The notes under the pieces: generated by a model
Databases searched by the model: none
The model's input: the letters and a program-made list of their open reading frames with translations, nothing else
Told to the model about the DNA's origin: nothing
Source of the DNA: Lachnospiraceae bacterium MD308
GTDB taxonomy: Bacteria; Bacillota; Clostridia; Lachnospirales; Lachnospiraceae
Direction: 5' to 3'
DNA: 51,883 bases
Assembly (NCBI GenBank): GCA_010206225.2
Contig: VIQU02000026.1
Span: forward strand, 6,287-58,169
Translations under genes and position numbers: made by a program
Shown here: one piece after another, positions 1 to 51,883 of the stretch
How positions within the stretch are numbered: position 1 is the stretch's first letter
How the letters are laid out: every line of letters starts with the position of its first letter

Positions 1-212
1 TAGTATCCGTTCCAGAGTTGCCAGTCCTGTTTGATGAATGGTTTGATGACAGGAAGTTTATCCGTGAGGAACTTTTGGTATTTAGGGCTGTGGAGTTCAT
101 CGTGAGCCCACTGCTTAAGAGGAATGTATCTGCAAATAAAAAGAATGAGCCAGCAAATTTGCTGATATTGTTCTTGAATGATTTTAAGTAAATATAGTAT
201 AATGTTATCCAT
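1..212 (-). CDS. Transposase, N-terminal part (runs off left edge)
   Basis: Minus-strand reading frame starting at ATG 212-210 and still open at base 1, so only about the first 70 residues are visible. The visible protein begins MDNIILYLL, has a hydrophobic N-terminal helix (ICWLILFICRYIPLKQ) and continues with SPKYQKFLTDKLPVI. This resembles the N-terminus of clostridial DDE transposases whose zinc ribbon and catalytic core follow; those parts lie outside the window. A weak purine-rich ribosome-binding site lies upstream on the minus strand. The gene is preceded by its own -10 element and an inverted repeat. The element family cannot be named with confidence. It need not be the same element as the one at the right edge. 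Confidence 0.6.
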   Translation of the reverse strand, partial: MDNIILYLLKIIQEQYQQICWLILFICRYIPLKQWAHDELHSPKYQKFLTDKLPVIKPFIKQDWQLWNGY

Positions 213-288
213 AAAGCAATGATTTACCTTTCGTATTTTGTTGAGTGTGGTGCTTACATTATACACGAAAATAGGGGATCATTGCTTT
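213..288 (-). promoter_or_regulatory. Transposase promoter flanked by an inverted repeat
   Basis: An 11-bp perfect inverted repeat (213-223 with 278-288) brackets a minus-strand TATAAT box at 258-263. The inner arm abuts the transposase start codon. A transcript started from this -10 box would lack the distal arm; a transcript entering from outside the element would contain both arms and could fold over the start region. The same arrangement recurs in the duplicate at 446-521, with its -10 at 491-496. No good -35 box was seen. Confidence 0.5.
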
Positions 289-289
289 T

Positions 290-445
290 TTAGTTGTAAA
301 GGAACTTTTGGTATTTAGGGCTGTGGAGTTCATCGTGAGCCCACTGCTTAAGAGGAATGTATCTGCAAATAAAAAGAATGAGCCAGCAAATTTGCTGATA
401 TTGTTCTTGAATGATTTTAAGTAAATATAGTATAATGTTATCCAT
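290..445 (-). pseudogene. Duplicated transposase start, truncated
   Basis: The second copy of the 233-bp unit repeats the transposase start codon (445-443) and about the first 48 codons. The frame then crosses the duplication junction at 300 and stops at 290 after three unrelated residues. It is a non-functional by-product of the tandem duplication. Its promoter (491-496) is intact, so it may still be transcribed into the left copy. Confidence 0.75.
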
Positions 446-578
446 AAAGCAATGATTTACCTTTCGTATTTTGTTGAGTGTGGTGCTTACATTATACACG
501 AAAATAGGGGATCATTGCTTTTTTAGTTGTAAAAAGCTAAAAATTCCCTGAAAACATGAGGTTTTTAAGAAAAATAGG

Positions 579-605
579 ATTGTAATACTTTACAATACCT
601 ATAAT
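579..605 (+). promoter_or_regulatory. Candidate operator palindrome next to the Nudix gene -10 box
   Basis: ATTGTAATACTTTACAAT (579-596) is a perfect 7-4-7 palindrome. It ends four bases before a consensus TATAAT at 600-605, about 18 bases ahead of the start codon at 623. No good -35 box at 17-bp spacing is present (TTGTAA at 580 gives a 14-bp gap), so the site may bind a repressor or an activator. The regulator is unknown. Confidence 0.45.
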
Positions 606-622
606 AGAGAAAGGGACGGATT

Positions 623-1003
623 ATGAAAACAGTAAAAGTAGTTGCGGCAATTATACGGGATGGCAACAAGATTTTCGCAACCCAGCGGGGATATGGTGAG
701 TTTAAAGATGGATGGGAGTTTCCGGGAGGGAAAGTTGAGAAAGGAGAAACGCCAAAGGAAGCTCTTGCCAGGGAAATTAAGGAAGAATTGGATGTAGAGA
801 TTATAGTAGGGGAAAGACTTGGCTGTGTTGAGTATGATTACCCTGCATTTCATCTGTCAATGGATTGTTACTGGGCTGAGATTTGTTCTGGGAATTTGGT
901 ATTAAAAGAACATGAGGCGGCCCGGTGGCTTTCATGGGAGGAATTAGACAGTGTGGACTGGCTGCCGGCAGATCTGGAAGTGGTTGAGAAGATTAAAGCG
1001 TAA
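623..1003 (+). CDS. Nudix hydrolase, MutT-like (8-oxo-dGTP diphosphatase type)
   Basis: A 126-residue protein covering a whole single-domain MutT-type Nudix fold. The Nudix box runs from about G36 to V58 (GGKVEKGET, then REIKEELDV): the catalytic REhxEE is intact, and the usual Gly near the end of the motif is Asp57, a common variant. The family hydrolyses nucleoside diphosphates linked to another moiety; MutT-like members remove 8-oxo-dGTP from the nucleotide pool. The start ATG follows an AAAGGGA ribosome-binding site. It sits alone behind a palindromic promoter, 57 bases before the zinc-finger/HTH gene. The exact substrate is inferred from overall similarity. Confidence 0.85.
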   Translation: MKTVKVVAAIIRDGNKIFATQRGYGEFKDGWEFPGGKVEKGETPKEALAREIKEELDVEIIVGERLGCVEYDYPAFHLSMDCYWAEICSGNLVLKEHEAARWLSWEELDSVDWLPADLEVVEKIKA

Positions 1004-1060
1004 ACTACTATATCTTAGTTTTCATGTGGACGATTTTGCTTAGGAAAGGAGGAGGCGGCG

Positions 1061-1483
1061 ATGAGAAAGTATTGTGAAAAATGCGGAAGAGAAGTTGAGA
1101 CGCGGATAATAACGAAGAGGGAATCATACGATGTGTGCGGAGAAACCATTGAGGTTGATGCACAGATATTGGTGTGTGTGGAGTGCAAAGAAGAGTTTTA
1201 TTCTGAGGAGTTGGATAACGCTACATTAGTCTGGGCATATAATGAATATCGTAGAAGGCACAAATTACTTTTTCCAGAGGAAATTAAGAGGATACGGGAA
1301 CAGTATGGTCTTAGCCAGAGAAGCTTTGCTAAATTGCTGAATTGGGGTGATAAGACCATATGCAGATATGAGAATGGATCAATCCAGGATAAAGCACACA
1401 ACAGCTTATTGATTTTCTTGCGTGAACCGGAGAATATGAGATCTTATCTTACGGAGAATGAAGTATCCTGTATTGAAGTATAA
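1061..1483 (+). CDS. YgiT/MqsA-type zinc-finger HTH protein (antitoxin-like)
   Basis: A 140-residue protein with two CxxC pairs near the N-terminus (CEKCG at about residues 5-8, CVEC at about 38-41) that should bind zinc. They are followed by a helix-turn-helix of the XRE type (EQYGLSQRSFAKLL, then RYENGS). This architecture is that of MqsA/YgiT antitoxins, which repress their own operon and neutralise a partner toxin. No toxin gene flanks it: the Nudix gene is upstream, and downstream is only a 33-codon open stretch in the same frame and then a terminator. It may be an orphan regulator or the remnant of a toxin-antitoxin pair. Start ATG has AAAGGAGGAGG upstream. Confidence 0.75.
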   Translation: MRKYCEKCGREVETRIITKRESYDVCGETIEVDAQILVCVECKEEFYSEELDNATLVWAYNEYRRRHKLLFPEEIKRIREQYGLSQRSFAKLLNWGDKTICRYENGSIQDKAHNSLLIFLREPENMRSYLTENEVSCIEV

Positions 1484-1582
1484 TACGATAATGGTTATGA
1501 AAAGGATCATGTAATTCCTGAAGAAGAAAAGAAGGGGGAGATTATTTCTTATGTATATGCAAAGGATATTGAATTGAATTAA
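1484..1582 (+). pseudogene. 33-codon in-frame tail after the antitoxin-like gene
   Basis: Immediately after the TAA at 1481-1483 the same frame stays open for 32 codons, to TAA at 1580-1582. It encodes an acidic stretch ending ISYVYAKDIELN. It has no start codon or ribosome-binding site of its own. It could be a former C-terminus lost to a nonsense change, or the tail of a deleted partner gene. The function is unknown and the reading may be chance. Confidence 0.25.
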
Positions 1583-1601
1583 AACAGATGGTTCAGTTGC
1601 G

Positions 1602-1640
1602 GCGGCTTTCGGTGGTGTGATTCGGAAGCCGCTGTTTTAT
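1602..1640 (+). terminator. Rho-independent terminator
   Basis: Nine-pair stem (1602-1610 with 1624-1632, one G-T pair) with a 13-base loop, followed by TGTTTTATTTATTT. It separates the antitoxin-like gene from the copper operon. Confidence 0.7.
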
Positions 1641-1676
1641 TTATTTGCTGTTCAATCTAATTTTTATAAAAAATGC

Positions 1677-1705
1677 TTGTAATATACCTAACAGGGGTAT
1701 ATAAT
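1677..1705 (+). promoter_or_regulatory. csoR-copA promoter with overlapping CsoR-type operator
   Basis: -35 TTGTAA at 1677-1682, 17-bp spacer, -10 TATAAT at 1700-1705. An inverted repeat (ATATACC at 1682-1688, GGTATAT at 1696-1702) fills the spacer and overlaps the -10. The ACC...GGGGT core resembles CsoR operators. A repressor bound here would block RNA polymerase, giving copper-inducible expression of the two genes downstream. Confidence 0.7.
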
Positions 1706-1752
1706 ATATTTGATACTTGGGAATGGTATTAATATCAGGGAGGATGAATAGC

Positions 1753-2076
1753 ATGGATGAATTGAATAGAACTGAAGAAATAACAGAATGCGGCTGCGGC
1801 AAGACAAAGGAGCGTACGGAAAAGGAATACCGCGACTTAATCAATCGTCTGAGCCGAATCGAGGGACAGGTCAGAGGCGTGAAGCGTATGGTTGAGGAGG
1901 ATGTCTACTGTACGGATATTCTGATACAGGTTTCCGCGGTCAATGCGGCTCTTAACAGTTTCAATAAAGTGTTGCTTGCGAATCATATCCGTACCTGTGT
2001 GGCGGAGGATATCCGGCAGGGAAAGGAAGAGACGATTGACGAGCTTGTGGCAACTTTGCAGAAGCTTATGAAATAA
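1753..2076 (+). CDS. csoR: CsoR/RcnR-family metal-sensing repressor
   Basis: A 107-residue all-helical DUF156 protein. It has the family opening RLSRIEGQVRGVKRMVEED and the CsoR metal-ligand pattern Cys (VYCTD), then His (NHIRTC), then Cys four residues later; this C-H-C set binds Cu(I) in CsoR. The start at 1753 is preferred because the GGGAGG at 1738-1743 is nine bases away; it would touch the in-frame ATG at 1744. The N-terminus carries an extra CGCGK stretch. It lies 18 bases before copA, and a matching operator overlaps the promoter, so it should repress the copper exporter and release when copper rises. A sensor for another soft metal is less likely. Confidence 0.85.
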   Translation: MDELNRTEEITECGCGKTKERTEKEYRDLINRLSRIEGQVRGVKRMVEEDVYCTDILIQVSAVNAALNSFNKVLLANHIRTCVAEDIRQGKEETIDELVATLQKLMK

Positions 2077-2094
2077 TTTAAGGGGGCATAACAG

Positions 2095-4755
2095 ATGGAA
2101 CAGTATACGGTAACAGGTATGAGTTGCGCCGCCTGCAGCGCCAGAGTAGAAAAGGCGGTATCAAAAGTGCCCGGCGTGACATCTTGTTCGGTAAGCCTTC
2201 TGACCAATTCTATGGGAGTAGAGGGAAGCGCCGGTGCGGATGAGATTATTGCTGCCGTCACGGATGCCGGATACGGAGCGTCGAAGAAGGGCAGTCAGGA
2301 ACATGCAGCCGGCAAAGGAAAGAGCATGGACGAAGCGGAGGGATTATTGAAGGATCATGAGACGCCGAAGATGAAAAAGAGACTGATCGCCTCTCTTTGC
2401 TTTCTGATTCCAATGATGTATGTTTCTATGGGGCATATGATGTGGAACTGGCCGCTGCCAGAGATTCTGGCGAAAAATCATGTAGCTATGGGGCTGGTGC
2501 AGCTTCTTTTTACGACAGCAGTTATGATTATTAATCAGAAGTTTTTTGTCAGCGGTTTTAGAAGTATGCTGCATAGAGCGCCCAACATGGATGCGCTTGT
2601 GGCTCTCGGTGCGGGAGCTTCCTATGTGTACAGTACTTACGCTTTGTTTGCCATGACAGACGCCCAGATGCGGATGGACATGGAAGGTGTTATGGCGTAT
2701 ATGCACGAATTTTATTTTGAATCTGCGGCGATGATCCTGACTCTTATTACCGTAGGAAAGATGTTGGAAGCGAGATCTAAAGGAAGGACAACGGACGCCT
2801 TAAAGAGCCTTATGAAGCTTGCCCCTAAGACGGCAGTGCTTTTAAAAGACGGTGCGGAAAAAGAAGTTCCCATTGAGCAGGTGCGGATCGGAGATATATT
2901 TGTCGTGCGTCCCGGTGAAAATATACCGGTTGACGGAATTGTTCTGGAAGGAAACAGTGCCGTAAATGAGGCGGCGCTTACAGGAGAGAGCATTCCGGTT
3001 GACAAGGAAGAGGGAGCAAAGGTGTCGGCGGCAACTCTGAACCAGTCCGGATTTTTAAAGTGTGAGGCAGTGAGGATCGGCGAGGACACTACCTTGTCCC
3101 AGATTATCCAGATGGTCAGTGATGCGGCGGCTACGAAAGCGCCGATTGCAAAGGTGGCGGACAGGGTGTCAGGCGTATTTGTTCCGGTAGTGATCGGAAT
3201 TGCAGTTGTAACCATTGCAGTGTGGCTTCTTGCGGGACAAAGTATCGGCTTTGCGCTGGCAAGGGGAATCTCGGTGCTGGTGATCAGTTGTCCGTGTGCG
3301 CTGGGGCTTGCGACTCCGGTGGCGATCATGGTTGGAAATGGAATGGGCGCAAAGAACGGCATTATGTTCAAGACCGCCGTATCTCTGGAGGAGACGGGAA
3401 AGGTGCAGATTGTAGCGCTTGATAAGACCGGGACGATTACGAGCGGAGAACCGAAAGTGACGGACATGTGTCCAATATCCGGCGTGACGGAGCAGGAACT
3501 TCTCTCCTATGCGTATGTGTTGGAAAAAAGAAGTGAACATCCGCTGGCAAGAGCAGTCCTCACGTTGGGAGAATCCCGTCTTCCTGAGCTTGAAAAAGTC
3601 TTGCTGACAGAAAAAAGATATGCAGATATGGAAGTGGCAGATTTCTGTGCGGTTGCAGGCAACGGTCTGACTGCGAATCTCGGTGGGGATACGTTAAGCG
3701 GCGGAAATCAGAAGTTCATTTCCGGGCATGTTAAGATTCCGAAGGATGTAAAGGAGAAGGCAGCAGAGCTCGCCGGACAGGGAAAGACACCATTGTTTTT
3801 CAGTAAAAATGATAAGCTTTTAGGAATCATCGCGGTAGCGGACGTAATCAAAGAGGACAGTCCGGGGGCAGTGAAAGAGCTTCAGAACATGGGAATCCAT
3901 GTAGTCATGCTGACAGGTGATAATGAACGGACGGCCAAAGCGATCGGAGCGCAGGCAGGGGTTGACGAGGTAATTGCCGGAGTTCTTCCCGACGGAAAGG
4001 AAAGTGTGATCCGTGCGCTTAAAGAGCACGGCAAAGTAGCGATGGTTGGAGACGGAATCAATGACGCGCCGGCTCTTACTAGAGCAGATATGGGAATCGC
4101 TATCGGTGCGGGAACGGATATTGCCATCGATGCGGCGGACGTAGTGCTTATGAAAAGCCGCCTGAGTGATGTCCCGGCAGCTATCCGCATGAGCCGGGCA
4201 ACCCTTAGAAATATCCATGAAAATCTTTTCTGGGCATTTTTCTATAATGTTATCGGCATACCGCTGGCAGCGGGAGTATGGTATCCGTTATTTGGACTAA
4301 AATTAAATCCAATGTTCGGCGCGGCGGCAATGAGCCTGTCCAGCTTCTGCGTCGTGACAAACGCACTGCGTCTTAACTGGTTTCGGATGCACGACGCCAG
4401 CAGAGATAAAAAAGTAAAGAACAAAGCGGCAATCGGCATATCGGTATTTGAAATGGATGAAAAAGACACCGATAGCAGTAAGGAGGATGCTGCGAAGCAA
4501 GAGAAGAGTAACCCAAATAATCAAATAGTTAAGGAGGAAGTAACAATGAAAAAAACAATGAAAATCGAAGGAATGATGTGCGGACACTGCGAGGCAAGAG
4601 TGAAAAAAGTTCTTGAGGCTTTGCCAGAGGTAGACGAGGCAGTCGTAAGCCACGAGGCAGGAACGGCGGTTGTAACCTTGAATGCAGAAATTTCCGATGA
4701 CGTATTAAAAAAGGCTGTGGAAGATCAGGATTATCCGGTGCTTGGGATTGACTAG
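2095..4755 (+). CDS. copA: Copper-exporting P1B-type ATPase with fused C-terminal CopZ-like domain
   Basis: An 886-residue membrane pump that exports Cu(I) using ATP. In order: N-terminal heavy-metal-binding domain with GMSCAAC (C11, C14); membrane segments; actuator TGES; the ion-binding CPC motif at C399-P400-C401; phosphorylation site DKTGT at D443; the SEHPLA motif; and the GDGINDAPAL hinge. It is longer than a usual CopA because a second heavy-metal-binding domain (residues 818-886, MMCGHC, C829/C832) follows a polar linker after the last membrane helices. That domain begins with a Met preceded by a perfect AAGGAGG, so it can probably also be made alone. Cotranscribed with csoR. Confidence 0.95.
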   Translation: MEQYTVTGMSCAACSARVEKAVSKVPGVTSCSVSLLTNSMGVEGSAGADEIIAAVTDAGYGASKKGSQEHAAGKGKSMDEAEGLLKDHETPKMKKRLIASLCFLIPMMYVSMGHMMWNWPLPEILAKNHVAMGLVQLLFTTAVMIINQKFFVSGFRSMLHRAPNMDALVALGAGASYVYSTYALFAMTDAQMRMDMEGVMAYMHEFYFESAAMILTLITVGKMLEARSKGRTTDALKSLMKLAPKTAVLLKDGAEKEVPIEQVRIGDIFVVRPGENIPVDGIVLEGNSAVNEAALTGESIPVDKEEGAKVSAATLNQSGFLKCEAVRIGEDTTLSQIIQMVSDAAATKAPIAKVADRVSGVFVPVVIGIAVVTIAVWLLAGQSIGFALARGISVLVISCPCALGLATPVAIMVGNGMGAKNGIMFKTAVSLEETGKVQIVALDKTGTITSGEPKVTDMCPISGVTEQELLSYAYVLEKRSEHPLARAVLTLGESRLPELEKVLLTEKRYADMEVADFCAVAGNGLTANLGGDTLSGGNQKFISGHVKIPKDVKEKAAELAGQGKTPLFFSKNDKLLGIIAVADVIKEDSPGAVKELQNMGIHVVMLTGDNERTAKAIGAQAGVDEVIAGVLPDGKESVIRALKEHGKVAMVGDGINDAPALTRADMGIAIGAGTDIAIDAADVVLMKSRLSDVPAAIRMSRATLRNIHENLFWAFFYNVIGIPLAAGVWYPLFGLKLNPMFGAAAMSLSSFCVVTNALRLNWFRMHDASRDKKVKNKAAIGISVFEMDEKDTDSSKEDAAKQEKSNPNNQIVKEEVTMKKTMKIEGMMCGHCEARVKKVLEALPEVDEAVVSHEAGTAVVTLNAEISDDVLKKAVEDQDYPVLGID
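4531..4755 (+). CDS. Internal start: CopZ-like copper chaperone within copA
   Basis: Inside copA and in the same frame, AAGGAGG at 4531-4537 is followed after eight bases by ATG 4546. From there the frame encodes a complete 69-residue HMA domain (MKKTMKIEGMMCGHC...) ending at the copA stop. Free-standing CopZ proteins have this length and carry copper to the ATPase. The signal is as strong as any gene start in the window, so independent translation is plausible. This would parallel the separate CopZ made from E. coli copA by frameshifting. Internal initiation is inferred. Confidence 0.6.
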   Translation, partial: KEEVTMKKTMKIEGMMCGHCEARVKKVLEALPEVDEAVVSHEAGTAVVTLNAEISDDVLKKAVEDQDYPVLGID

Positions 4756-4782
4756 GATACAGCGCTGTTATCTAATTTATTC

Positions 4783-4856
4783 TTGATAAAAATTTATAAC
4801 GATGATAATATAAATATAGATAAGAATTTGGAATAATCAGGAGGATTATAATGTAG
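4783..4856 (+). promoter_or_regulatory. GntR-gene promoter and ATG-TAG start-stop element
   Basis: TTGATA (4783-4788) and TAATAT (4806-4811) at 17-bp spacing form a likely promoter. The best-placed ATG for the AGGAGG at 4839-4844 is ATG 4851, but it is followed at once by TAG (4854-4856). The true start, ATG 4858, lies two bases after that stop. Such a minimal start-stop could lower or tune translation. Confidence 0.4.
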
Positions 4857-4857
4857 T

Positions 4858-5517
4858 ATGTATGTACATCGTTCACTGCAGGAACAAGCCTATCTTCACT
4901 TAAAGAAATTAATTATAGAGTGTAAGTTAGAGCCGGATGTTATTTATTCTGAAACCAAGATGTGTAGCGAGCTGGGGGTATCACGGACACCGTTTAAAGT
5001 TGCGCTTGCGCGTTTGAGTCAGGATAAGTATATTGACATCATACCGGGCAGGGGGTTTTGCCTGCACCGGATGTCGTATGAGGATGTACATAGTACATAT
5101 AAAGTGAGAGTGGCTATTGAAAGTTTCTGTGCGATCAATTTGGCGAGCAATGCCGATCAATTGGAAAATCAGAAGTACATAGAGAAAATGAACGGGATTT
5201 TAGCATCTATGGAACAGGCGCTAAATCATAATCGGAATATTGAAGTGTTTTCAGAATTTGATCTTGAATTCCATAAATGTCTTGTTAATTCGGCGAAAAA
5301 TGATGAATTTGACGAGTTGTTTGAAGCCTATCAGTATCGGATATCTTCTTTGACTGCCAAAAATCTGATTGTATCCGGCCGATTGATAGAGGCATGTGAT
5401 GAGCATAGAGAGATCTTAGATGCTATTTCGAGAAAAGAGGATCCCAATTGCCTGTATGGTCTGATACAGACACATTTGGAACAGTTGAGGGATATGGTTT
5501 GGTCCTATATGTCTTAA
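4858..5517 (+). CDS. GntR-family regulator with FCD ligand-binding domain
   Basis: 219 residues. The N-terminal winged helix-turn-helix shows the GntR signature (SETKMCSELGVSRTPFKVAL, residues about 31-50, then PGRGF). The all-helical C-terminal part matches the FCD domain, including EFHKCLV and a late DEHREI histidine pattern that often binds a metal and an organic acid. FCD regulators usually control use of sugar acids or amino and hydroxy acids. The adjacent hydroxyacid dehydrogenase/lyase/antiporter operon is a plausible target, although a LysR gene lies between. It ends at a shared bidirectional terminator. Confidence 0.85.
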   Translation: MYVHRSLQEQAYLHLKKLIIECKLEPDVIYSETKMCSELGVSRTPFKVALARLSQDKYIDIIPGRGFCLHRMSYEDVHSTYKVRVAIESFCAINLASNADQLENQKYIEKMNGILASMEQALNHNRNIEVFSEFDLEFHKCLVNSAKNDEFDELFEAYQYRISSLTAKNLIVSGRLIEACDEHREILDAISRKEDPNCLYGLIQTHLEQLRDMVWSYMS

Positions 5518-5552
5518 TGTTCTATTTAGTAAAAATTAAAAATTGAAGTTTT

Positions 5553-5593
5553 AAAATCCCTGCTTGTCTGGTCAGACAAACAGGGATTTTTTA
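5553..5593. terminator. Bidirectional terminator between GntR and LysR genes
   Basis: Long near-perfect hairpin: AAATCCCTG and TTGTCT pair with AGACAA and CAGGGATTT with one mismatch and a tight loop, flanked by A and T tracts. It serves the convergent genes on both sides. Confidence 0.85.
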
Positions 5594-5626
5594 TATGTGT
5601 AAATTCTTTCAATAGTGTCATGAATT

Positions 5627-6493
5627 TTATTTAATAATCTGACGAATCTCGCTGATCATTCTCATTCCGGCAAGAGACAGGCGGCGTTTTTTTGGAGTGA
5701 CCAGACCAATAGAGCGATGCAGATTGTTCTCAAGAGGAAACACGCTGTATCGTCCGATATAGCCTTTTATAAATGATTCGGGCAGGATACTGCATCCCAT
5801 GCCAGCCTCGACCATTGCAATGGCAGAAGTTTCTAATGCTATGTTGTGTTTTGGACTGCATACTAATCCATTTTCAGAAAAAAAGGTAGCGATGCATTTG
5901 TCATATCCTCTTTTTGACTGGATTAACACCTGATCTCTTAACTCATTAATAGTAACATACGACTGATTTTCCGGGACGAAATTTTCAGGAGTGATGCACA
6001 AGAGCTTGTCATGCATAAGTGTGATCACAGAAAGCTGCCCGGAAGACGGGAGGGAGACAAAGCCAAGCTCTAATTCCCCGTTTATGACCATACTTTCAAT
6101 CGAATAGCAGTCATCCTGATGTACGCATACTTCTAATTGGGGATATTTACGTGTGAATAAGGAAAGGATATCTGGAAGATAGATCCTACAAATACTGTCT
6201 ACGACACCCATATGTACCACGCCTTTCTGCAGACCGTGAATCTGGGAGATCTCCTCTTGCAGCCGGGTTTCTTCTGCTAATACTGCATGAAAATACTGCA
6301 GTAACAGTTGTCCATTATCGGTCAGGGTTACGCCTTGGCGGTTACGATTCAGAAGCGTGAAGCCGATACTCTTTTCCAGACTGGAAATAGCGTGGCTGGC
6401 GGCAGACGGCGTCATGTTTAACAATTCTGCTGCATGTGTCAGATTGCGTGTTTCTGCAATCGTGCAGAATAATTGGTAGGTTGAAAGAGACAT
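5627..6493 (-). CDS. LysR-family transcriptional regulator
   Basis: 288 residues, the normal LysR length. The N-terminal helix-turn-helix (NLTHAAELLNMTPSAASHAI, residues about 17-36) is textbook LysR, followed by a linker helix and a periplasmic-binding-like effector domain. It is transcribed divergently from the NhaC-dehydrogenase-lyase operon across 176 bases, the usual layout for a LysR protein that activates its neighbour. Ribosome-binding site AAAGGAG precedes the ATG on the minus strand. The inducer is unknown; by context it may be a hydroxy or keto acid. Confidence 0.88.
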   Translation of the reverse strand: MSLSTYQLFCTIAETRNLTHAAELLNMTPSAASHAISSLEKSIGFTLLNRNRQGVTLTDNGQLLLQYFHAVLAEETRLQEEISQIHGLQKGVVHMGVVDSICRIYLPDILSLFTRKYPQLEVCVHQDDCYSIESMVINGELELGFVSLPSSGQLSVITLMHDKLLCITPENFVPENQSYVTINELRDQVLIQSKRGYDKCIATFFSENGLVCSPKHNIALETSAIAMVEAGMGCSILPESFIKGYIGRYSVFPLENNLHRSIGLVTPKKRRLSLAGMRMISEIRQIIK

Positions 6494-6560
6494 AACATAC
6501 TCCTTTCCGATGATTTATTTGTATTGAAAATTATTCAACTAAATATAGAATATTATGAAA

Positions 6561-6575
6561 TTTACAAAATGTAAA
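6561..6575. promoter_or_regulatory. Candidate LysR binding palindrome
   Basis: TTTACAAAATGTAAA is a perfect 5-5-5 palindrome containing the T-N11-A pattern typical of LysR sites. It is centred about 75 bases from the LysR start and 100 from the NhaC start, in the divergent gap 6494-6669. A wider AATATT repeat flanks it. Confidence 0.5.
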
Positions 6576-6669
6576 GACAATATTATGATTAATTTAAATA
6601 TTCGTAGTATCGCTGCAGCACATTACTAACGATATAAACAAAAAGCAAAATGGAAGGAGGATAAACCTT

Positions 6670-8124
6670 ATGGAAAAAGAAAATAAAATAAAAAGGGAAC
6701 CTACTTTGTTGGAATCAATTATCGTATTGTTGGCTTTAGTATTTTTTGTAAGTGTTGGTTTTGGCATATGTAAATTTGAATTGCAGGCAATGCTTTTGTG
6801 TACGGCAGTATTTACTGTATTCATGGCTATGCGGATCGGACTGATCTGGGACGACTGCGAAAAAGCAATTTCCCAGAGAGTCGTTAAGGTTATGCCGATT
6901 GTTTATATTATGTTTACAGTTGGCGGCCTTATCGCTACATTGATCTTCTCGGGAACCATTCCTATGATGATCTATTACGGATTGCAGATCATCAAGCCTC
7001 ATCTGCTCTTGCCTTGCAGTTTTTTGGTATGCTGTGTGCTTTCCGTAGTAACGGGAACAGGCTGGGGTTCAGCAGGAACTGCCGGTATAGCGTTGATAGG
7101 AATCGCTATTGGAATGGATGTGCCGCTTGCTCCGGTAGCAGCCTGCATCGTAGCGGGTGCAACATTTGGAGATAAGCTTTCACCTATGTCAGACACGACA
7201 CTACTCGCAGCGCTCAGTGCAGGAACAGGACTGTATGACCACATCCGCTCGATGCTGTACACGACCGTTCCTGCGGCTTTAATCTCTCTTGTAATCTATA
7301 CGACTTATGGAATGCGGTTTGGAAAAGACACAGCAATGCCGGAAAGTGTGACATCTATGATCACTACGCTGGATTCTATATATAACTGGAATGTACTGCT
7401 TTTACTTCCCTTTGTTATCATATTTGCCGGGGCATTGATGAAAAAGCCGACGCTGCCTGTTATGTATCTGGCAATTGGAGTCGGTCTGGTTTTAGGAGTG
7501 GTTTTTCAGGGATTTTCACTTCAGAATGGATTTACGGCATTTGCTACAGGCTTTAAGGTTGATCTTGCAGGTATCGATGCGGCTGTTACAGACGCAAATA
7601 TTCTTACATTGCTACAGAGAGGCGGACTGTCTTCCATGTCAAATATTGTCCTGACAATATTTTGTGCTTATGCCTATGCAGGAATTTCTGAAGAAGCTGG
7701 ATTTATGGAAAAGATTATTGACTCTTTGGTTAAAAAGATAAAAACAAGAGGAGGTACAGTTCTGGCGGCTGTCTGTACGGCAATTGTCCTGACGATCATC
7801 GGCGTGAGCGGCTATATCTCTCTGATCATGACAGGTGAATTGTGGCGGAAACCATATCTGAAGCAGCGGATGGATCTCTGTAATCTGTCCAGGACATGCG
7901 AAGACGGCGGGACGATGGTATGCTCCTGCGTACCTTTCAGTACTTCCGGACTATTTTATGCGACGGCTCTTGGCGTTCCGGTACTTTCATATGCACCGTG
8001 GCATTTTATGGCATATCTTTGTCCGCTATTAGCGATCATCTATGGATTTACAGGATTCGGGATCAAGATGATCTCTGCTGAAGAAGCTGAGGAACAGATA
8101 GCTAAACTTGGTTTTAAAAATTAG
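6670..8124 (+). CDS. NhaC-family Na+/H+ (or substrate) antiporter
   Basis: 484 residues with about 11-12 hydrophobic segments. The conserved NhaC stretch runs GTGWGSAGTAG, then AGATFGDKLSPMSDTT, which forms the ion path in this family. Family members exchange Na+ for H+, and relatives such as MleN exchange malate-2H+ for Na+-lactate. First gene of an operon with a D-2-hydroxyacid dehydrogenase and a DapA-type lyase, with GGAAGGAGG before the ATG. The context favours uptake or exchange of an organic acid over plain pH homeostasis, but this is inference. Confidence 0.88.
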   Translation: MEKENKIKREPTLLESIIVLLALVFFVSVGFGICKFELQAMLLCTAVFTVFMAMRIGLIWDDCEKAISQRVVKVMPIVYIMFTVGGLIATLIFSGTIPMMIYYGLQIIKPHLLLPCSFLVCCVLSVVTGTGWGSAGTAGIALIGIAIGMDVPLAPVAACIVAGATFGDKLSPMSDTTLLAALSAGTGLYDHIRSMLYTTVPAALISLVIYTTYGMRFGKDTAMPESVTSMITTLDSIYNWNVLLLLPFVIIFAGALMKKPTLPVMYLAIGVGLVLGVVFQGFSLQNGFTAFATGFKVDLAGIDAAVTDANILTLLQRGGLSSMSNIVLTIFCAYAYAGISEEAGFMEKIIDSLVKKIKTRGGTVLAAVCTAIVLTIIGVSGYISLIMTGELWRKPYLKQRMDLCNLSRTCEDGGTMVCSCVPFSTSGLFYATALGVPVLSYAPWHFMAYLCPLLAIIYGFTGFGIKMISAEEAEEQIAKLGFKN

Positions 8125-8142
8125 AGGAAAGGGAATACAATC

Positions 8143-9102
8143 ATGAAACATAATGTTTTATTAATTCTTCCAACGATCCAGCCGAATGGAGTTGAATATC
8201 TGGAAGAGAACAGCAATGTATTTTATGCGCCGGATGGAAAGAAGGAGACCCTGATCCATTACATAAATGAGCATCAGATTGAAGCAGTCGTAACCCGTAG
8301 TGAAATCATTGACAAAGAGATCATGGACGCATGTGATTCCCTTAAAGTGATTGGGCAGCATGGAGTAGGGCTTGATAATATTGATGTTAATGAAGCGGGA
8401 AAACACGGAATCAAGGTGTTAAACGTACCTGACGGCAATTATATTTCCGTCGCTGAACACACGATAGCTTTTATTCTGGCATTAAGCAGAAGTTTTCGGA
8501 TCAATGACTGCAGCGTGCGCTCTGATGCGTGGTTTTCGAGAGAAAACAGGTACACGATGGAGGTATACAAGAAAAATCTCCTGATCGTCGGACTGGGGCG
8601 TATCGGAAGAGCGGTTGCAGAACGCGCAAAGGCTTTTGGAATGCATCTTATGGCTTATGACGGTTTCGTCTCAAAAGAGGCGATGGAACAGTCAGGCGTT
8701 GAGAAGATTAATGTGTTAGAAGAGGGGATTAAAAAAGCAGATTTTATAACACTGCATGTTCCGCTGACGGAAGAAACAAAAGGGATGGTGTCAGGAGAAC
8801 AGTTTAAGCTTATGAAAAGCAGCGCTTATATTATCAATATGGGCAGGGGAGCTGTCATTGATGAGAAAGCACTTATTGAGGCTTTACAAAATGGCGAGAT
8901 AGCAGGAGCGGGGCTTGACGTTCTCGAAACAGAACCGCCAAGAACTGATCATCCGTTGTTCTCGATGGATCAGGTGATCTTCACACCTCATATCGGCGGT
9001 GACACACGGGAAGCTAAAATGCGTACATCCAGTCTTTTGTCACACAGTATGATTGAAGTGATGGAAGGACAAAATGTATACAATTGGGTTAATAGGAAGT
9101 AG
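8143..9102 (+). CDS. D-2-hydroxyacid dehydrogenase (NAD-dependent)
   Basis: 319 residues, the size of single-domain-pair D-isomer hydroxyacid dehydrogenases. The NAD-binding GLGRIGRAVAERAKAFG motif is intact (about residues 150-165). The catalytic triad is Arg235 (NMGRGAVID), Glu264 (ETEPP) and His283 (PHIGGD). The enzyme interconverts a 2-keto acid and the D-2-hydroxy acid. It resembles SerA-type enzymes without their C-terminal ACT domain, so it is more likely catabolic than serine-biosynthetic. It lies 18 bases after the NhaC gene and 36 before the lyase. Confidence 0.9.
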   Translation: MKHNVLLILPTIQPNGVEYLEENSNVFYAPDGKKETLIHYINEHQIEAVVTRSEIIDKEIMDACDSLKVIGQHGVGLDNIDVNEAGKHGIKVLNVPDGNYISVAEHTIAFILALSRSFRINDCSVRSDAWFSRENRYTMEVYKKNLLIVGLGRIGRAVAERAKAFGMHLMAYDGFVSKEAMEQSGVEKINVLEEGIKKADFITLHVPLTEETKGMVSGEQFKLMKSSAYIINMGRGAVIDEKALIEALQNGEIAGAGLDVLETEPPRTDHPLFSMDQVIFTPHIGGDTREAKMRTSSLLSHSMIEVMEGQNVYNWVNRK

Positions 9103-9138
9103 ATATATTTTATAAAATGATTTTAGGAGGAAAATACA

Positions 9139-10023
9139 ATGATAAAATTAAATGGTATTATGACGGCATTGGTTACACCGCTCAATGCAGACGGAACAGT
9201 AAATGAGGAGCAGCTGATAAATGTGATCAATTATCAGATTGAGCATAGGATAAACAGCCTTCTTATCCTTGGAGGAACGGGAGAATATACATCCATGACC
9301 TTTGAAGAAAGATGTAAGGTAATAGACATCAGCGTCAAAGCAGCAGATAAGAGGGTGCCGGTAGTTGCAGGTGTACTGGATACCGGGATCGGAGAGTGCC
9401 TTAAATTCAGTAAATATTGTAAACGGGCAGGTGTGGACGCGCTTCTTGTGTGTACTCCATATTATTTCACAAGCACACAGGAGGCGCTGGTAGAATATTA
9501 TACTACCGTAGATAAAGAAGTAGACATGCCAATTCTGGTCTATAATATTCCTTCCAAAACAGGCGTTAATATTACGCCAGATACTATGGTCAGGTTGTCT
9601 GAAGAAATGGAAAACCTTGTAGGAATAAAGGAGTGTGCACCAATCGGACAGGCAATTGCACTGTATCTGAAAATGGGGGGAAAAATAAATGTACTTACAG
9701 GTTCAGAATTTGATGCCGTTGCATTGATGACATATGGATTTGACGGTGCGGTTATGGCAACTGCCAATGTTGTGCCTGATGCATGGGTAAAAATGTATGA
9801 GTTGGTTCAGGAAAAGAAAATCAACGAGGCTATGGATCTATTCCTTAAATATGCTTCTCTGTTTCATGCGATCTTCAGCGAGAACTATGTGGGACCATTG
9901 AAATATGCCATGGAAAAAACAGGGATTCCATGTGGGCAGGAACAGCTCTTGCCATTGATTGCACCAAGGCAGGAGACATTAAAGCTTGTAGACGCAGAGA
10001 TGAAAGTGCTTGAGATGGTTTAA
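9139..10023 (+). CDS. DapA/NAL-family lyase (dihydrodipicolinate synthase-like)
   Basis: 294-residue TIM-barrel class I aldolase. The Schiff-base lysine is Lys164 (GIKEC) and the partner tyrosine Tyr135 (VYNIPSKTG). The substrate-carboxylate loop reads GGTGE rather than the GTTGE usual in dihydrodipicolinate synthase, and the product-specific residues are not those of true DapA. The family cleaves or condenses pyruvate with an aldehyde. In an operon with a hydroxyacid dehydrogenase and an antiporter, a catabolic keto-acid aldolase is more likely than lysine synthesis. Strong AGGAGG ribosome-binding site. Confidence 0.85.
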   Translation: MIKLNGIMTALVTPLNADGTVNEEQLINVINYQIEHRINSLLILGGTGEYTSMTFEERCKVIDISVKAADKRVPVVAGVLDTGIGECLKFSKYCKRAGVDALLVCTPYYFTSTQEALVEYYTTVDKEVDMPILVYNIPSKTGVNITPDTMVRLSEEMENLVGIKECAPIGQAIALYLKMGGKINVLTGSEFDAVALMTYGFDGAVMATANVVPDAWVKMYELVQEKKINEAMDLFLKYASLFHAIFSENYVGPLKYAMEKTGIPCGQEQLLPLIAPRQETLKLVDAEMKVLEMV

Positions 10024-10049
10024 GTGTCAATATAAATCCAGAATACTGG

Positions 10050-10137
10050 AAGCGGCGGAGGCATTTGTTGGCAGGCTTAGAAATATAAGAGAAACCAAGA
10101 AGCCATACAGCTTCCTTATGATAAGCCTCTGCCGCTT
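10050..10137. repeat. Inverted repeat between convergent genes
   Basis: A 13-bp inverted repeat with one mismatch (10050-10062 with 10125-10137) encloses 62 bases that hold a smaller GAAGC/GCTTC hairpin. It lies between the convergent lyase and deacetylase genes. There is no clear T tract, so a terminator role is only possible. Confidence 0.5.
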
Positions 10138-10144
10138 GAATTAG

Positions 10145-11041
10145 TTAAAATCGACTATATGTATAACCTGTTTTCATTTTCTTGCCTTTAATTGCAGCAA
10201 GCTCTGTAACCGTAACTGTCTCGAATCCTTTTTTCTTCAAATCTTTGCAGATACGGTCTACTGCATTGGCCGTCGTTTTATGGATATCATGCATTAGAAT
10301 CACATCGCCGTCTTTGGCATGTTTTTTCACATATGAAGTCAGCCGTTTTGTATTTCTGTATTTCCAGTCCAGCGTATCCACAGACCAGAAAATATGCGGG
10401 CTTCCGGCAGCGTTTAATATTCTCTTTTTGCTGGCGCCATACGGGGTGCGGCAAACGGTTGCATTTTCTCCTGTATACTTTTTTATCTTTTGATTTGTCT
10501 TTGTAAATTGCTTTTTTATTGCGGAGGTACTCATTTTTGTAAGTAATGGATGAGAATAAGAATGGTTTCCGATCTCACAACCTAACTTCTTTTCCCTTTT
10601 TAGCAGATTCCCTGTACTCTTTGTAATATTAGAACCAACCAGGAAAAATGTTGCCCTGCATTTATTTTTCTCTAATGCGTTTAAAACTTTTTTTGTTGTT
10701 TTTGCATTAGGACCGTCGTCAAAGGTTAAAGCGACATGCTTTTTCGTGCTATTATACATGACGACAGATTTTTTTTTCATGAAGCCTTTTAAAGATCCCT
10801 TCTTCACCTCATACCAGTTCTCGGACTGAGTTTTTATCACTACCTTTTCTCCGAATTTAAGTGTTTTCAATGTTTGGGATTTGGCAGAGGCCTCCTCATA
10901 AATCGGAGTGGATGATACTGTTACCGCGCCTTTTCTGTTATCAGAAACTTTTTTGAATTCTTCTGCCGCGCGTACAGGCAAAGCAAAACAAAGTACCAGT
11001 ATCGCAGACAGCAGAAAAATACAGCTTATTCTTTTTTGCAT
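10145..11041 (-). CDS. Secreted SH3-like / polysaccharide deacetylase
   Basis: 298 residues. Signal peptide at residues 1-26 (hydrophobic core, cleavage near VRAAE), then a bacterial SH3-like segment (about 38-95) of the kind that binds cell wall, then a NodB domain. Deacetylase motifs are present: TFDDGP (D108, D109), HSYSHP with zinc ligands H160 and H164, and RTPYG. It probably removes acetyl groups from peptidoglycan or another surface glycan outside the cell, as PdaA or PgdA do. Single-gene unit; ribosome-binding site AAGGGA on the minus strand. Confidence 0.9.
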   Translation of the reverse strand: MQKRISCIFLLSAILVLCFALPVRAAEEFKKVSDNRKGAVTVSSTPIYEEASAKSQTLKTLKFGEKVVIKTQSENWYEVKKGSLKGFMKKKSVVMYNSTKKHVALTFDDGPNAKTTKKVLNALEKNKCRATFFLVGSNITKSTGNLLKREKKLGCEIGNHSYSHPLLTKMSTSAIKKQFTKTNQKIKKYTGENATVCRTPYGASKKRILNAAGSPHIFWSVDTLDWKYRNTKRLTSYVKKHAKDGDVILMHDIHKTTANAVDRICKDLKKKGFETVTVTELAAIKGKKMKTGYTYSRF

Positions 11042-11142
11042 CTTGTTTCCCTTCTCTCTTCCTTAAATGGTAAAATAATTCATTATCCCCAGTATAACAT
11101 ATTCTCTTGAATAAGGAAATCTTGAATTAGAAAAAGGATGAG

Positions 11143-11175
11143 GGAGTAAATTTCTCAATTAGAGAAATTTATTCC
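11143..11175. promoter_or_regulatory. Large palindrome upstream of the permease
   Basis: TAAATTTCTC (11147-11156) and GAGAAATTTA (11162-11171) form a perfect 10-bp inverted repeat with a five-base centre, extended to 14 pairs with one G-T. It lies about 50 bases before the small gene at 11229. It could be an operator or a weak terminator. Apart from this, the gap 11042-11228 holds only the promoter region of the deacetylase. Confidence 0.45.
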
Positions 11176-11228
11176 TACTCGATAGAATTGTGTATATTAT
11201 CTAAAAAGCCGATGAGGCAAGAAAGCTT

Positions 11229-11426
11229 TTGAATTCCTTCACAGATGAATGTCTATCTATAGTGGAAACTATGGTAGAGAAGCTTACAGAAAAAATAGAA
11301 AATGATATGGTAAATATTCCCGGAGAAATTTATCGCGCTGCCTATCTTGACTCATATAGAAAAAAAGTAAACATGCCGATAGGGAGGAGTCTGGATGAAG
11401 AAGAAACAAGGTCTGACCTTCTTTGA
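11229..11426 (+). CDS. Small helical protein of unknown function (uncertain)
   Basis: A 65-codon frame starting at TTG 11229 and overlapping the permease start by 32 bases in another frame. The predicted protein is acidic and helical (ECLSIVETMVEKLTEKIEND). The start has no convincing ribosome-binding site, so it may be a short leader, a remnant of a larger gene, or non-coding. I do not recognise a family. Its only support is length and its position directly ahead of the permease, whose GGGAGG lies inside it. Confidence 0.3.
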   Translation: MNSFTDECLSIVETMVEKLTEKIENDMVNIPGEIYRAAYLDSYRKKVNMPIGRSLDEEETRSDLL

Positions 11427-12780
11427 CTTATTTTCCATGGGATTCGGCGCGATGGTAGGTGTGGGGTGGTCGGCTACGCTGAACAATCTCCTGAAAAATG
11501 GAGGCGGGCCGATCCCCGCGGCAATCGGATTTTCGCTGGCAACCGTCGTGTTTATACCTGTGGCTTTGTGTTTTGCGGAACTGGCTCCGGCGATTCCGGT
11601 ATCAGGGGGAGTGATCGCGTATACAAAACGTGCATTCGATAAACGCATGACGTTTATTGCGGGCTGGTTTGTAGCTATGGCCTACATTAGTATTGTCCCA
11701 TGGGAATCGATTGCAATCAACGATATCATTTCTTATATATTTCCGGCTATGAAAAATGGGAATCCATTGTATTCTCTTGCGGGAGAGAACATCTACGGGA
11801 CTACGATTATTCTTGGAATTGTGTTGTCATTGATTGTTATTTTAATTAACTGGCATGGGATAGAGAAAGGAGCGGCTTTTCAGAGTATCATGACTTTGAG
11901 CCTTTTAGGCGGGAGTGTGATATGTGTGATATTTGCTTTGCTACATATGGATATTTCCAATCTTGTTACGCCGGTATATTCGCAGATAGAAGGGAAGAGC
12001 CATACGACGATATGGGCCGGTATATTTACGATGTTCGGGCTGGCACCGTCCTACTTTTCAGGATTTGATACAATCCCGCAAAGTGTAGAGTCAGCGCCGG
12101 ACGTAGATAAGAGAAAACTAGGGAAAGTAATTGTAATTGCATTGATCTCTGCGGGTATATTTTATGCATTGATTTTTTTGTCGGCAGGCCTTGCGTTTCC
12201 ATGGACACAAACGATTGATATGGACAGACCTGTACTGTCGAATCTGTTTACAAAGATCTATCCGGGGATGCTGGGAAAAGTATTGTGGTATATTTGTATC
12301 GTTGCAACTCTGGCAGGCTTATTCAGTACATGGAACGGATTTTATATGGCTGGATCCAAGGTGTTGTACGGTATGGCGAAAGCAGGCATTTTGCCGGCGG
12401 TGTTTGCAAAAGAGCATCCGAAGTATAAGACTCCTTATGTGGCGAATCTGTTTGTTGCGGTGACAATGGTCATAGGTCCGTTTTTGGGAGCCGGGGTTCT
12501 GGACATCCTGAGTGTGCTTTCCTCTTCCGGATTTGTAATCGGATGGGGAATTGCCTGTATGGCGGTGATTCGGCTCCGTAAGTGCGAACCACGGCTGGAG
12601 CGTCCGTATAAAATCCCGGCAGGAAATGTGATAGCAGTGACAGCGCTTATATTTTGCATACTGATGTTCCTTAATTGTGTTATACCAGGATTGCCTGGGT
12701 ATATGGGAATCAGCGGTCTGATCGCTTTTGCGGTCTGGACGGTTTTAGGAATTATCTTCTATAAAGTGACGAATCAATAA
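11395..12780 (+). CDS. APC-family amino acid permease
   Basis: 461 residues with about 12 membrane segments and the APC opening FFDLFSMGFGAMVGVGW, whose glycine-rich first helix binds the substrate backbone. The conserved ELAPAIPVSGG and the GFDTIPQ region follow. It should import an amino acid with protons or exchange two amino acids; the substrate cannot be read from sequence. GGGAGG lies nine bases before the ATG. It is followed after about 80 bases by the DUF2971 gene on the same strand, with no clear terminator. Confidence 0.88.
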   Translation: MKKKQGLTFFDLFSMGFGAMVGVGWSATLNNLLKNGGGPIPAAIGFSLATVVFIPVALCFAELAPAIPVSGGVIAYTKRAFDKRMTFIAGWFVAMAYISIVPWESIAINDIISYIFPAMKNGNPLYSLAGENIYGTTIILGIVLSLIVILINWHGIEKGAAFQSIMTLSLLGGSVICVIFALLHMDISNLVTPVYSQIEGKSHTTIWAGIFTMFGLAPSYFSGFDTIPQSVESAPDVDKRKLGKVIVIALISAGIFYALIFLSAGLAFPWTQTIDMDRPVLSNLFTKIYPGMLGKVLWYICIVATLAGLFSTWNGFYMAGSKVLYGMAKAGILPAVFAKEHPKYKTPYVANLFVAVTMVIGPFLGAGVLDILSVLSSSGFVIGWGIACMAVIRLRKCEPRLERPYKIPAGNVIAVTALIFCILMFLNCVIPGLPGYMGISGLIAFAVWTVLGIIFYKVTNQ

Positions 12781-12863
12781 GAATCGTTGACAGACAATGT
12801 ACTGTTTTGTATATTAATAGTAAAGATAAATGTGGCAGATTCTATTTTACAGGAGTGATGAGA

Positions 12864-13721
12864 ATGTCAGGGAGGCAAGTTAAGCTGGAGCATGCGGAAA
12901 AGGGAAGTATCCTGTACCATTATACAAAAAGCAATGGAGTCAACGGTATTGTAAACCATAACTGTTTTTGGGCGACAAAAAGTGATTTTTTAAATGATCC
13001 GGATGAATTTTCCCACATTTACGGGATTATTGATGAGGTGTGCGGGGAGAATATTATGGATTCGGCGATGAAGGAGATGTTCCTTGCGGATTCTATCTAT
13101 GCGAAGCGGGAAAAGAACCGGGAATATTTTGTGCTGTCTTTTTCAGAATGCCGGGACAGTATTACGATGTGGTCGGAGTTCGGGAACAAGACGGGATACA
13201 ATATAGGTTTTCGGAGTGATGAGATCATTGCCAGAATTGAAGAGGCAGCGGAGATTGCATATCATGGACTGGTTGTTTATGATAAGAAGAAACAGAAGCA
13301 GCTGATCAGGAAAAATATATGTAATTATCTGCCGGATCTGTTTCGTATGCCGCTTGATAAATTTCTGGAAGTCAGGAGCAGTAACCGGGAGGGCGTCAAT
13401 TATCTGAAAGCCTGCAGAAAATTTCAGAGAACGGTAGATGTCTATGCAATGTTTTTTAAGAACGGAGGTTTTGCCGAGGAACAGGAATATCGGTTTATAT
13501 TTAGAAGACAGAAGGATACGAAGGTGTATTTTCGCGCCAAGGACGGATTTATGCTTCCCTATATCGAGATACCGCTGAGTGAGAAGAATCTTCCCATTGA
13601 AGAGATTATGATCGCCCCCCAGAACCATATAGATCTTGCGAAAAATGGGATGGAGTATATGTTGCATACCAAAGGGTATAAGGCGGAGGTATCTTTATCT
13701 AATATAAAGCTGAGATACTAG
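12864..13721 (+). CDS. DUF2971 family protein
   Basis: About 285 residues. It opens with the DUF2971 pattern LYHYTKSNGVNGIV, then FWATKSDFLNDPDEF and a central FVLSFSE..DSITMWSEFGN block, and later a YAMFFKN..AEEQEYRF segment. The start at 12864 is chosen because AGGAG at 12851-12855 is eight bases away; ATG 12858 is too close. The biochemical role is unknown. Members occur widely as accessory genes and sometimes near defence genes, but nothing here supports that. The aldo/keto reductase follows 21 bases later. Confidence 0.75.
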   Translation: MSGRQVKLEHAEKGSILYHYTKSNGVNGIVNHNCFWATKSDFLNDPDEFSHIYGIIDEVCGENIMDSAMKEMFLADSIYAKREKNREYFVLSFSECRDSITMWSEFGNKTGYNIGFRSDEIIARIEEAAEIAYHGLVVYDKKKQKQLIRKNICNYLPDLFRMPLDKFLEVRSSNREGVNYLKACRKFQRTVDVYAMFFKNGGFAEEQEYRFIFRRQKDTKVYFRAKDGFMLPYIEIPLSEKNLPIEEIMIAPQNHIDLAKNGMEYMLHTKGYKAEVSLSNIKLRY

Positions 13722-13742
13722 TATCGGAGAAGGAGATATGGT

Positions 13743-14603
13743 ATGAAACTTACAAGTATTTATGATACGTACACTTTGAATAATGGTGTTAAGATTCCTT
13801 GTGTTGCTTTTGGTACTTATAAGGCTGCTCAGGGAGACAATGTGGAGATTTTGAAAACGGCTATTGAGAGCGGTTACCGTTATTTTGACACGGCCTCCTT
13901 TTATGGGACGGAAAAGTATCTGGGACAGGCGGTCAGAGAAAGCGGTATCCCACGAGAGGAGTTTTTCATCGCGTCAAAGATGTGGAAGGATGAGATGGGA
14001 TATGAGGAGGCGAAGGAGGCTTTTTTAAGAAGCCTTGAGAATCTGGGGATGGATTATCTGGACTTGTATCTGATCCACTGGCCGCTTCCCGAGCCGGACT
14101 GTGAGACGTGGAAGGCGCTTGATATAGAGACATGGAAAGCGCTTGAAAAGCTTTATGAGGAAGGGAAAATAAAGGCGATCGGTCTCAGTAATTTCCTGCC
14201 CCACCATATAGAGAATCTTTTGGGCAACTGCCGGATAAAGCCCATGGTGGATCAGATTGAGTTCCACCCGGGGTATCATCAGGCGGCCGCAGTCCAGTAC
14301 TGTCAGGAGCACGAGATTCAGGTACAGGCGTGGAGTCCGATCGGGCGGGGAAGAGTTCTTGAAGATGCCATGATCGTTAGGATGGCTTCAAAGTACGGTG
14401 TATCACCGGCGCAGATTTGTCTTAGATATGCCCTGCAGAGAGGTGTGATCCCTCTTCCGAAATCTTCGTCGCCGGAGCGGATGAGGCAGAATCAGGATCT
14501 GTTCTCTTTTGAGATATCAAAAGAAGATATGTACCGGATCGACACGATGCCGCAGACCGGATGGTCAGGAGAACATCCGGATCGGGAGAGAGTGCGTTTT
14601 TAG
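13743..14603 (+). CDS. Aldo/keto reductase
   Basis: 286 residues, a typical AKR5-like (2,5-diketo-gluconate reductase type) TIM barrel. Catalytic residues are visible: Asp in RYFDTASFYG with the tyrosine five residues on, Lys in IASKMW, and His in LIHWPLP. The IPLPKSSSPERM loop binds the 2'-phosphate of NADPH. It reduces aldehydes or ketones; the substrate is unknown. AAGGAG precedes the ATG. Probably cotranscribed with the DUF2971 gene. Confidence 0.92.
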   Translation: MKLTSIYDTYTLNNGVKIPCVAFGTYKAAQGDNVEILKTAIESGYRYFDTASFYGTEKYLGQAVRESGIPREEFFIASKMWKDEMGYEEAKEAFLRSLENLGMDYLDLYLIHWPLPEPDCETWKALDIETWKALEKLYEEGKIKAIGLSNFLPHHIENLLGNCRIKPMVDQIEFHPGYHQAAAVQYCQEHEIQVQAWSPIGRGRVLEDAMIVRMASKYGVSPAQICLRYALQRGVIPLPKSSSPERMRQNQDLFSFEISKEDMYRIDTMPQTGWSGEHPDRERVRF

Positions 14604-14674
14604 AAAAATTTCAGTCATATTTTTTGTTGCGTGCGATTACATTAATAATAATAGTACATAATGGAGCGTTGTAA

Positions 14675-16033
14675 ATGAAACATATGCAGCAGAGGATCAT
14701 CTGTGTATTTTTGAGCGCAGTTCTCGGAATGTGTGCACCGCTTCCGGTAATCGCATCGGATATTGGCCTTGGTAATGACTACGAAAGACTGATTCAATAT
14801 GAAGAGGCAGCAAAAAAACAGACGCGGGGGGAAGACGGCGAAGAACAGCAGCAGGAAGAAATAAGCAAAGAACAGAAGACGCAGGAGGAAGTAAGCAAAG
14901 AACAGGCACAAGGGGAAGAAGGAAAGAAGAAGCAGGAGGAAAAAGCTGGCGGGAAGGATACGGTGTCAGCGCCTTCTGCTATTTTAATAGAAACATCTAC
15001 AGGTCAGGTCATCTATGAAAAGGATGCGGATGCGAAGAGACCTCCGGCCAGTGTGACAAAGGTTATGACGCTGCTTTTGATTTTTGATGCGCTGAATGAA
15101 GGGAAGATAAAGCTTGAGGATGAGGTGACAACCTCGGAGTACGCAGCGTCCATGGGCGGCTCGCAGGTATTTTTAGAGCCGGGAGAGACGCAGACGGTTG
15201 ATACGATGATTAAGTGTATTTCCGTTGCAAGTGCGAATGATGCGTGTGTGGCGATGGCAGAATTTGTCTGCGGCAGCGAAGAAGAATTTGTGGCAAAGAT
15301 GAATGAGCGCGCAAAGGGACTTGGCATGGAGAATACCCATTTTGAGAACTGCAACGGGCTTGATACGGACGGACATCTTACAACAGCAAAGGATATCGCG
15401 CTTATGTCAAAGGAATTGATTACAAAATATCCGCAGATTCATGACTATTGCATGATCTGGATGGAGAATATCACCCATGAGACCAAAAAGGGAACGACGG
15501 AGTTCGGACTCAGCAACACGAACAAATTGATCCGGCATTATGAATACGCCACAGGACTTAAGACCGGTTCGACAAGCAAGGCTAAGTTCTGCATCTCTGC
15601 CACAGCCAAGAAGGACGATATGGAGCTGATCGCAGTCATCATGGCGGCAAATGACAGCAAAGCGCGGAATAAGGATGCGATTACCCTGTTCAACTATGGT
15701 TTTGGAAAATGTCAGAAGTATGCAGAGAGTGAGTTAAAGCCTGTGAAACCGATCAAGGTGAAGCAGGGCGTGAAGGAAAATGTATCCGTGACGCAGAAAA
15801 CACCTTTTTCCTATGTGGATGCTACCGGTGCGGACTTAAACACGATCGAGCGGAAGGTTACTGTGAAAAAGAGCCTGAATGCGCCGGTGAAAAAGGGAAA
15901 GAAGGTGGGAGAAGCAGAGTATTATCTTGGCGGGGTGAAGATTGGGAGCATAGATGTTGTTACAAAGGAAGCAGTGCAGAAAGTAAGTTACAAAAGCGCG
16001 ATGGGAGACGTGATCGAAAAAATGCTGCTGTAG
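14675..16033 (+). CDS. dacF: D-alanyl-D-alanine carboxypeptidase (DacF-type PBP)
   Basis: 452 residues. A signal peptide (residues 1-28) is followed by an unusual charged Glu/Gln/Lys linker (about 40-95, with repeated EE-I/V-SKEQ), then a class S11 peptidase domain. Active-site motifs are SVTK (S126, K129), SAN (S186-N188) and KTG (296-298), with a C-terminal beta domain. It trims the terminal D-alanine from peptidoglycan stems outside the membrane. In sporulating clostridia DacF-like enzymes act in spore cortex formation. The linker probably spans the wall. A strong terminator follows. Confidence 0.93.
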   Translation: MKHMQQRIICVFLSAVLGMCAPLPVIASDIGLGNDYERLIQYEEAAKKQTRGEDGEEQQQEEISKEQKTQEEVSKEQAQGEEGKKKQEEKAGGKDTVSAPSAILIETSTGQVIYEKDADAKRPPASVTKVMTLLLIFDALNEGKIKLEDEVTTSEYAASMGGSQVFLEPGETQTVDTMIKCISVASANDACVAMAEFVCGSEEEFVAKMNERAKGLGMENTHFENCNGLDTDGHLTTAKDIALMSKELITKYPQIHDYCMIWMENITHETKKGTTEFGLSNTNKLIRHYEYATGLKTGSTSKAKFCISATAKKDDMELIAVIMAANDSKARNKDAITLFNYGFGKCQKYAESELKPVKPIKVKQGVKENVSVTQKTPFSYVDATGADLNTIERKVTVKKSLNAPVKKGKKVGEAEYYLGGVKIGSIDVVTKEAVQKVSYKSAMGDVIEKMLL

Positions 16034-16080
16034 ATATGGCTGCAGGTCATTTTTGATAATGAAGTTTGCTGATAAAGAAT

Positions 16081-16121
16081 AAAAGCTGTTTTCTAAAGCA
16101 TGGCTTTGGAGAACAGCTTTT
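16081..16121. terminator. Bidirectional terminator
   Basis: Nearly continuous 19-pair stem (16081-16099 with 16103-16121, a few G-T pairs) closed by an ATG triloop, with A and T runs on the flanks. It ends both dacF and the convergent APC transporter gene. Confidence 0.9.
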
Positions 16122-16137
16122 GTATGTCAGAAATTAT

Positions 16138-17553
16138 TTATTCAATAGGCGTTACTGTGTTTTTTAATCTGGAACGTTTCCAGATATAGAGTCCGGATAA
16201 CAGAACGAGAAGCCCGCCGCCGATCATCTCGACTTCATAGACGACGTTGTCGTGAAAAGTTCCCATAACAGGAAAAGCGGAAGCGGCGATAGAGAGTATG
16301 CATACGATCAGCTCGAACCATCCGACGGCGATGCCGAAACTCTTACTTTTGGTCATCTGATACAGATTTTCATCATCTTTTTTCTGCTTCTTGATCTTAA
16401 TATATGCAAGATATAAGAGTACATATGGAAATAATGATGTAAGAGCAGTCATTGTTACAAGTACGTTATAGATGACATCAACACCTGGAAGCAGCGCAAC
16501 AGCAGCCAAGAGGACAGAGATGATCACTGCCTGCAGGATGATTGCTTTTTCTGGTATCCCATGCTCATTATTTTCAGTAAATTTCTCAGGGAACACACCT
16601 TTTTCTGCATTGCCAAACAATATCTTGATGGGAAACCCGATGTAAAGGATCAGTGCGCCGATAACGGACAGGGTAATACCGGCCGCAACGACCTGTACAA
16701 AGACATTAGGGATGCCAAGGAGTTCACATACTCTTGCAAGGGAATCCAAGATTCCGGTAGAAGCCTGAATCTCTGAGGTCGGCAGCAGACTTGTAATAGC
16801 AACGGAACCACATACATATAGTATACAGATTAAGATAGCAGCGGTAATGATCGCTTTCGGAAAATTCTTCTTCGGATTCTCCATCTCAGTTACATAAGTG
16901 GCAGAAATTTCAGCTCCTGTGTAAGCAAATATAATGCTGGAAATAGCAACCAGCGAGTTGCCATTCAGCTTGGGAGTCATGGAAGTTACTGTGTAGACAG
17001 AAGCGCTTGGCGCCTTTTTTAGTACGACGATCGCAAGGAATGCCATGCCGATCAGGAAGATCGTCGGTATGGTAGAACCTAAAGAACCGACATTTGTGAA
17101 CAGCTTTCCAAAGGTCATTCCCTTCATGCTGAATATAGACAGTGCCCATATGACAGCGAGTGATAAGAACAGTACGAATATCTTGCTGTCTGCAAGGGAG
17201 GGGTTGCCTACCATATAGGAAAGATTGATGGACATGAATGTAAGGAAAGAAGCGAACCAGAAGAGCTTTGCGGTCCAGTTCAGCCATGAGATCAGAAAAC
17301 CATACTTCGTTCCAAATGCAATCTTAACCCACTCACCAAGGCTTCCGTCAGACGTATATGCAGCGGCAAGCTCCGCACACATAAGAGCCTGCGGGACAAA
17401 ACACAGAAACATGAAGATGACCCAGGAAGGGATACCGGCAAGACCAAGTCCGAAGCTTTCAGCAGTAGACCTTGAAATCCAGCGTATGCCGTAGATTGCG
17501 GAAACATTCATTAATACAAGTTCCCAGAATTTAATTTTTTTACTTGTAGCCAT
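16138..17553 (-). CDS. APC-family transporter (glutamate/GABA antiporter-like)
   Basis: 471 residues with about 12 membrane segments. The opening KKIKFWELVLMNVSAIYGIRW and the SLGEWVKIAFG stretch resemble the GadC/YjeM branch of APC exchangers. AGGAGG lies ahead of the ATG on the minus strand. It is divergent from the MFS gene, and the 206-base gap holds a candidate operator also found near the TetR gene. It therefore probably belongs with the MFS-hydrolase unit as a second uptake or exchange step. The substrate is unknown. Confidence 0.87.
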   Translation of the reverse strand: MATSKKIKFWELVLMNVSAIYGIRWISRSTAESFGLGLAGIPSWVIFMFLCFVPQALMCAELAAAYTSDGSLGEWVKIAFGTKYGFLISWLNWTAKLFWFASFLTFMSINLSYMVGNPSLADSKIFVLFLSLAVIWALSIFSMKGMTFGKLFTNVGSLGSTIPTIFLIGMAFLAIVVLKKAPSASVYTVTSMTPKLNGNSLVAISSIIFAYTGAEISATYVTEMENPKKNFPKAIITAAILICILYVCGSVAITSLLPTSEIQASTGILDSLARVCELLGIPNVFVQVVAAGITLSVIGALILYIGFPIKILFGNAEKGVFPEKFTENNEHGIPEKAIILQAVIISVLLAAVALLPGVDVIYNVLVTMTALTSLFPYVLLYLAYIKIKKQKKDDENLYQMTKSKSFGIAVGWFELIVCILSIAASAFPVMGTFHDNVVYEVEMIGGGLLVLLSGLYIWKRSRLKNTVTPIE

Positions 17554-17672
17554 TTGTCGTACTCCTCCTTATTTTTTCATAATCTTGATTTGGATATCAA
17601 AGCAATACTATGATAGGTTTATATTTTATATGACTATTATAATTTATATTAATAGAATAATCAATATTAAAA

Positions 17673-17687
17673 TATAATCATGATTGA
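17673..17687. promoter_or_regulatory. Candidate TetR operator, transporter side
   Basis: TATAATCATGATTGA contains a perfect AATCATGATT palindrome in the divergent gap between the APC and MFS genes. It matches 12 of 15 positions of the palindrome at 21962-21977 upstream of the TetR gene. The surroundings are very AT-rich, so chance similarity is possible. Confidence 0.45.
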
Positions 17688-17759
17688 CATTTGGAGAACA
17701 ATTAGTTAATATGTTTTTAGAAATATTTCTAAAAAATTTTAGAGAAATGAGGAGTGTGT

Positions 17760-19037
17760 ATGGAAAAAACAGGAATTAAAAGGAACTTCTTCACGATTAT
17801 CTTATTATCATTTGCGGGTTCCATCATATATGGTCTTCCCTATTTCAGATCATATTATTATGATGCCTACCAGTCACTTTATAATCTGACGAATGTCCAG
17901 ATGGGTCTTTTGGGGAGCGCTTACGGCTTGCTCGGAGTATTTTCCTACATTCTGGGGGGTGTTCTGGCAGATAAGTTTAAGGCAAAGAAGCTTTTGATCT
18001 TATCGATGGTTGCTACAGGACTAGGCGGACTTTTGCATCTTGTATTTACGGATTTTAAAGCATTGTTTATTATTTATGGATTGTGGGGCTTCACATCACT
18101 TCTTACATTCTGGCCTGCGCTTATGAAGATTGTAAGGATTCAGGGAACGGAGGAAGAGCAGAGCCGTGCTTACGGAATCTTCGAGGGCGGACGCGGCGTG
18201 TTCAATGCAGCGCACCTTGCAGTCGCAACGGCGATTTTTGGGATTTTTGAAGCAAAAGCACTGCCGGCTTTGGGAATTCAGGGAATCATTATTTTCTATT
18301 CGGCGGCTCCGATCGTTGTGGCGATTATCTTTATCTTTATTCTGAAGGAGCCGGAGACGATTAAAAGTGACGGCAAGGCAGAGAAGGTTTCCTGGTCGCA
18401 GATCGTACAGGTGCTCAAGATGCCTGTCGTATGGTTCGTAGTCTGCCTGATGTTTACAAGCTATGTGTTTAATATGTCTTCCTATTATTTTACACCGTAT
18501 GCAAGTAATGTTATCGGTACAAGTGCGGTAGTGGCAGCAGTTCTTACAGTTCTTGCACAGTATGCAAGACCGTTTGCCTCCACGATCGGCGGGTTCTCGG
18601 CTGACAGATTCGGGAAAGGTGAGATCATGGCGGGCGGCTTTCTGCTGATGGCAATCGGTATGGCAGCAGTGCTCGGGGCAAGCAAGTTGAGCGGAAGCTT
18701 TCAGATGGTAGTGATGGTTGTGGCGTGTATCATCATCTATGTCGGTATGTTTTCTAATTTCGGTCTGTATTTTTCCTTCCTTACAGAGGGAGGAGTTCCG
18801 CTTGAGGTATCGGGTATCGCTATTGGAGTAGCTTCCACGTTCGGTTATCTTCCAGAGGTTATCTGTCCGTTGATCGCAGGTAAGACACTGGATGTATATG
18901 AAGGTGCGAAGGGGTATTATATTTACTTTATCTTCATGCTGGTGATGGCGATCGTGGGATTGATCCTTTCTGTAATCTGGAGCAGAACCTACGGAAAACG
19001 GTATAAAGAAAGAATGCGTTTGGAAAAAGATATTTAA
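17760..19037 (+). CDS. MFS transporter
   Basis: About 425 residues and 12 membrane segments. The MFS signature between helices 2 and 3 reads GGVLADKFKAKKLL, and a second half-copy is at FSADRFGKGE. The start at ATG 17760 is chosen because GAGGAG at 17749-17754 would overlap the upstream GTG. It resembles oxalate/formate-type and other organic-anion porters in length and layout, but the substrate cannot be assigned. The CocE-type hydrolase gene follows after 47 bases, so the transporter may import its substrate. Confidence 0.88.
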   Translation: MEKTGIKRNFFTIILLSFAGSIIYGLPYFRSYYYDAYQSLYNLTNVQMGLLGSAYGLLGVFSYILGGVLADKFKAKKLLILSMVATGLGGLLHLVFTDFKALFIIYGLWGFTSLLTFWPALMKIVRIQGTEEEQSRAYGIFEGGRGVFNAAHLAVATAIFGIFEAKALPALGIQGIIIFYSAAPIVVAIIFIFILKEPETIKSDGKAEKVSWSQIVQVLKMPVVWFVVCLMFTSYVFNMSSYYFTPYASNVIGTSAVVAAVLTVLAQYARPFASTIGGFSADRFGKGEIMAGGFLLMAIGMAAVLGASKLSGSFQMVVMVVACIIIYVGMFSNFGLYFSFLTEGGVPLEVSGIAIGVASTFGYLPEVICPLIAGKTLDVYEGAKGYYIYFIFMLVMAIVGLILSVIWSRTYGKRYKERMRLEKDI

Positions 19038-19056
19038 TACATATAAAATATGTATT
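19036..19056. repeat. Small palindrome between MFS and hydrolase genes
   Basis: AATACATA and TATGTATT flank a five-base AT-rich centre directly after the MFS stop codon. It may be a weak processing or attenuation hairpin, or an operator. Confidence 0.35.
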
Positions 19057-19084
19057 AATATATATTAACGAGGAGGTTTGAATA

Positions 19085-21133
19085 ATGGCAAAAGTAGAGG
19101 CAAAACCAAAAAAAGTTTTGGAGAAAAAGGATTTCCCGTATGACTGGGATGTGATTGAGAACACATGGATAACCATGCCGGACGGCTGCAGATTATCGAG
19201 CCGTATCTGGCATCCGAAGACGGATAAGCCGCTTCCGACAGTTTTTGAGACACAGCCGTACCGTAAGCGTGACGGAATGCGCGGCCGTGATGAGCCAATG
19301 TATGGATTTTTTGCCGGGATGGGATATAATGTTGTCCGCGTTGATATGAGAGGTGCGGGAGAATCTGACGAATGCTTCTATGATGAGTATCTGAAACAGG
19401 AGCAAGACGATGCGGTTGCATGTATCGAGTGGATCAGCAAGCAGCCATGGTGCGACGGAAATGTAGGTATGATGGGGAAATCATGGAGCGGTTTCAACTC
19501 TCTTCAGGTAGCGGCGAGAAGGCCGGAAGCTTTAAAAGCAATTATCTGCGTAGGCTTTGTTGACGAGAGATATGAGCAGGATATCCATTATAAAGGAGGA
19601 TGCCTTCTGAATGATAATTTCTGGTGGGGAAATATCATGCTTGCTTATATGTGCCGCGCTATTGACAGCGAGATCAAACCAGACACATGGCGGGAGGAAT
19701 CCATCAAGAGACTGGAAGAGATGCCGCTTTGGCCAAAGAACTGGCTTGAGCACCAGACAAAGGATGACTATTGGAGACATGGATCTGTAGGCGAGAATTA
19801 TGATGATATCCAGATTCCGGTATTTGCGCTGGACGGATGGGCAGATTCCTATACGAACAGTGTTCTTTCACTGATGAACGGTCTGAATGTTCCGAGAAAA
19901 GCGATGATCGGACCGTGGGCACATGTATTTGCGCATGACGGAGCGCCGGCGCCGGCAATCGATTTCTTAGGAGAGGCTACGAAGTGGTGGGATAAATGGC
20001 TGAAGGGTATTGATAATGATGCGATGGACTGCCCGATGGTTCAGGTATGGTTAGAGGACAGCATGAAGCCTGAAACGGTACATCCGGTAAGCGACGGACG
20101 CTGGGTAGGCCTTGACGGATGGCCGTCAGCGGATGTTGCAATGAAGACATTTTCTATGACTTACGGAAAACTTCAGGAAGAAGAAAACAAGAAAGAAGAA
20201 ATCGTAGACCTTTGTACACTGCCGAATCATGGTCTTCTTGCAAATGAGTGGATGGGCGCAGGAGTTTCGGGCGAAAGTCCTGCTGATATGAGAGTAGATG
20301 ATGGAATGGCGATGGTATTTGATTCCGAGATGCTTACAAAAGAAGTGGAGATCCTTGGATATCCGGAGTTTGAAGTGGAATTTACCTGCGATAAGCCGAA
20401 TGCATTTTTATACGCAGAGCTTTCAGATATCCATTCGGACGGAGCTGCTACAAGAGTTTCTTATGGACTCATGAATCTTACACATCTTGAGGGACATGAT
20501 AAGGTTGTATATCTGGAGGAAGGAAAGAAGTATAAAGCGAAGGTTGAACTTGATGTATGTGCACACAATTTCCCGGCAGGACACAGAATCCGCCTGGCGA
20601 TCGCGAATTCCTTCTGGCCTATGATCTGGCCGTCGCCAGAGCTTGCCACATTGAAGCTGGATCTTTCTACAGCAAAATTTGCTCTGCCGATCTTCAGTGG
20701 AAAGGACTGCGAAGGACCAAGCATGGAACCGAAGTGCGCACCGCTCACTCCGATGACGACACTTTCGGAAGGACATGTAGACCGTGAGATTCAGTATGAC
20801 CTGATCACAGATACATGGACGTCGATTACAAATGGTGTCGGCGGTGTGTTCGGCGAAGGGATCTATCGCTTTGATGATATTGGAACAGTTGTGGAACATA
20901 ATCTGAAGCGTGAACTGGTGATGTCAAACAAGGATCCATTGTCGGCAAAATATACGATATATCAGAAGATGAAAAACGGCCGTGAAGGGTGGCTTACCGA
21001 TACGGATATTGTTGTTACACAGACAGCAGATGAGGAGTATTTCTATCTGACAGGTTCTATGGATGCCAAGATCAATGATGAGTCGGTATTCCATAGAGAG
21101 TATAATGAGAAGGTAAAACGTAACGGATTGTAA
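19085..21133 (+). CDS. CocE/NonD-type hydrolase (X-Pro dipeptidyl-peptidase S15 family)
   Basis: 682 residues with no signal peptide. The alpha/beta-hydrolase catalytic triad is readable: Ser133 in GKSWSGF, Asp254 in GWADSYT and His280 in PWAHVF, spaced as in cocaine esterase. The jelly-roll C-terminal domain of the S15 family follows (GHRIRLAIANS region). About 100 residues beyond the usual end form an extra C-terminal segment. It cleaves an ester or amide acyl bond, with Xaa-Pro peptides as one option. GAGGAGG precedes the ATG. Context with two transporters and a TetR regulator suggests uptake and hydrolysis of one compound. Confidence 0.87.
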   Translation: MAKVEAKPKKVLEKKDFPYDWDVIENTWITMPDGCRLSSRIWHPKTDKPLPTVFETQPYRKRDGMRGRDEPMYGFFAGMGYNVVRVDMRGAGESDECFYDEYLKQEQDDAVACIEWISKQPWCDGNVGMMGKSWSGFNSLQVAARRPEALKAIICVGFVDERYEQDIHYKGGCLLNDNFWWGNIMLAYMCRAIDSEIKPDTWREESIKRLEEMPLWPKNWLEHQTKDDYWRHGSVGENYDDIQIPVFALDGWADSYTNSVLSLMNGLNVPRKAMIGPWAHVFAHDGAPAPAIDFLGEATKWWDKWLKGIDNDAMDCPMVQVWLEDSMKPETVHPVSDGRWVGLDGWPSADVAMKTFSMTYGKLQEEENKKEEIVDLCTLPNHGLLANEWMGAGVSGESPADMRVDDGMAMVFDSEMLTKEVEILGYPEFEVEFTCDKPNAFLYAELSDIHSDGAATRVSYGLMNLTHLEGHDKVVYLEEGKKYKAKVELDVCAHNFPAGHRIRLAIANSFWPMIWPSPELATLKLDLSTAKFALPIFSGKDCEGPSMEPKCAPLTPMTTLSEGHVDREIQYDLITDTWTSITNGVGGVFGEGIYRFDDIGTVVEHNLKRELVMSNKDPLSAKYTIYQKMKNGREGWLTDTDIVVTQTADEEYFYLTGSMDAKINDESVFHREYNEKVKRNGL

Positions 21134-21155
21134 GATTTTTGTTGATCCTGATAAG

Positions 21156-21197
21156 ATCAGCCCCCTGTGTTTTAAACGCAGAGGGCTGATTATTTTT
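21156..21197. terminator. Bidirectional terminator
   Basis: ATCAGCCC (21156-21163) pairs with GGGCTGAT (21183-21190), with further pairs inside, followed by TATTTTTATT. It lies between the convergent hydrolase and TetR genes. Confidence 0.85.
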
Positions 21198-21855
21198 ATT
21201 GAGGATACAGATTAAGGATAAAGCATATATAATGATTCATCTTTTCTGTATAGTACTTGATATCTTCCGGAGTCTGTTTCTTTTGTGTCAGTTGTGTATG
21301 GAGAAGATGATGATATGCGCTGACGATCAATTCGCTGACCGTATCGATCTGCTCTAAAGAGCGGTGTTCTTCTTCAAACAATTTTCGAAGCGGCATAAGA
21401 TTACGGGCGCTTAACTGATAATTGGAAAAAATTGGATATAAGGTGTCGGCTGTATTAGGCAGTTCCTCTGGAAATAGTTCGTAATACCGGGTACAGATGC
21501 TTTCCAGAGAGCCGCTGTGTTTGTTGAAGAAGATCTGGTGAAAAGCATCCGGGTATTGAAAGGATATTTCACAGAAGACATCCCACATAATAAAGAAGCC
21601 TTCTTTTGCAGAAGAGCAGCCTTTTAAAGAATTTTCTACTTTTTTATTATAGAGTGAGAGATATTTTAAAGAAGCATAGAGGATTACATGATCCAGATCC
21701 TCAAAATAATTGTATAAGGTAGCGATGTTATATCCGGCGCCGTCAGCCACTTTTCTGAGAGTCACACCAGTGATCCCTTCTTTGCTCATAATGTCCTGCG
21801 TAGCTTTAATAAAATAAGTCAGCATCCTTTTTTTCTTTAATTCCTGATTTGCCAT
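21196..21855 (-). CDS. TetR/AcrR-family regulator
   Basis: 219 residues. The N-terminal helix-turn-helix has the TetR form (GITGVTLRKVADGAGYNIATLYNYFED, described here by its core TLRKVADGAGYN). The C-terminal ligand-binding half is helical and not conserved. It is convergent with the hydrolase. A palindrome upstream of it resembles one between the divergent transporters, so it may control the whole 16138-21133 cluster as well as itself. A likely promoter on the minus strand has TATAAT near 21889-21894 and TTGAAT 18 bases upstream. Confidence 0.88.
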   Translation of the reverse strand: MANQELKKKRMLTYFIKATQDIMSKEGITGVTLRKVADGAGYNIATLYNYFEDLDHVILYASLKYLSLYNKKVENSLKGCSSAKEGFFIMWDVFCEISFQYPDAFHQIFFNKHSGSLESICTRYYELFPEELPNTADTLYPIFSNYQLSARNLMPLRKLFEEEHRSLEQIDTVSELIVSAYHHLLHTQLTQKKQTPEDIKYYTEKMNHYICFILNLYPQ

Positions 21856-21961
21856 ACGTTTTTCCTCTGAAAAGAATTTTCATACTTATTTATTATAGCA
21901 TTAAAGCCATGCAAGATTCAATAAAAATAATCAGATTTGAAAAAATAATATAAAGATAAAA

Positions 21962-21977
21962 TATAACCATGATTATA
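21962..21977. promoter_or_regulatory. Candidate TetR operator, regulator side
   Basis: TATAACCATGATTATA is palindromic at seven of eight position pairs. It lies about 107 bases upstream of the TetR start, within the divergent gap 21856-22164. The rest of that gap holds the two promoters and nothing else recognised. Confidence 0.45.
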
Positions 21978-22112
21978 TGAGTTGGATTCCTTGTTATCTG
22001 AGATTCGAGTAGATTATATCAAAAGAATATTTGATCCGTCAATATTTCTGGAAAAGTGGTTTATTGCAGTTTGCGGAAACTTAAAAATAAAGATGGTGAA
22101 TTACAGTGTGAT

Positions 22113-22142
22113 TTGTTAGAATAAAGTCAGAGTTTGTATACT
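22113..22142 (+). promoter_or_regulatory. Promoter of the MoxR unit
   Basis: TTGTTA (22113-22118), an 18-bp spacer and TATACT (22137-22142), 22 bases before the start codon at 22165. Confidence 0.5.
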
Positions 22143-22164
22143 AAAACAGAAGGGATGAACAAGG

Positions 22165-23109
22165 ATGGAGCTTAAGACGCTGGAAAAACTTCAGGATAAT
22201 ATTTCAAAAGTAATGATTGGAAATAAGGGTACGATGAAGCTGATACTTACCGCGCTTTTAGCCAGAGGGCATGTGCTTTTGGAGGATGTTCCGGGAACGG
22301 GCAAGACAGTACTTGCCAAGTCTCTGGCAAGATCGGTGGATGCGCAGTTTGGGAGGGTTCAGTTTACGCCCGACCTGCTTCCATCGGATGTGACAGGACT
22401 TAATTATTTTGACACAAAGGAAGGAGAGTTTGTATTCCGGGAGGGGCCGGTTTTCTGTAATATCCTGTTGGCGGACGAGATCAACCGGGCGACGCCTAAG
22501 ACGCAGAGCAGCCTGTTGGAGTGTATGGCAGAGAATCAGGTGACGGTGGACGGAGTGACAAGGGAGCTTGGGACGCTGTTTTTTGTGATCGCGACGCAGA
22601 ATCCGCTGGAGACACTTGGTACATTTCCGCTGCCGGAGGCGCAGATGGATCGTTTTATCATGCGGATCTCTATGGAAGATCTGAGCCAGAGCCAGGAGCT
22701 TTCCATGATAGACCGTTTTTTGATAGAAGAGCCGCTTCCTGCGCTCGCGAGTATCTGTGAGAGGGAGGAGCTTTTAAAGCTTCAGGATCTGTGCAGGGAA
22801 GTGTATGTCCACAGGGATCTGATGAAATATATGGTAGAGGTGGTTCATGCGACGAGAAAACACGGGAAAGTCATCCATGGCGTCAGCCCGAGAGGAACAA
22901 TCGCATTTGTACGCGCCGCTCAGGGATTTGCCATGACTGAGGGGCGGGACTATGTAGTGCCGGAGGATATTAAGAGTGTGGCGGTTCCGGTGCTTTCTCA
23001 CCGGTTGAGTCTGTCTGCGGCGGCAGAGGGCGGTAAAGGCGAAGAGAAGGTGATAGATGAGATTCTTAAGGTCACAGAGCTTCCGACGGAAGAATGGGAG
23101 AGAAGATAA
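22165..23109 (+). CDS. MoxR-family AAA+ ATPase
   Basis: 314 residues, the standard MoxR length. Walker A is [10 protein letters not shown] at about residues 43-52 (preceded by LLEDVP), Walker B is [12 protein letters not shown], and the sensor-1 motif is ATQNP. MoxR proteins act as chaperones that remodel a partner, often one with a VWA or DUF58 domain, for metal insertion or assembly. Here it heads the common MoxR-DUF58-DUF4129 gene set, spaced 12 bases from the DUF58 gene. The target is unknown. Confidence 0.92.
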
Positions 23110-23121
23110 GAGGAATGGATC

Positions 23122-24219
23122 ATGCTGTTATTACTGCTTTTGGGAATCATTACGTTTTATATCTTACAAAAGTTTTTATATAGAAAGTATTGGAAGCGGG
23201 GGCTTGGAGTTGCGATTGGGTTCGAGTCCCGTTCCGCCTATGAAGGAGAAGTGGCTTATCTGAGGGAAGAGATTACCAATGATAAGTTTCTGCCTCTTCC
23301 TGTGCTTGAAGTGAATCTGGCGATGGATAAGAGGCTTAAGTTTTCCGGGGATGCGAAGGATAATGCCAGTGTGACCGACCAGAGCTATCGGAGGGATATC
23401 TTTTCGTTGTTTGTGCGGCAGAAGGTGATAAGGAGACTTCCTTTTGTATGCGAAAGGAGAGGTTTTTATGAGATTACAAAGGCAGATGTGATCGGTTATG
23501 ATTTTTTCTTCCAGAGGAGCTTTCATGACAACCGGGAATTTAAGGCGTCTATGTATGTGTATCCGAGACTGGCAGACAGCCGCCGGATTGCATTATTATG
23601 CCGGGCTGTGTCCGGAATGGTCGTGACTCGAAACCGTCTGTTTCCTGATCCGTTCCAATTTTCCGGGATCAGGGAATACCGCCCGTCAGATCCGATGCAT
23701 CAGATCAACTGGAAGGCGTCTGCGAAGGGGCAGGGGATTTTGGTGAATCAGTTTGATTCTACGACGAATATTCGTATGAAGCTGATTCTGGACACGGAGG
23801 ATACAGGTATCGTCCGGCGGGACAAGCTGAATGAGGAAGGAATCCGGATCGCAGCGTCGTTGGCTTCCCGCATGGTGAAGGAGAGAATGGAGGTTACGGT
23901 GACGGGAAATGGAATGAAGCGGATTCATTTAAAGGAAGGGGCCGGAAGGATTCAGAAGCTGTATGAAGAACTTGCGCGTATCGACATTTATAAGCAAACG
24001 GAGAGAATCTGTGAGGAGCTTGGGCGGGAAAAAGAAAAGCTTCTGCCGGATGTGATCTATGTGATCGTATCCATGAATCAGGATAAGGAGACGGCGGATG
24101 CAGTCGCTTCGCTGGCAGAAAAAGGGAATCCGGTTCTGTGGGTCATACCAGTGATGTCCGCTGCGGAACATGCGGTGCTATCGGAAGTCACTGTTTTTCG
24201 ATGGGAGATGGAAGGATGA
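23122..24219 (+). CDS. DUF58 protein with membrane anchor
   Basis: 365 residues. One N-terminal membrane helix (LLLLLLLGIITFYILQ) anchors the protein. The DUF58 core shows the family signature REYRPSDPMHQINWKAS, followed by a VWA-like fold without a clear metal-ion site. It is the usual partner of the MoxR ATPase encoded just upstream. Its stop codon overlaps the next start (ATGA at 24216-24219), showing translational coupling. Confidence 0.88.
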   Translation: MLLLLLLGIITFYILQKFLYRKYWKRGLGVAIGFESRSAYEGEVAYLREEITNDKFLPLPVLEVNLAMDKRLKFSGDAKDNASVTDQSYRRDIFSLFVRQKVIRRLPFVCERRGFYEITKADVIGYDFFFQRSFHDNREFKASMYVYPRLADSRRIALLCRAVSGMVVTRNRLFPDPFQFSGIREYRPSDPMHQINWKASAKGQGILVNQFDSTTNIRMKLILDTEDTGIVRRDKLNEEGIRIAASLASRMVKERMEVTVTGNGMKRIHLKEGAGRIQKLYEELARIDIYKQTERICEELGREKEKLLPDVIYVIVSMNQDKETADAVASLAEKGNPVLWVIPVMSAAEHAVLSEVTVFRWEMEG

Positions 24220-25505
24220 CGGGAAAGAAAAGCTTTGTGATGCGTCTGCTTTCGTGGGTGCATGATATTCTGATTTTTGAAGGAATCTATATCCTGGCAG
24301 CGGGCACCCTGCATGTGAGGGGGCAGGAGGTTCCGGTATTTTTAGCACAGGGGATAGCGTTAGCGATTCCTCTGGTGCTGACGGATATTGTTGTATTAAG
24401 ATGCAAAAGTTTGCTGCTTTTTTGTCTGTTTTCGGCGGCGCTTACATGGGGGATGAAGCTGGTCTTCGGCTATACGCTCACGGCGGGACTTACGGTGTTT
24501 GTCTGTTTGTTCCGCTGCTATGTAAAGCTCAGGCAGGGGGAGATCAAAAGAAAGATGCGGGAGCTGCCAGGGGAAGCGGGAGCGCAGGAAAATGAGGAAG
24601 TGTGGGAGGTGCCGACGCTGCTTGACAGTCCGAATCCGCTGCACTGCCTGTTATTTGCACTGCTGTATCTGGGACTTGTCGCTTTGGGGTGCCGCAGATT
24701 GCTTTTGCCTATGCTTGGACTTATGGCGGCGGAATCTGGCGTCTGTCTGGCATACTGTTATCTTGACAGGCTTTCGGAGTTTGCAAAAAAGAACCGGTAT
24801 GTTGCCAATCTTCCTGTGAATGCTATGAGAAGGAACGGCGCAGGAATCTTATGGATCGGTGCGGCGGCGCTGTTTTTGTTCATGACGCCGGCATTTATCT
24901 GTCATGAGGAGCCGCTGACGAAACTTAAGTTTGAACTTCAGCAGTCAGAAGATACCGGGGGCGGGGAAAGTTATGAGGAGGTTGCCGGGACGGATCATAT
25001 GATGGAGGAGCTTATGCGGTTAAAAGCGAAGGCGAAGAAAACGCCTGCCTGGATGAAGGCGGCATCGGAGCTCGTAAGTTTTCTGCTGCTTTTATGGATC
25101 GCGTATATGGCTCTTAGGATGGTCATTTCGGCAGTGCGAAGGGCGATGGAGTCGTTCTCGGATGATGGAGAGGATGAGATCATTTTCCTTGGGAAGGAAG
25201 AAGAGGAGATTCGTAAAGGGCTGAAAGCCGAACTGAAAAAAGAGCGCTGGTCATCTCCTGACAGAAAGATCCGCAGACTGTATAAAAAGGCAGTGAAGCG
25301 CAGGATAAAGGAAGGAATACGAGGGAGCGAGACGCCGTCTGAGCTGGAAGCTAAGGCGGGATTGTATTTTGGCAAAGGGTCGCCGGCAGGACAGAATTTT
25401 TATATCGCTCACGAATTATATGAAAAAGCAAGGTATGGAAAGACGGCGTGCACAAAAGAAGAAGTGAAGCAATGTATGCATATTTTCTCCAATTCTGACA
25501 GATAA
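24216..25505 (+). CDS. Membrane protein with C-terminal DUF4129-like domain
   Basis: About 429 residues from the ATG that overlaps the DUF58 stop. There are several N-terminal membrane segments, a central soluble part, another helix (SFLLLLWIAYMALRM) and a cytosolic C-terminus matching DUF4129: RRLYKKAVKRR, then SETPSELEAKAG, then YEKARYGK. In other bacteria DUF4129 is fused to or sits beside a transglutaminase of the TgpA type. No transglutaminase domain or Cys-His-Asp triad is visible here. Third gene of the MoxR-DUF58 unit; role unknown. Confidence 0.8.
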   Translation: MTGKKSFVMRLLSWVHDILIFEGIYILAAGTLHVRGQEVPVFLAQGIALAIPLVLTDIVVLRCKSLLLFCLFSAALTWGMKLVFGYTLTAGLTVFVCLFRCYVKLRQGEIKRKMRELPGEAGAQENEEVWEVPTLLDSPNPLHCLLFALLYLGLVALGCRRLLLPMLGLMAAESGVCLAYCYLDRLSEFAKKNRYVANLPVNAMRRNGAGILWIGAAALFLFMTPAFICHEEPLTKLKFELQQSEDTGGGESYEEVAGTDHMMEELMRLKAKAKKTPAWMKAASELVSFLLLLWIAYMALRMVISAVRRAMESFSDDGEDEIIFLGKEEEEIRKGLKAELKKERWSSPDRKIRRLYKKAVKRRIKEGIRGSETPSELEAKAGLYFGKGSPAGQNFYIAHELYEKARYGKTACTKEEVKQCMHIFSNSDR

Positions 25506-25542
25506 TAGCAGCATATCTGAATACGAAGACGGAGGAGTTTTT

Positions 25543-26091
25543 ATGAAGGCAACAGGAATTGTACGCAGAATAGATGACTTAGGAAGGGTAGTGATTCCGA
25601 AGGAGATCCGGAGGACGTTAAGGATCAGGGAGGGCGACCCGTTAGAAATATTTACAGACCGGGAGGGTGAGATCATACTGAAAAAATATTCACCGATCGG
25701 AGAATTGTCGGCATTTGCAAAGCAGTATGCAGAAAGTCTTGCCCAGACTATGGGGTGTCTTGTGTGCGTATGCGACACGGACCAGATCGTAGCCGCCGCG
25801 GGAAACGGTAAGAAGGAACTGCAGGACAAATATATCAGCAAGCAGTTAGAGCGGATGCTGGAGGATAGGAATTCTATCATGGCATCAGAGGATGATAAAA
25901 AATATATTAAGATTATCACGAATCAGGAGGACGAATATGCCCATGAGGTCATAAGCCCGATTCTCTGCGAGGGGGATGTGATCGGGGGAGTGATCCTGCT
26001 TGCCAAGGAGGCGAAGAAGAAGTTCTCTGAGCTGGAGCAGAAGATGGCTTCCTGCGCGGCGGGATTTTTAGGGAGACAGATGGAGCAGTAG
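25543..26091 (+). CDS. spoVT: Stage V sporulation protein T (AbrB/SpoVT regulator)
   Basis: 182 residues. The N-terminal swapped-hairpin AbrB domain (MKATGIVRRIDDLGRVVIP, residues 1-50) binds DNA. The C-terminal GAF-like domain (about 55-180) resembles that of Bacillus SpoVT. SpoVT adjusts sigma-G-dependent genes in the forespore, so the organism is very probably spore-forming. GGAGGAG precedes the start. It lies 37 bases after the DUF4129 gene and upstream of the SCIFF locus. Confidence 0.95.
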   Translation: MKATGIVRRIDDLGRVVIPKEIRRTLRIREGDPLEIFTDREGEIILKKYSPIGELSAFAKQYAESLAQTMGCLVCVCDTDQIVAAAGNGKKELQDKYISKQLERMLEDRNSIMASEDDKKYIKIITNQEDEYAHEVISPILCEGDVIGGVILLAKEAKKKFSELEQKMASCAAGFLGRQMEQ

Positions 26092-26152
26092 TATTTTTCG
26101 GAATAATTTTAACATCCTTTTCATACCTTGTATTAGGCAAGGGAGGGATAGG

Positions 26153-26527
26153 ATGGAGAGACGGATACGGAAAAATCCAAAAGTCATGTGGATGTTAAAA
26201 TCACTGCTCGCTTCTTATATTATCACTGCTGTTCTTCTGGTAGTGCTGGCGATGCTCCTATACAGGCTCGAGCTGAATGAGAAAACGGTGTCTGCGTCAA
26301 TCGTAGGGATTTATGTACTGTCAACCTTTGTGGGCGGCTTTATCATCGGAAAGCTTATGAAAGTGCGACAGTTCTTTTGGGGGCTGAGTCTTGGTGTGGC
26401 GTATTTTGCGCTTCTGCTCCTGATTACGCTGGGGGTTTACAAGGGGCTTAACGGCGATGCCGCCAACCTTTTGACTGCATTTGTTTTATGCGCAGGAGGA
26501 GGAATGGCGGGAGGCATGATTTCTTAA
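26153..26527 (+). CDS. TIGR04086-type small membrane protein
   Basis: 124 residues with four membrane segments and a basic N-terminus (RRIRKNPKVMW). Proteins of this type regularly sit just upstream of the SCIFF peptide gene in Clostridia, and here the peptide gene follows 106 bases later. The function is unknown; a link with SCIFF export or processing has been suggested only by position. GGGAGGG precedes the ATG. Confidence 0.75.
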   Translation: MERRIRKNPKVMWMLKSLLASYIITAVLLVVLAMLLYRLELNEKTVSASIVGIYVLSTFVGGFIIGKLMKVRQFFWGLSLGVAYFALLLLITLGVYKGLNGDAANLLTAFVLCAGGGMAGGMIS

Positions 26528-26535
26528 GAAAAGGA

Positions 26536-26564
26536 TTGCGAAAACGACGCCGGGGTGATATAAT
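26536..26564 (+). promoter_or_regulatory. Promoter of the SCIFF peptide gene
   Basis: TTGCGA (26536-26541), a 17-bp spacer and TATAAT (26559-26564) with an extended TGA in front. A short AATGC/GCATT hairpin lies in the leader before the GGAGG at 26621-26625. Confidence 0.65.
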
Positions 26565-26633
26565 ACTACGGACGAATGGAATGCGCAAGGCTTTGCATTA
26601 CAGAGCGGATAAGAAAGATAGGAGGACGTTATC

Positions 26634-26777
26634 ATGAAGCATGTGAAGACTTTGAATACACAGACTTTGAATAACACAGTGAAAAAGGGAGGGTGCGGCG
26701 AGTGCCAGACATCCTGCCAGTCTGCATGTAAGACATCCTGCACAGTAGGAAACCAGACCTGTGAACAGAAGAAATAG
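26634..26777 (+). CDS. scfA: SCIFF ranthipeptide precursor (six cysteines in forty-five)
   Basis: A 47-residue peptide. It has a leader (MKHVKTLNTQTLNNTVKKGG) and a core with six cysteines at positions 21, 24, 28, 32, 36 and 43 (CGECQTSCQSACKTSC, then QTC), the spacing of the near-universal clostridial SCIFF family. A radical SAM enzyme encoded just downstream installs a thioether bond; in the studied Clostridium thermocellum system a Cys is linked to a Thr, and Cys32 and Thr37 are at the corresponding places here. The biological role of SCIFF is unknown. It has its own strong promoter and is separated from the maturase gene by a terminator. Confidence 0.96.
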   Translation: MKHVKTLNTQTLNNTVKKGGCGECQTSCQSACKTSCTVGNQTCEQKK

Positions 26778-26804
26778 TATGGCGAAGTAAAGAAGAATAC
26801 TCGG

Positions 26805-26845
26805 GACAGCGGTCTTTATCGGGTCGCTGTTTCTTGTTGTTTATT
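26805..26845 (+). terminator. Terminator/attenuator between SCIFF peptide and maturase
   Basis: ACAGCG (26806-26811) pairs with CGCTGT (26825-26830), followed by TTCTTGTTGTTT. Partial read-through would give much peptide and little enzyme from one promoter. No other promoter was recognised before the maturase. Confidence 0.6.
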
Positions 26846-26880
26846 GATTAAAATTGCCTGAAATTGAAAGGGGTAGCATT

Positions 26881-28269
26881 TTGATACATCAGTATAAAAG
26901 TAACGGATACCATATTGTTCTGGATGTGAACAGCGGAGCGGTACATGTCGTGGACGAGCTGTGTTACGATGTGATCGCCTGTTTAAGCGGGCAGAACGAT
27001 GCACACACCGAGGAGACGCTGAAAGAGTCCGCCGTATTTGAACTTTTGAAGGAACAGCTTGGCGGTAGATACATAGAGGATGAACTTAAGGAAGCTTTGG
27101 AGGAAGTGACAGAGCTTACGAAGGCAGGACGGTTATTTACGCCGGACTGCTATGAGTGTCTTTTAGAGGATGTGAAGAAGAGAAAGACGGTTGTGAAGGC
27201 ATTGTGTCTTCATATCGCCCATGACTGCAATCTTGCCTGCCGATACTGTTTTGCAGAGGAAGGAGAGTATCACGGAAGACGCGCCCTTATGAGCTATGAA
27301 GTGGGAAAGAAGGCGCTTGACTTCCTCATCAGGAATTCTGGGAGCCGCCGTAATCTGGAAGTGGATTTCTTCGGCGGCGAGCCGCTGTTAAACTGGCAGG
27401 TGGTAAAGGATCTGGTGGCGTATGGTAGAGAACAGGAAAAAATACATGACAAGCATTTCCGGTTCACGGTGACGACCAACGGTGTGCTGCTTAACGGAGA
27501 GATACAGGAGTTTATGAACCGTGAGATGGACAACGTAGTGTTAAGCCTTGACGGGAGGCGGGAGGTGAACGACCGCATGCGTCCCTTCAGAAGCGGAGCG
27601 GGAAGCTATGACCTGATTGTGCCGAAGTTTCAGGAACTGGCGGACAGCCGTAATCAAGAGCGGTATTATGTACGGGGGACGTTCACGAGGGAGAATCTGG
27701 ATTTTTCGGAAGATATCCTGCATTTTGCGGACCTTGGATTTAAACAGATGTCCATGGAACCGGTTGTAGGAGAGGAATCCGACGTTTACGCCATCCGGGA
27801 AGGCGATCTTCCGGTTATCATGGAAGAGTATGATAAGCTTGCGAAGATTATGATCGAGCGGGAAAAGTCAGGAAAAGGTTTTCATTTTTTTCATTTTATG
27901 ATAGACTTAGAAGGCGGACCGTGTGTGGCGAAGCGTTTGTCAGGATGTGGTTCCGGGACAGAATATCTGGCTGTGACGCCATGGGGGGACTTGTATCCCT
28001 GTCATCAGTTTGTCGGTCAGGAAGAATTTCTTATGGGTAATGTGGATGTGGGGATTATAAAGCCGGAGATTGCGGATGAGTTCCGGAGTTGCAATGTCTA
28101 TACGAAGGAAAAGTGCAGGAAGTGCTTTGCGAAGTTCTATTGCAGCGGCGGCTGTATGGCGAATGCATATCATTTCCACGGCACGCTCCACGATGCCTAT
28201 GATATCGGATGCGAGATGCAGAGGAAGCGCGTGGAGTGCGCGATCATGATAAAGGCAGCCTTATCTTAA
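26881..28269 (+). CDS. scfB: SCIFF radical SAM maturase (CteB-like)
   Basis: About 462 residues from TTG 26881, chosen because it gives the family N-terminus MIHQYKSNGYHIVLDVNSG and has AAAGGGG seven bases upstream. The N-terminal part is the peptide-binding RRE-like segment. The radical SAM cluster is CNLACRYC (C116, C120, C123), followed by FFGGEP. A cysteine-rich SPASM domain at the C-terminus (CGSG..., CRKCFAKFYCSGGC) holds two more iron-sulfur clusters. It forms the thioether bridge in the SCIFF peptide using S-adenosylmethionine. Confidence 0.95.
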   Translation: MIHQYKSNGYHIVLDVNSGAVHVVDELCYDVIACLSGQNDAHTEETLKESAVFELLKEQLGGRYIEDELKEALEEVTELTKAGRLFTPDCYECLLEDVKKRKTVVKALCLHIAHDCNLACRYCFAEEGEYHGRRALMSYEVGKKALDFLIRNSGSRRNLEVDFFGGEPLLNWQVVKDLVAYGREQEKIHDKHFRFTVTTNGVLLNGEIQEFMNREMDNVVLSLDGRREVNDRMRPFRSGAGSYDLIVPKFQELADSRNQERYYVRGTFTRENLDFSEDILHFADLGFKQMSMEPVVGEESDVYAIREGDLPVIMEEYDKLAKIMIEREKSGKGFHFFHFMIDLEGGPCVAKRLSGCGSGTEYLAVTPWGDLYPCHQFVGQEEFLMGNVDVGIIKPEIADEFRSCNVYTKEKCRKCFAKFYCSGGCMANAYHFHGTLHDAYDIGCEMQRKRVECAIMIKAALS

Positions 28270-28305
28270 AAGGTTTATATCAGACAATGAGAAAGGAAGA
28301 GAAAC

Positions 28306-30447
28306 ATGAAGAAAAACAGAGGTATACTCAGTCTTGTGCTGACGGCGGTCCTGATTGTATTCTTAGGGTTCACTACGGTAGTAGGAATCGGTGGGAAACA
28401 TTCCGGAGCAGCGAAGAACATTAAGTTGGGTCTGGATCTGGCAGGCGGCGTCAGTATTACCTATCAGGTCAAAGACAAGAATCCCACAGAGAGTGAGATG
28501 AGTGATACTATCTACAAGCTGCAGAGGCGTGTGGAGCAGTACAGTACGGAAGCAACTGTATATCAGGAGGGTAACGACAGGATCAATATCGAAATCCCAG
28601 GCGTGACCAATGCCAATGAGATCTTAGACGAGCTTGGCAAGCCTGGTTCGCTGGAATTTCAGACAGAAGACGGCGCTACGGTGATCACTGGTTCTGATGT
28701 CAGTACGGCAACTGCGAGATCCGGACAGGATAAAATGGGTAATACGGAATATTCTGTGGAGCTGAGTCTGAACGATGAGGGAAAAGAGAAATTTGCAAAG
28801 GCGACGGAAGCGAATGTGGGAAAGACGATTGCCATTATTTATGACGGTGAGACAATCAGTGATCCGGTGGTAAATCAGGCGATTCCAGATGGTATAGCTT
28901 ATATCACGGGTAATTTTACTTTTGAGGAAGCAGAGAATCTTGCCTCTACCATCCGCATTGGAGGTCTGAAGTTAGAGCTTGAGGAGCTGCGGTCTAATGT
29001 AGTGGGCGCGCAGCTTGGAGAGCAGGCGATCAGCACCAGTCTGAAAGCAGGCGCGATCGGTCTTGCGATCGTATTCCTGTTTATGATATTCGTGTATTAT
29101 CTGCCGGGCCTTGCGTCTTCTCTGGCATTGATCATCTACACAGAGCTTGTGATGGTGATCTTGAATGCATTTGAGGTTACGCTGACGCTGCCGGGTATTG
29201 CGGGTATTATCCTTAGTATCGGTATGGCAGTGGATGCCAACGTCATTATATTTGCCCGCGTGAAGGAAGAGATCGCTCTTGGAAAGAGTGTCAGAAATTC
29301 TCTGAAGAGCGGATTCCAGAAGGCGATGTCCGCAATCGTGGACGGCAACGTGACAACGCTTATTGCGGCGGCAGTTCTTTGGCTTAAGGGGTCGGGATCG
29401 GTAAAGGGCTTTGCGCAGACGTTGGCAATCGGTATTATTGTATCGATGTTTACGGCACTTGTAATTACGCGTCTGATTATATTCTCATTCTACTCAGTAG
29501 GATTGAGAAGCGAGAAGTTATATTACCATAAGACGAAGGAGAGAAAATCTATTGATTTCCTCAGTAAGAGAAATATTTGCTTTGTAGTATCGCTGGCTGT
29601 GATTGTTCTCGGATTCGTGTTTATGGGCGTGAATGGATCAAAGGGGCAGGGAGCTTTTGAGTATAGTCTTGAGTTCGAGGGCGGAACCTCTACGACAGTT
29701 CCGTTTGATAAGGATTATACGATAGAGGAGATTGATGAGCAGATCGTTCCGGTCGTAGAGAAAGTGACCGGGGATAATAACGTACAGACACAGAAGGTTG
29801 CGGGAAGCAAGCAGGTTATTATCAAGACAAGGACGCTTGAGCTTGACCAGCGTGAGGCGCTGAATAAAGCTTTGGCAGACGGGTTCGGCGTAAAGCAGGA
29901 GGAGATCACGGCTGAGAATATCAGCTCTACGGTTAGCAATGAGATGCGCCGTGATGCGATCATTGCGGTTATCATTGCGACATTGTGCATGCTTCTTTAC
30001 ATTTGGTTCCGGTTTAAGGATATCCGTTTTGCGACCAGTGCGGTTGTGGCGCTCCTTCATGACGTATTAGTAGTGCTTGCGTTCTATGCCGCGGCAAGAG
30101 TGTCGGTAGGTAATACGTTTATTGCATGTATGCTTACAATTGTAGGTTACTCTATCAATGCGACGATCGTTATCTTCGACAGGATTCGTGAGGAACTCCA
30201 CTATAAGACGAGGACAACCGATCTTAAGGAACTTGTAAATAAGAGTATCACACAGACGCTGACGAGAAGTATCTATACCTCATTGACAACGTTTGTAATG
30301 GTAGCAGTACTCTTTATCATGGGCGTAAGCTCTATCAAGGAATTTGCGCTGCCGCTCATGGTAGGTATCATATGCGGCGGATATTCTTCGGTATGTATCA
30401 CAGGCGCTTTGTGGTATGTGATGAAGACGAAGCTGGCGAAGAAGTAA
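28306..30447 (+). CDS. secDF: Protein translocase subunit SecDF (fused)
   Basis: 713 residues. SecD and SecF are fused in one chain, as in Bacillus. The SecD half has an N-terminal helix, a large extracellular P1 domain and five further helices with GIAGIILSIGMAVDANVIIF. The SecF half repeats this with a shorter domain and VGYSINATIVIFDRIREEL. The protein uses the proton gradient to pull secreted proteins through SecYEG. Location directly after the SCIFF maturase is typical for Clostridia. A hairpin terminator follows. Confidence 0.96.
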   Translation: MKKNRGILSLVLTAVLIVFLGFTTVVGIGGKHSGAAKNIKLGLDLAGGVSITYQVKDKNPTESEMSDTIYKLQRRVEQYSTEATVYQEGNDRINIEIPGVTNANEILDELGKPGSLEFQTEDGATVITGSDVSTATARSGQDKMGNTEYSVELSLNDEGKEKFAKATEANVGKTIAIIYDGETISDPVVNQAIPDGIAYITGNFTFEEAENLASTIRIGGLKLELEELRSNVVGAQLGEQAISTSLKAGAIGLAIVFLFMIFVYYLPGLASSLALIIYTELVMVILNAFEVTLTLPGIAGIILSIGMAVDANVIIFARVKEEIALGKSVRNSLKSGFQKAMSAIVDGNVTTLIAAAVLWLKGSGSVKGFAQTLAIGIIVSMFTALVITRLIIFSFYSVGLRSEKLYYHKTKERKSIDFLSKRNICFVVSLAVIVLGFVFMGVNGSKGQGAFEYSLEFEGGTSTTVPFDKDYTIEEIDEQIVPVVEKVTGDNNVQTQKVAGSKQVIIKTRTLELDQREALNKALADGFGVKQEEITAENISSTVSNEMRRDAIIAVIIATLCMLLYIWFRFKDIRFATSAVVALLHDVLVVLAFYAAARVSVGNTFIACMLTIVGYSINATIVIFDRIREELHYKTRTTDLKELVNKSITQTLTRSIYTSLTTFVMVAVLFIMGVSSIKEFALPLMVGIICGGYSSVCITGALWYVMKTKLAKK

Positions 30448-30470
30448 GGATAAGGAAATGAGACATAGAC

Positions 30471-30522
30471 AGCCATTGCCGTCCGGTGCGTGTACCAGTG
30501 CATCGGGACGGCAGTGGCTGTT
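30471..30522 (+). terminator. Terminator after secDF
   Basis: AGCCATTGCCGTCC (30471-30484) pairs with GGACGGCAGTGGCT (30506-30519) with one mismatch, with extra pairs in the loop and a short GTTT tail. Confidence 0.75.
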
Positions 30523-30579
30523 TCCCATATAGATTCTAGTATCGCTGAGACAGAGTAAAACTGATGGGAGGGAATCAGA

Positions 30580-32340
30580 ATGGAACAGTGGATGTTGTTA
30601 AGGAAGGGTGCGGAGTTTGACAGGATTGCGAAAAAGTTTCACATTAGTCCCCGGCTGGCGTGTCTGATACGCAACAGAGACGTGATAGGGGATGAGGCTA
30701 TAGAGCAGTATCTGAACGGAGGGATATCGAAGCTTTCGGACGGATATCTTATGAAGGATATGGAAAAATCAATCAGCATCCTAAAGGAAAAGATAGAAAA
30801 TCATAAAAAGATCCGTGTGATAGGGGATTATGATATTGACGGAGTAAATGCCACGTATATTCTTTTGGAAGGATTGGAAAAGCTTGGGGCGGAGGTAGAC
30901 AGTGATATTCCCGACCGGATGAAGGACGGCTACGGGCTGAATATGGATCTTATTGAGCGCGCGGTTAAAGACGGAGCAGATACGATCATCACCTGTGATA
31001 ACGGAATAGCGGCAAAGGAAGAGATTGCTTATGCGAAAAGTCTTGGTATGACGGTGATTGTGACAGATCATCATGAAGTACCTTTTGAGGAGTCAGAAGG
31101 AGAAAAGTATTACATACTGCCTCCGGCGGATGCGGTCATTGATCCGAAGCAGGCAGACTGCAGTTATCCATTTAAGGGCTTGTGCGGCGCGGCCGTTGCC
31201 TATCAATTGATGGTGAAGCTTATAGGGGTTTTTGGGCGCAGCCCGGATGAGCTCTCGTATCTGATTGAAAATGTGGCGATCGCTACAGTGGGCGATGTGA
31301 TGGATCTGACAGGTGAAAATCGTATCTTTGTAAAAGAAGGACTTTTAAGGCTTCGGAATACAAAGAATCCGGGGCTTAAGGCGCTGATCGAATGTACAGG
31401 ACTTGACAGAAACCATATCGGTTCTTATCATATCGGTTTTGTGATCGGCCCCTGTCTGAACGCGGGAGGAAGGCTTGATACGGCAAAACGGGCCCTTGCT
31501 CTCCTTCGGGCAAAAACAGAGCAGGAGGCGAAAGTACTGGCGGAGGACTTAAAGGCATTGAACGACAGCAGAAAGGATATGACAGCAAAGGCGGTAGAAC
31601 AGGCGGCAGAGCTTGTGGAAAATCAGCCGGAGGGGAAGGATAAGGTGCTGCTTCTCTATCTTCCGGACTGCCATGAAAGTCTTGCGGGCATTGTGGCGGG
31701 AAGGATCAGAGAGCGTTATTGGAAGCCGGTATTCATACTGACAGACGCAGCGCAGGGTGTAAAAGGCTCGGGCCGTTCTATCGAGGCATATCACATGTAC
31801 GAAGGACTGAATCGGTGTAAAGAGCTTCTTGACAAGTATGGCGGACATAAGCTGGCTGCAGGTCTGTCTCTAAAAAAAGAGAACATCGCGCCGCTTCGCC
31901 GGATGCTGAATGAATTCTGTACGCTGACAGAGCAGGATATGGCGGAAAAAGTGTCGATAGATATGGAGCTGCCTTTTTCCTGTGTGACAGAAAAGCTAGT
32001 CTCGGAGCTGGAACTTTTAGAACCCTTTGGCAAAGGGAACACGAAGCCTGTATTCGCGGCGAGGAATGTTTTTGTTTTAGAAGGGCGCATTCTTGGGAAG
32101 AATCATAATGTACTGAAGCTAAGAGTGAGGGACAGTGCAGATACTTCTATTGAGGCGATGTTCTTTGGAGATATAGACAGATTTTTTGGATATCTGGAAG
32201 AAAGATTCGGTGCAGGGGCAGGAAAACGGGTGCTTGGCGGGCGTGCGGACGGGATGAAGATTTCCGTAACTTATTATCCGGGAATCAATAAATATCAGGG
32301 AAGAAGGAGTCCGCAGATCGTAATTACTCATTATAGATAA
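30580..32340 (+). CDS. recJ: Single-stranded-DNA-specific exonuclease RecJ
   Basis: 586 residues. DHH-family phosphoesterase motifs are present: GDYDIDGVNATY, CDNGIA and TDHHEVP (D163-H165), with the DHHA1 motif GPCLNAGGRLDTA and a C-terminal OB-like domain. RecJ degrades single-stranded DNA 5' to 3' in recombination and repair. In Clostridia it often lies between secDF and apt-relA, as here. GGGAGG precedes the ATG. After the stop an AGAAAACA/TGTTTT hairpin with a T run (about 32340-32358) may terminate it. Confidence 0.93.
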   Translation: MEQWMLLRKGAEFDRIAKKFHISPRLACLIRNRDVIGDEAIEQYLNGGISKLSDGYLMKDMEKSISILKEKIENHKKIRVIGDYDIDGVNATYILLEGLEKLGAEVDSDIPDRMKDGYGLNMDLIERAVKDGADTIITCDNGIAAKEEIAYAKSLGMTVIVTDHHEVPFEESEGEKYYILPPADAVIDPKQADCSYPFKGLCGAAVAYQLMVKLIGVFGRSPDELSYLIENVAIATVGDVMDLTGENRIFVKEGLLRLRNTKNPGLKALIECTGLDRNHIGSYHIGFVIGPCLNAGGRLDTAKRALALLRAKTEQEAKVLAEDLKALNDSRKDMTAKAVEQAAELVENQPEGKDKVLLLYLPDCHESLAGIVAGRIRERYWKPVFILTDAAQGVKGSGRSIEAYHMYEGLNRCKELLDKYGGHKLAAGLSLKKENIAPLRRMLNEFCTLTEQDMAEKVSIDMELPFSCVTEKLVSELELLEPFGKGNTKPVFAARNVFVLEGRILGKNHNVLKLRVRDSADTSIEAMFFGDIDRFFGYLEERFGAGAGKRVLGGRADGMKISVTYYPGINKYQGRRSPQIVITHYR

Positions 32341-32392
32341 GAAAACAAGCTGTTTTTTCTGATTTTTTGGGATTTTTGCGCGATAGAAATAT

Positions 32393-32421
32393 TTGAAAAT
32401 CATGTCAGAAGATGTTATACT
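32393..32421 (+). promoter_or_regulatory. apt promoter
   Basis: TTGAAA (32393-32398), 17-bp spacer, TATACT (32416-32421), 60 bases before the apt start. Confidence 0.7.
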
Positions 32422-32480
32422 TTAATGTATGAAATTTTGTGTCTAAACAAATTTTAAGGAGAGAAACGGAGAGATCAATT

Positions 32481-33005
32481 ATGAAATCAATCGAGGAATA
32501 CGTAAGAAGTATACCGGATTTTCCAGAGCCGGGAATTATTTTCAGAGATGTGACAAGTGTGCTGCAGGATGCAGAAGGACTGCATATGGCCGTTGATCTG
32601 ATGCAGGAAAAGCTTAAGGATGTGGAATTTGATGTGATAGTCGGACCAGAGTCCCGGGGATTTATCTTTGGAGTGCCGATTGCCTATAACATGAATAAAC
32701 CGTTTATTCCCATCCGTAAGAAAGGAAAGCTCCCCTGTGAGACCGCTTCCATTACCTATGAGCTGGAATACGGTACTGCAGAGATTGAGATTCATAAAGA
32801 TGCCGTTAAAAAGGGGCAAAGAGTCGTTGTAATAGACGATCTGATGGCTACGGGCGGAACGAATGAGGCGATCGTCAAGCTGGTTGAAGGGCTTGGCGGA
32901 GAAGTAGTCAAATGTGTATTTTTGATGGAGCTTGCCGGACTTGGGGGAAGAAGACGGCTGTCAGGATATGATGTAGATTCTGTTATCATATATCCGGGGA
33001 AGTAG
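32481..33005 (+). CDS. apt: Adenine phosphoribosyltransferase
   Basis: 174 residues from ATG 32481, the normal Apt length; an upstream in-frame GTG would add 14 atypical residues. It begins MKSIEEYVRSIPDFPEPGI, the family opening, and has the PRPP-binding VVVIDDLMATGGT loop. It salvages adenine to AMP. Its neighbour rel follows after 65 bases; the apt-relA pairing is conserved across Firmicutes. Confidence 0.96.
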   Translation: MKSIEEYVRSIPDFPEPGIIFRDVTSVLQDAEGLHMAVDLMQEKLKDVEFDVIVGPESRGFIFGVPIAYNMNKPFIPIRKKGKLPCETASITYELEYGTAEIEIHKDAVKKGQRVVVIDDLMATGGTNEAIVKLVEGLGGEVVKCVFLMELAGLGGRRRLSGYDVDSVIIYPGK

Positions 33006-33070
33006 CAGAGTAAGCCGGAGACAGAGTTTGGGATTTGTTATAGTTATGAAAAAAGGAAGGAGGCAGTAAT

Positions 33071-35434
33071 ATGTCAGAAAAAAAGACGACGTACGAATCG
33101 CTGGATAACCGCATCGCATCAGCTTCTGTTACAAAGGATCTGGCACTTGGGCTGGAGGTTGTGGACGGTCACGCAATCAAAGACGAGAAAGATTACGAGG
33201 ATCCGGATAAGTTGTACGACATGTTGATTGCCTGCATCCGAAAGTATCACCCTTCTACGGATGTCACTATGATAGCGAAAGCTTATCATCTGGCGAAAAA
33301 GGCTCACGGAGAACAGCGGCGCAAATCAGGAGAGCCCTACATCGTCCATCCGCTGTGGGTGGCGATTATTCTTGCCGAACTGGAGATGGATAAAGAGACT
33401 ATCGCAGCCGGTATGATGCATGATGTGATCGAGGATACGAAGGTCGGGGAAGAGACGTTAAAGAAGGAATTCGGTGAGGATGTCTGCCTGCTGGTGGACG
33501 GCGTGACAAAGTTAGGGCAGCTTTCTTATTCTGCGGATAAGCTTGAAGTTCAGGCGGAGAATCTGCGGAAGATGTTCCTCGCAATGGCGAAGGATATCCG
33601 TGTTATCATCATAAAGCTTGCGGACCGCCTGCATAATATGCGCACGCTCCAGTTTATGACTCCCGCAAAGCAGAAGGAGAAGGCGAAGGAGACGATGGAT
33701 ATCTATGCTCCTATCGCTCACAGGCTCGGAATCTCTAAGATTAAGACAGAGCTTGACGACCTGTCTTTGAAATATTATGAGCCGGAGGTATTCTTTGACT
33801 TAGTAAAGCAGATCAATTCCAGAAAGACAGAGCGGGAGGAGTTTGTTGACCAGATCGTAGAAGACGTATCCGCTCATATGAGAAACTCGGGCATTAAGGC
33901 AGAGGTCAGCGGACGCGTGAAGCATTTTTTCAGTATTTATAAGAAAATGGTGAATCAGGATAAGACGATTGATCAGATCTATGATCTGTTTGCTGTGCGG
34001 ATCATCGTGGAATCGGTGAAGGACTGCTATGCGGCTCTTGGCGTGATCCATGAATTATATACGCCGATTCCGGGACGTTTTAAAGATTATATCGCTATGC
34101 CGAAGCCGAATATGTACCAGTCGCTCCACACGACGCTGATGAGTACGGCGGGCCAGAGTACGGCAGGACAGCCATTTGAGATACAGATCCGTACGGATGA
34201 GATGCATAAGACGGCAGAGTATGGTATCGCTGCCCATTGGAAATACAAGGAATCTCAGAATGGGAAGAAGAATGTAAAGGTTCAGGAGGAGGAGAAGTTA
34301 AGCTGGTTAAGACAGATTTTAGAGTGGCAGCAGGATATGTCAGATAACCGGGAATTTTTAAATCTCCTGAAAGGTGATCTGGATCTGTTTGCGGAGGATG
34401 TCTACTGCTTTACCCCGCAGGGAGATGTAAAGAACCTTCCGAATGGCTCTACGCCGATTGATTTTGCTTATGCGATCCACAGCGCTGTCGGTAACAAGAT
34501 GGTGGGCGCGAGAGTTAATGGGAAGCTTGTGACTATTGATTACAAGATTCAGAACGGAGACAGAATAGAGATCTTAACCTCCCAGAATTCTAAGGGACCA
34601 AGCCGCGACTGGCTGAATATTGTCAAGAGTACGCAGGCGAAGAATAAGATCAATCAGTGGTTCAAAAAGCAGTTTAAGGAAGATAACATCGTCAAAGGCA
34701 AGGATATGATTGCCTCTTACTGCAGGACGAAGTCTATTAATCCTCAGGATATCCTTCGGACGAAATATATGGAGATCGTTCAGAATAAATACGGGTTCAG
34801 AGACTGGGATTCCGTGCTTGCAGCAATCGGACACGGCGGCCTTAAGGAAGGCCAGGTTGTGAACCGTCTTGTGGAGGAATATGGAAAAGAACACAAGCAG
34901 GAGATGACGAATGAGGTTGTCTTAGAGAAGGTTGCAGAGGCGGCAAGGAATAAGGTTCATATTGCCAAGTCAAAGAGCGGTATCGTAGTGAAGGGGATCG
35001 ACGATGTAGCAGTCCGTTTTTCGCGGTGCTGCAATCCGGTTCCAGGAGACGAGATCGTGGGATTTGTTACAAGAGGAAGGGGATTATCCATCCATCGTAC
35101 AGACTGCGTGAATATGATCCATCTGACAGAGGCGGAGAGAGTGAGGCTTATCGATGCCGAGTGGGAAGGCGGAGTTGCAGAAAAGGCGGGCGGCCAATAC
35201 CTTGCGGAGATCAAGATGTTTGCTTATGACAAGCAGGGATTTTTGATGGAAGTGACCAAGATCTTTACGGAGAACGGGGTAGATGTGAAGTCTATGAATA
35301 TCCGTACCAATAAGCAGGGAATGGCAACTATTGAGACGGGATTTATCGTTCATGGCAGATCTGAACTTGAGAAAGTGATCTCTAAGCTCAGACAGCTTGA
35401 GGGCGTGATTGATATTGAAAGGACGACGGGTTAA
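33071..35434 (+). CDS. relA: Bifunctional (p)ppGpp synthetase/hydrolase
   Basis: 787 residues. In order: an HD hydrolase domain (HxxxHD, with MMHDVIED at H117-D118), a synthetase domain (RFKDYIAMPKPNMYQSLH near residue 336), a TGS domain (from about 440), a conserved CC/zinc segment (RCCNPVPGD) and a C-terminal ACT domain (from about 709). The intact HD motif indicates both synthesis and breakdown of the alarmone. The N-terminus is about 50 residues longer than in Bacillus Rel. It ends three bases before the MBL gene. Confidence 0.95.
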   Translation: MSEKKTTYESLDNRIASASVTKDLALGLEVVDGHAIKDEKDYEDPDKLYDMLIACIRKYHPSTDVTMIAKAYHLAKKAHGEQRRKSGEPYIVHPLWVAIILAELEMDKETIAAGMMHDVIEDTKVGEETLKKEFGEDVCLLVDGVTKLGQLSYSADKLEVQAENLRKMFLAMAKDIRVIIIKLADRLHNMRTLQFMTPAKQKEKAKETMDIYAPIAHRLGISKIKTELDDLSLKYYEPEVFFDLVKQINSRKTEREEFVDQIVEDVSAHMRNSGIKAEVSGRVKHFFSIYKKMVNQDKTIDQIYDLFAVRIIVESVKDCYAALGVIHELYTPIPGRFKDYIAMPKPNMYQSLHTTLMSTAGQSTAGQPFEIQIRTDEMHKTAEYGIAAHWKYKESQNGKKNVKVQEEEKLSWLRQILEWQQDMSDNREFLNLLKGDLDLFAEDVYCFTPQGDVKNLPNGSTPIDFAYAIHSAVGNKMVGARVNGKLVTIDYKIQNGDRIEILTSQNSKGPSRDWLNIVKSTQAKNKINQWFKKQFKEDNIVKGKDMIASYCRTKSINPQDILRTKYMEIVQNKYGFRDWDSVLAAIGHGGLKEGQVVNRLVEEYGKEHKQEMTNEVVLEKVAEAARNKVHIAKSKSGIVVKGIDDVAVRFSRCCNPVPGDEIVGFVTRGRGLSIHRTDCVNMIHLTEAERVRLIDAEWEGGVAEKAGGQYLAEIKMFAYDKQGFLMEVTKIFTENGVDVKSMNIRTNKQGMATIETGFIVHGRSELEKVISKLRQLEGVIDIERTTG

Positions 35435-35436
35435 GG

Positions 35437-36057
35437 ATGAAAGTAGAGAGATTTGTAACAGGGATTATCAGCACCAACTGTTATCTTGCAGTAAATGAGG
35501 AGACAAAGCAGGCTGTCATCGTGGACCCGGCGGCATGCCCGAAGAAGATGCTGGACTATATAGAAGGGGAGGATCTTAAGATAGAAGCGATTCTTTTGAC
35601 TCACGGACATTTTGACCATATTATGGGAATCGACGGATTTTTGAAGGAATATCCGGTTCCGGTCTATGTTCATGAGGATGATGAGAAGGTAATGAATGAT
35701 CCGCGTCTGAATCAGTCTTCCACCTATACGGCGGGCTATACCTTTTCTAGAGCGCAGTATTTAAGAGACAGACAGACCTTAGACCTTGCGGGTTATAAAT
35801 TTGAAGTGATCCACACGCCGGGCCATACGTGGGGCGGATGTTGCTATTATATTGCATCGGAGAATGTGCTGTTCAGCGGAGATACACTGTTCCAGTGTTC
35901 GGTGGGAAGAACGGATTTTGAGACGAGCAGCACATCGGACCTTATGCATTCTGTCAGGGAGAAGCTTATGAAGCTCCCGGATGAGACGCACGTCTATCCC
36001 GGACATATGGGAGAGACGATGATCGGATATGAGAGAGAGCATAATCCGTTTATCTGA
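35437..36057 (+). CDS. MBL-fold metallo-hydrolase (glyoxalase II-like)
   Basis: 206 residues. The metal-binding THGHFDH motif (H56, H58, D60, H61) is followed by HTPGHTWGG and a late PGHMGET. Similar short MBL proteins beside relA are annotated as hydroxyacylglutathione hydrolase-like; the glutathione-binding C-terminal domain is absent, so the thioester substrate is uncertain. Translationally close to rel (two bases between stop and start). Confidence 0.9.
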   Translation: MKVERFVTGIISTNCYLAVNEETKQAVIVDPAACPKKMLDYIEGEDLKIEAILLTHGHFDHIMGIDGFLKEYPVPVYVHEDDEKVMNDPRLNQSSTYTAGYTFSRAQYLRDRQTLDLAGYKFEVIHTPGHTWGGCCYYIASENVLFSGDTLFQCSVGRTDFETSSTSDLMHSVREKLMKLPDETHVYPGHMGETMIGYEREHNPFI

Positions 36058-36143
36058 CAGGTGTGTATAAAAGTGTATAAAGTGCAGTTGTGCACGAAGT
36101 ATGTTACAGACAGAGGTTTTGATGTACAGGGAGATTGGAATAT

Positions 36144-37535
36144 ATGATTCAGGTGATATGCAGGGATGAAGCTTATATTTATAATGCGTACCATATGACG
36201 AAGGCTTTTTATCCATCCGCGGAGGTTGTTTCGCGGGTAGAGGAAAAAGCCTCTAATTATGTAACGGTAATATTGGACGGGAAAGCTGTGGCTTCAGTGC
36301 CGGATGAAAGGGAAAAAGAGCAAAAGCGCCGGATAGATATCATCCTCTACCGTCAGTTGGCCGAACGGACAGGGCGGACTCTTTCATGGGGGATCCTGAT
36401 GGGAGTGCGCCCTGTCAAACTCGCGGTGAAGAGACTTGATGAAGGGATGACGAAGGAGGAATTTATCCGCTGGTTTGGAGAAAATTATCTGGTGAGCAAG
36501 GAAAAATCAGAGCTTGCATGGAATATTGCCGTTAGGGAAAAATCGCTGCTCGATAAGCTGGATGCGAAGGAGGGGTACAGCCTGTATGTGGGAATTCCTT
36601 TCTGCCCGACGGTCTGTACTTATTGTTCCTTTAGTTCCGGGGAGTGGTCCTTCTGGAAAGACCGGATTAATGAATATCTGGATGTGCTTTGCAGAGAACT
36701 TCGGTTTATAGCGGAGGCATCTGAGGGAAAGCGGCTGAATACCGTCTACGTTGGAGGAGGGACGCCTACGACTCTTAGCGGAGCGCAGCTTGACAGGCTG
36801 TTATCCTGTATTGATCTGTATTTCCCAAAGGAGCATCTGCTGGAATATACGGTGGAGGCGGGAAGACCGGACAGTATCACGCGCGAGAAGCTTGCGGTTT
36901 TAAAGGAACACGGGATTACGCGGATTTCCATCAATCCTCAGACGATGCAGCAAAAGACGCTTGATGTAATTGGCAGAAAGCATACGGTGGAGGAAGTGAA
37001 GGGAGCGCTTTTACTTGCACGGGATATGGGTTTTGATAATATCAACATGGATCTGATCATGGGACTTCCGGGTGAGACCATGGAGGAGGTGAAGGACACG
37101 CTGCGGCAGATAGAAGATTTGCCGCCGGATAATCTTACTGTGCATTCCCTCGCGATAAAGCGGGCGGCTAAGATGGAGCGGCAGGATACAAAGAATGCCG
37201 GATGTATCGGTCAGATGGTTGAGGAAGCGGCCCGATCGGCAGGAAGGATGGGGATGTCCCCCTACTATCTGTACCGCCAGAAGAATATCGCCGGGAATTT
37301 TGAAAATGTAGGTTATGCAAAGGCTGAAAAAGCCGGAATATACAATATCCTTATTATGGAGGAGAAACAGACCATTATCGCTGCCGGAGCCGGAAGTGTG
37401 TCAAAGCGGGTGTACCCGGACGGGCGGATTGAGAGAAGCGAGAATGTGAAGGATGTTTCCCAATATATCGAGAGAATCGGGGAAATGATTGAGCGTAAAA
37501 AGCATCTTTTATGTATTTCCTTATCAGACAGGTAA
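36144..37535 (+). CDS. hemZ: HemZ-type radical SAM protein (coproporphyrinogen dehydrogenase family)
   Basis: About 463 residues from ATG 36144, which has AGGGAG ten bases upstream; the in-frame TTG at 36135 touches that site. The iron-sulfur motif is CPTVCTYC (C154, C158, C161), preceded by LYVGIPF, then YVGGGTPT and DLIMGLPGET as in HemN/HemZ/HemW enzymes. The N-terminal 145 residues are the HemZ-specific extension. HemZ proteins occur in anaerobes lacking a full haem pathway, so the true reaction is not settled. Confidence 0.9.
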   Translation: MIQVICRDEAYIYNAYHMTKAFYPSAEVVSRVEEKASNYVTVILDGKAVASVPDEREKEQKRRIDIILYRQLAERTGRTLSWGILMGVRPVKLAVKRLDEGMTKEEFIRWFGENYLVSKEKSELAWNIAVREKSLLDKLDAKEGYSLYVGIPFCPTVCTYCSFSSGEWSFWKDRINEYLDVLCRELRFIAEASEGKRLNTVYVGGGTPTTLSGAQLDRLLSCIDLYFPKEHLLEYTVEAGRPDSITREKLAVLKEHGITRISINPQTMQQKTLDVIGRKHTVEEVKGALLLARDMGFDNINMDLIMGLPGETMEEVKDTLRQIEDLPPDNLTVHSLAIKRAAKMERQDTKNAGCIGQMVEEAARSAGRMGMSPYYLYRQKNIAGNFENVGYAKAEKAGIYNILIMEEKQTIIAAGAGSVSKRVYPDGRIERSENVKDVSQYIERIGEMIERKKHLLCISLSDR

Positions 37536-37760
37536 TCCAGTGGTGGATATTTTGCCGGGAGAGAAGTTAAAGATGGCAAAAGCAGATGGAATTGCAGCTG
37601 AGGTTTCATTGCCCCTTCCAAACCTCTGCGGAATAGGTGATTTTGATTTGTGCGTGATTAAACTTGTTCCTATATCTGCAAAAATTCACCGTAAGAAAAG
37701 CAAAATGACCCGTATTTGATATATAATAGGCAGATGATTATATGTAAGTGCAGGGGTGAA

Positions 37761-38093
37761 GTGAGAAACTTCACAACCGCACTTATATTTTTTGCAGTAT
37801 TCCTTTCTCTTCTGATGGTTCTGGGGCTTGCAGCCTGCGGAGATTCCAGAGCTCAGACCGGACAGTCTTCAGCAGAAGAAAATTTGTCGGAAGGCGCCGC
37901 AGAGCATATTGCAGACGGACTGAACGCGGATCTTTACGAGATCCTGCCGGAAGAACCATATACGGACACGGACTTTGATTATAATGACAATAACAGCCGC
38001 TCGACGATTGAAATGAATGATCCGGATGCCCGCCCGGCGATTTCTGGTTTGATAGCGAACATGGATCAGTATGAGATTGTGTTTATCGGCTAG
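37761..38093 (+). CDS. Small lipoprotein of unknown function
   Basis: About 110 residues from GTG 37761, with AGGGG just upstream. The N-terminus is a lipoprotein signal: two charged residues, a hydrophobic core (ALIFFAVFLSLLMVLG) and the lipobox LAAC. The mature part is acidic and low in complexity, with DTDFDYNDNN and a C-terminal MDQYEIVFIG. No family is recognised. A TATAAT at 37722-37727 may be its promoter. The 225-base gap after hemZ holds no other convincing gene. Confidence 0.6.
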   Translation: MRNFTTALIFFAVFLSLLMVLGLAACGDSRAQTGQSSAEENLSEGAAEHIADGLNADLYEILPEEPYTDTDFDYNDNNSRSTIEMNDPDARPAISGLIANMDQYEIVFIG

Positions 38094-38130
38094 CCGGTAT
38101 GGATGCAGTGTGATTGTACAAATACTTTTA

Positions 38131-38178
38131 TTCGTATTACGAAAAATGCTTGACATCTTATATTACGGAAAATATAAT
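38131..38178 (+). promoter_or_regulatory. Consensus promoter with two palindromes (RHH gene)
   Basis: Perfect TTGACA (38150-38155), 17-bp spacer and TATAAT (38173-38178). TTCGTATTACGAA (38131-38143) is a perfect palindrome just upstream of the -35. A second palindrome, TATATT...AATATA (38159-38176), fills the spacer; both share TATTACG. Binding by the encoded ribbon-helix-helix protein would autoregulate. Confidence 0.65.
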
Positions 38179-38209
38179 GTGGTATGTGGAGGCAGAGAGG
38201 AGTGTGACT

Positions 38210-38380
38210 ATGGGAAAAAGAGGGCGTCCAAAATCGGATGTTACAAAAGAGCGTATTGTGACTATAAGGATGTCTGACGCAGAATACCACGCTCTAAAGG
38301 AATACTCTGACGAACATCAACAGACGATAACAGAAACGATCAAAACAGGAGTAGACTTATTGTATAAAACCCGTTTATAG
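38210..38380 (+). CDS. Ribbon-helix-helix DNA-binding protein
   Basis: 56 residues from ATG 38210 (AGAGGAG upstream). A basic GKRGRPKSD start is followed by the beta strand RIVTIRMSDAEYHAL and two helices, the CopG/Arc-type ribbon-helix-helix layout. Such proteins bind operators as dimers and often repress their own gene; the palindromic promoter fits this. It is encoded between a lipoprotein gene and hisS. No toxin partner is seen, so an antitoxin role is not supported. Confidence 0.75.
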   Translation: MGKRGRPKSDVTKERIVTIRMSDAEYHALKEYSDEHQQTITETIKTGVDLLYKTRL

Positions 38381-38443
38381 ACAATCATATTATAACCGGG
38401 CGACTGCAGAAATACAGACGATAGAATGAAAAGGAGAATGGTT

Positions 38444-39694
38444 ATGGCATTGAAGAAAAAACCAGTGACAGGCATGAAGGACATGATGCCAAAAGAGATG
38501 GAACTCAGGGATTATGTGATTCATCTGATAAAGGAAACTTATAAGACGTTCGGTTTTTTGTCTATGGAGACTCCTTGCGTGGAGCATATCGAGAACCTGT
38601 GCAGCAGGCAGGGCGGAGATAATGAAAAGCTGATTTTCAAGATCTTAAAACGGGGCGAGAAATTAAAGCTTCACGATGCAAAAGAGGAAGGGGATTTGGT
38701 AGACGGCGGTCTCCGCTATGATCTGACGGTGCCGCTTGCCAGATATTACGCAAATCACGCGAATGAACTTCCCTCGCCGTTCAAGGCGATGCAGATCGGC
38801 AATGTGTGGAGAGCGGACCGTCCGCAAAAAGGGCGTTTCCGTCAGTTTATGCAGTGTGACATCGACATACTGGGGGAGGCGGGGAATCTGGCAGAGATTG
38901 AATTGATTCTGGCTACCACATCCATGCTTGGAAAGCTTGATTTTAAAAACTTTACCGTCAATATCAATGATCGGAATATCTTAAAGGCAATGGCGGCTTT
39001 TTGTGGGTTTAAAGAAGAAGATTATGACGAGGTGTTCATTATCCTTGATAAGATGGACAAGATCGGCGCCGGCAAAGTAGCGGAAGAACTTTCCAGCCTT
39101 GGGTATGAGAGGGAAAATGTAGAGCGGTATCTGAATCTTTTTGACGAAGTATCAGAAGACGTGTCCGGAATCCGTTACCTGAAGGAGAAGCTCGGGGATT
39201 GTCTGGATGATGAGACGGCTGAGAATATGGAGATGATTATTTCCAGTGTGGAGGCGGCGAAGGATTGTGAATTTCAGATCTGTTTTTCGCCCACGTTGGT
39301 AAGAGGGCAGTCTTATTATACGGGTACGATCTTCGAAGTTACAATGGATGATTTCGGCGGCTCTGTGGCAGGGGGCGGACGTTATGATAAGATGATCGGA
39401 AGATTTACCGGACAGGATACGCCTGCCTGCGGATTTTCCATCGGATTTGAGCGGATCGTCATGCTTCTTTTGGAAAATGGATACGAAGTGCCGAAAAAAG
39501 GCGGGAAAAAGGCATATCTGTTAGATAAGAAACTTTCGAAGGAAGCAGTCTTAAAAGTACTTGCTATGGCAAAACAGGACCGGCAGGATGGAAAACAGGT
39601 GCTGATCGTGAATATGAAAAAAAATAAGAAATTCCAGAAAGAACAGCTTATGTCAGAAGGATATGAAGAACTGCAGGAATGCTACGCTGATTAA
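38444..39694 (+). CDS. hisS: Histidine--tRNA ligase
   Basis: 416 residues from ATG 38444, seven bases after AAGGAG. Class II motifs: motif 2 around VWRADRPQKGRFRQFMQCD, the HisA motif VRGQSYYTGT and motif 3 FSIGFERIVML. The C-terminal anticodon-binding region is short and divergent (ending KNKKFQKEQLMSEGYEELQ), lacking the standard ADKxGA pattern. This fits a HisRS branch common in Lachnospiraceae. It charges tRNA-His. Upstream of aspS, as in Bacillus; no T-box leader is seen. Confidence 0.93.
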   Translation: MALKKKPVTGMKDMMPKEMELRDYVIHLIKETYKTFGFLSMETPCVEHIENLCSRQGGDNEKLIFKILKRGEKLKLHDAKEEGDLVDGGLRYDLTVPLARYYANHANELPSPFKAMQIGNVWRADRPQKGRFRQFMQCDIDILGEAGNLAEIELILATTSMLGKLDFKNFTVNINDRNILKAMAAFCGFKEEDYDEVFIILDKMDKIGAGKVAEELSSLGYERENVERYLNLFDEVSEDVSGIRYLKEKLGDCLDDETAENMEMIISSVEAAKDCEFQICFSPTLVRGQSYYTGTIFEVTMDDFGGSVAGGGRYDKMIGRFTGQDTPACGFSIGFERIVMLLLENGYEVPKKGGKKAYLLDKKLSKEAVLKVLAMAKQDRQDGKQVLIVNMKKNKKFQKEQLMSEGYEELQECYAD

Positions 39695-39758
39695 CGAAAC
39701 GGCAGTTATGAGTATATTTAGACGAGGATATGATCAGATGTGAAAAGGCGGACATGGG

Positions 39759-39779
39759 TTCAGAAAGTTCTGAATTTTT
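39759..39779 (+). terminator. Terminator after hisS
   Basis: TTCAGAA and TTCTGAA form a seven-pair stem with minimal loop, followed by TTTTTG. Confidence 0.6.
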
Positions 39780-39825
39780 GTAATCATTAGTAGAGAGAGA
39801 ATAATCGATAAAGGAGAATAATCAG

Positions 39826-41613
39826 ATGGCAGAGGCGATGAAGGGTTTAAAGAGAACCCACAGATGCGCGGAGCTTACGGCGGCGAATGTGGGGGAGACT
39901 GTTACCATTATGGGATGGGTACAGAAAAACAGGAACAAAGGCGGATTGGTATTTGTAGATGTGCGGGATCGTTCCGGTATCATACAGGTGGTATTTGAAG
40001 AAGGAAAGTCAGAGGAAGCGCTGCTTGAGAAGGCGGCGAAGCTTCGGGCAGAGTATGTAGTGGCAGTTGTCGGGAAAGTAGAGAAGCGTTCCGGCGCTGT
40101 GAATGAGAATCTTTCAACAGGAGAGATTGAGGTGATTCCGTCAGAGCTGCGGATTCTTGCGGAATCTGAGACACCGCCGTTCCCGATTGAGGAGAATTCA
40201 AAGACGAAAGAAGAGATCCGTCTGAAATACAGATACTTAGATATCAGGAGACCGGATATGCAGCGGAATCTGATGATGAGGAGCAAGGCGGCGACCCTGA
40301 TCCGCCAGTTCCTTGCAAAGGAAGGATTTCTCGAGATTGAGACGCCGGTTCTGATTGGCAGCACACCGGAAGGGGCAAGAGATTACCTTGTGCCAAGCCG
40401 TATCCATCAGGGGCATTTTTACGCGCTGCCCCAGTCGCCGCAGCTTTTTAAGCAGCTTTTGATGTGTTCGGGGTGCGACAGGTATTTCCAGCTTGCCAAA
40501 TGTTTCCGTGATGAAGATCTGCGTGCGGACCGTCAGCCGGAATTTACCCAGATTGACATGGAGCTGTCTTTTGTAGATGTGGAAGATGTTATTGATGTGA
40601 ATGAAAGACTGATGAAAGAGCTGTTTTCTGAAGTGCTTGGCGTGGACGTGCCGCTTCCGATTCCGAGGATGACATGGCAGGAGGCCATGGACCGTTACGG
40701 CTCGGATAAGCCGGATATCCGCTTTGGCATGGAGCTTACGGATGTGACAGAGACAGTGTCGGGAAGTGAGTTCGCAGTGTTTAAGGGGGCGATTGAATAC
40801 GGCGGGACTGTCCGGGGCATCAACGCAAAAGGACAGGGTGCGATGCCGCGTAAAAAGATAGATAAGTTAGTAAGCTTTGCCAAGGATTACGGCGCGAAGG
40901 GGCTTGCTTATCTGGCGATTCAGGAGGACGGCACGGTGAAATCTTCCTTCGCGAAATTCATGACAGAGGAAGAGATGAAAGCTTTGATTGCGGCTATGGG
41001 CGGAGAAAACGGTGACCTGCTTCTTTTCGCGGCCGATAAGAATAAGGTGGTATGGGCAGTGCTTGGGGCGCTCCGTCTGGAGCTGGCAAAGCAGATGGGG
41101 CTGCTTGATCAAGACGAATACAAGTTTTTGTGGGTGACAGAATTCCCGCTGCTTGAGTGGAGCGAGGAGGAAGAACGGTTTGTGGCGATGCACCATCCAT
41201 TTACTATGCCGATGGAAGAAGACCTTTTGTACATTGACAGCGATCCGGGAAGAGTGCGGGCGAAAGCGTATGATATCGTCCTGAATGGTAATGAGATTGG
41301 CGGAGGCAGCGTACGTATTTTCAACCCGGAGATTCAGAGCAAGATGTTCGAGGTTCTCGGATTCACGCCGGAGCAGGCGGAAGAACAGTTCGGATTCCTC
41401 CTGACAGCATTTAAGTACGGCGTGCCGCCTCATGCAGGACTTGCTTACGGCCTTGACCGGATCATCATGCTTATGGCAAAGGCAGACAGTATCCGGGATG
41501 TCATCGCGTTTCCGAAGATCAAGGACGCTTCTGACCTTATGACAGAGGCGCCGACGGCTGTTGACGAAAAGCAGCTTAAAGAGCTGGGGCTTGAGATTGC
41601 GGCAGAAAAATAA
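39826..41613 (+). CDS. aspS: Aspartate--tRNA ligase (bacterial type)
   Basis: 595 residues, the usual bacterial length. N-terminal OB-fold anticodon domain (residues 1-110, GWVQKNRNKGGLVFVDVRD); class II core with motif 2 (FRDEDLRADRQPEFTQ) and motif 3 (AGLAYGLDRIIML); and the bacterial GAD insertion between them. It charges tRNA-Asp; from sequence alone it could also be non-discriminating for Asn. AAAGGAG precedes the ATG. Confidence 0.97.
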   Translation: MAEAMKGLKRTHRCAELTAANVGETVTIMGWVQKNRNKGGLVFVDVRDRSGIIQVVFEEGKSEEALLEKAAKLRAEYVVAVVGKVEKRSGAVNENLSTGEIEVIPSELRILAESETPPFPIEENSKTKEEIRLKYRYLDIRRPDMQRNLMMRSKAATLIRQFLAKEGFLEIETPVLIGSTPEGARDYLVPSRIHQGHFYALPQSPQLFKQLLMCSGCDRYFQLAKCFRDEDLRADRQPEFTQIDMELSFVDVEDVIDVNERLMKELFSEVLGVDVPLPIPRMTWQEAMDRYGSDKPDIRFGMELTDVTETVSGSEFAVFKGAIEYGGTVRGINAKGQGAMPRKKIDKLVSFAKDYGAKGLAYLAIQEDGTVKSSFAKFMTEEEMKALIAAMGGENGDLLLFAADKNKVVWAVLGALRLELAKQMGLLDQDEYKFLWVTEFPLLEWSEEEERFVAMHHPFTMPMEEDLLYIDSDPGRVRAKAYDIVLNGNEIGGGSVRIFNPEIQSKMFEVLGFTPEQAEEQFGFLLTAFKYGVPPHAGLAYGLDRIIMLMAKADSIRDVIAFPKIKDASDLMTEAPTAVDEKQLKELGLEIAAEK

Positions 41614-41656
41614 GGAACAGAGCAGCAAGAACGGATGGCAAAGGCGGGGTGAAGCT

Positions 41657-42181
41657 ATGGATTTATTAGAATTGATGAAGAAAAGACGGAGTATACGTTC
41701 CTATACTTCTGAAGATATTAGCGAGGAGAATTTAGACAAGATTCTTTCAGCAGGGCTTTTATCAGCCTCCGGGCGCGCGATTAGACCGTGGGAACTGATC
41801 GTAGTTAGAAATCAGGATACGCTTCGGAAAATGGCGGACAGCCGTGACCATGGAGCGAAGATGCTTGAGGGCGCCAATGCGGCGGTTATAGTGATTGCGG
41901 ATGAGACAAAGACGGACGTATGGACAGAGGATTGTTCCATCGTGATGGCCAATATGCACTTGATGGCAAGCAGTCTCGGCGTGGGGAGCTGCTGGATACA
42001 AGGGCGGCTTAGAAAATCTGCCGGCGGGGACAGCACGGAGGAATATTTAAGGAAGCTGCTTGGATTCCCGGAAAATTATAAACTGGAAGCCACATTGTCG
42101 CTTGGAATGCCGGAGAACGTACCGGAGCCGAGAGAAACGGCAAAGGAGCTGTGGAAGAAAGTACACAGGGAAGTGTATTAA
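41657..42181 (+). CDS. Nitroreductase-family flavoprotein
   Basis: 174 residues from ATG 41657, which gives the family start MDLLELMKKRRSIRSY with the FMN-phosphate-binding RRSIR. A second FMN contact region (LGVGSCWIQG) follows. These dimeric enzymes reduce nitro groups, quinones or flavins with NAD(P)H. It is short for the family, as in other ferredoxin-like-free clostridial members. Two bases separate it from the response regulator start, so the genes may be cotranscribed. Confidence 0.9.
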   Translation: MDLLELMKKRRSIRSYTSEDISEENLDKILSAGLLSASGRAIRPWELIVVRNQDTLRKMADSRDHGAKMLEGANAAVIVIADETKTDVWTEDCSIVMANMHLMASSLGVGSCWIQGRLRKSAGGDSTEEYLRKLLGFPENYKLEATLSLGMPENVPEPRETAKELWKKVHREVY

Positions 42182-42183
42182 TT

Positions 42184-42876
42184 ATGAAGAAGATATTTTT
42201 AGTGGAGGATGACAGTGCCATCGCAAGGAATCTGTCTTTGCTGCTGCGCTCAGAAGGATTTTCAGTCACTCATGCCCCTACAAAGAGTGCTGCAGCCGAA
42301 GTTCTTTCAGAACACAGGTTTGATCTGGCGCTGATTGACATATCCCTGCCGGACGGCAACGGATTTACAGTCTGTACGGAGATCAAAGCCCGGCAGGATA
42401 TTCCGGTCATCTTCCTGACGGCATCCGGAGATGAATCAAGCGTGGTCACAGGACTAAATATGGGCGCGGATGATTATATCACCAAGCCGTTCCGCCCCAG
42501 AGAGCTGGTCGCGCGCATTAAAACAGCTTTGCGGAAATACGGGCGGACATCTTCTGATTTTGAGACCGGCGGTCTGCATGTAGATATGGCGAGCGGAATC
42601 GTGAAGAAAAATGGCCGCGAAGTCTTTCTCTCTGCCCTGGAATACCGCCTTCTGCTTGTATTTGTCAGTAACCCGAAAAGTATTATCACAAGAGACAGGC
42701 TTTTGGATGAACTGTGGGACGCGGCGGGAGAGTTTGTCACGAATAATACACTGACGGTATATATCAAGCGCCTGCGGGAGAAGATAGAGGATAACCCGGC
42801 AGAACCGAAGCTCATCCTGACAGTGCGGGGGATGGGATACCGATTGGGGGTGCAGTATGGGGATGCTTCGGAATAA
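42184..42876 (+). CDS. OmpR-family response regulator
   Basis: 230 residues. The receiver domain has the acidic pocket ED-D near residues 8-10, the phosphorylation site Asp52 (LIDISLPDG) and the conserved Lys (ITKPF). A C-terminal winged helix of the OmpR/PhoB type follows (TNNTLTVYIKRLREKIE, then VRGMGYRL). It overlaps the sensor kinase gene by 20 bases. A likely target is the ABC transporter downstream, whose promoter carries repeated GTCAC boxes. Confidence 0.93.
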   Translation: MKKIFLVEDDSAIARNLSLLLRSEGFSVTHAPTKSAAAEVLSEHRFDLALIDISLPDGNGFTVCTEIKARQDIPVIFLTASGDESSVVTGLNMGADDYITKPFRPRELVARIKTALRKYGRTSSDFETGGLHVDMASGIVKKNGREVFLSALEYRLLLVFVSNPKSIITRDRLLDELWDAAGEFVTNNTLTVYIKRLREKIEDNPAEPKLILTVRGMGYRLGVQYGDASE

Positions 42877-43852
42877 AGAAATCAGACAGTTCGTTATATG
42901 CTTTTTGGTGATAACGGCAGGCATTCTTTATATAGGATACAAGTTCAATCCGGCGGCAGGAATTCTTGCCGCCTTTTCTGCATGCATGTACGGCATTCTT
43001 TTTTTCTTGTTTACAAGAGACAGATATAAAAAAATCGCGCAGATTTCAGAAGAGATCGATCAGATACTTCATGATTCAGAAAGGATTTATATTGCGGATT
43101 CAGAGGAAGGGGAGCTTTCGATTTTAAAGAGTGAGGTCACGAAGATGACACTTCGGATCCGGGAGCAGAACAGCGCGCTTAAGAGAGAAAAGGAGCGGCT
43201 TGCGGAATCTTTGGCGGACATTGCCCATCAGCTTCGGACGCCCCTTACTTCTGCAAATCTGATCTTGTCATTGCTGGAAGATCATCCAAAGGAGGAAGAA
43301 AGAAGAGAACTTCTCCGGGAGACAGAGCAGTTATTTTCTCAGATGGATACACTGCTTACCTCACTTCTTAAGCTGTCCCGCTTAGATGCAGGAATTATTA
43401 TTTTTCGGAAAGAAAAGGTGGAAGTGAAGAGCCTGATCGAAGCAGCCTTGCGTCCTCTGCTGATCCCCATGGAGATACATGAGATTGCGCTTGAGACAGA
43501 GCTTCCTGATGAAATATATATCGAGGGAGATTTTGAGTGGCTTTCAGAGGGAATCCGGAATGTGATCAAGAATTGTATGGAAAGTGCGAAAGACGGAGGG
43601 TGGATTCGTATTTCATGTCAGGATACGGTACTCTATACAGAGATTACGGTGCATGACAGCGGGAAGGGATTTGAAAAGGAGGAGCTGTCAAAGGTATTTG
43701 AGAGATTTTACAGGGGAAAAGATACAAAGACGGCGGGGTATGGTATCGGACTAGCCCTTTGCCGGACGATCATTACCAGACAGGGAGGTACGATCACTGC
43801 AAAAAATCATCCGAAAGGCGGGGCATTGTTCGTCATGAGATTTCCCAAGTGA
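42857..43852 (+). CDS. Sensor histidine kinase
   Basis: 331 residues. Two membrane helices close together near the N-terminus (about 13-28 and 34-52) leave almost no extracellular loop, the intramembrane-sensing layout of BceS-like kinases. Then come the phosphoacceptor His124 (ADIAHQLRTPL) and an ATPase domain with N (NVIKNCMESA), G1 (DSGKGF) and G2 (GYGIGLAL) boxes. Kinases of this shape usually work with an FtsX-type ABC transporter in sensing cell-envelope stress or peptides, and one follows here. Confidence 0.92.
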   Translation: MGMLRNKEIRQFVICFLVITAGILYIGYKFNPAAGILAAFSACMYGILFFLFTRDRYKKIAQISEEIDQILHDSERIYIADSEEGELSILKSEVTKMTLRIREQNSALKREKERLAESLADIAHQLRTPLTSANLILSLLEDHPKEEERRELLRETEQLFSQMDTLLTSLLKLSRLDAGIIIFRKEKVEVKSLIEAALRPLLIPMEIHEIALETELPDEIYIEGDFEWLSEGIRNVIKNCMESAKDGGWIRISCQDTVLYTEITVHDSGKGFEKEELSKVFERFYRGKDTKTAGYGIGLALCRTIITRQGGTITAKNHPKGGALFVMRFPK

Positions 43853-43902
43853 CAAAACAGTCACTTTAAAGTCACGGAAATGTAAGTGGAATTGTTTATG
43901 AT
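43847..43902 (+). promoter_or_regulatory. Response-regulator-type box and promoter of the ABC operon
   Basis: AAGTGAC (43847-43853) and GTCACTT (43860-43866) form an inverted repeat. AGTCAC also recurs directly at 43859 and 43870, 11 bp apart, as OmpR-type sites do. A TATGAT -10 lies at 43897-43902 with no good -35, so activation by a bound regulator would be needed. Confidence 0.55.
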
Positions 43903-43948
43903 AGAGTCAGTTCCGGAACAAAGGACTTTAGAAAGGAAGGTTTCAACT

Positions 43949-44635
43949 ATGGGATTTTTAAAAATTCATGAACTGTGCAAGGTCTATGGCAGGGGCGAGA
44001 ATCAGGTTGCTGCATTGGACCATGTTTCACTTGACATTAAAAGAGGGGAGTTTACGGCGATCATCGGAACATCGGGTTCCGGGAAATCTACCCTGCTCCA
44101 TGCCATCGGCTGTGTGGATGTACCGACGAGCGGTAAGATTTATCTGAACGGACAGGATGTGTATGCTCAGAGCAGTGATAAGCTGGCGATTTTCAGGAGA
44201 CGGCAGGTTGGTCTGATCTACCAGTTCCACAATCTGATCCCGACTTTAAATGTAGTAGAGAATATCACGCTTCCCATCCTTATGGATAAAAGAAAGGTAA
44301 ACCAGAAGAGGCTTTCTGAGCTTTTACATCTCTTGGGACTTGAGGAAAGGAAAAACCACCTGCCTAACCAGCTTTCCGGAGGCCAGCAGCAGAGAGTCGC
44401 TATCGGGCGTGCGCTGATGAACGCGCCTCAGGTCATGCTTGCGGATGAACCGACAGGGAGCCTTGACAGTAAGAACGGACATGAAATCATAAAACTTTTA
44501 AAAGAAAGCAACCGGATCTATGGGCAGACGCTTTTACTTGTTACCCACGATGAGAGCATTGCTTTACAGGCAGACCGCATCATCGGAATTTCCGATGGAA
44601 GAGTTGTGCGGGATGAAAAGGTGGTGCGCTCATGA
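43949..44635 (+). CDS. ABC transporter ATP-binding protein (MacB/BceA/LolD-like)
   Basis: 228 residues from ATG 43949, preceded by AAAGGAAGG. Walker A is GTSGSGKST (40-48), the signature is LSGGQQQRVAIGRAL, Walker B is VMLADEPTGSLDS, and the switch His is in LLVTHD. It powers the FtsX-type permease whose gene overlaps its stop (ATGA). With the two-component system upstream this forms a likely envelope-stress or antimicrobial-peptide response module. Confidence 0.95.
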   Translation: MGFLKIHELCKVYGRGENQVAALDHVSLDIKRGEFTAIIGTSGSGKSTLLHAIGCVDVPTSGKIYLNGQDVYAQSSDKLAIFRRRQVGLIYQFHNLIPTLNVVENITLPILMDKRKVNQKRLSELLHLLGLEERKNHLPNQLSGGQQQRVAIGRALMNAPQVMLADEPTGSLDSKNGHEIIKLLKESNRIYGQTLLLVTHDESIALQADRIIGISDGRVVRDEKVVRS

Positions 44636-47226
44636 ATATTTTTAACAAAGTTGCGTTTGAGGGGCTGAAAAAGAGCAAATCCCGGACATTTGTGACAATC
44701 ATCGGAGTCATACTTTCCGCCGCTCTTGTCAGCGCAGGGACTACTTTTGGAGTGTCTTTATTAAGCTATATGGTGCACGGGGCGGAAACGAAGACCGGAA
44801 GCTGGCATGTGGCGTTTGAGGGTGTGTCTTCTTCATTCGCGAAGGAGCGGATGGAAGACGAAGAAGTAGATAAGGCAGCCGTGACGGAGAATTTTGGCTA
44901 TGCAAAGCTTGACGGCCTCAAGACTCCTGACAGTCCCTATGTGTATATCGTCGGATATGATGAGGTGGATTTTGATATGCTTCCCGTTCAGTTAACAGTC
45001 GGACGTCTTCCTGAAAATGACAGCGAGGTCTTAGTATCAGGCGGAGTGCTGACCAGAGGGGGAGTGAACCTGTCGGAAGGCGATACGCTTGCGCTTTCTG
45101 TGGGAGACCGTATAAGGGGCGGCAGAAAGCTTACACAGTCAGATCCGTATCAAGATGGAAAGGAAAAGTTCAGGGCACGGGATAAGAAAACTTATACGGT
45201 TGTAGGAATCTGCCAGAAGCCTCCCTATGCGGATTCAGAAGATCCGGGATACACGCTGATCACAAGGGGCAAAAAAGGGGAAGGGGCGGACAGCGCCAAT
45301 GTGTTTGTAAGTCTTAAAAATCCCCGCAGGGTGAAAGCTTATGCAGGAAGCAGATCAGGGGGAGAAGCATATGTTCTGAATGATAATGTACTGCGTTTTA
45401 TGGGAACTTCGGGAAGCGATGTGTTTAATCTGCTTTTATATATGGTCGGCGGTATTGCGGCAGCCATTATTATGGTCAGCTCTGTATTTTTGATCCGCAA
45501 CGCATTCAATATCTCGCTGAATGAGCGCACCCGTCAGTTTGGAATTCTTATGTCAGTGGGGGCTACGAAAAAACAGCTTCAAAATTCCGTATTATTTGAG
45601 GGGGTGTGTATTGGGGCAGCAGGAATTCCGGCAGGTATCCTTTTGGGAATCGCAGGTACGAAGGCGGTGCTCTATGCAGTGGCGGAAAAATTTGAAGGGA
45701 TACTTTACAGCGGAGTATCCTTGAAAATGGTCCTGTCTCTGCCCGCGGTTTTGGCGGCGGTTTTTATCAGCTTCCTGACCATCCTGATATCCGCTTATTT
45801 GCCTGCCAGAAAGGCAGCAAGGATGCCAGTCATGGAATGCATCCGACAGACGAATGAAGTGAAAACAGAAGGGAAAGATGTAAGGACCGGAAGGCTTACA
45901 GGGCGTTTTTTTGGCCTTCCGGGCATGCTCGCCATGAAAAACTTCAAGCGGAACAAAAGACGGTACAGAAGTATCATTCTTTCGCTGGCTTTAAGTATAG
46001 TGATTTTCATTGCCACGAACAGCTTTGTTATAGAGCTCAAACAGGCATCGGAGGCGGCGGTTGTGTTCACCACCCACAACGTGACGTTTTCCTCAAATGA
46101 CATGCCGGATGAAGAGTTGTTTAAAATACGGGATCGGGTGAGGACAACAGAAGGCATAACAGATATTTTTTATCAGATGTCCGTCAACTGCCATACCGCG
46201 GTGCAGACAGATCAGATGACGGATGAATTAAAAGAGGCCATGAAGATTCCGGAAGGAAAAAAAGTAACTGATCTATCGCTAGTGTTTCAGATCATAGATG
46301 ACGATGCTTATAAAAAACTTGCGAAGGAAGCGAAGATTACAGAAAAAACCGACGGGGACAATGTAAGGCTTTTAGCAGTGGCAAAGATTTTTAAAGAGAC
46401 AAATCGTATGAGGAAAGTGAATGAATTCCCGGATATGTTTCGGAATCAAAAAGAAGATATCACGATAACACTGCCGGCAGAAAATGCGTCTGAGACCGGC
46501 ACAAAAAAAGCCGGAGAATCGAAGGTCAGCCTCCAGTTTGCGGAAGTGCTCATGCCGGATACCCTGCCTGTGTTAAAGAGTGAGGATGCCGGGGAAGAGG
46601 CGCCTTATGTATTTTCAGTGCTGGCGCCCTACTCTTTGAAGGATAAGCTGATCACGCCGGATACGCATATAACGGTTAAGGGGCTGTCAGTGAATTCCGG
46701 CAAAGCATCGAAGACAGAAAACAACATCAGGACAATGATGACGGATTCTGGAATGAATTACAGATACCTGCTTGTTAATATGGATAGTATGGCAGAGCAG
46801 AACAATAATATGATCTTTATAGCAAATGTGTTCTGCTATGTTTTTATTGCCATCATCTCTTTGATTGCCGTTGCCAATGTGTTTAACACGATATCTACCA
46901 ACATTAAGCTGAGACGCCGTGAACTTGCTATGCTGCGGTCCGTGGGGATGTCAGAGAGGTCGTTCCAGAAGATGATGAATTTTGAATGTATCCTCTATGG
47001 ACTCCGCGCTCTTATGTGGGGAATTCCCGTATCGCTCTTAGCGGCAGGAGGAATCTATCAGGTCATGCAGTTTGGGGCGGATAATATTGATTTTGTGATT
47101 CCCTGGGCGTGCATTGCAATCAGTATATTCAGTGTGTTTTTTATCGTGTTCATTACGATGATGTATTCCATCAGCAAGATAAAAAAGGAAAATATTATTG
47201 ATGCGCTCAGAGATGATATGACGTAA
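44632..47226 (+). CDS. FtsX-type ABC transporter permease (duplicated)
   Basis: 864 residues and two FtsX repeats, each with one N-terminal helix, a large extracellular domain (about 200-250 residues) and three further helices; eight membrane segments in all. The typical FtsX text NERTRQFGILMSVGATKKQL occurs in the first half and RRRELAMLRSVGMSERSFQ in the second. Such mechanotransmission permeases, with an upstream intramembrane kinase, often serve in peptide resistance or sensing. Start overlaps the ATPase stop. A strong terminator follows. Confidence 0.92.
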   Translation: MNIFNKVAFEGLKKSKSRTFVTIIGVILSAALVSAGTTFGVSLLSYMVHGAETKTGSWHVAFEGVSSSFAKERMEDEEVDKAAVTENFGYAKLDGLKTPDSPYVYIVGYDEVDFDMLPVQLTVGRLPENDSEVLVSGGVLTRGGVNLSEGDTLALSVGDRIRGGRKLTQSDPYQDGKEKFRARDKKTYTVVGICQKPPYADSEDPGYTLITRGKKGEGADSANVFVSLKNPRRVKAYAGSRSGGEAYVLNDNVLRFMGTSGSDVFNLLLYMVGGIAAAIIMVSSVFLIRNAFNISLNERTRQFGILMSVGATKKQLQNSVLFEGVCIGAAGIPAGILLGIAGTKAVLYAVAEKFEGILYSGVSLKMVLSLPAVLAAVFISFLTILISAYLPARKAARMPVMECIRQTNEVKTEGKDVRTGRLTGRFFGLPGMLAMKNFKRNKRRYRSIILSLALSIVIFIATNSFVIELKQASEAAVVFTTHNVTFSSNDMPDEELFKIRDRVRTTEGITDIFYQMSVNCHTAVQTDQMTDELKEAMKIPEGKKVTDLSLVFQIIDDDAYKKLAKEAKITEKTDGDNVRLLAVAKIFKETNRMRKVNEFPDMFRNQKEDITITLPAENASETGTKKAGESKVSLQFAEVLMPDTLPVLKSEDAGEEAPYVFSVLAPYSLKDKLITPDTHITVKGLSVNSGKASKTENNIRTMMTDSGMNYRYLLVNMDSMAEQNNNMIFIANVFCYVFIAIISLIAVANVFNTISTNIKLRRRELAMLRSVGMSERSFQKMMNFECILYGLRALMWGIPVSLLAAGGIYQVMQFGADNIDFVIPWACIAISIFSVFFIVFITMMYSISKIKKENIIDALRDDMT

Positions 47227-47230
47227 ATAA

Positions 47231-47267
47231 ATCGCCGCAATTCCAGACAGGATTGCGGTGATTTTAA
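47231..47267 (+). terminator. Terminator after the ABC operon
   Basis: ATCGCCGCAATTCC pairs with GGATTGCGGTGAT (one mismatch, one bulge), followed by TTTTA. Confidence 0.8.
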
Positions 47268-47396
47268 AGTTTGCATAAAAACTGGTTGATATTATCAGTC
47301 GAAAATAGTATATTGAAGGGAGATGAAGCAAGAAAAATCAGGGACAGGGAATCGGTATGGAACTTATTTTGACTTGTATGTTATGGGAGTGATGAT

Positions 47397-47876
47397 ATGA
47401 GAAAAGGATTTTTTAAGCTTACAATGAAAATGTTATTGCTTTGTATCTGTACTGCGTTGCTTTTCTATATACGGGGAGCAGCGGCAGAAGGGGACGGAGA
47501 AGAACAGCAGACAGGTCAGGGGACTGATGCGGACCAGCAGTCCGGCCGGAAAACAGGAGCAGACCGACAGGCAGCGCAGCAGGCAGAATTAAGACAGCGC
47601 GAGGCTTTAGAGCACGAAAGAGCAGCGCGTCTTGGCGAAGAACAACGTGAAAGAGGGAGAAGAATTACCGAAGAGAAGGAAGCAGCAGCAAGGCAGATAG
47701 CAAAAGAGGAGGAGGAAAGAATAAGGCCGGTTGAGACAACAGAGCAAAAGAGGACAGCGCAGCTCGGCGATGAACAGAGGAAAAGAGGAAGGCAGATTAC
47801 CGAGGATCAGGAAAGAACGGCAAGACAGATAGAGCAGAGAGCTCAGGCATGGATACAGAAAAGACAGACACAATAG
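47397..47876 (+). CDS. Secreted Glu/Gln/Arg-rich repeat protein, unknown function
   Basis: 159 residues. An N-terminal signal peptide (basic MRKGFFKLTMK, core MLLLCICTALLFYI, cleavage near GAAAEG) is followed by a highly charged helical region. Two copies of an approximately 40-residue repeat are visible: ARLGEEQRERGRRITEE and AQLGDEQRKRGRQITED, each followed by ARQI. It is likely a secreted or wall-located coiled coil. No catalytic motif or cysteine is seen in the mature part, and no family is recognised. It sits between the ABC operon and the structured RNA gap. Confidence 0.65.
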   Translation: MRKGFFKLTMKMLLLCICTALLFYIRGAAAEGDGEEQQTGQGTDADQQSGRKTGADRQAAQQAELRQREALEHERAARLGEEQRERGRRITEEKEAAARQIAKEEEERIRPVETTEQKRTAQLGDEQRKRGRQITEDQERTARQIEQRAQAWIQKRQTQ

Positions 47877-47940
47877 TAGACTGAATATTTTGCTCAAATA
47901 AGACAATTAAAAGTAATTAACAAAAAAATTAAATAATATA

Positions 47941-47967
47941 TTGACAAAACTGGAGCTATGTGATAAT
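47941..47967 (+). promoter_or_regulatory. Promoter of the intergenic RNA
   Basis: Perfect TTGACA (47941-47946), 15-bp spacer and GATAAT (47962-47967) with an extended TG-T in front. Transcription should start near 47974. Confidence 0.6.
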
Positions 47968-47973
47968 CTATAT

Positions 47974-48267
47974 TTAACAAATAACAAGAGCGACTTACAA
48001 GACAGACGCGAGCTGTAAGTAAGAAGATGTTATTTCAGTCGGCACAGGTGTTGAGAAGGGATTCCTGAAAAAGCGCGCAAAGTATCAGGAATCAGAAAAA
48101 TTTATGAAAGGCAGGTACAGACCACCAAAAGTTTGAATTTATTAAAAAATCGGGTAAGTGCTTGAAGTGACTTAAGAGGACTTGCACCAGAGCGAAAGAG
48201 GTAAAATGAATGATTGAAAGTTCTGTGTAAAGGCGGGTATTGATGAGAAATTAATACCCGTCTTTAC
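47974..48267 (+). ncRNA. Candidate structured non-coding RNA (unidentified)
   Basis: About 290 bases in a 613-base gap (47877-48489) with no plausible protein gene. The 5' end folds into a nested hairpin: an 8-bp outer stem (47979-47986 with 48028-48035), a purine-rich internal loop, and a 7-bp inner stem (47993-47999 with 48014-48020) with a 14-base loop containing CGCG. A second perfect 9-bp stem (48060-48068 with 48085-48093) has a loop with GCGCGC that could kiss the first loop. A 15-bp hairpin (48227-48241 with 48253-48267, one G-T) closes the unit. It matches none of the RNA classes I could recall, including tmRNA, RNase P, SRP, and c-di-GMP or cobalamin riboswitches. Confidence 0.5.
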
Positions 48268-48282
48268 TGGTGTTTATATTTT
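48227..48282 (+). terminator. Terminator of the intergenic RNA
   Basis: 15-pair stem 48227-48241/48253-48267, loop of 11, followed by TGGTGTTTATATTTT. The T tract is interrupted. Confidence 0.6.
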
Positions 48283-48300
48283 GAAACTGATAAATTATAA

Positions 48301-48330
48301 TTGACGTTCTATGTTCCTGTATTATATAAT
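48301..48330 (+). promoter_or_regulatory. Promoter of the FIST-chemoreceptor operon
   Basis: TTGACG (48301-48306), 18-bp spacer, TATAAT (48325-48330). The 160-base leader that follows contains a CGGAC...GTCCG hairpin (48416-48446). Confidence 0.65.
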
Positions 48331-48489
48331 AAATTAGATTTGTGGCTTTCCATTATATGACAGTGGAATTTTTATATTTTTACATCTTAAGGCGGCGAAA
48401 GAGTCTATCTATATTCGGACCTGATGCTTTGCCACAGGCATGTCCGTTTGGTTTGCTGTTTGTGGAAATAATAAAGAAAGAGAGGTCTC

Positions 48490-49548
48490 ATGATGAAACA
48501 ATTTTTTGGAATGAGTCTGTGCGGGGAATTGCAGGAGGCGGTCCGCGGGTTGGACAGACCGCAATTTATTATGCTGCTTTCTAATAAAGATCAGTTTGAA
48601 GCGCATGTGAAGGAATTGGAGAGGATTTTCCCGGGAGTGCCGAGTATTGGCTGCATCGGTATGAGCTATGACACGAAGATAGTGGAACATGGAGTTGGTG
48701 TAATTGCTTTTCTGAATGGTGTTCAGGCCGCGGCGAACGTACTGGAGCAGGTATCTGTTATGCCGGTTAAGTATATTGAGAGACTTAAGCGGGATGTACA
48801 GTCGGTCGGCGCTTCACAGAACGATACGGTGTGCATTGATTTTTGCACCGGGAATGATGCGTGTGTGCTGACTACTATCAATACAGTATTGAAGCACAAG
48901 AAAATTTCGCTGGTAGGCGGAACAGGAGATGCAGGGAAAGTATCGGCCAATGGCAAAGTGTATGAGGATGCGGTAGTATACGGGCTGGTGAAGAATCTGA
49001 GCGGTAAAGTGAAGGCATATAAAGAGAACATTTATCATCGGCTGGAGAATTATCAGTTTATTGCTTCACGGACAGAAAAGGCCAATTACGTCATCGGCGC
49101 GCTCAATGACCGTCCGGCGAAACAGGTATATCAGGATATCCTGAAGGTGTCAGAACAGGATATTACAACTCAGACCTTTAAGAATCCATTTGGGAAGATT
49201 AATGGGGATGATATTTGTATCATATCAATCAAAGAAGTGAAAGGCGATGCACTGACTTGTTTCAGGCAGGTGAATGATTCGGATGTTCTTGTGATGCTCG
49301 AGCTTGGAGATTACAAGGCAGTGGTAAGACAGACGATTCAGCAGATACAGAATGATTTCCAAAGGATTTCGGCAGTGTTTTCCGTAAATTGCCTATTCCG
49401 GTATCTTTTATTTACTCAGAATAATTATATGCAGGAATATCTGGACGATATGAGTGCGCTGGGGAACCATGCGGGATTTGTGGGATATGGAGAGCATTAC
49501 AATAATCGATTTGTGAATCAGTCTATGACTTGCGTAGTATTTGAGTAA
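48490..49548 (+). CDS. FIST-domain sensory protein
   Basis: 352 residues (or 351 from the adjacent ATG 48493, which is better spaced from AGAGG at 48481). The N-terminal FIST_N half ([22 protein letters not shown], then a VGGTGDAG patch) and the C-terminal FIST_C half (ending [17 protein letters not shown]) are both present. FIST domains are predicted cytoplasmic ligand sensors, possibly for amino acids or similar small molecules. The soluble chemoreceptor gene follows 13 bases later, so the two proteins probably form a split receptor. Confidence 0.88.
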
Positions 49549-49561
49549 AGGTGGTAGAAAT

Positions 49562-50515
49562 ATGTCATTTTGGAATAAAGATAAGCGGGAAGTAACAATA
49601 GAAAAGCCCGGAGAAGAAAAAAGCCTGGGTCCGGTATTGCATGTAATGGACAGCCTGAAGGATTATCATACGGAGCTTGTGCAGAAAGAGGTGGATTCTT
49701 TAAGAGAACTGAGTAAGATTGGCAGCTCTTTCAGAGATGTACTTGATGAGACGGAGGATTTTCATCAACAGCTGGAGGATTTCGGCGATCATTTTGCAGG
49801 GATTGAGCAGGTGTCGGGAGGATTTTCGACAGTGAAGGAGACGATTTCCAAATCAGTGGACCACGCGCAGAACGGAGTCGAGGAGCTTAAGAACAGTTCG
49901 CAGCAGGTGGAGGCTTATTTTGACGAGATGGGGAGTACTTTCGGCTCTTTGCAGGAGGCGGTAGTGAAGATTAAGAGATGTACCAGCAAGATTATTAAGA
50001 TTGCGGAACAGACGAATATTCTGGCGCTGAATGCGTCTGTTGAGGCGGCGCGCGCCGGAGAGCAGGGAAAAGGCTTTGCAGTTGTGGCGGTAGAAGTAAA
50101 GAAGCTTGCAGATGAGATCAAGAATCTGACCGAGGAGGTAGATTCCGGGATTAATGAGGTAGAGAATGGCGCGGACCAGCTTAACAACAGTATCGTGACA
50201 TCTCAGAAGGCGCTAGGAGAGAGTATTGGCAAAGTAAATGAGACGTATGATATGTTTGATGAGATCACTCAGTCTGCGGAAGGTGCAACATCTGTACATA
50301 TGGAGATTTCCGGTGTGATTGATGAATCAAGGATTGCTCTTGATCAGTTGTGCGGATTCTTCGATCAGATAAAGGATCGGTATCAGGATGTGATTCAGCA
50401 TATTGAGCGGGCAGGAGGTCTGGGAACGACAAAGAGCGCCATGTTTGAGGACATTGATAATATGATGTCGCAGATTCCGCCGATCATTCATGAGCACACA
50501 TCGAAAGAGCGCTGA
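49562..50515 (+). CDS. Soluble methyl-accepting chemotaxis-type protein
   Basis: About 317 residues from ATG 49562. There is no membrane helix and no obvious sensor domain. The long coiled coil contains the conserved receptor tip [19 protein letters not shown] with [16 protein letters not shown]. The tip would contact CheA and CheW. Input probably comes from the FIST protein encoded just upstream. No che or flagellar gene is in the window, so the output could be motility or another CheA-linked pathway. Confidence 0.9.
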
Positions 50516-50554
50516 AAATCATAAAAAATGTGTTAAAAAAATTGAAAAAAACTA

Positions 50555-50583
50555 TTGACAAATGAGAAACTGTGTAGTATATT
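50555..50583 (+). promoter_or_regulatory. tRNA-Gly promoter
   Basis: Perfect TTGACA (50555-50560), 17-bp spacer and TATATT (50578-50583), 33 bases before the mature tRNA. Confidence 0.8.
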
Positions 50584-50615
50584 ATTTATTGTTCTAAGGA
50601 ACGCGAATAAGGAAT

Positions 50616-50688
50616 GCGACAGTGGCTCAGTTGGTAGAGTACGACCTTGCCAAGGTCGGGGTCGCGGGTTCGAACCCCGTCTGTCGCT
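50616..50688 (+). tRNA. tRNA-Gly (GCC)
   Basis: 73 bases. The acceptor stem GCGACAG (50616-50622) pairs with CTGTCGC (50681-50687), discriminator T. The anticodon stem CGACC/GGTCG holds anticodon GCC at 50649-50651, reading GGC and GGU. The T arm is GCGGG-TTCGAAC-CCCGT with one mismatch or wobble. CCA is not encoded and must be added. Confidence 0.96.
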
Positions 50689-50757
50689 CTGTGAAACACC
50701 GTAGAAAGGGGCTTTCTAGAATATTATCTGGCAAGTGTAATCAAAGGTGTAATCATT

Positions 50758-50822
50758 AAAATGGATACTAACATAATTTCCTGAATTGAGGATATTTAGA
50801 GAATTATGTTAGTATCCATTTT
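50758..50822. terminator. 21-bp perfect inverted repeat downstream of tRNA-Gly
   Basis: Bases 50758-50778 pair perfectly with 50802-50822 around a 23-base centre, with A-rich and T-rich flanks that suit termination in both directions. The AT-rich sequence could also be a mobile-element end. The remaining gap to 51021 holds no recognised gene. Confidence 0.55.
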
Positions 50823-51021
50823 TATTCACCATAATTATACTTAAAAAATATAATATAGGCTCTCGGAATTTTGAGCCTACCGACTAAGATTCACCAGTCG
50901 GATGAACCTTGAAAAGTAAATATTATCCAGAAGAGATATGACAAGTAATAAATGACGAAAAAATGGCGCACTTTCATAGACCTTGTGCCCGACATGGTTT
51001 ATAATGGTATTGCTTATGAAG

Positions 51022-51883
51022 TTAAGCGGTTTGCTCAAAGAGATCTTTTAGCAGGGATGACTTTGGCAACGCCCACGCATCAAGATGTTGACACATCATG
51101 ATGGCAAACAGGCGGCAGTACCACATCATGGATGAACGGTATCTGCCGTCTTCTAATTTATAGTCCATTTTTTCCCGTTTGTTACAGCGCTCAGCAGATG
51201 TTCTTGCATTATATTCCAGCTTCCATTCAGCACTATCACGAGGCGGATTGTTAAACAGCCTTGGATTGTCTTTTAAAACAAGATGAACATTCCTGCCATA
51301 CTTAGCATCGGAACAAGGGTCTTCGCAGGTGCATTGCACAGTACCGCCTTTGCAGGTGATTTTGGGGCAGCGATATTTGATTCGTCCCTTTTTCGGCTCA
51401 ACAGCAGCCTGCTTCATAGGGAACCCTTTAGGGCATAATGGAATCCCATCTTTGTTTATGGTGATGTCATCCTTATAAACAGGAGGGCGTCCGCATTTCC
51501 GGTTCAGGTCTATAAAAGGAGTTATGCCATTGGCTTTACAGTAATCGTAATAAGGCATAGCATCGTGGGCTGAGTCGAGAAGGAGTTTTTTAACGGCAGC
51601 ATCCGTTTCATGGAAAACCAGTTATATAGGAATCCGTGGGAGTCATGCCGGGAGGCAGGACTTAAAAAAGGGAAAACCGGGAGATCATTTTCAGAGTCAG
51701 CTGCGGTCAGCATGTATAAGTCATATCCGAAGTAATAACGGTTACGGTGGGAGTCCCATCCGATGTCACAGTCCGGCTGATGATAGATGCGGTTACACTT
51801 GCAATCGCGGATTCCTTTTTCTATACATTTGCAGGTTCGTGTTTTTCGTTCCCGTGCGGCCGTGTAAACAGGCGTACCATCTC
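51022..51883 (-). pseudogene. DDE transposase, C-terminal part, frame-disrupted (runs off right edge)
   Basis: The minus strand encodes most of a DDE transposase in two frames. The upstream half (from the right edge to about 51585) contains GIRDCKCNR..., YYFGYDLYML and PASRHDS. The downstream half (to 51022) contains KLLLDSAHDAMPYYDYC, FIDLNRKCG and the late SAEWKLEYNARTSAER. The join at 51585-51604 needs a -1 shift. A slippery A-AAA-AAC (51585-51591) lies exactly there. Loss of one copy of a 10-base repeat would also explain it. Probably an inactivated insertion element. Confidence 0.8.

Follow-up and report, generated by a model that had tools for sequence, protein, structure and literature searches.

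The 51,883-nucleotide stretch of DNA from Lachnospiraceae bacterium MD308 that was analyzed here (hereafter, the window) contains a gap of 613 bases without a protein gene, and the question raised by this locus is whether the gap harbors a structured RNA gene of its own or a leader of the FIST gene that follows it. The gap itself had been claimed in an initial annotation of this DNA and is confirmed: it occupies positions 47877-48489, between a 159-codon ORF that ends at 47876 and the FIST gene, which starts at 48490. Positions 47976-48267, about 290 bases, have the appearance of a free-standing RNA gene, for which no transcript has been shown, and we consider it close to certain that this is a real RNA gene of a new family. 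We also propose a mechanism, in which ribosome docking is coupled to formation of the 3' end. The whole statement, new-family gene and mechanism together, is somewhat more likely to be wrong in part than to hold in full; that the RNA is transcribed and binds ribosomes is inferred, as are the coupling and the physiological role.

The features of the locus are collected in Table 1. The promoter claimed for the RNA, a TTGACA hexamer with an extended -10 element, is present, and both of its hexamers and their spacing recur in the alignment with two genomes of the same genus, G003 and G001; the contig of a third, G004, begins at the -10 element. From the position of this promoter, transcription is expected to start near 47976. 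The -10 hexamer TAATCT is weak (3/6; the whole promoter scores 9/12), and for this reason a simple promoter scan does not list the RNA promoter. The claimed terminator-like stem is likewise found at 48227-48267, with 18 pairs counted and a U-tract that is poor; the terminator scan found 1 hairpin versus 0.6 expected. Beyond it, the separate TTGACG-TATAAT promoter that had been assigned to the FIST gene is both present and conserved. The 301-base stretch that includes the terminator folds 3.9 standard deviations better than shuffled versions of itself. Directly upstream of the RNA, the 159-codon ORF (47397-47876, plus strand) has a signal-peptide-like start and Glu/Gln/Arg-rich repeats and is kept in G003; the gene found upstream of the RNA in G001 was named by eye as transposase-like. 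Two overlapping ORFs at the end of the window (51022-51881, minus strand) also appear by eye to be transposase pieces.

Table 1. Positions of the RNA gene's features, and of the neighboring FIST promoter, in the window.
Feature	Position	Strand	Basis
RNA promoter: TTGACA 47941-47946, 17-base spacer, extended TG, -10 TAATCT 47964-47969	47941-47969	+	Sequence; same hexamers in G003 and G001
5' domain: stems 47979-47986/48028-48035, 47994-47998/48019-48023, and 48002-48005/48013-48016; loop ACGCGAG 48006-48012	47979-48035	+	Alignment, RNAalifold
Short hairpin UCGGC/GUUGA	48039-48054	+	8-sequence alignment: 95% of cells paired, one-sided variation
9-bp hairpin GAUUCCUGA/UCAGGAAUC, 48060-48068 with 48085-48093	48060-48093	+	8-sequence alignment, all cells paired
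Shine-Dalgarno-like hairpin unit AAAGGCAGGUACAGACCACC, lacking a start codon where one would be expected	48107-48126	+	Family motif; R1 match at E 2.8e-4 in own genome
Would-be micro-ORF of the unit: CCA AAA GTT TGA, stop in register of the would-be start	48125-48136	+	Stop test on 79 units
Ribosome-binding site AAAGAGG of the micro-ORF	48195-48201	+	Sequence; spacing 7-9 in 52/60 relatives
Micro-ORF ATG ATT GAA AGT TCT GTG TAA (MIESSV)	48210-48230	+	Recognized from relatives
Intrinsic terminator hairpin, 18 pairs, overlaps the micro-ORF stop	48227-48267	+	Terminator scan; kept in G001, G003, and G004, remnant in G002
FIST gene promoter TTGACG-18-TATAAT; neighbor, outside the RNA	48301-48330	+	Promoter scan; kept in G001, G002, and G004

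Within the genus, the RNA stretch is kept in three of five genomes, with identities of 98% (G003), 81% (G001), and 79% (G004). Fully identical blocks in the genus alignment include the -10 element of the promoter, most of GGCAGGTACRGACCACC, the part of the 3' end that precedes the terminator, and the loop ACGCGAG. In G002, the RNA body is lost from the FIST site, where the end of an unrelated ORF directly adjoins a terminator remnant and the FIST promoter is intact. By eye, this ORF (in L005 1171-1700) looks like one for an Xre-type regulator, and its position against the terminator remnant, together with the intact FIST promoter, indicates that the RNA has been replaced at that site. G002 carries an RNA of the same family elsewhere, before another gene. 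A covariance model of the RNA's hairpin unit, R1, finds at least one match in all six genomes of the genus at E 0.1, with two matches in G001 and the weakest match, at 0.0086, in G005. A link to flagellin was considered and rejected: the 21 bases at 47972-47992 are similar to the flagellin codons for RNLTNNNS in other members of the genus, with E-values of 0.04-0.18 per genome and many hits that are equally good, which we attribute to chance.

The nested hairpin that had been claimed for the 5' part of the RNA is real. A comparison of 14 sequences shows its pairs, which form an outer stem (AAAUAACA/UGUUAUUU), a middle stem (CUUAC/GUAAG), and an inner stem (ACAG/CUGU) closed by the loop ACGCGAG. 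The 14 sequences were chosen by that loop, which occurs in 16 of 155 loci. In this alignment, 95.8% of 238 cells are paired and 7 of the 17 pairs carry compensatory changes (19 cells), whereas sliding one partner by 1-3 columns leaves 30-54% of the cells paired and 0-1 compensatory pairs. Of five measures of covariation, one (further pair types) is no higher than in the shuffles. RNAalifold recovers the same stems without being given them. A model of the 5' domain, R2, was run on 200 genomes of the family and matches 8 of them, each with an R1 match on the same strand 52-83 bases further downstream. Five of these genomes are in the model, having been picked for that layout; the three that lie outside it (G061, G064, and G183) keep, as judged by eye, the stems of the 5' domain with further compensatory changes, such as AUGG/CCAU for ACAG/CUGU in G061. 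The loop is ACGCGAG in G064 and G183 and ACGCGAU, with a different last base, in G061. Covariation in relatives was the check that the initial annotation had proposed for its RNA, and the 5' domain does covary, both in the 14-sequence alignment and in the three later relatives.

The hairpins that follow the 5' domain were compared in an alignment of eight sequences, in which the short hairpin at 48039-48054 shows no covariation beyond shuffles. The 9-bp hairpin, which had also been claimed, is present and is paired in 8 of 8 relatives; six of its nine pairs vary on one side via G-U and none vary on both sides. Shuffles do as well, and the hairpin is therefore consistent with the comparison and not proven by it. 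The proposed kissing loops are not supported: CGCG occurs in the middle region of 3 of the 14 window-type sequences (the window included). It is found in the first loop of all 14, which reflects the selection of the sequences by that loop. Other subtypes of the RNA have a hairpin with the loop UGACGAGAAAG, known from 20 distinct loci, in which 98 of 100 stem positions are paired, compared with 21-45% when one partner is slid. At three loci (L119, L141, and L175) this loop, which lies elsewhere in the RNA body in other cases, is inside the terminator loop.

The route to a wider family ran through weak matches to the segment GGCAGGTACAGACCACC, which led to non-coding arrays in other Lachnospiraceae. 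The unit of these RNAs is a Shine-Dalgarno-like hairpin with the consensus AAAGG-N(1-2)-GGU-ACRG-ACC-A-CC. Its exact motif occurs in 43 of 200 family genomes, compared with 3 of 200 for the reversed pattern. We ran R1 on 200 Lachnospiraceae genomes and on a sample of 245 genomes from the class. Of the former, 42 are matched at E 0.001 and 68 at E 0.05, a threshold at which about 10 chance matches would be expected in 200 genomes by E-values that are nominal and rough. Among the 245 class genomes, R1 matches 4 at E 0.01, and because all 4 are Lachnospiraceae, chance hits seem to be rarer than nominal. There are few copies of the unit per genome in this search. The match in the window's own genome is not independent, since a close relative of the window locus, L002, is in R1. 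The collection of the units by exact motif also accounts for part of their invariance. A scan of named genomes returned at least 120 loci; among the 80 listed, 79 bear Bacillota-type names and 1 is assigned to Arenibacter, and the genera among the matches listed include Blautia, Roseburia, Butyrivibrio, Dorea, Mediterraneibacter, and Enterocloster. The Arenibacter locus (L112), L170, L046 (by eye without the architecture), and L187 were left out of the unit counts, and the sets of loci overlap, L002/L115 and L003/L133, for example, being the same loci.

In G031 (L059), four strict hairpin units stand in tandem with a spacing of exactly 58 bases, and since 58 is not a multiple of three, these units do not share one reading frame. 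G026 (L006 1450-1680) has a tandem array of diverged units of the GGTACGGTCCAATC type, without an R1 match at E 0.05; because R1 misses diverged arrays of this kind, the family is wider than counted. Spread by phages was considered and set aside, the one viral contig that matched being, by eye, a chance match in GC-rich DNA. As far as sequence comparison can tell, then, the RNA family is spread over the Lachnospiraceae and carries Shine-Dalgarno-like units, in tandem in some genomes; both points had been missed in the initial annotation.

Given that the initial annotation could place the RNA in no known class, the window was searched against Rfam 15. At the gathering score, this search returned only a tRNA elsewhere in the window, where an ordinary tRNA gene lies downstream of a chemotaxis-like gene (50616-50688, plus strand). 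At a relaxed E-value, the RNA region gave five matches, all to unrelated families and far below the cut-offs, and 6S RNA is not among the matches up to E 10 for positions 47870-48500. The 16 relative loci that were searched (15 distinct, L011 being the same as L041) gave no match at the gathering score; part of them were searched only at a relaxed E-value, at which the best match (0.018) is far below the cut-off. No fitting family was thus found in Rfam for the window or its relatives, in agreement with the original claim. Among the literature matches listed, there is no description of the RNA, and the letters of the motif used as a query matched only work on a human protein. The family is apparently undescribed, and the supplements of PMC8040213 could still hold a matching motif. 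That paper predicts thousands of structured RNA motifs from human microbiomes, some of which could overlap the new RNA; its main text contains none of the words Lachnospiraceae, Blautia, Roseburia, Shine-Dalgarno, and tandem. Another paper (PMC5171806) describes an unidentified non-coding transcript in Clostridium phytofermentans that is very strongly initiated and for which no peptides were detected. It resembles the new RNA as a strong non-coding transcript in a related bacterium, with no sequence comparison behind the likeness.

The relatives also draw attention to the 3' end of the RNA. The terminator finder reports a hairpin in 89 of the 120 loci listed, some of the loci ending too early. 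Among the loci listed, 75 have a strong terminator stem, 67 of these have a tiny ORF, and 60 remain when the set is made non-redundant. In the 60, the ORF has 5-6 codons in 51 cases and ranges to 18 codons; its starts interchange (36 ATG, 23 TTG, and 1 GTG), as do its stops (33 TAA, 14 TGA, and 13 TAG). Measured from the terminator stem, the stops fall between -4 and +6 bases; the search window (-14 to +9) had itself been set near the stem. In a more permissive test, true starts are in frame in 69 of 75 loci, compared with 20-54 of 75 for shifted frames or other triplets. Among pairwise single changes, synonymous ones exceed the others in 5-codon ORFs (274 to 130) and do not in 6-codon ORFs (96 to 149). 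The encoded peptides are acidic (104 acidic and 17 basic of 324 residues), and their sequence drifts widely. Judged from the DNA alone, a tiny ORF with its stop against the terminator is an architecture that the family shares and that had likewise gone unnoticed in the initial annotation.

The hairpin units have no start codon of this kind, and a stop follows them in the register in which the start would be expected. Of 79 non-redundant start-less units, 68 have such an in-frame stop within 13 bases, a number that none of 2000 column shuffles reached (49.2 ± 2.8). The two other frames, which served as the control, gave 24 versus 18.5 and 16 versus 17.3 expected; frame 0 is also slightly raised (92 of 2000 shuffles as high). 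The test was devised after the pattern had been seen, and relatedness was not removed. We also considered the unit as part of a longer peptide (MKGRYRPPKV in the window) and rejected this idea, since reading upstream from the unit for 60 bases reaches an in-frame ATG, GTG, or TTG ahead of any stop in only 22 of the 79 cases, and no longer ORF can therefore run through the unit in general.

Given the Shine-Dalgarno-like unit, the tiny ORF at the terminator, and the in-frame stops after the start-less units, an involvement of the ribosome suggests itself. In the mechanism that we propose, the RNA would be driven by its own vegetative-type promoter and would fold into the conserved 5' domain; one or more AAAGG(N)GGU hairpins without a start codon would serve as docking sites for 30S subunits or as competitors for the anti-Shine-Dalgarno sequence; a ribosome on the tiny ORF would shape termination or 3'-end formation at the adjoining terminator; and the RNA would report on, or titrate, free initiation capacity in trans. 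The RNA would then represent a new class in which decoy ribosome-binding sites without starts, most of them closed by a fail-safe in-frame stop, precede a switch made of tiny ORF and terminator, and which measures or buffers free 30S subunits. We offer this reading as a tentative one that is appreciably more likely to fail than to hold. The duplex of the unit with the anti-Shine-Dalgarno sequence has a median energy of -13.6 kcal/mol, versus -3.0 kcal/mol for the unit's own hairpin, a calculation made with an assumed 16S 3' end and without a control. The unit in the window, which reads AAAGGCAGG, is a poorer Shine-Dalgarno sequence than most, and its hairpin is weak when taken alone (-1.9 kcal/mol). 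PMC4824070 reports almost complete repression of a terminator located several base pairs beyond a gene.

If a conserved RNA-binding protein recognized the hairpins, they would be explained equally well. The RNA could act as a sponge in trans, with its GGU-ACRG-ACC hairpins as protein sites, so that it titrates a protein as CsrB/RsmZ do with CsrA, and with the tiny ORF aiding stability or turnover. The near-invariant hairpin, its conserved flanks, its tandem repeats (four strict copies in G031), the low number of copies per genome, and the varied neighbors of the RNA would all fit such a role. We nevertheless regard it as unlikely, since the window unit has no GGA, since the reading-frame signal after the units and the tiny ORF would be left unexplained, and since CsrA is found over the cut-off in only 32 of 68 R1-positive genomes (21 of 42 at E 0.001), compared with 76 of 132 others. 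A CsrA-titrating RNA in particular was rejected, with CsrA absent over the cut-off in 36 of the 68 R1-positive genomes and GGA not in every unit: it is missing from the window-type unit (L002) and from L040, and in G004 it is in the loop only.

Alternatively, the loops ACGCGAG or UGACGAGAAAG, or the G-rich units when single-stranded, could anneal to mRNAs or to C-rich small RNAs, as would be expected of a base-pairing small RNA with a free-standing gene. Conserved loops on covarying stems speak for this possibility, ACGCGAG being shared by the 14 relatives that were selected for it and by 2 of the 3 that the model added later, and UGACGAGAAAG by 20 distinct loci. There are no target data, however, and the tiny ORF and its position would have no explanation, which makes base pairing as the function distinctly improbable in our judgment.

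It remains to ask whether the RNA acts in cis, with the tiny ORF as a leader peptide and the hairpin as an attenuator of the next gene, which in the window is FIST. A stop flush with the terminator, seen in 67 of 75 loci, is the geometry of ribosome-controlled terminators, and 40 of the 54 loci listed have their nearest downstream ORF on the RNA's own strand (74 of 105 in a wider count, also among the loci listed), at a median distance of 89 bases. The other 14 of the 54 are on the opposite strand, however, and the 54 nearest downstream genes fall into 32 families, which together make a leader unlikely. The commonest neighbor is a downstream gene family at 25 of the 120 loci listed. Two neighbor families, which we take from inspection by eye and without a profile search to be a family 3 glycoside hydrolase and glyA, were considered as partners and rejected; because they are near only 25 and 16 of the 120 loci listed, they reflect synteny in some clades at most. 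The FIST gene has its conserved promoter beyond the terminator, and in G002 only the terminator remnant precedes FIST while the RNA precedes another gene. We therefore consider a cis-acting leader very unlikely. Attenuation of FIST-MCP expression, which had been left open as a possibility, is unlikely as a general function given the FIST promoter past the terminator and the unrelated downstream genes of the relatives. A promoter scoring at least 10/12 is found within 330 bases upstream of the unit in 104 of the 113 relatives among the loci listed that have enough upstream sequence, versus 9.4 expected from shuffles; neither these 113 loci nor the 54 above were made non-redundant. The original preference for a free-standing RNA over a leader is thus borne out by the conserved structure, the covariation, the promoters, and the changing neighbors, with the reservation that no transcript has been shown. 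Least credible, and to our minds barely tenable, is an mRNA with a long structured leader for a peptide of five to six residues: start, stop, and spacing are kept and the peptides are acidic, but their sequence drifts widely and reaches up to 18 codons, and the 5' domain and the units are conserved outside any ORF.

In the mammalian gut, Lachnospiraceae rank with the main producers of butyrate and the main converters of bile acids, and to our knowledge little is known of RNA regulation in this family. An RNA with its own promoter that is present in a fifth to a third of the sampled family genomes (42 to 68 of 200) and absent from Rfam amounts to a large annotation gap. If the ribosome-docking mechanism is true, cells would have a novel means of sensing or holding initiation capacity; it can be tested directly, thanks to ribosome-binding sites that lack a start and show enriched stops.

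Several known systems share single traits with the new RNA. CsrB/RsmZ-type RNAs are free-standing and titrate CsrA through repeated hairpins that hold a Shine-Dalgarno-like sequence; the new RNA is likewise free-standing with repeated Shine-Dalgarno-like hairpins, but it occurs without a consistent CsrA, has no obligatory GGA, and ends in a tiny ORF. In leader-peptide attenuators and ribosome-controlled terminators such as pyrBI, the stop of a short ORF lies at an intrinsic terminator, as it does here, whereas the new RNA has no consistent downstream gene and in the window is followed by an independent promoter after the terminator. Type III toxin-antitoxin RNAs also place tandem structured units before a terminator; the new RNA differs in the lack of a consistent downstream gene (32 families) and in its small, Shine-Dalgarno-like hairpin unit. 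Finally, the bar minigenes of bacteriophage lambda are extremely short ORFs carried on an RNA, and while the new RNA has such an ORF as well, it is chromosomal, is found in many genera, and combines the ORF with a structured 5' domain and start-less units.
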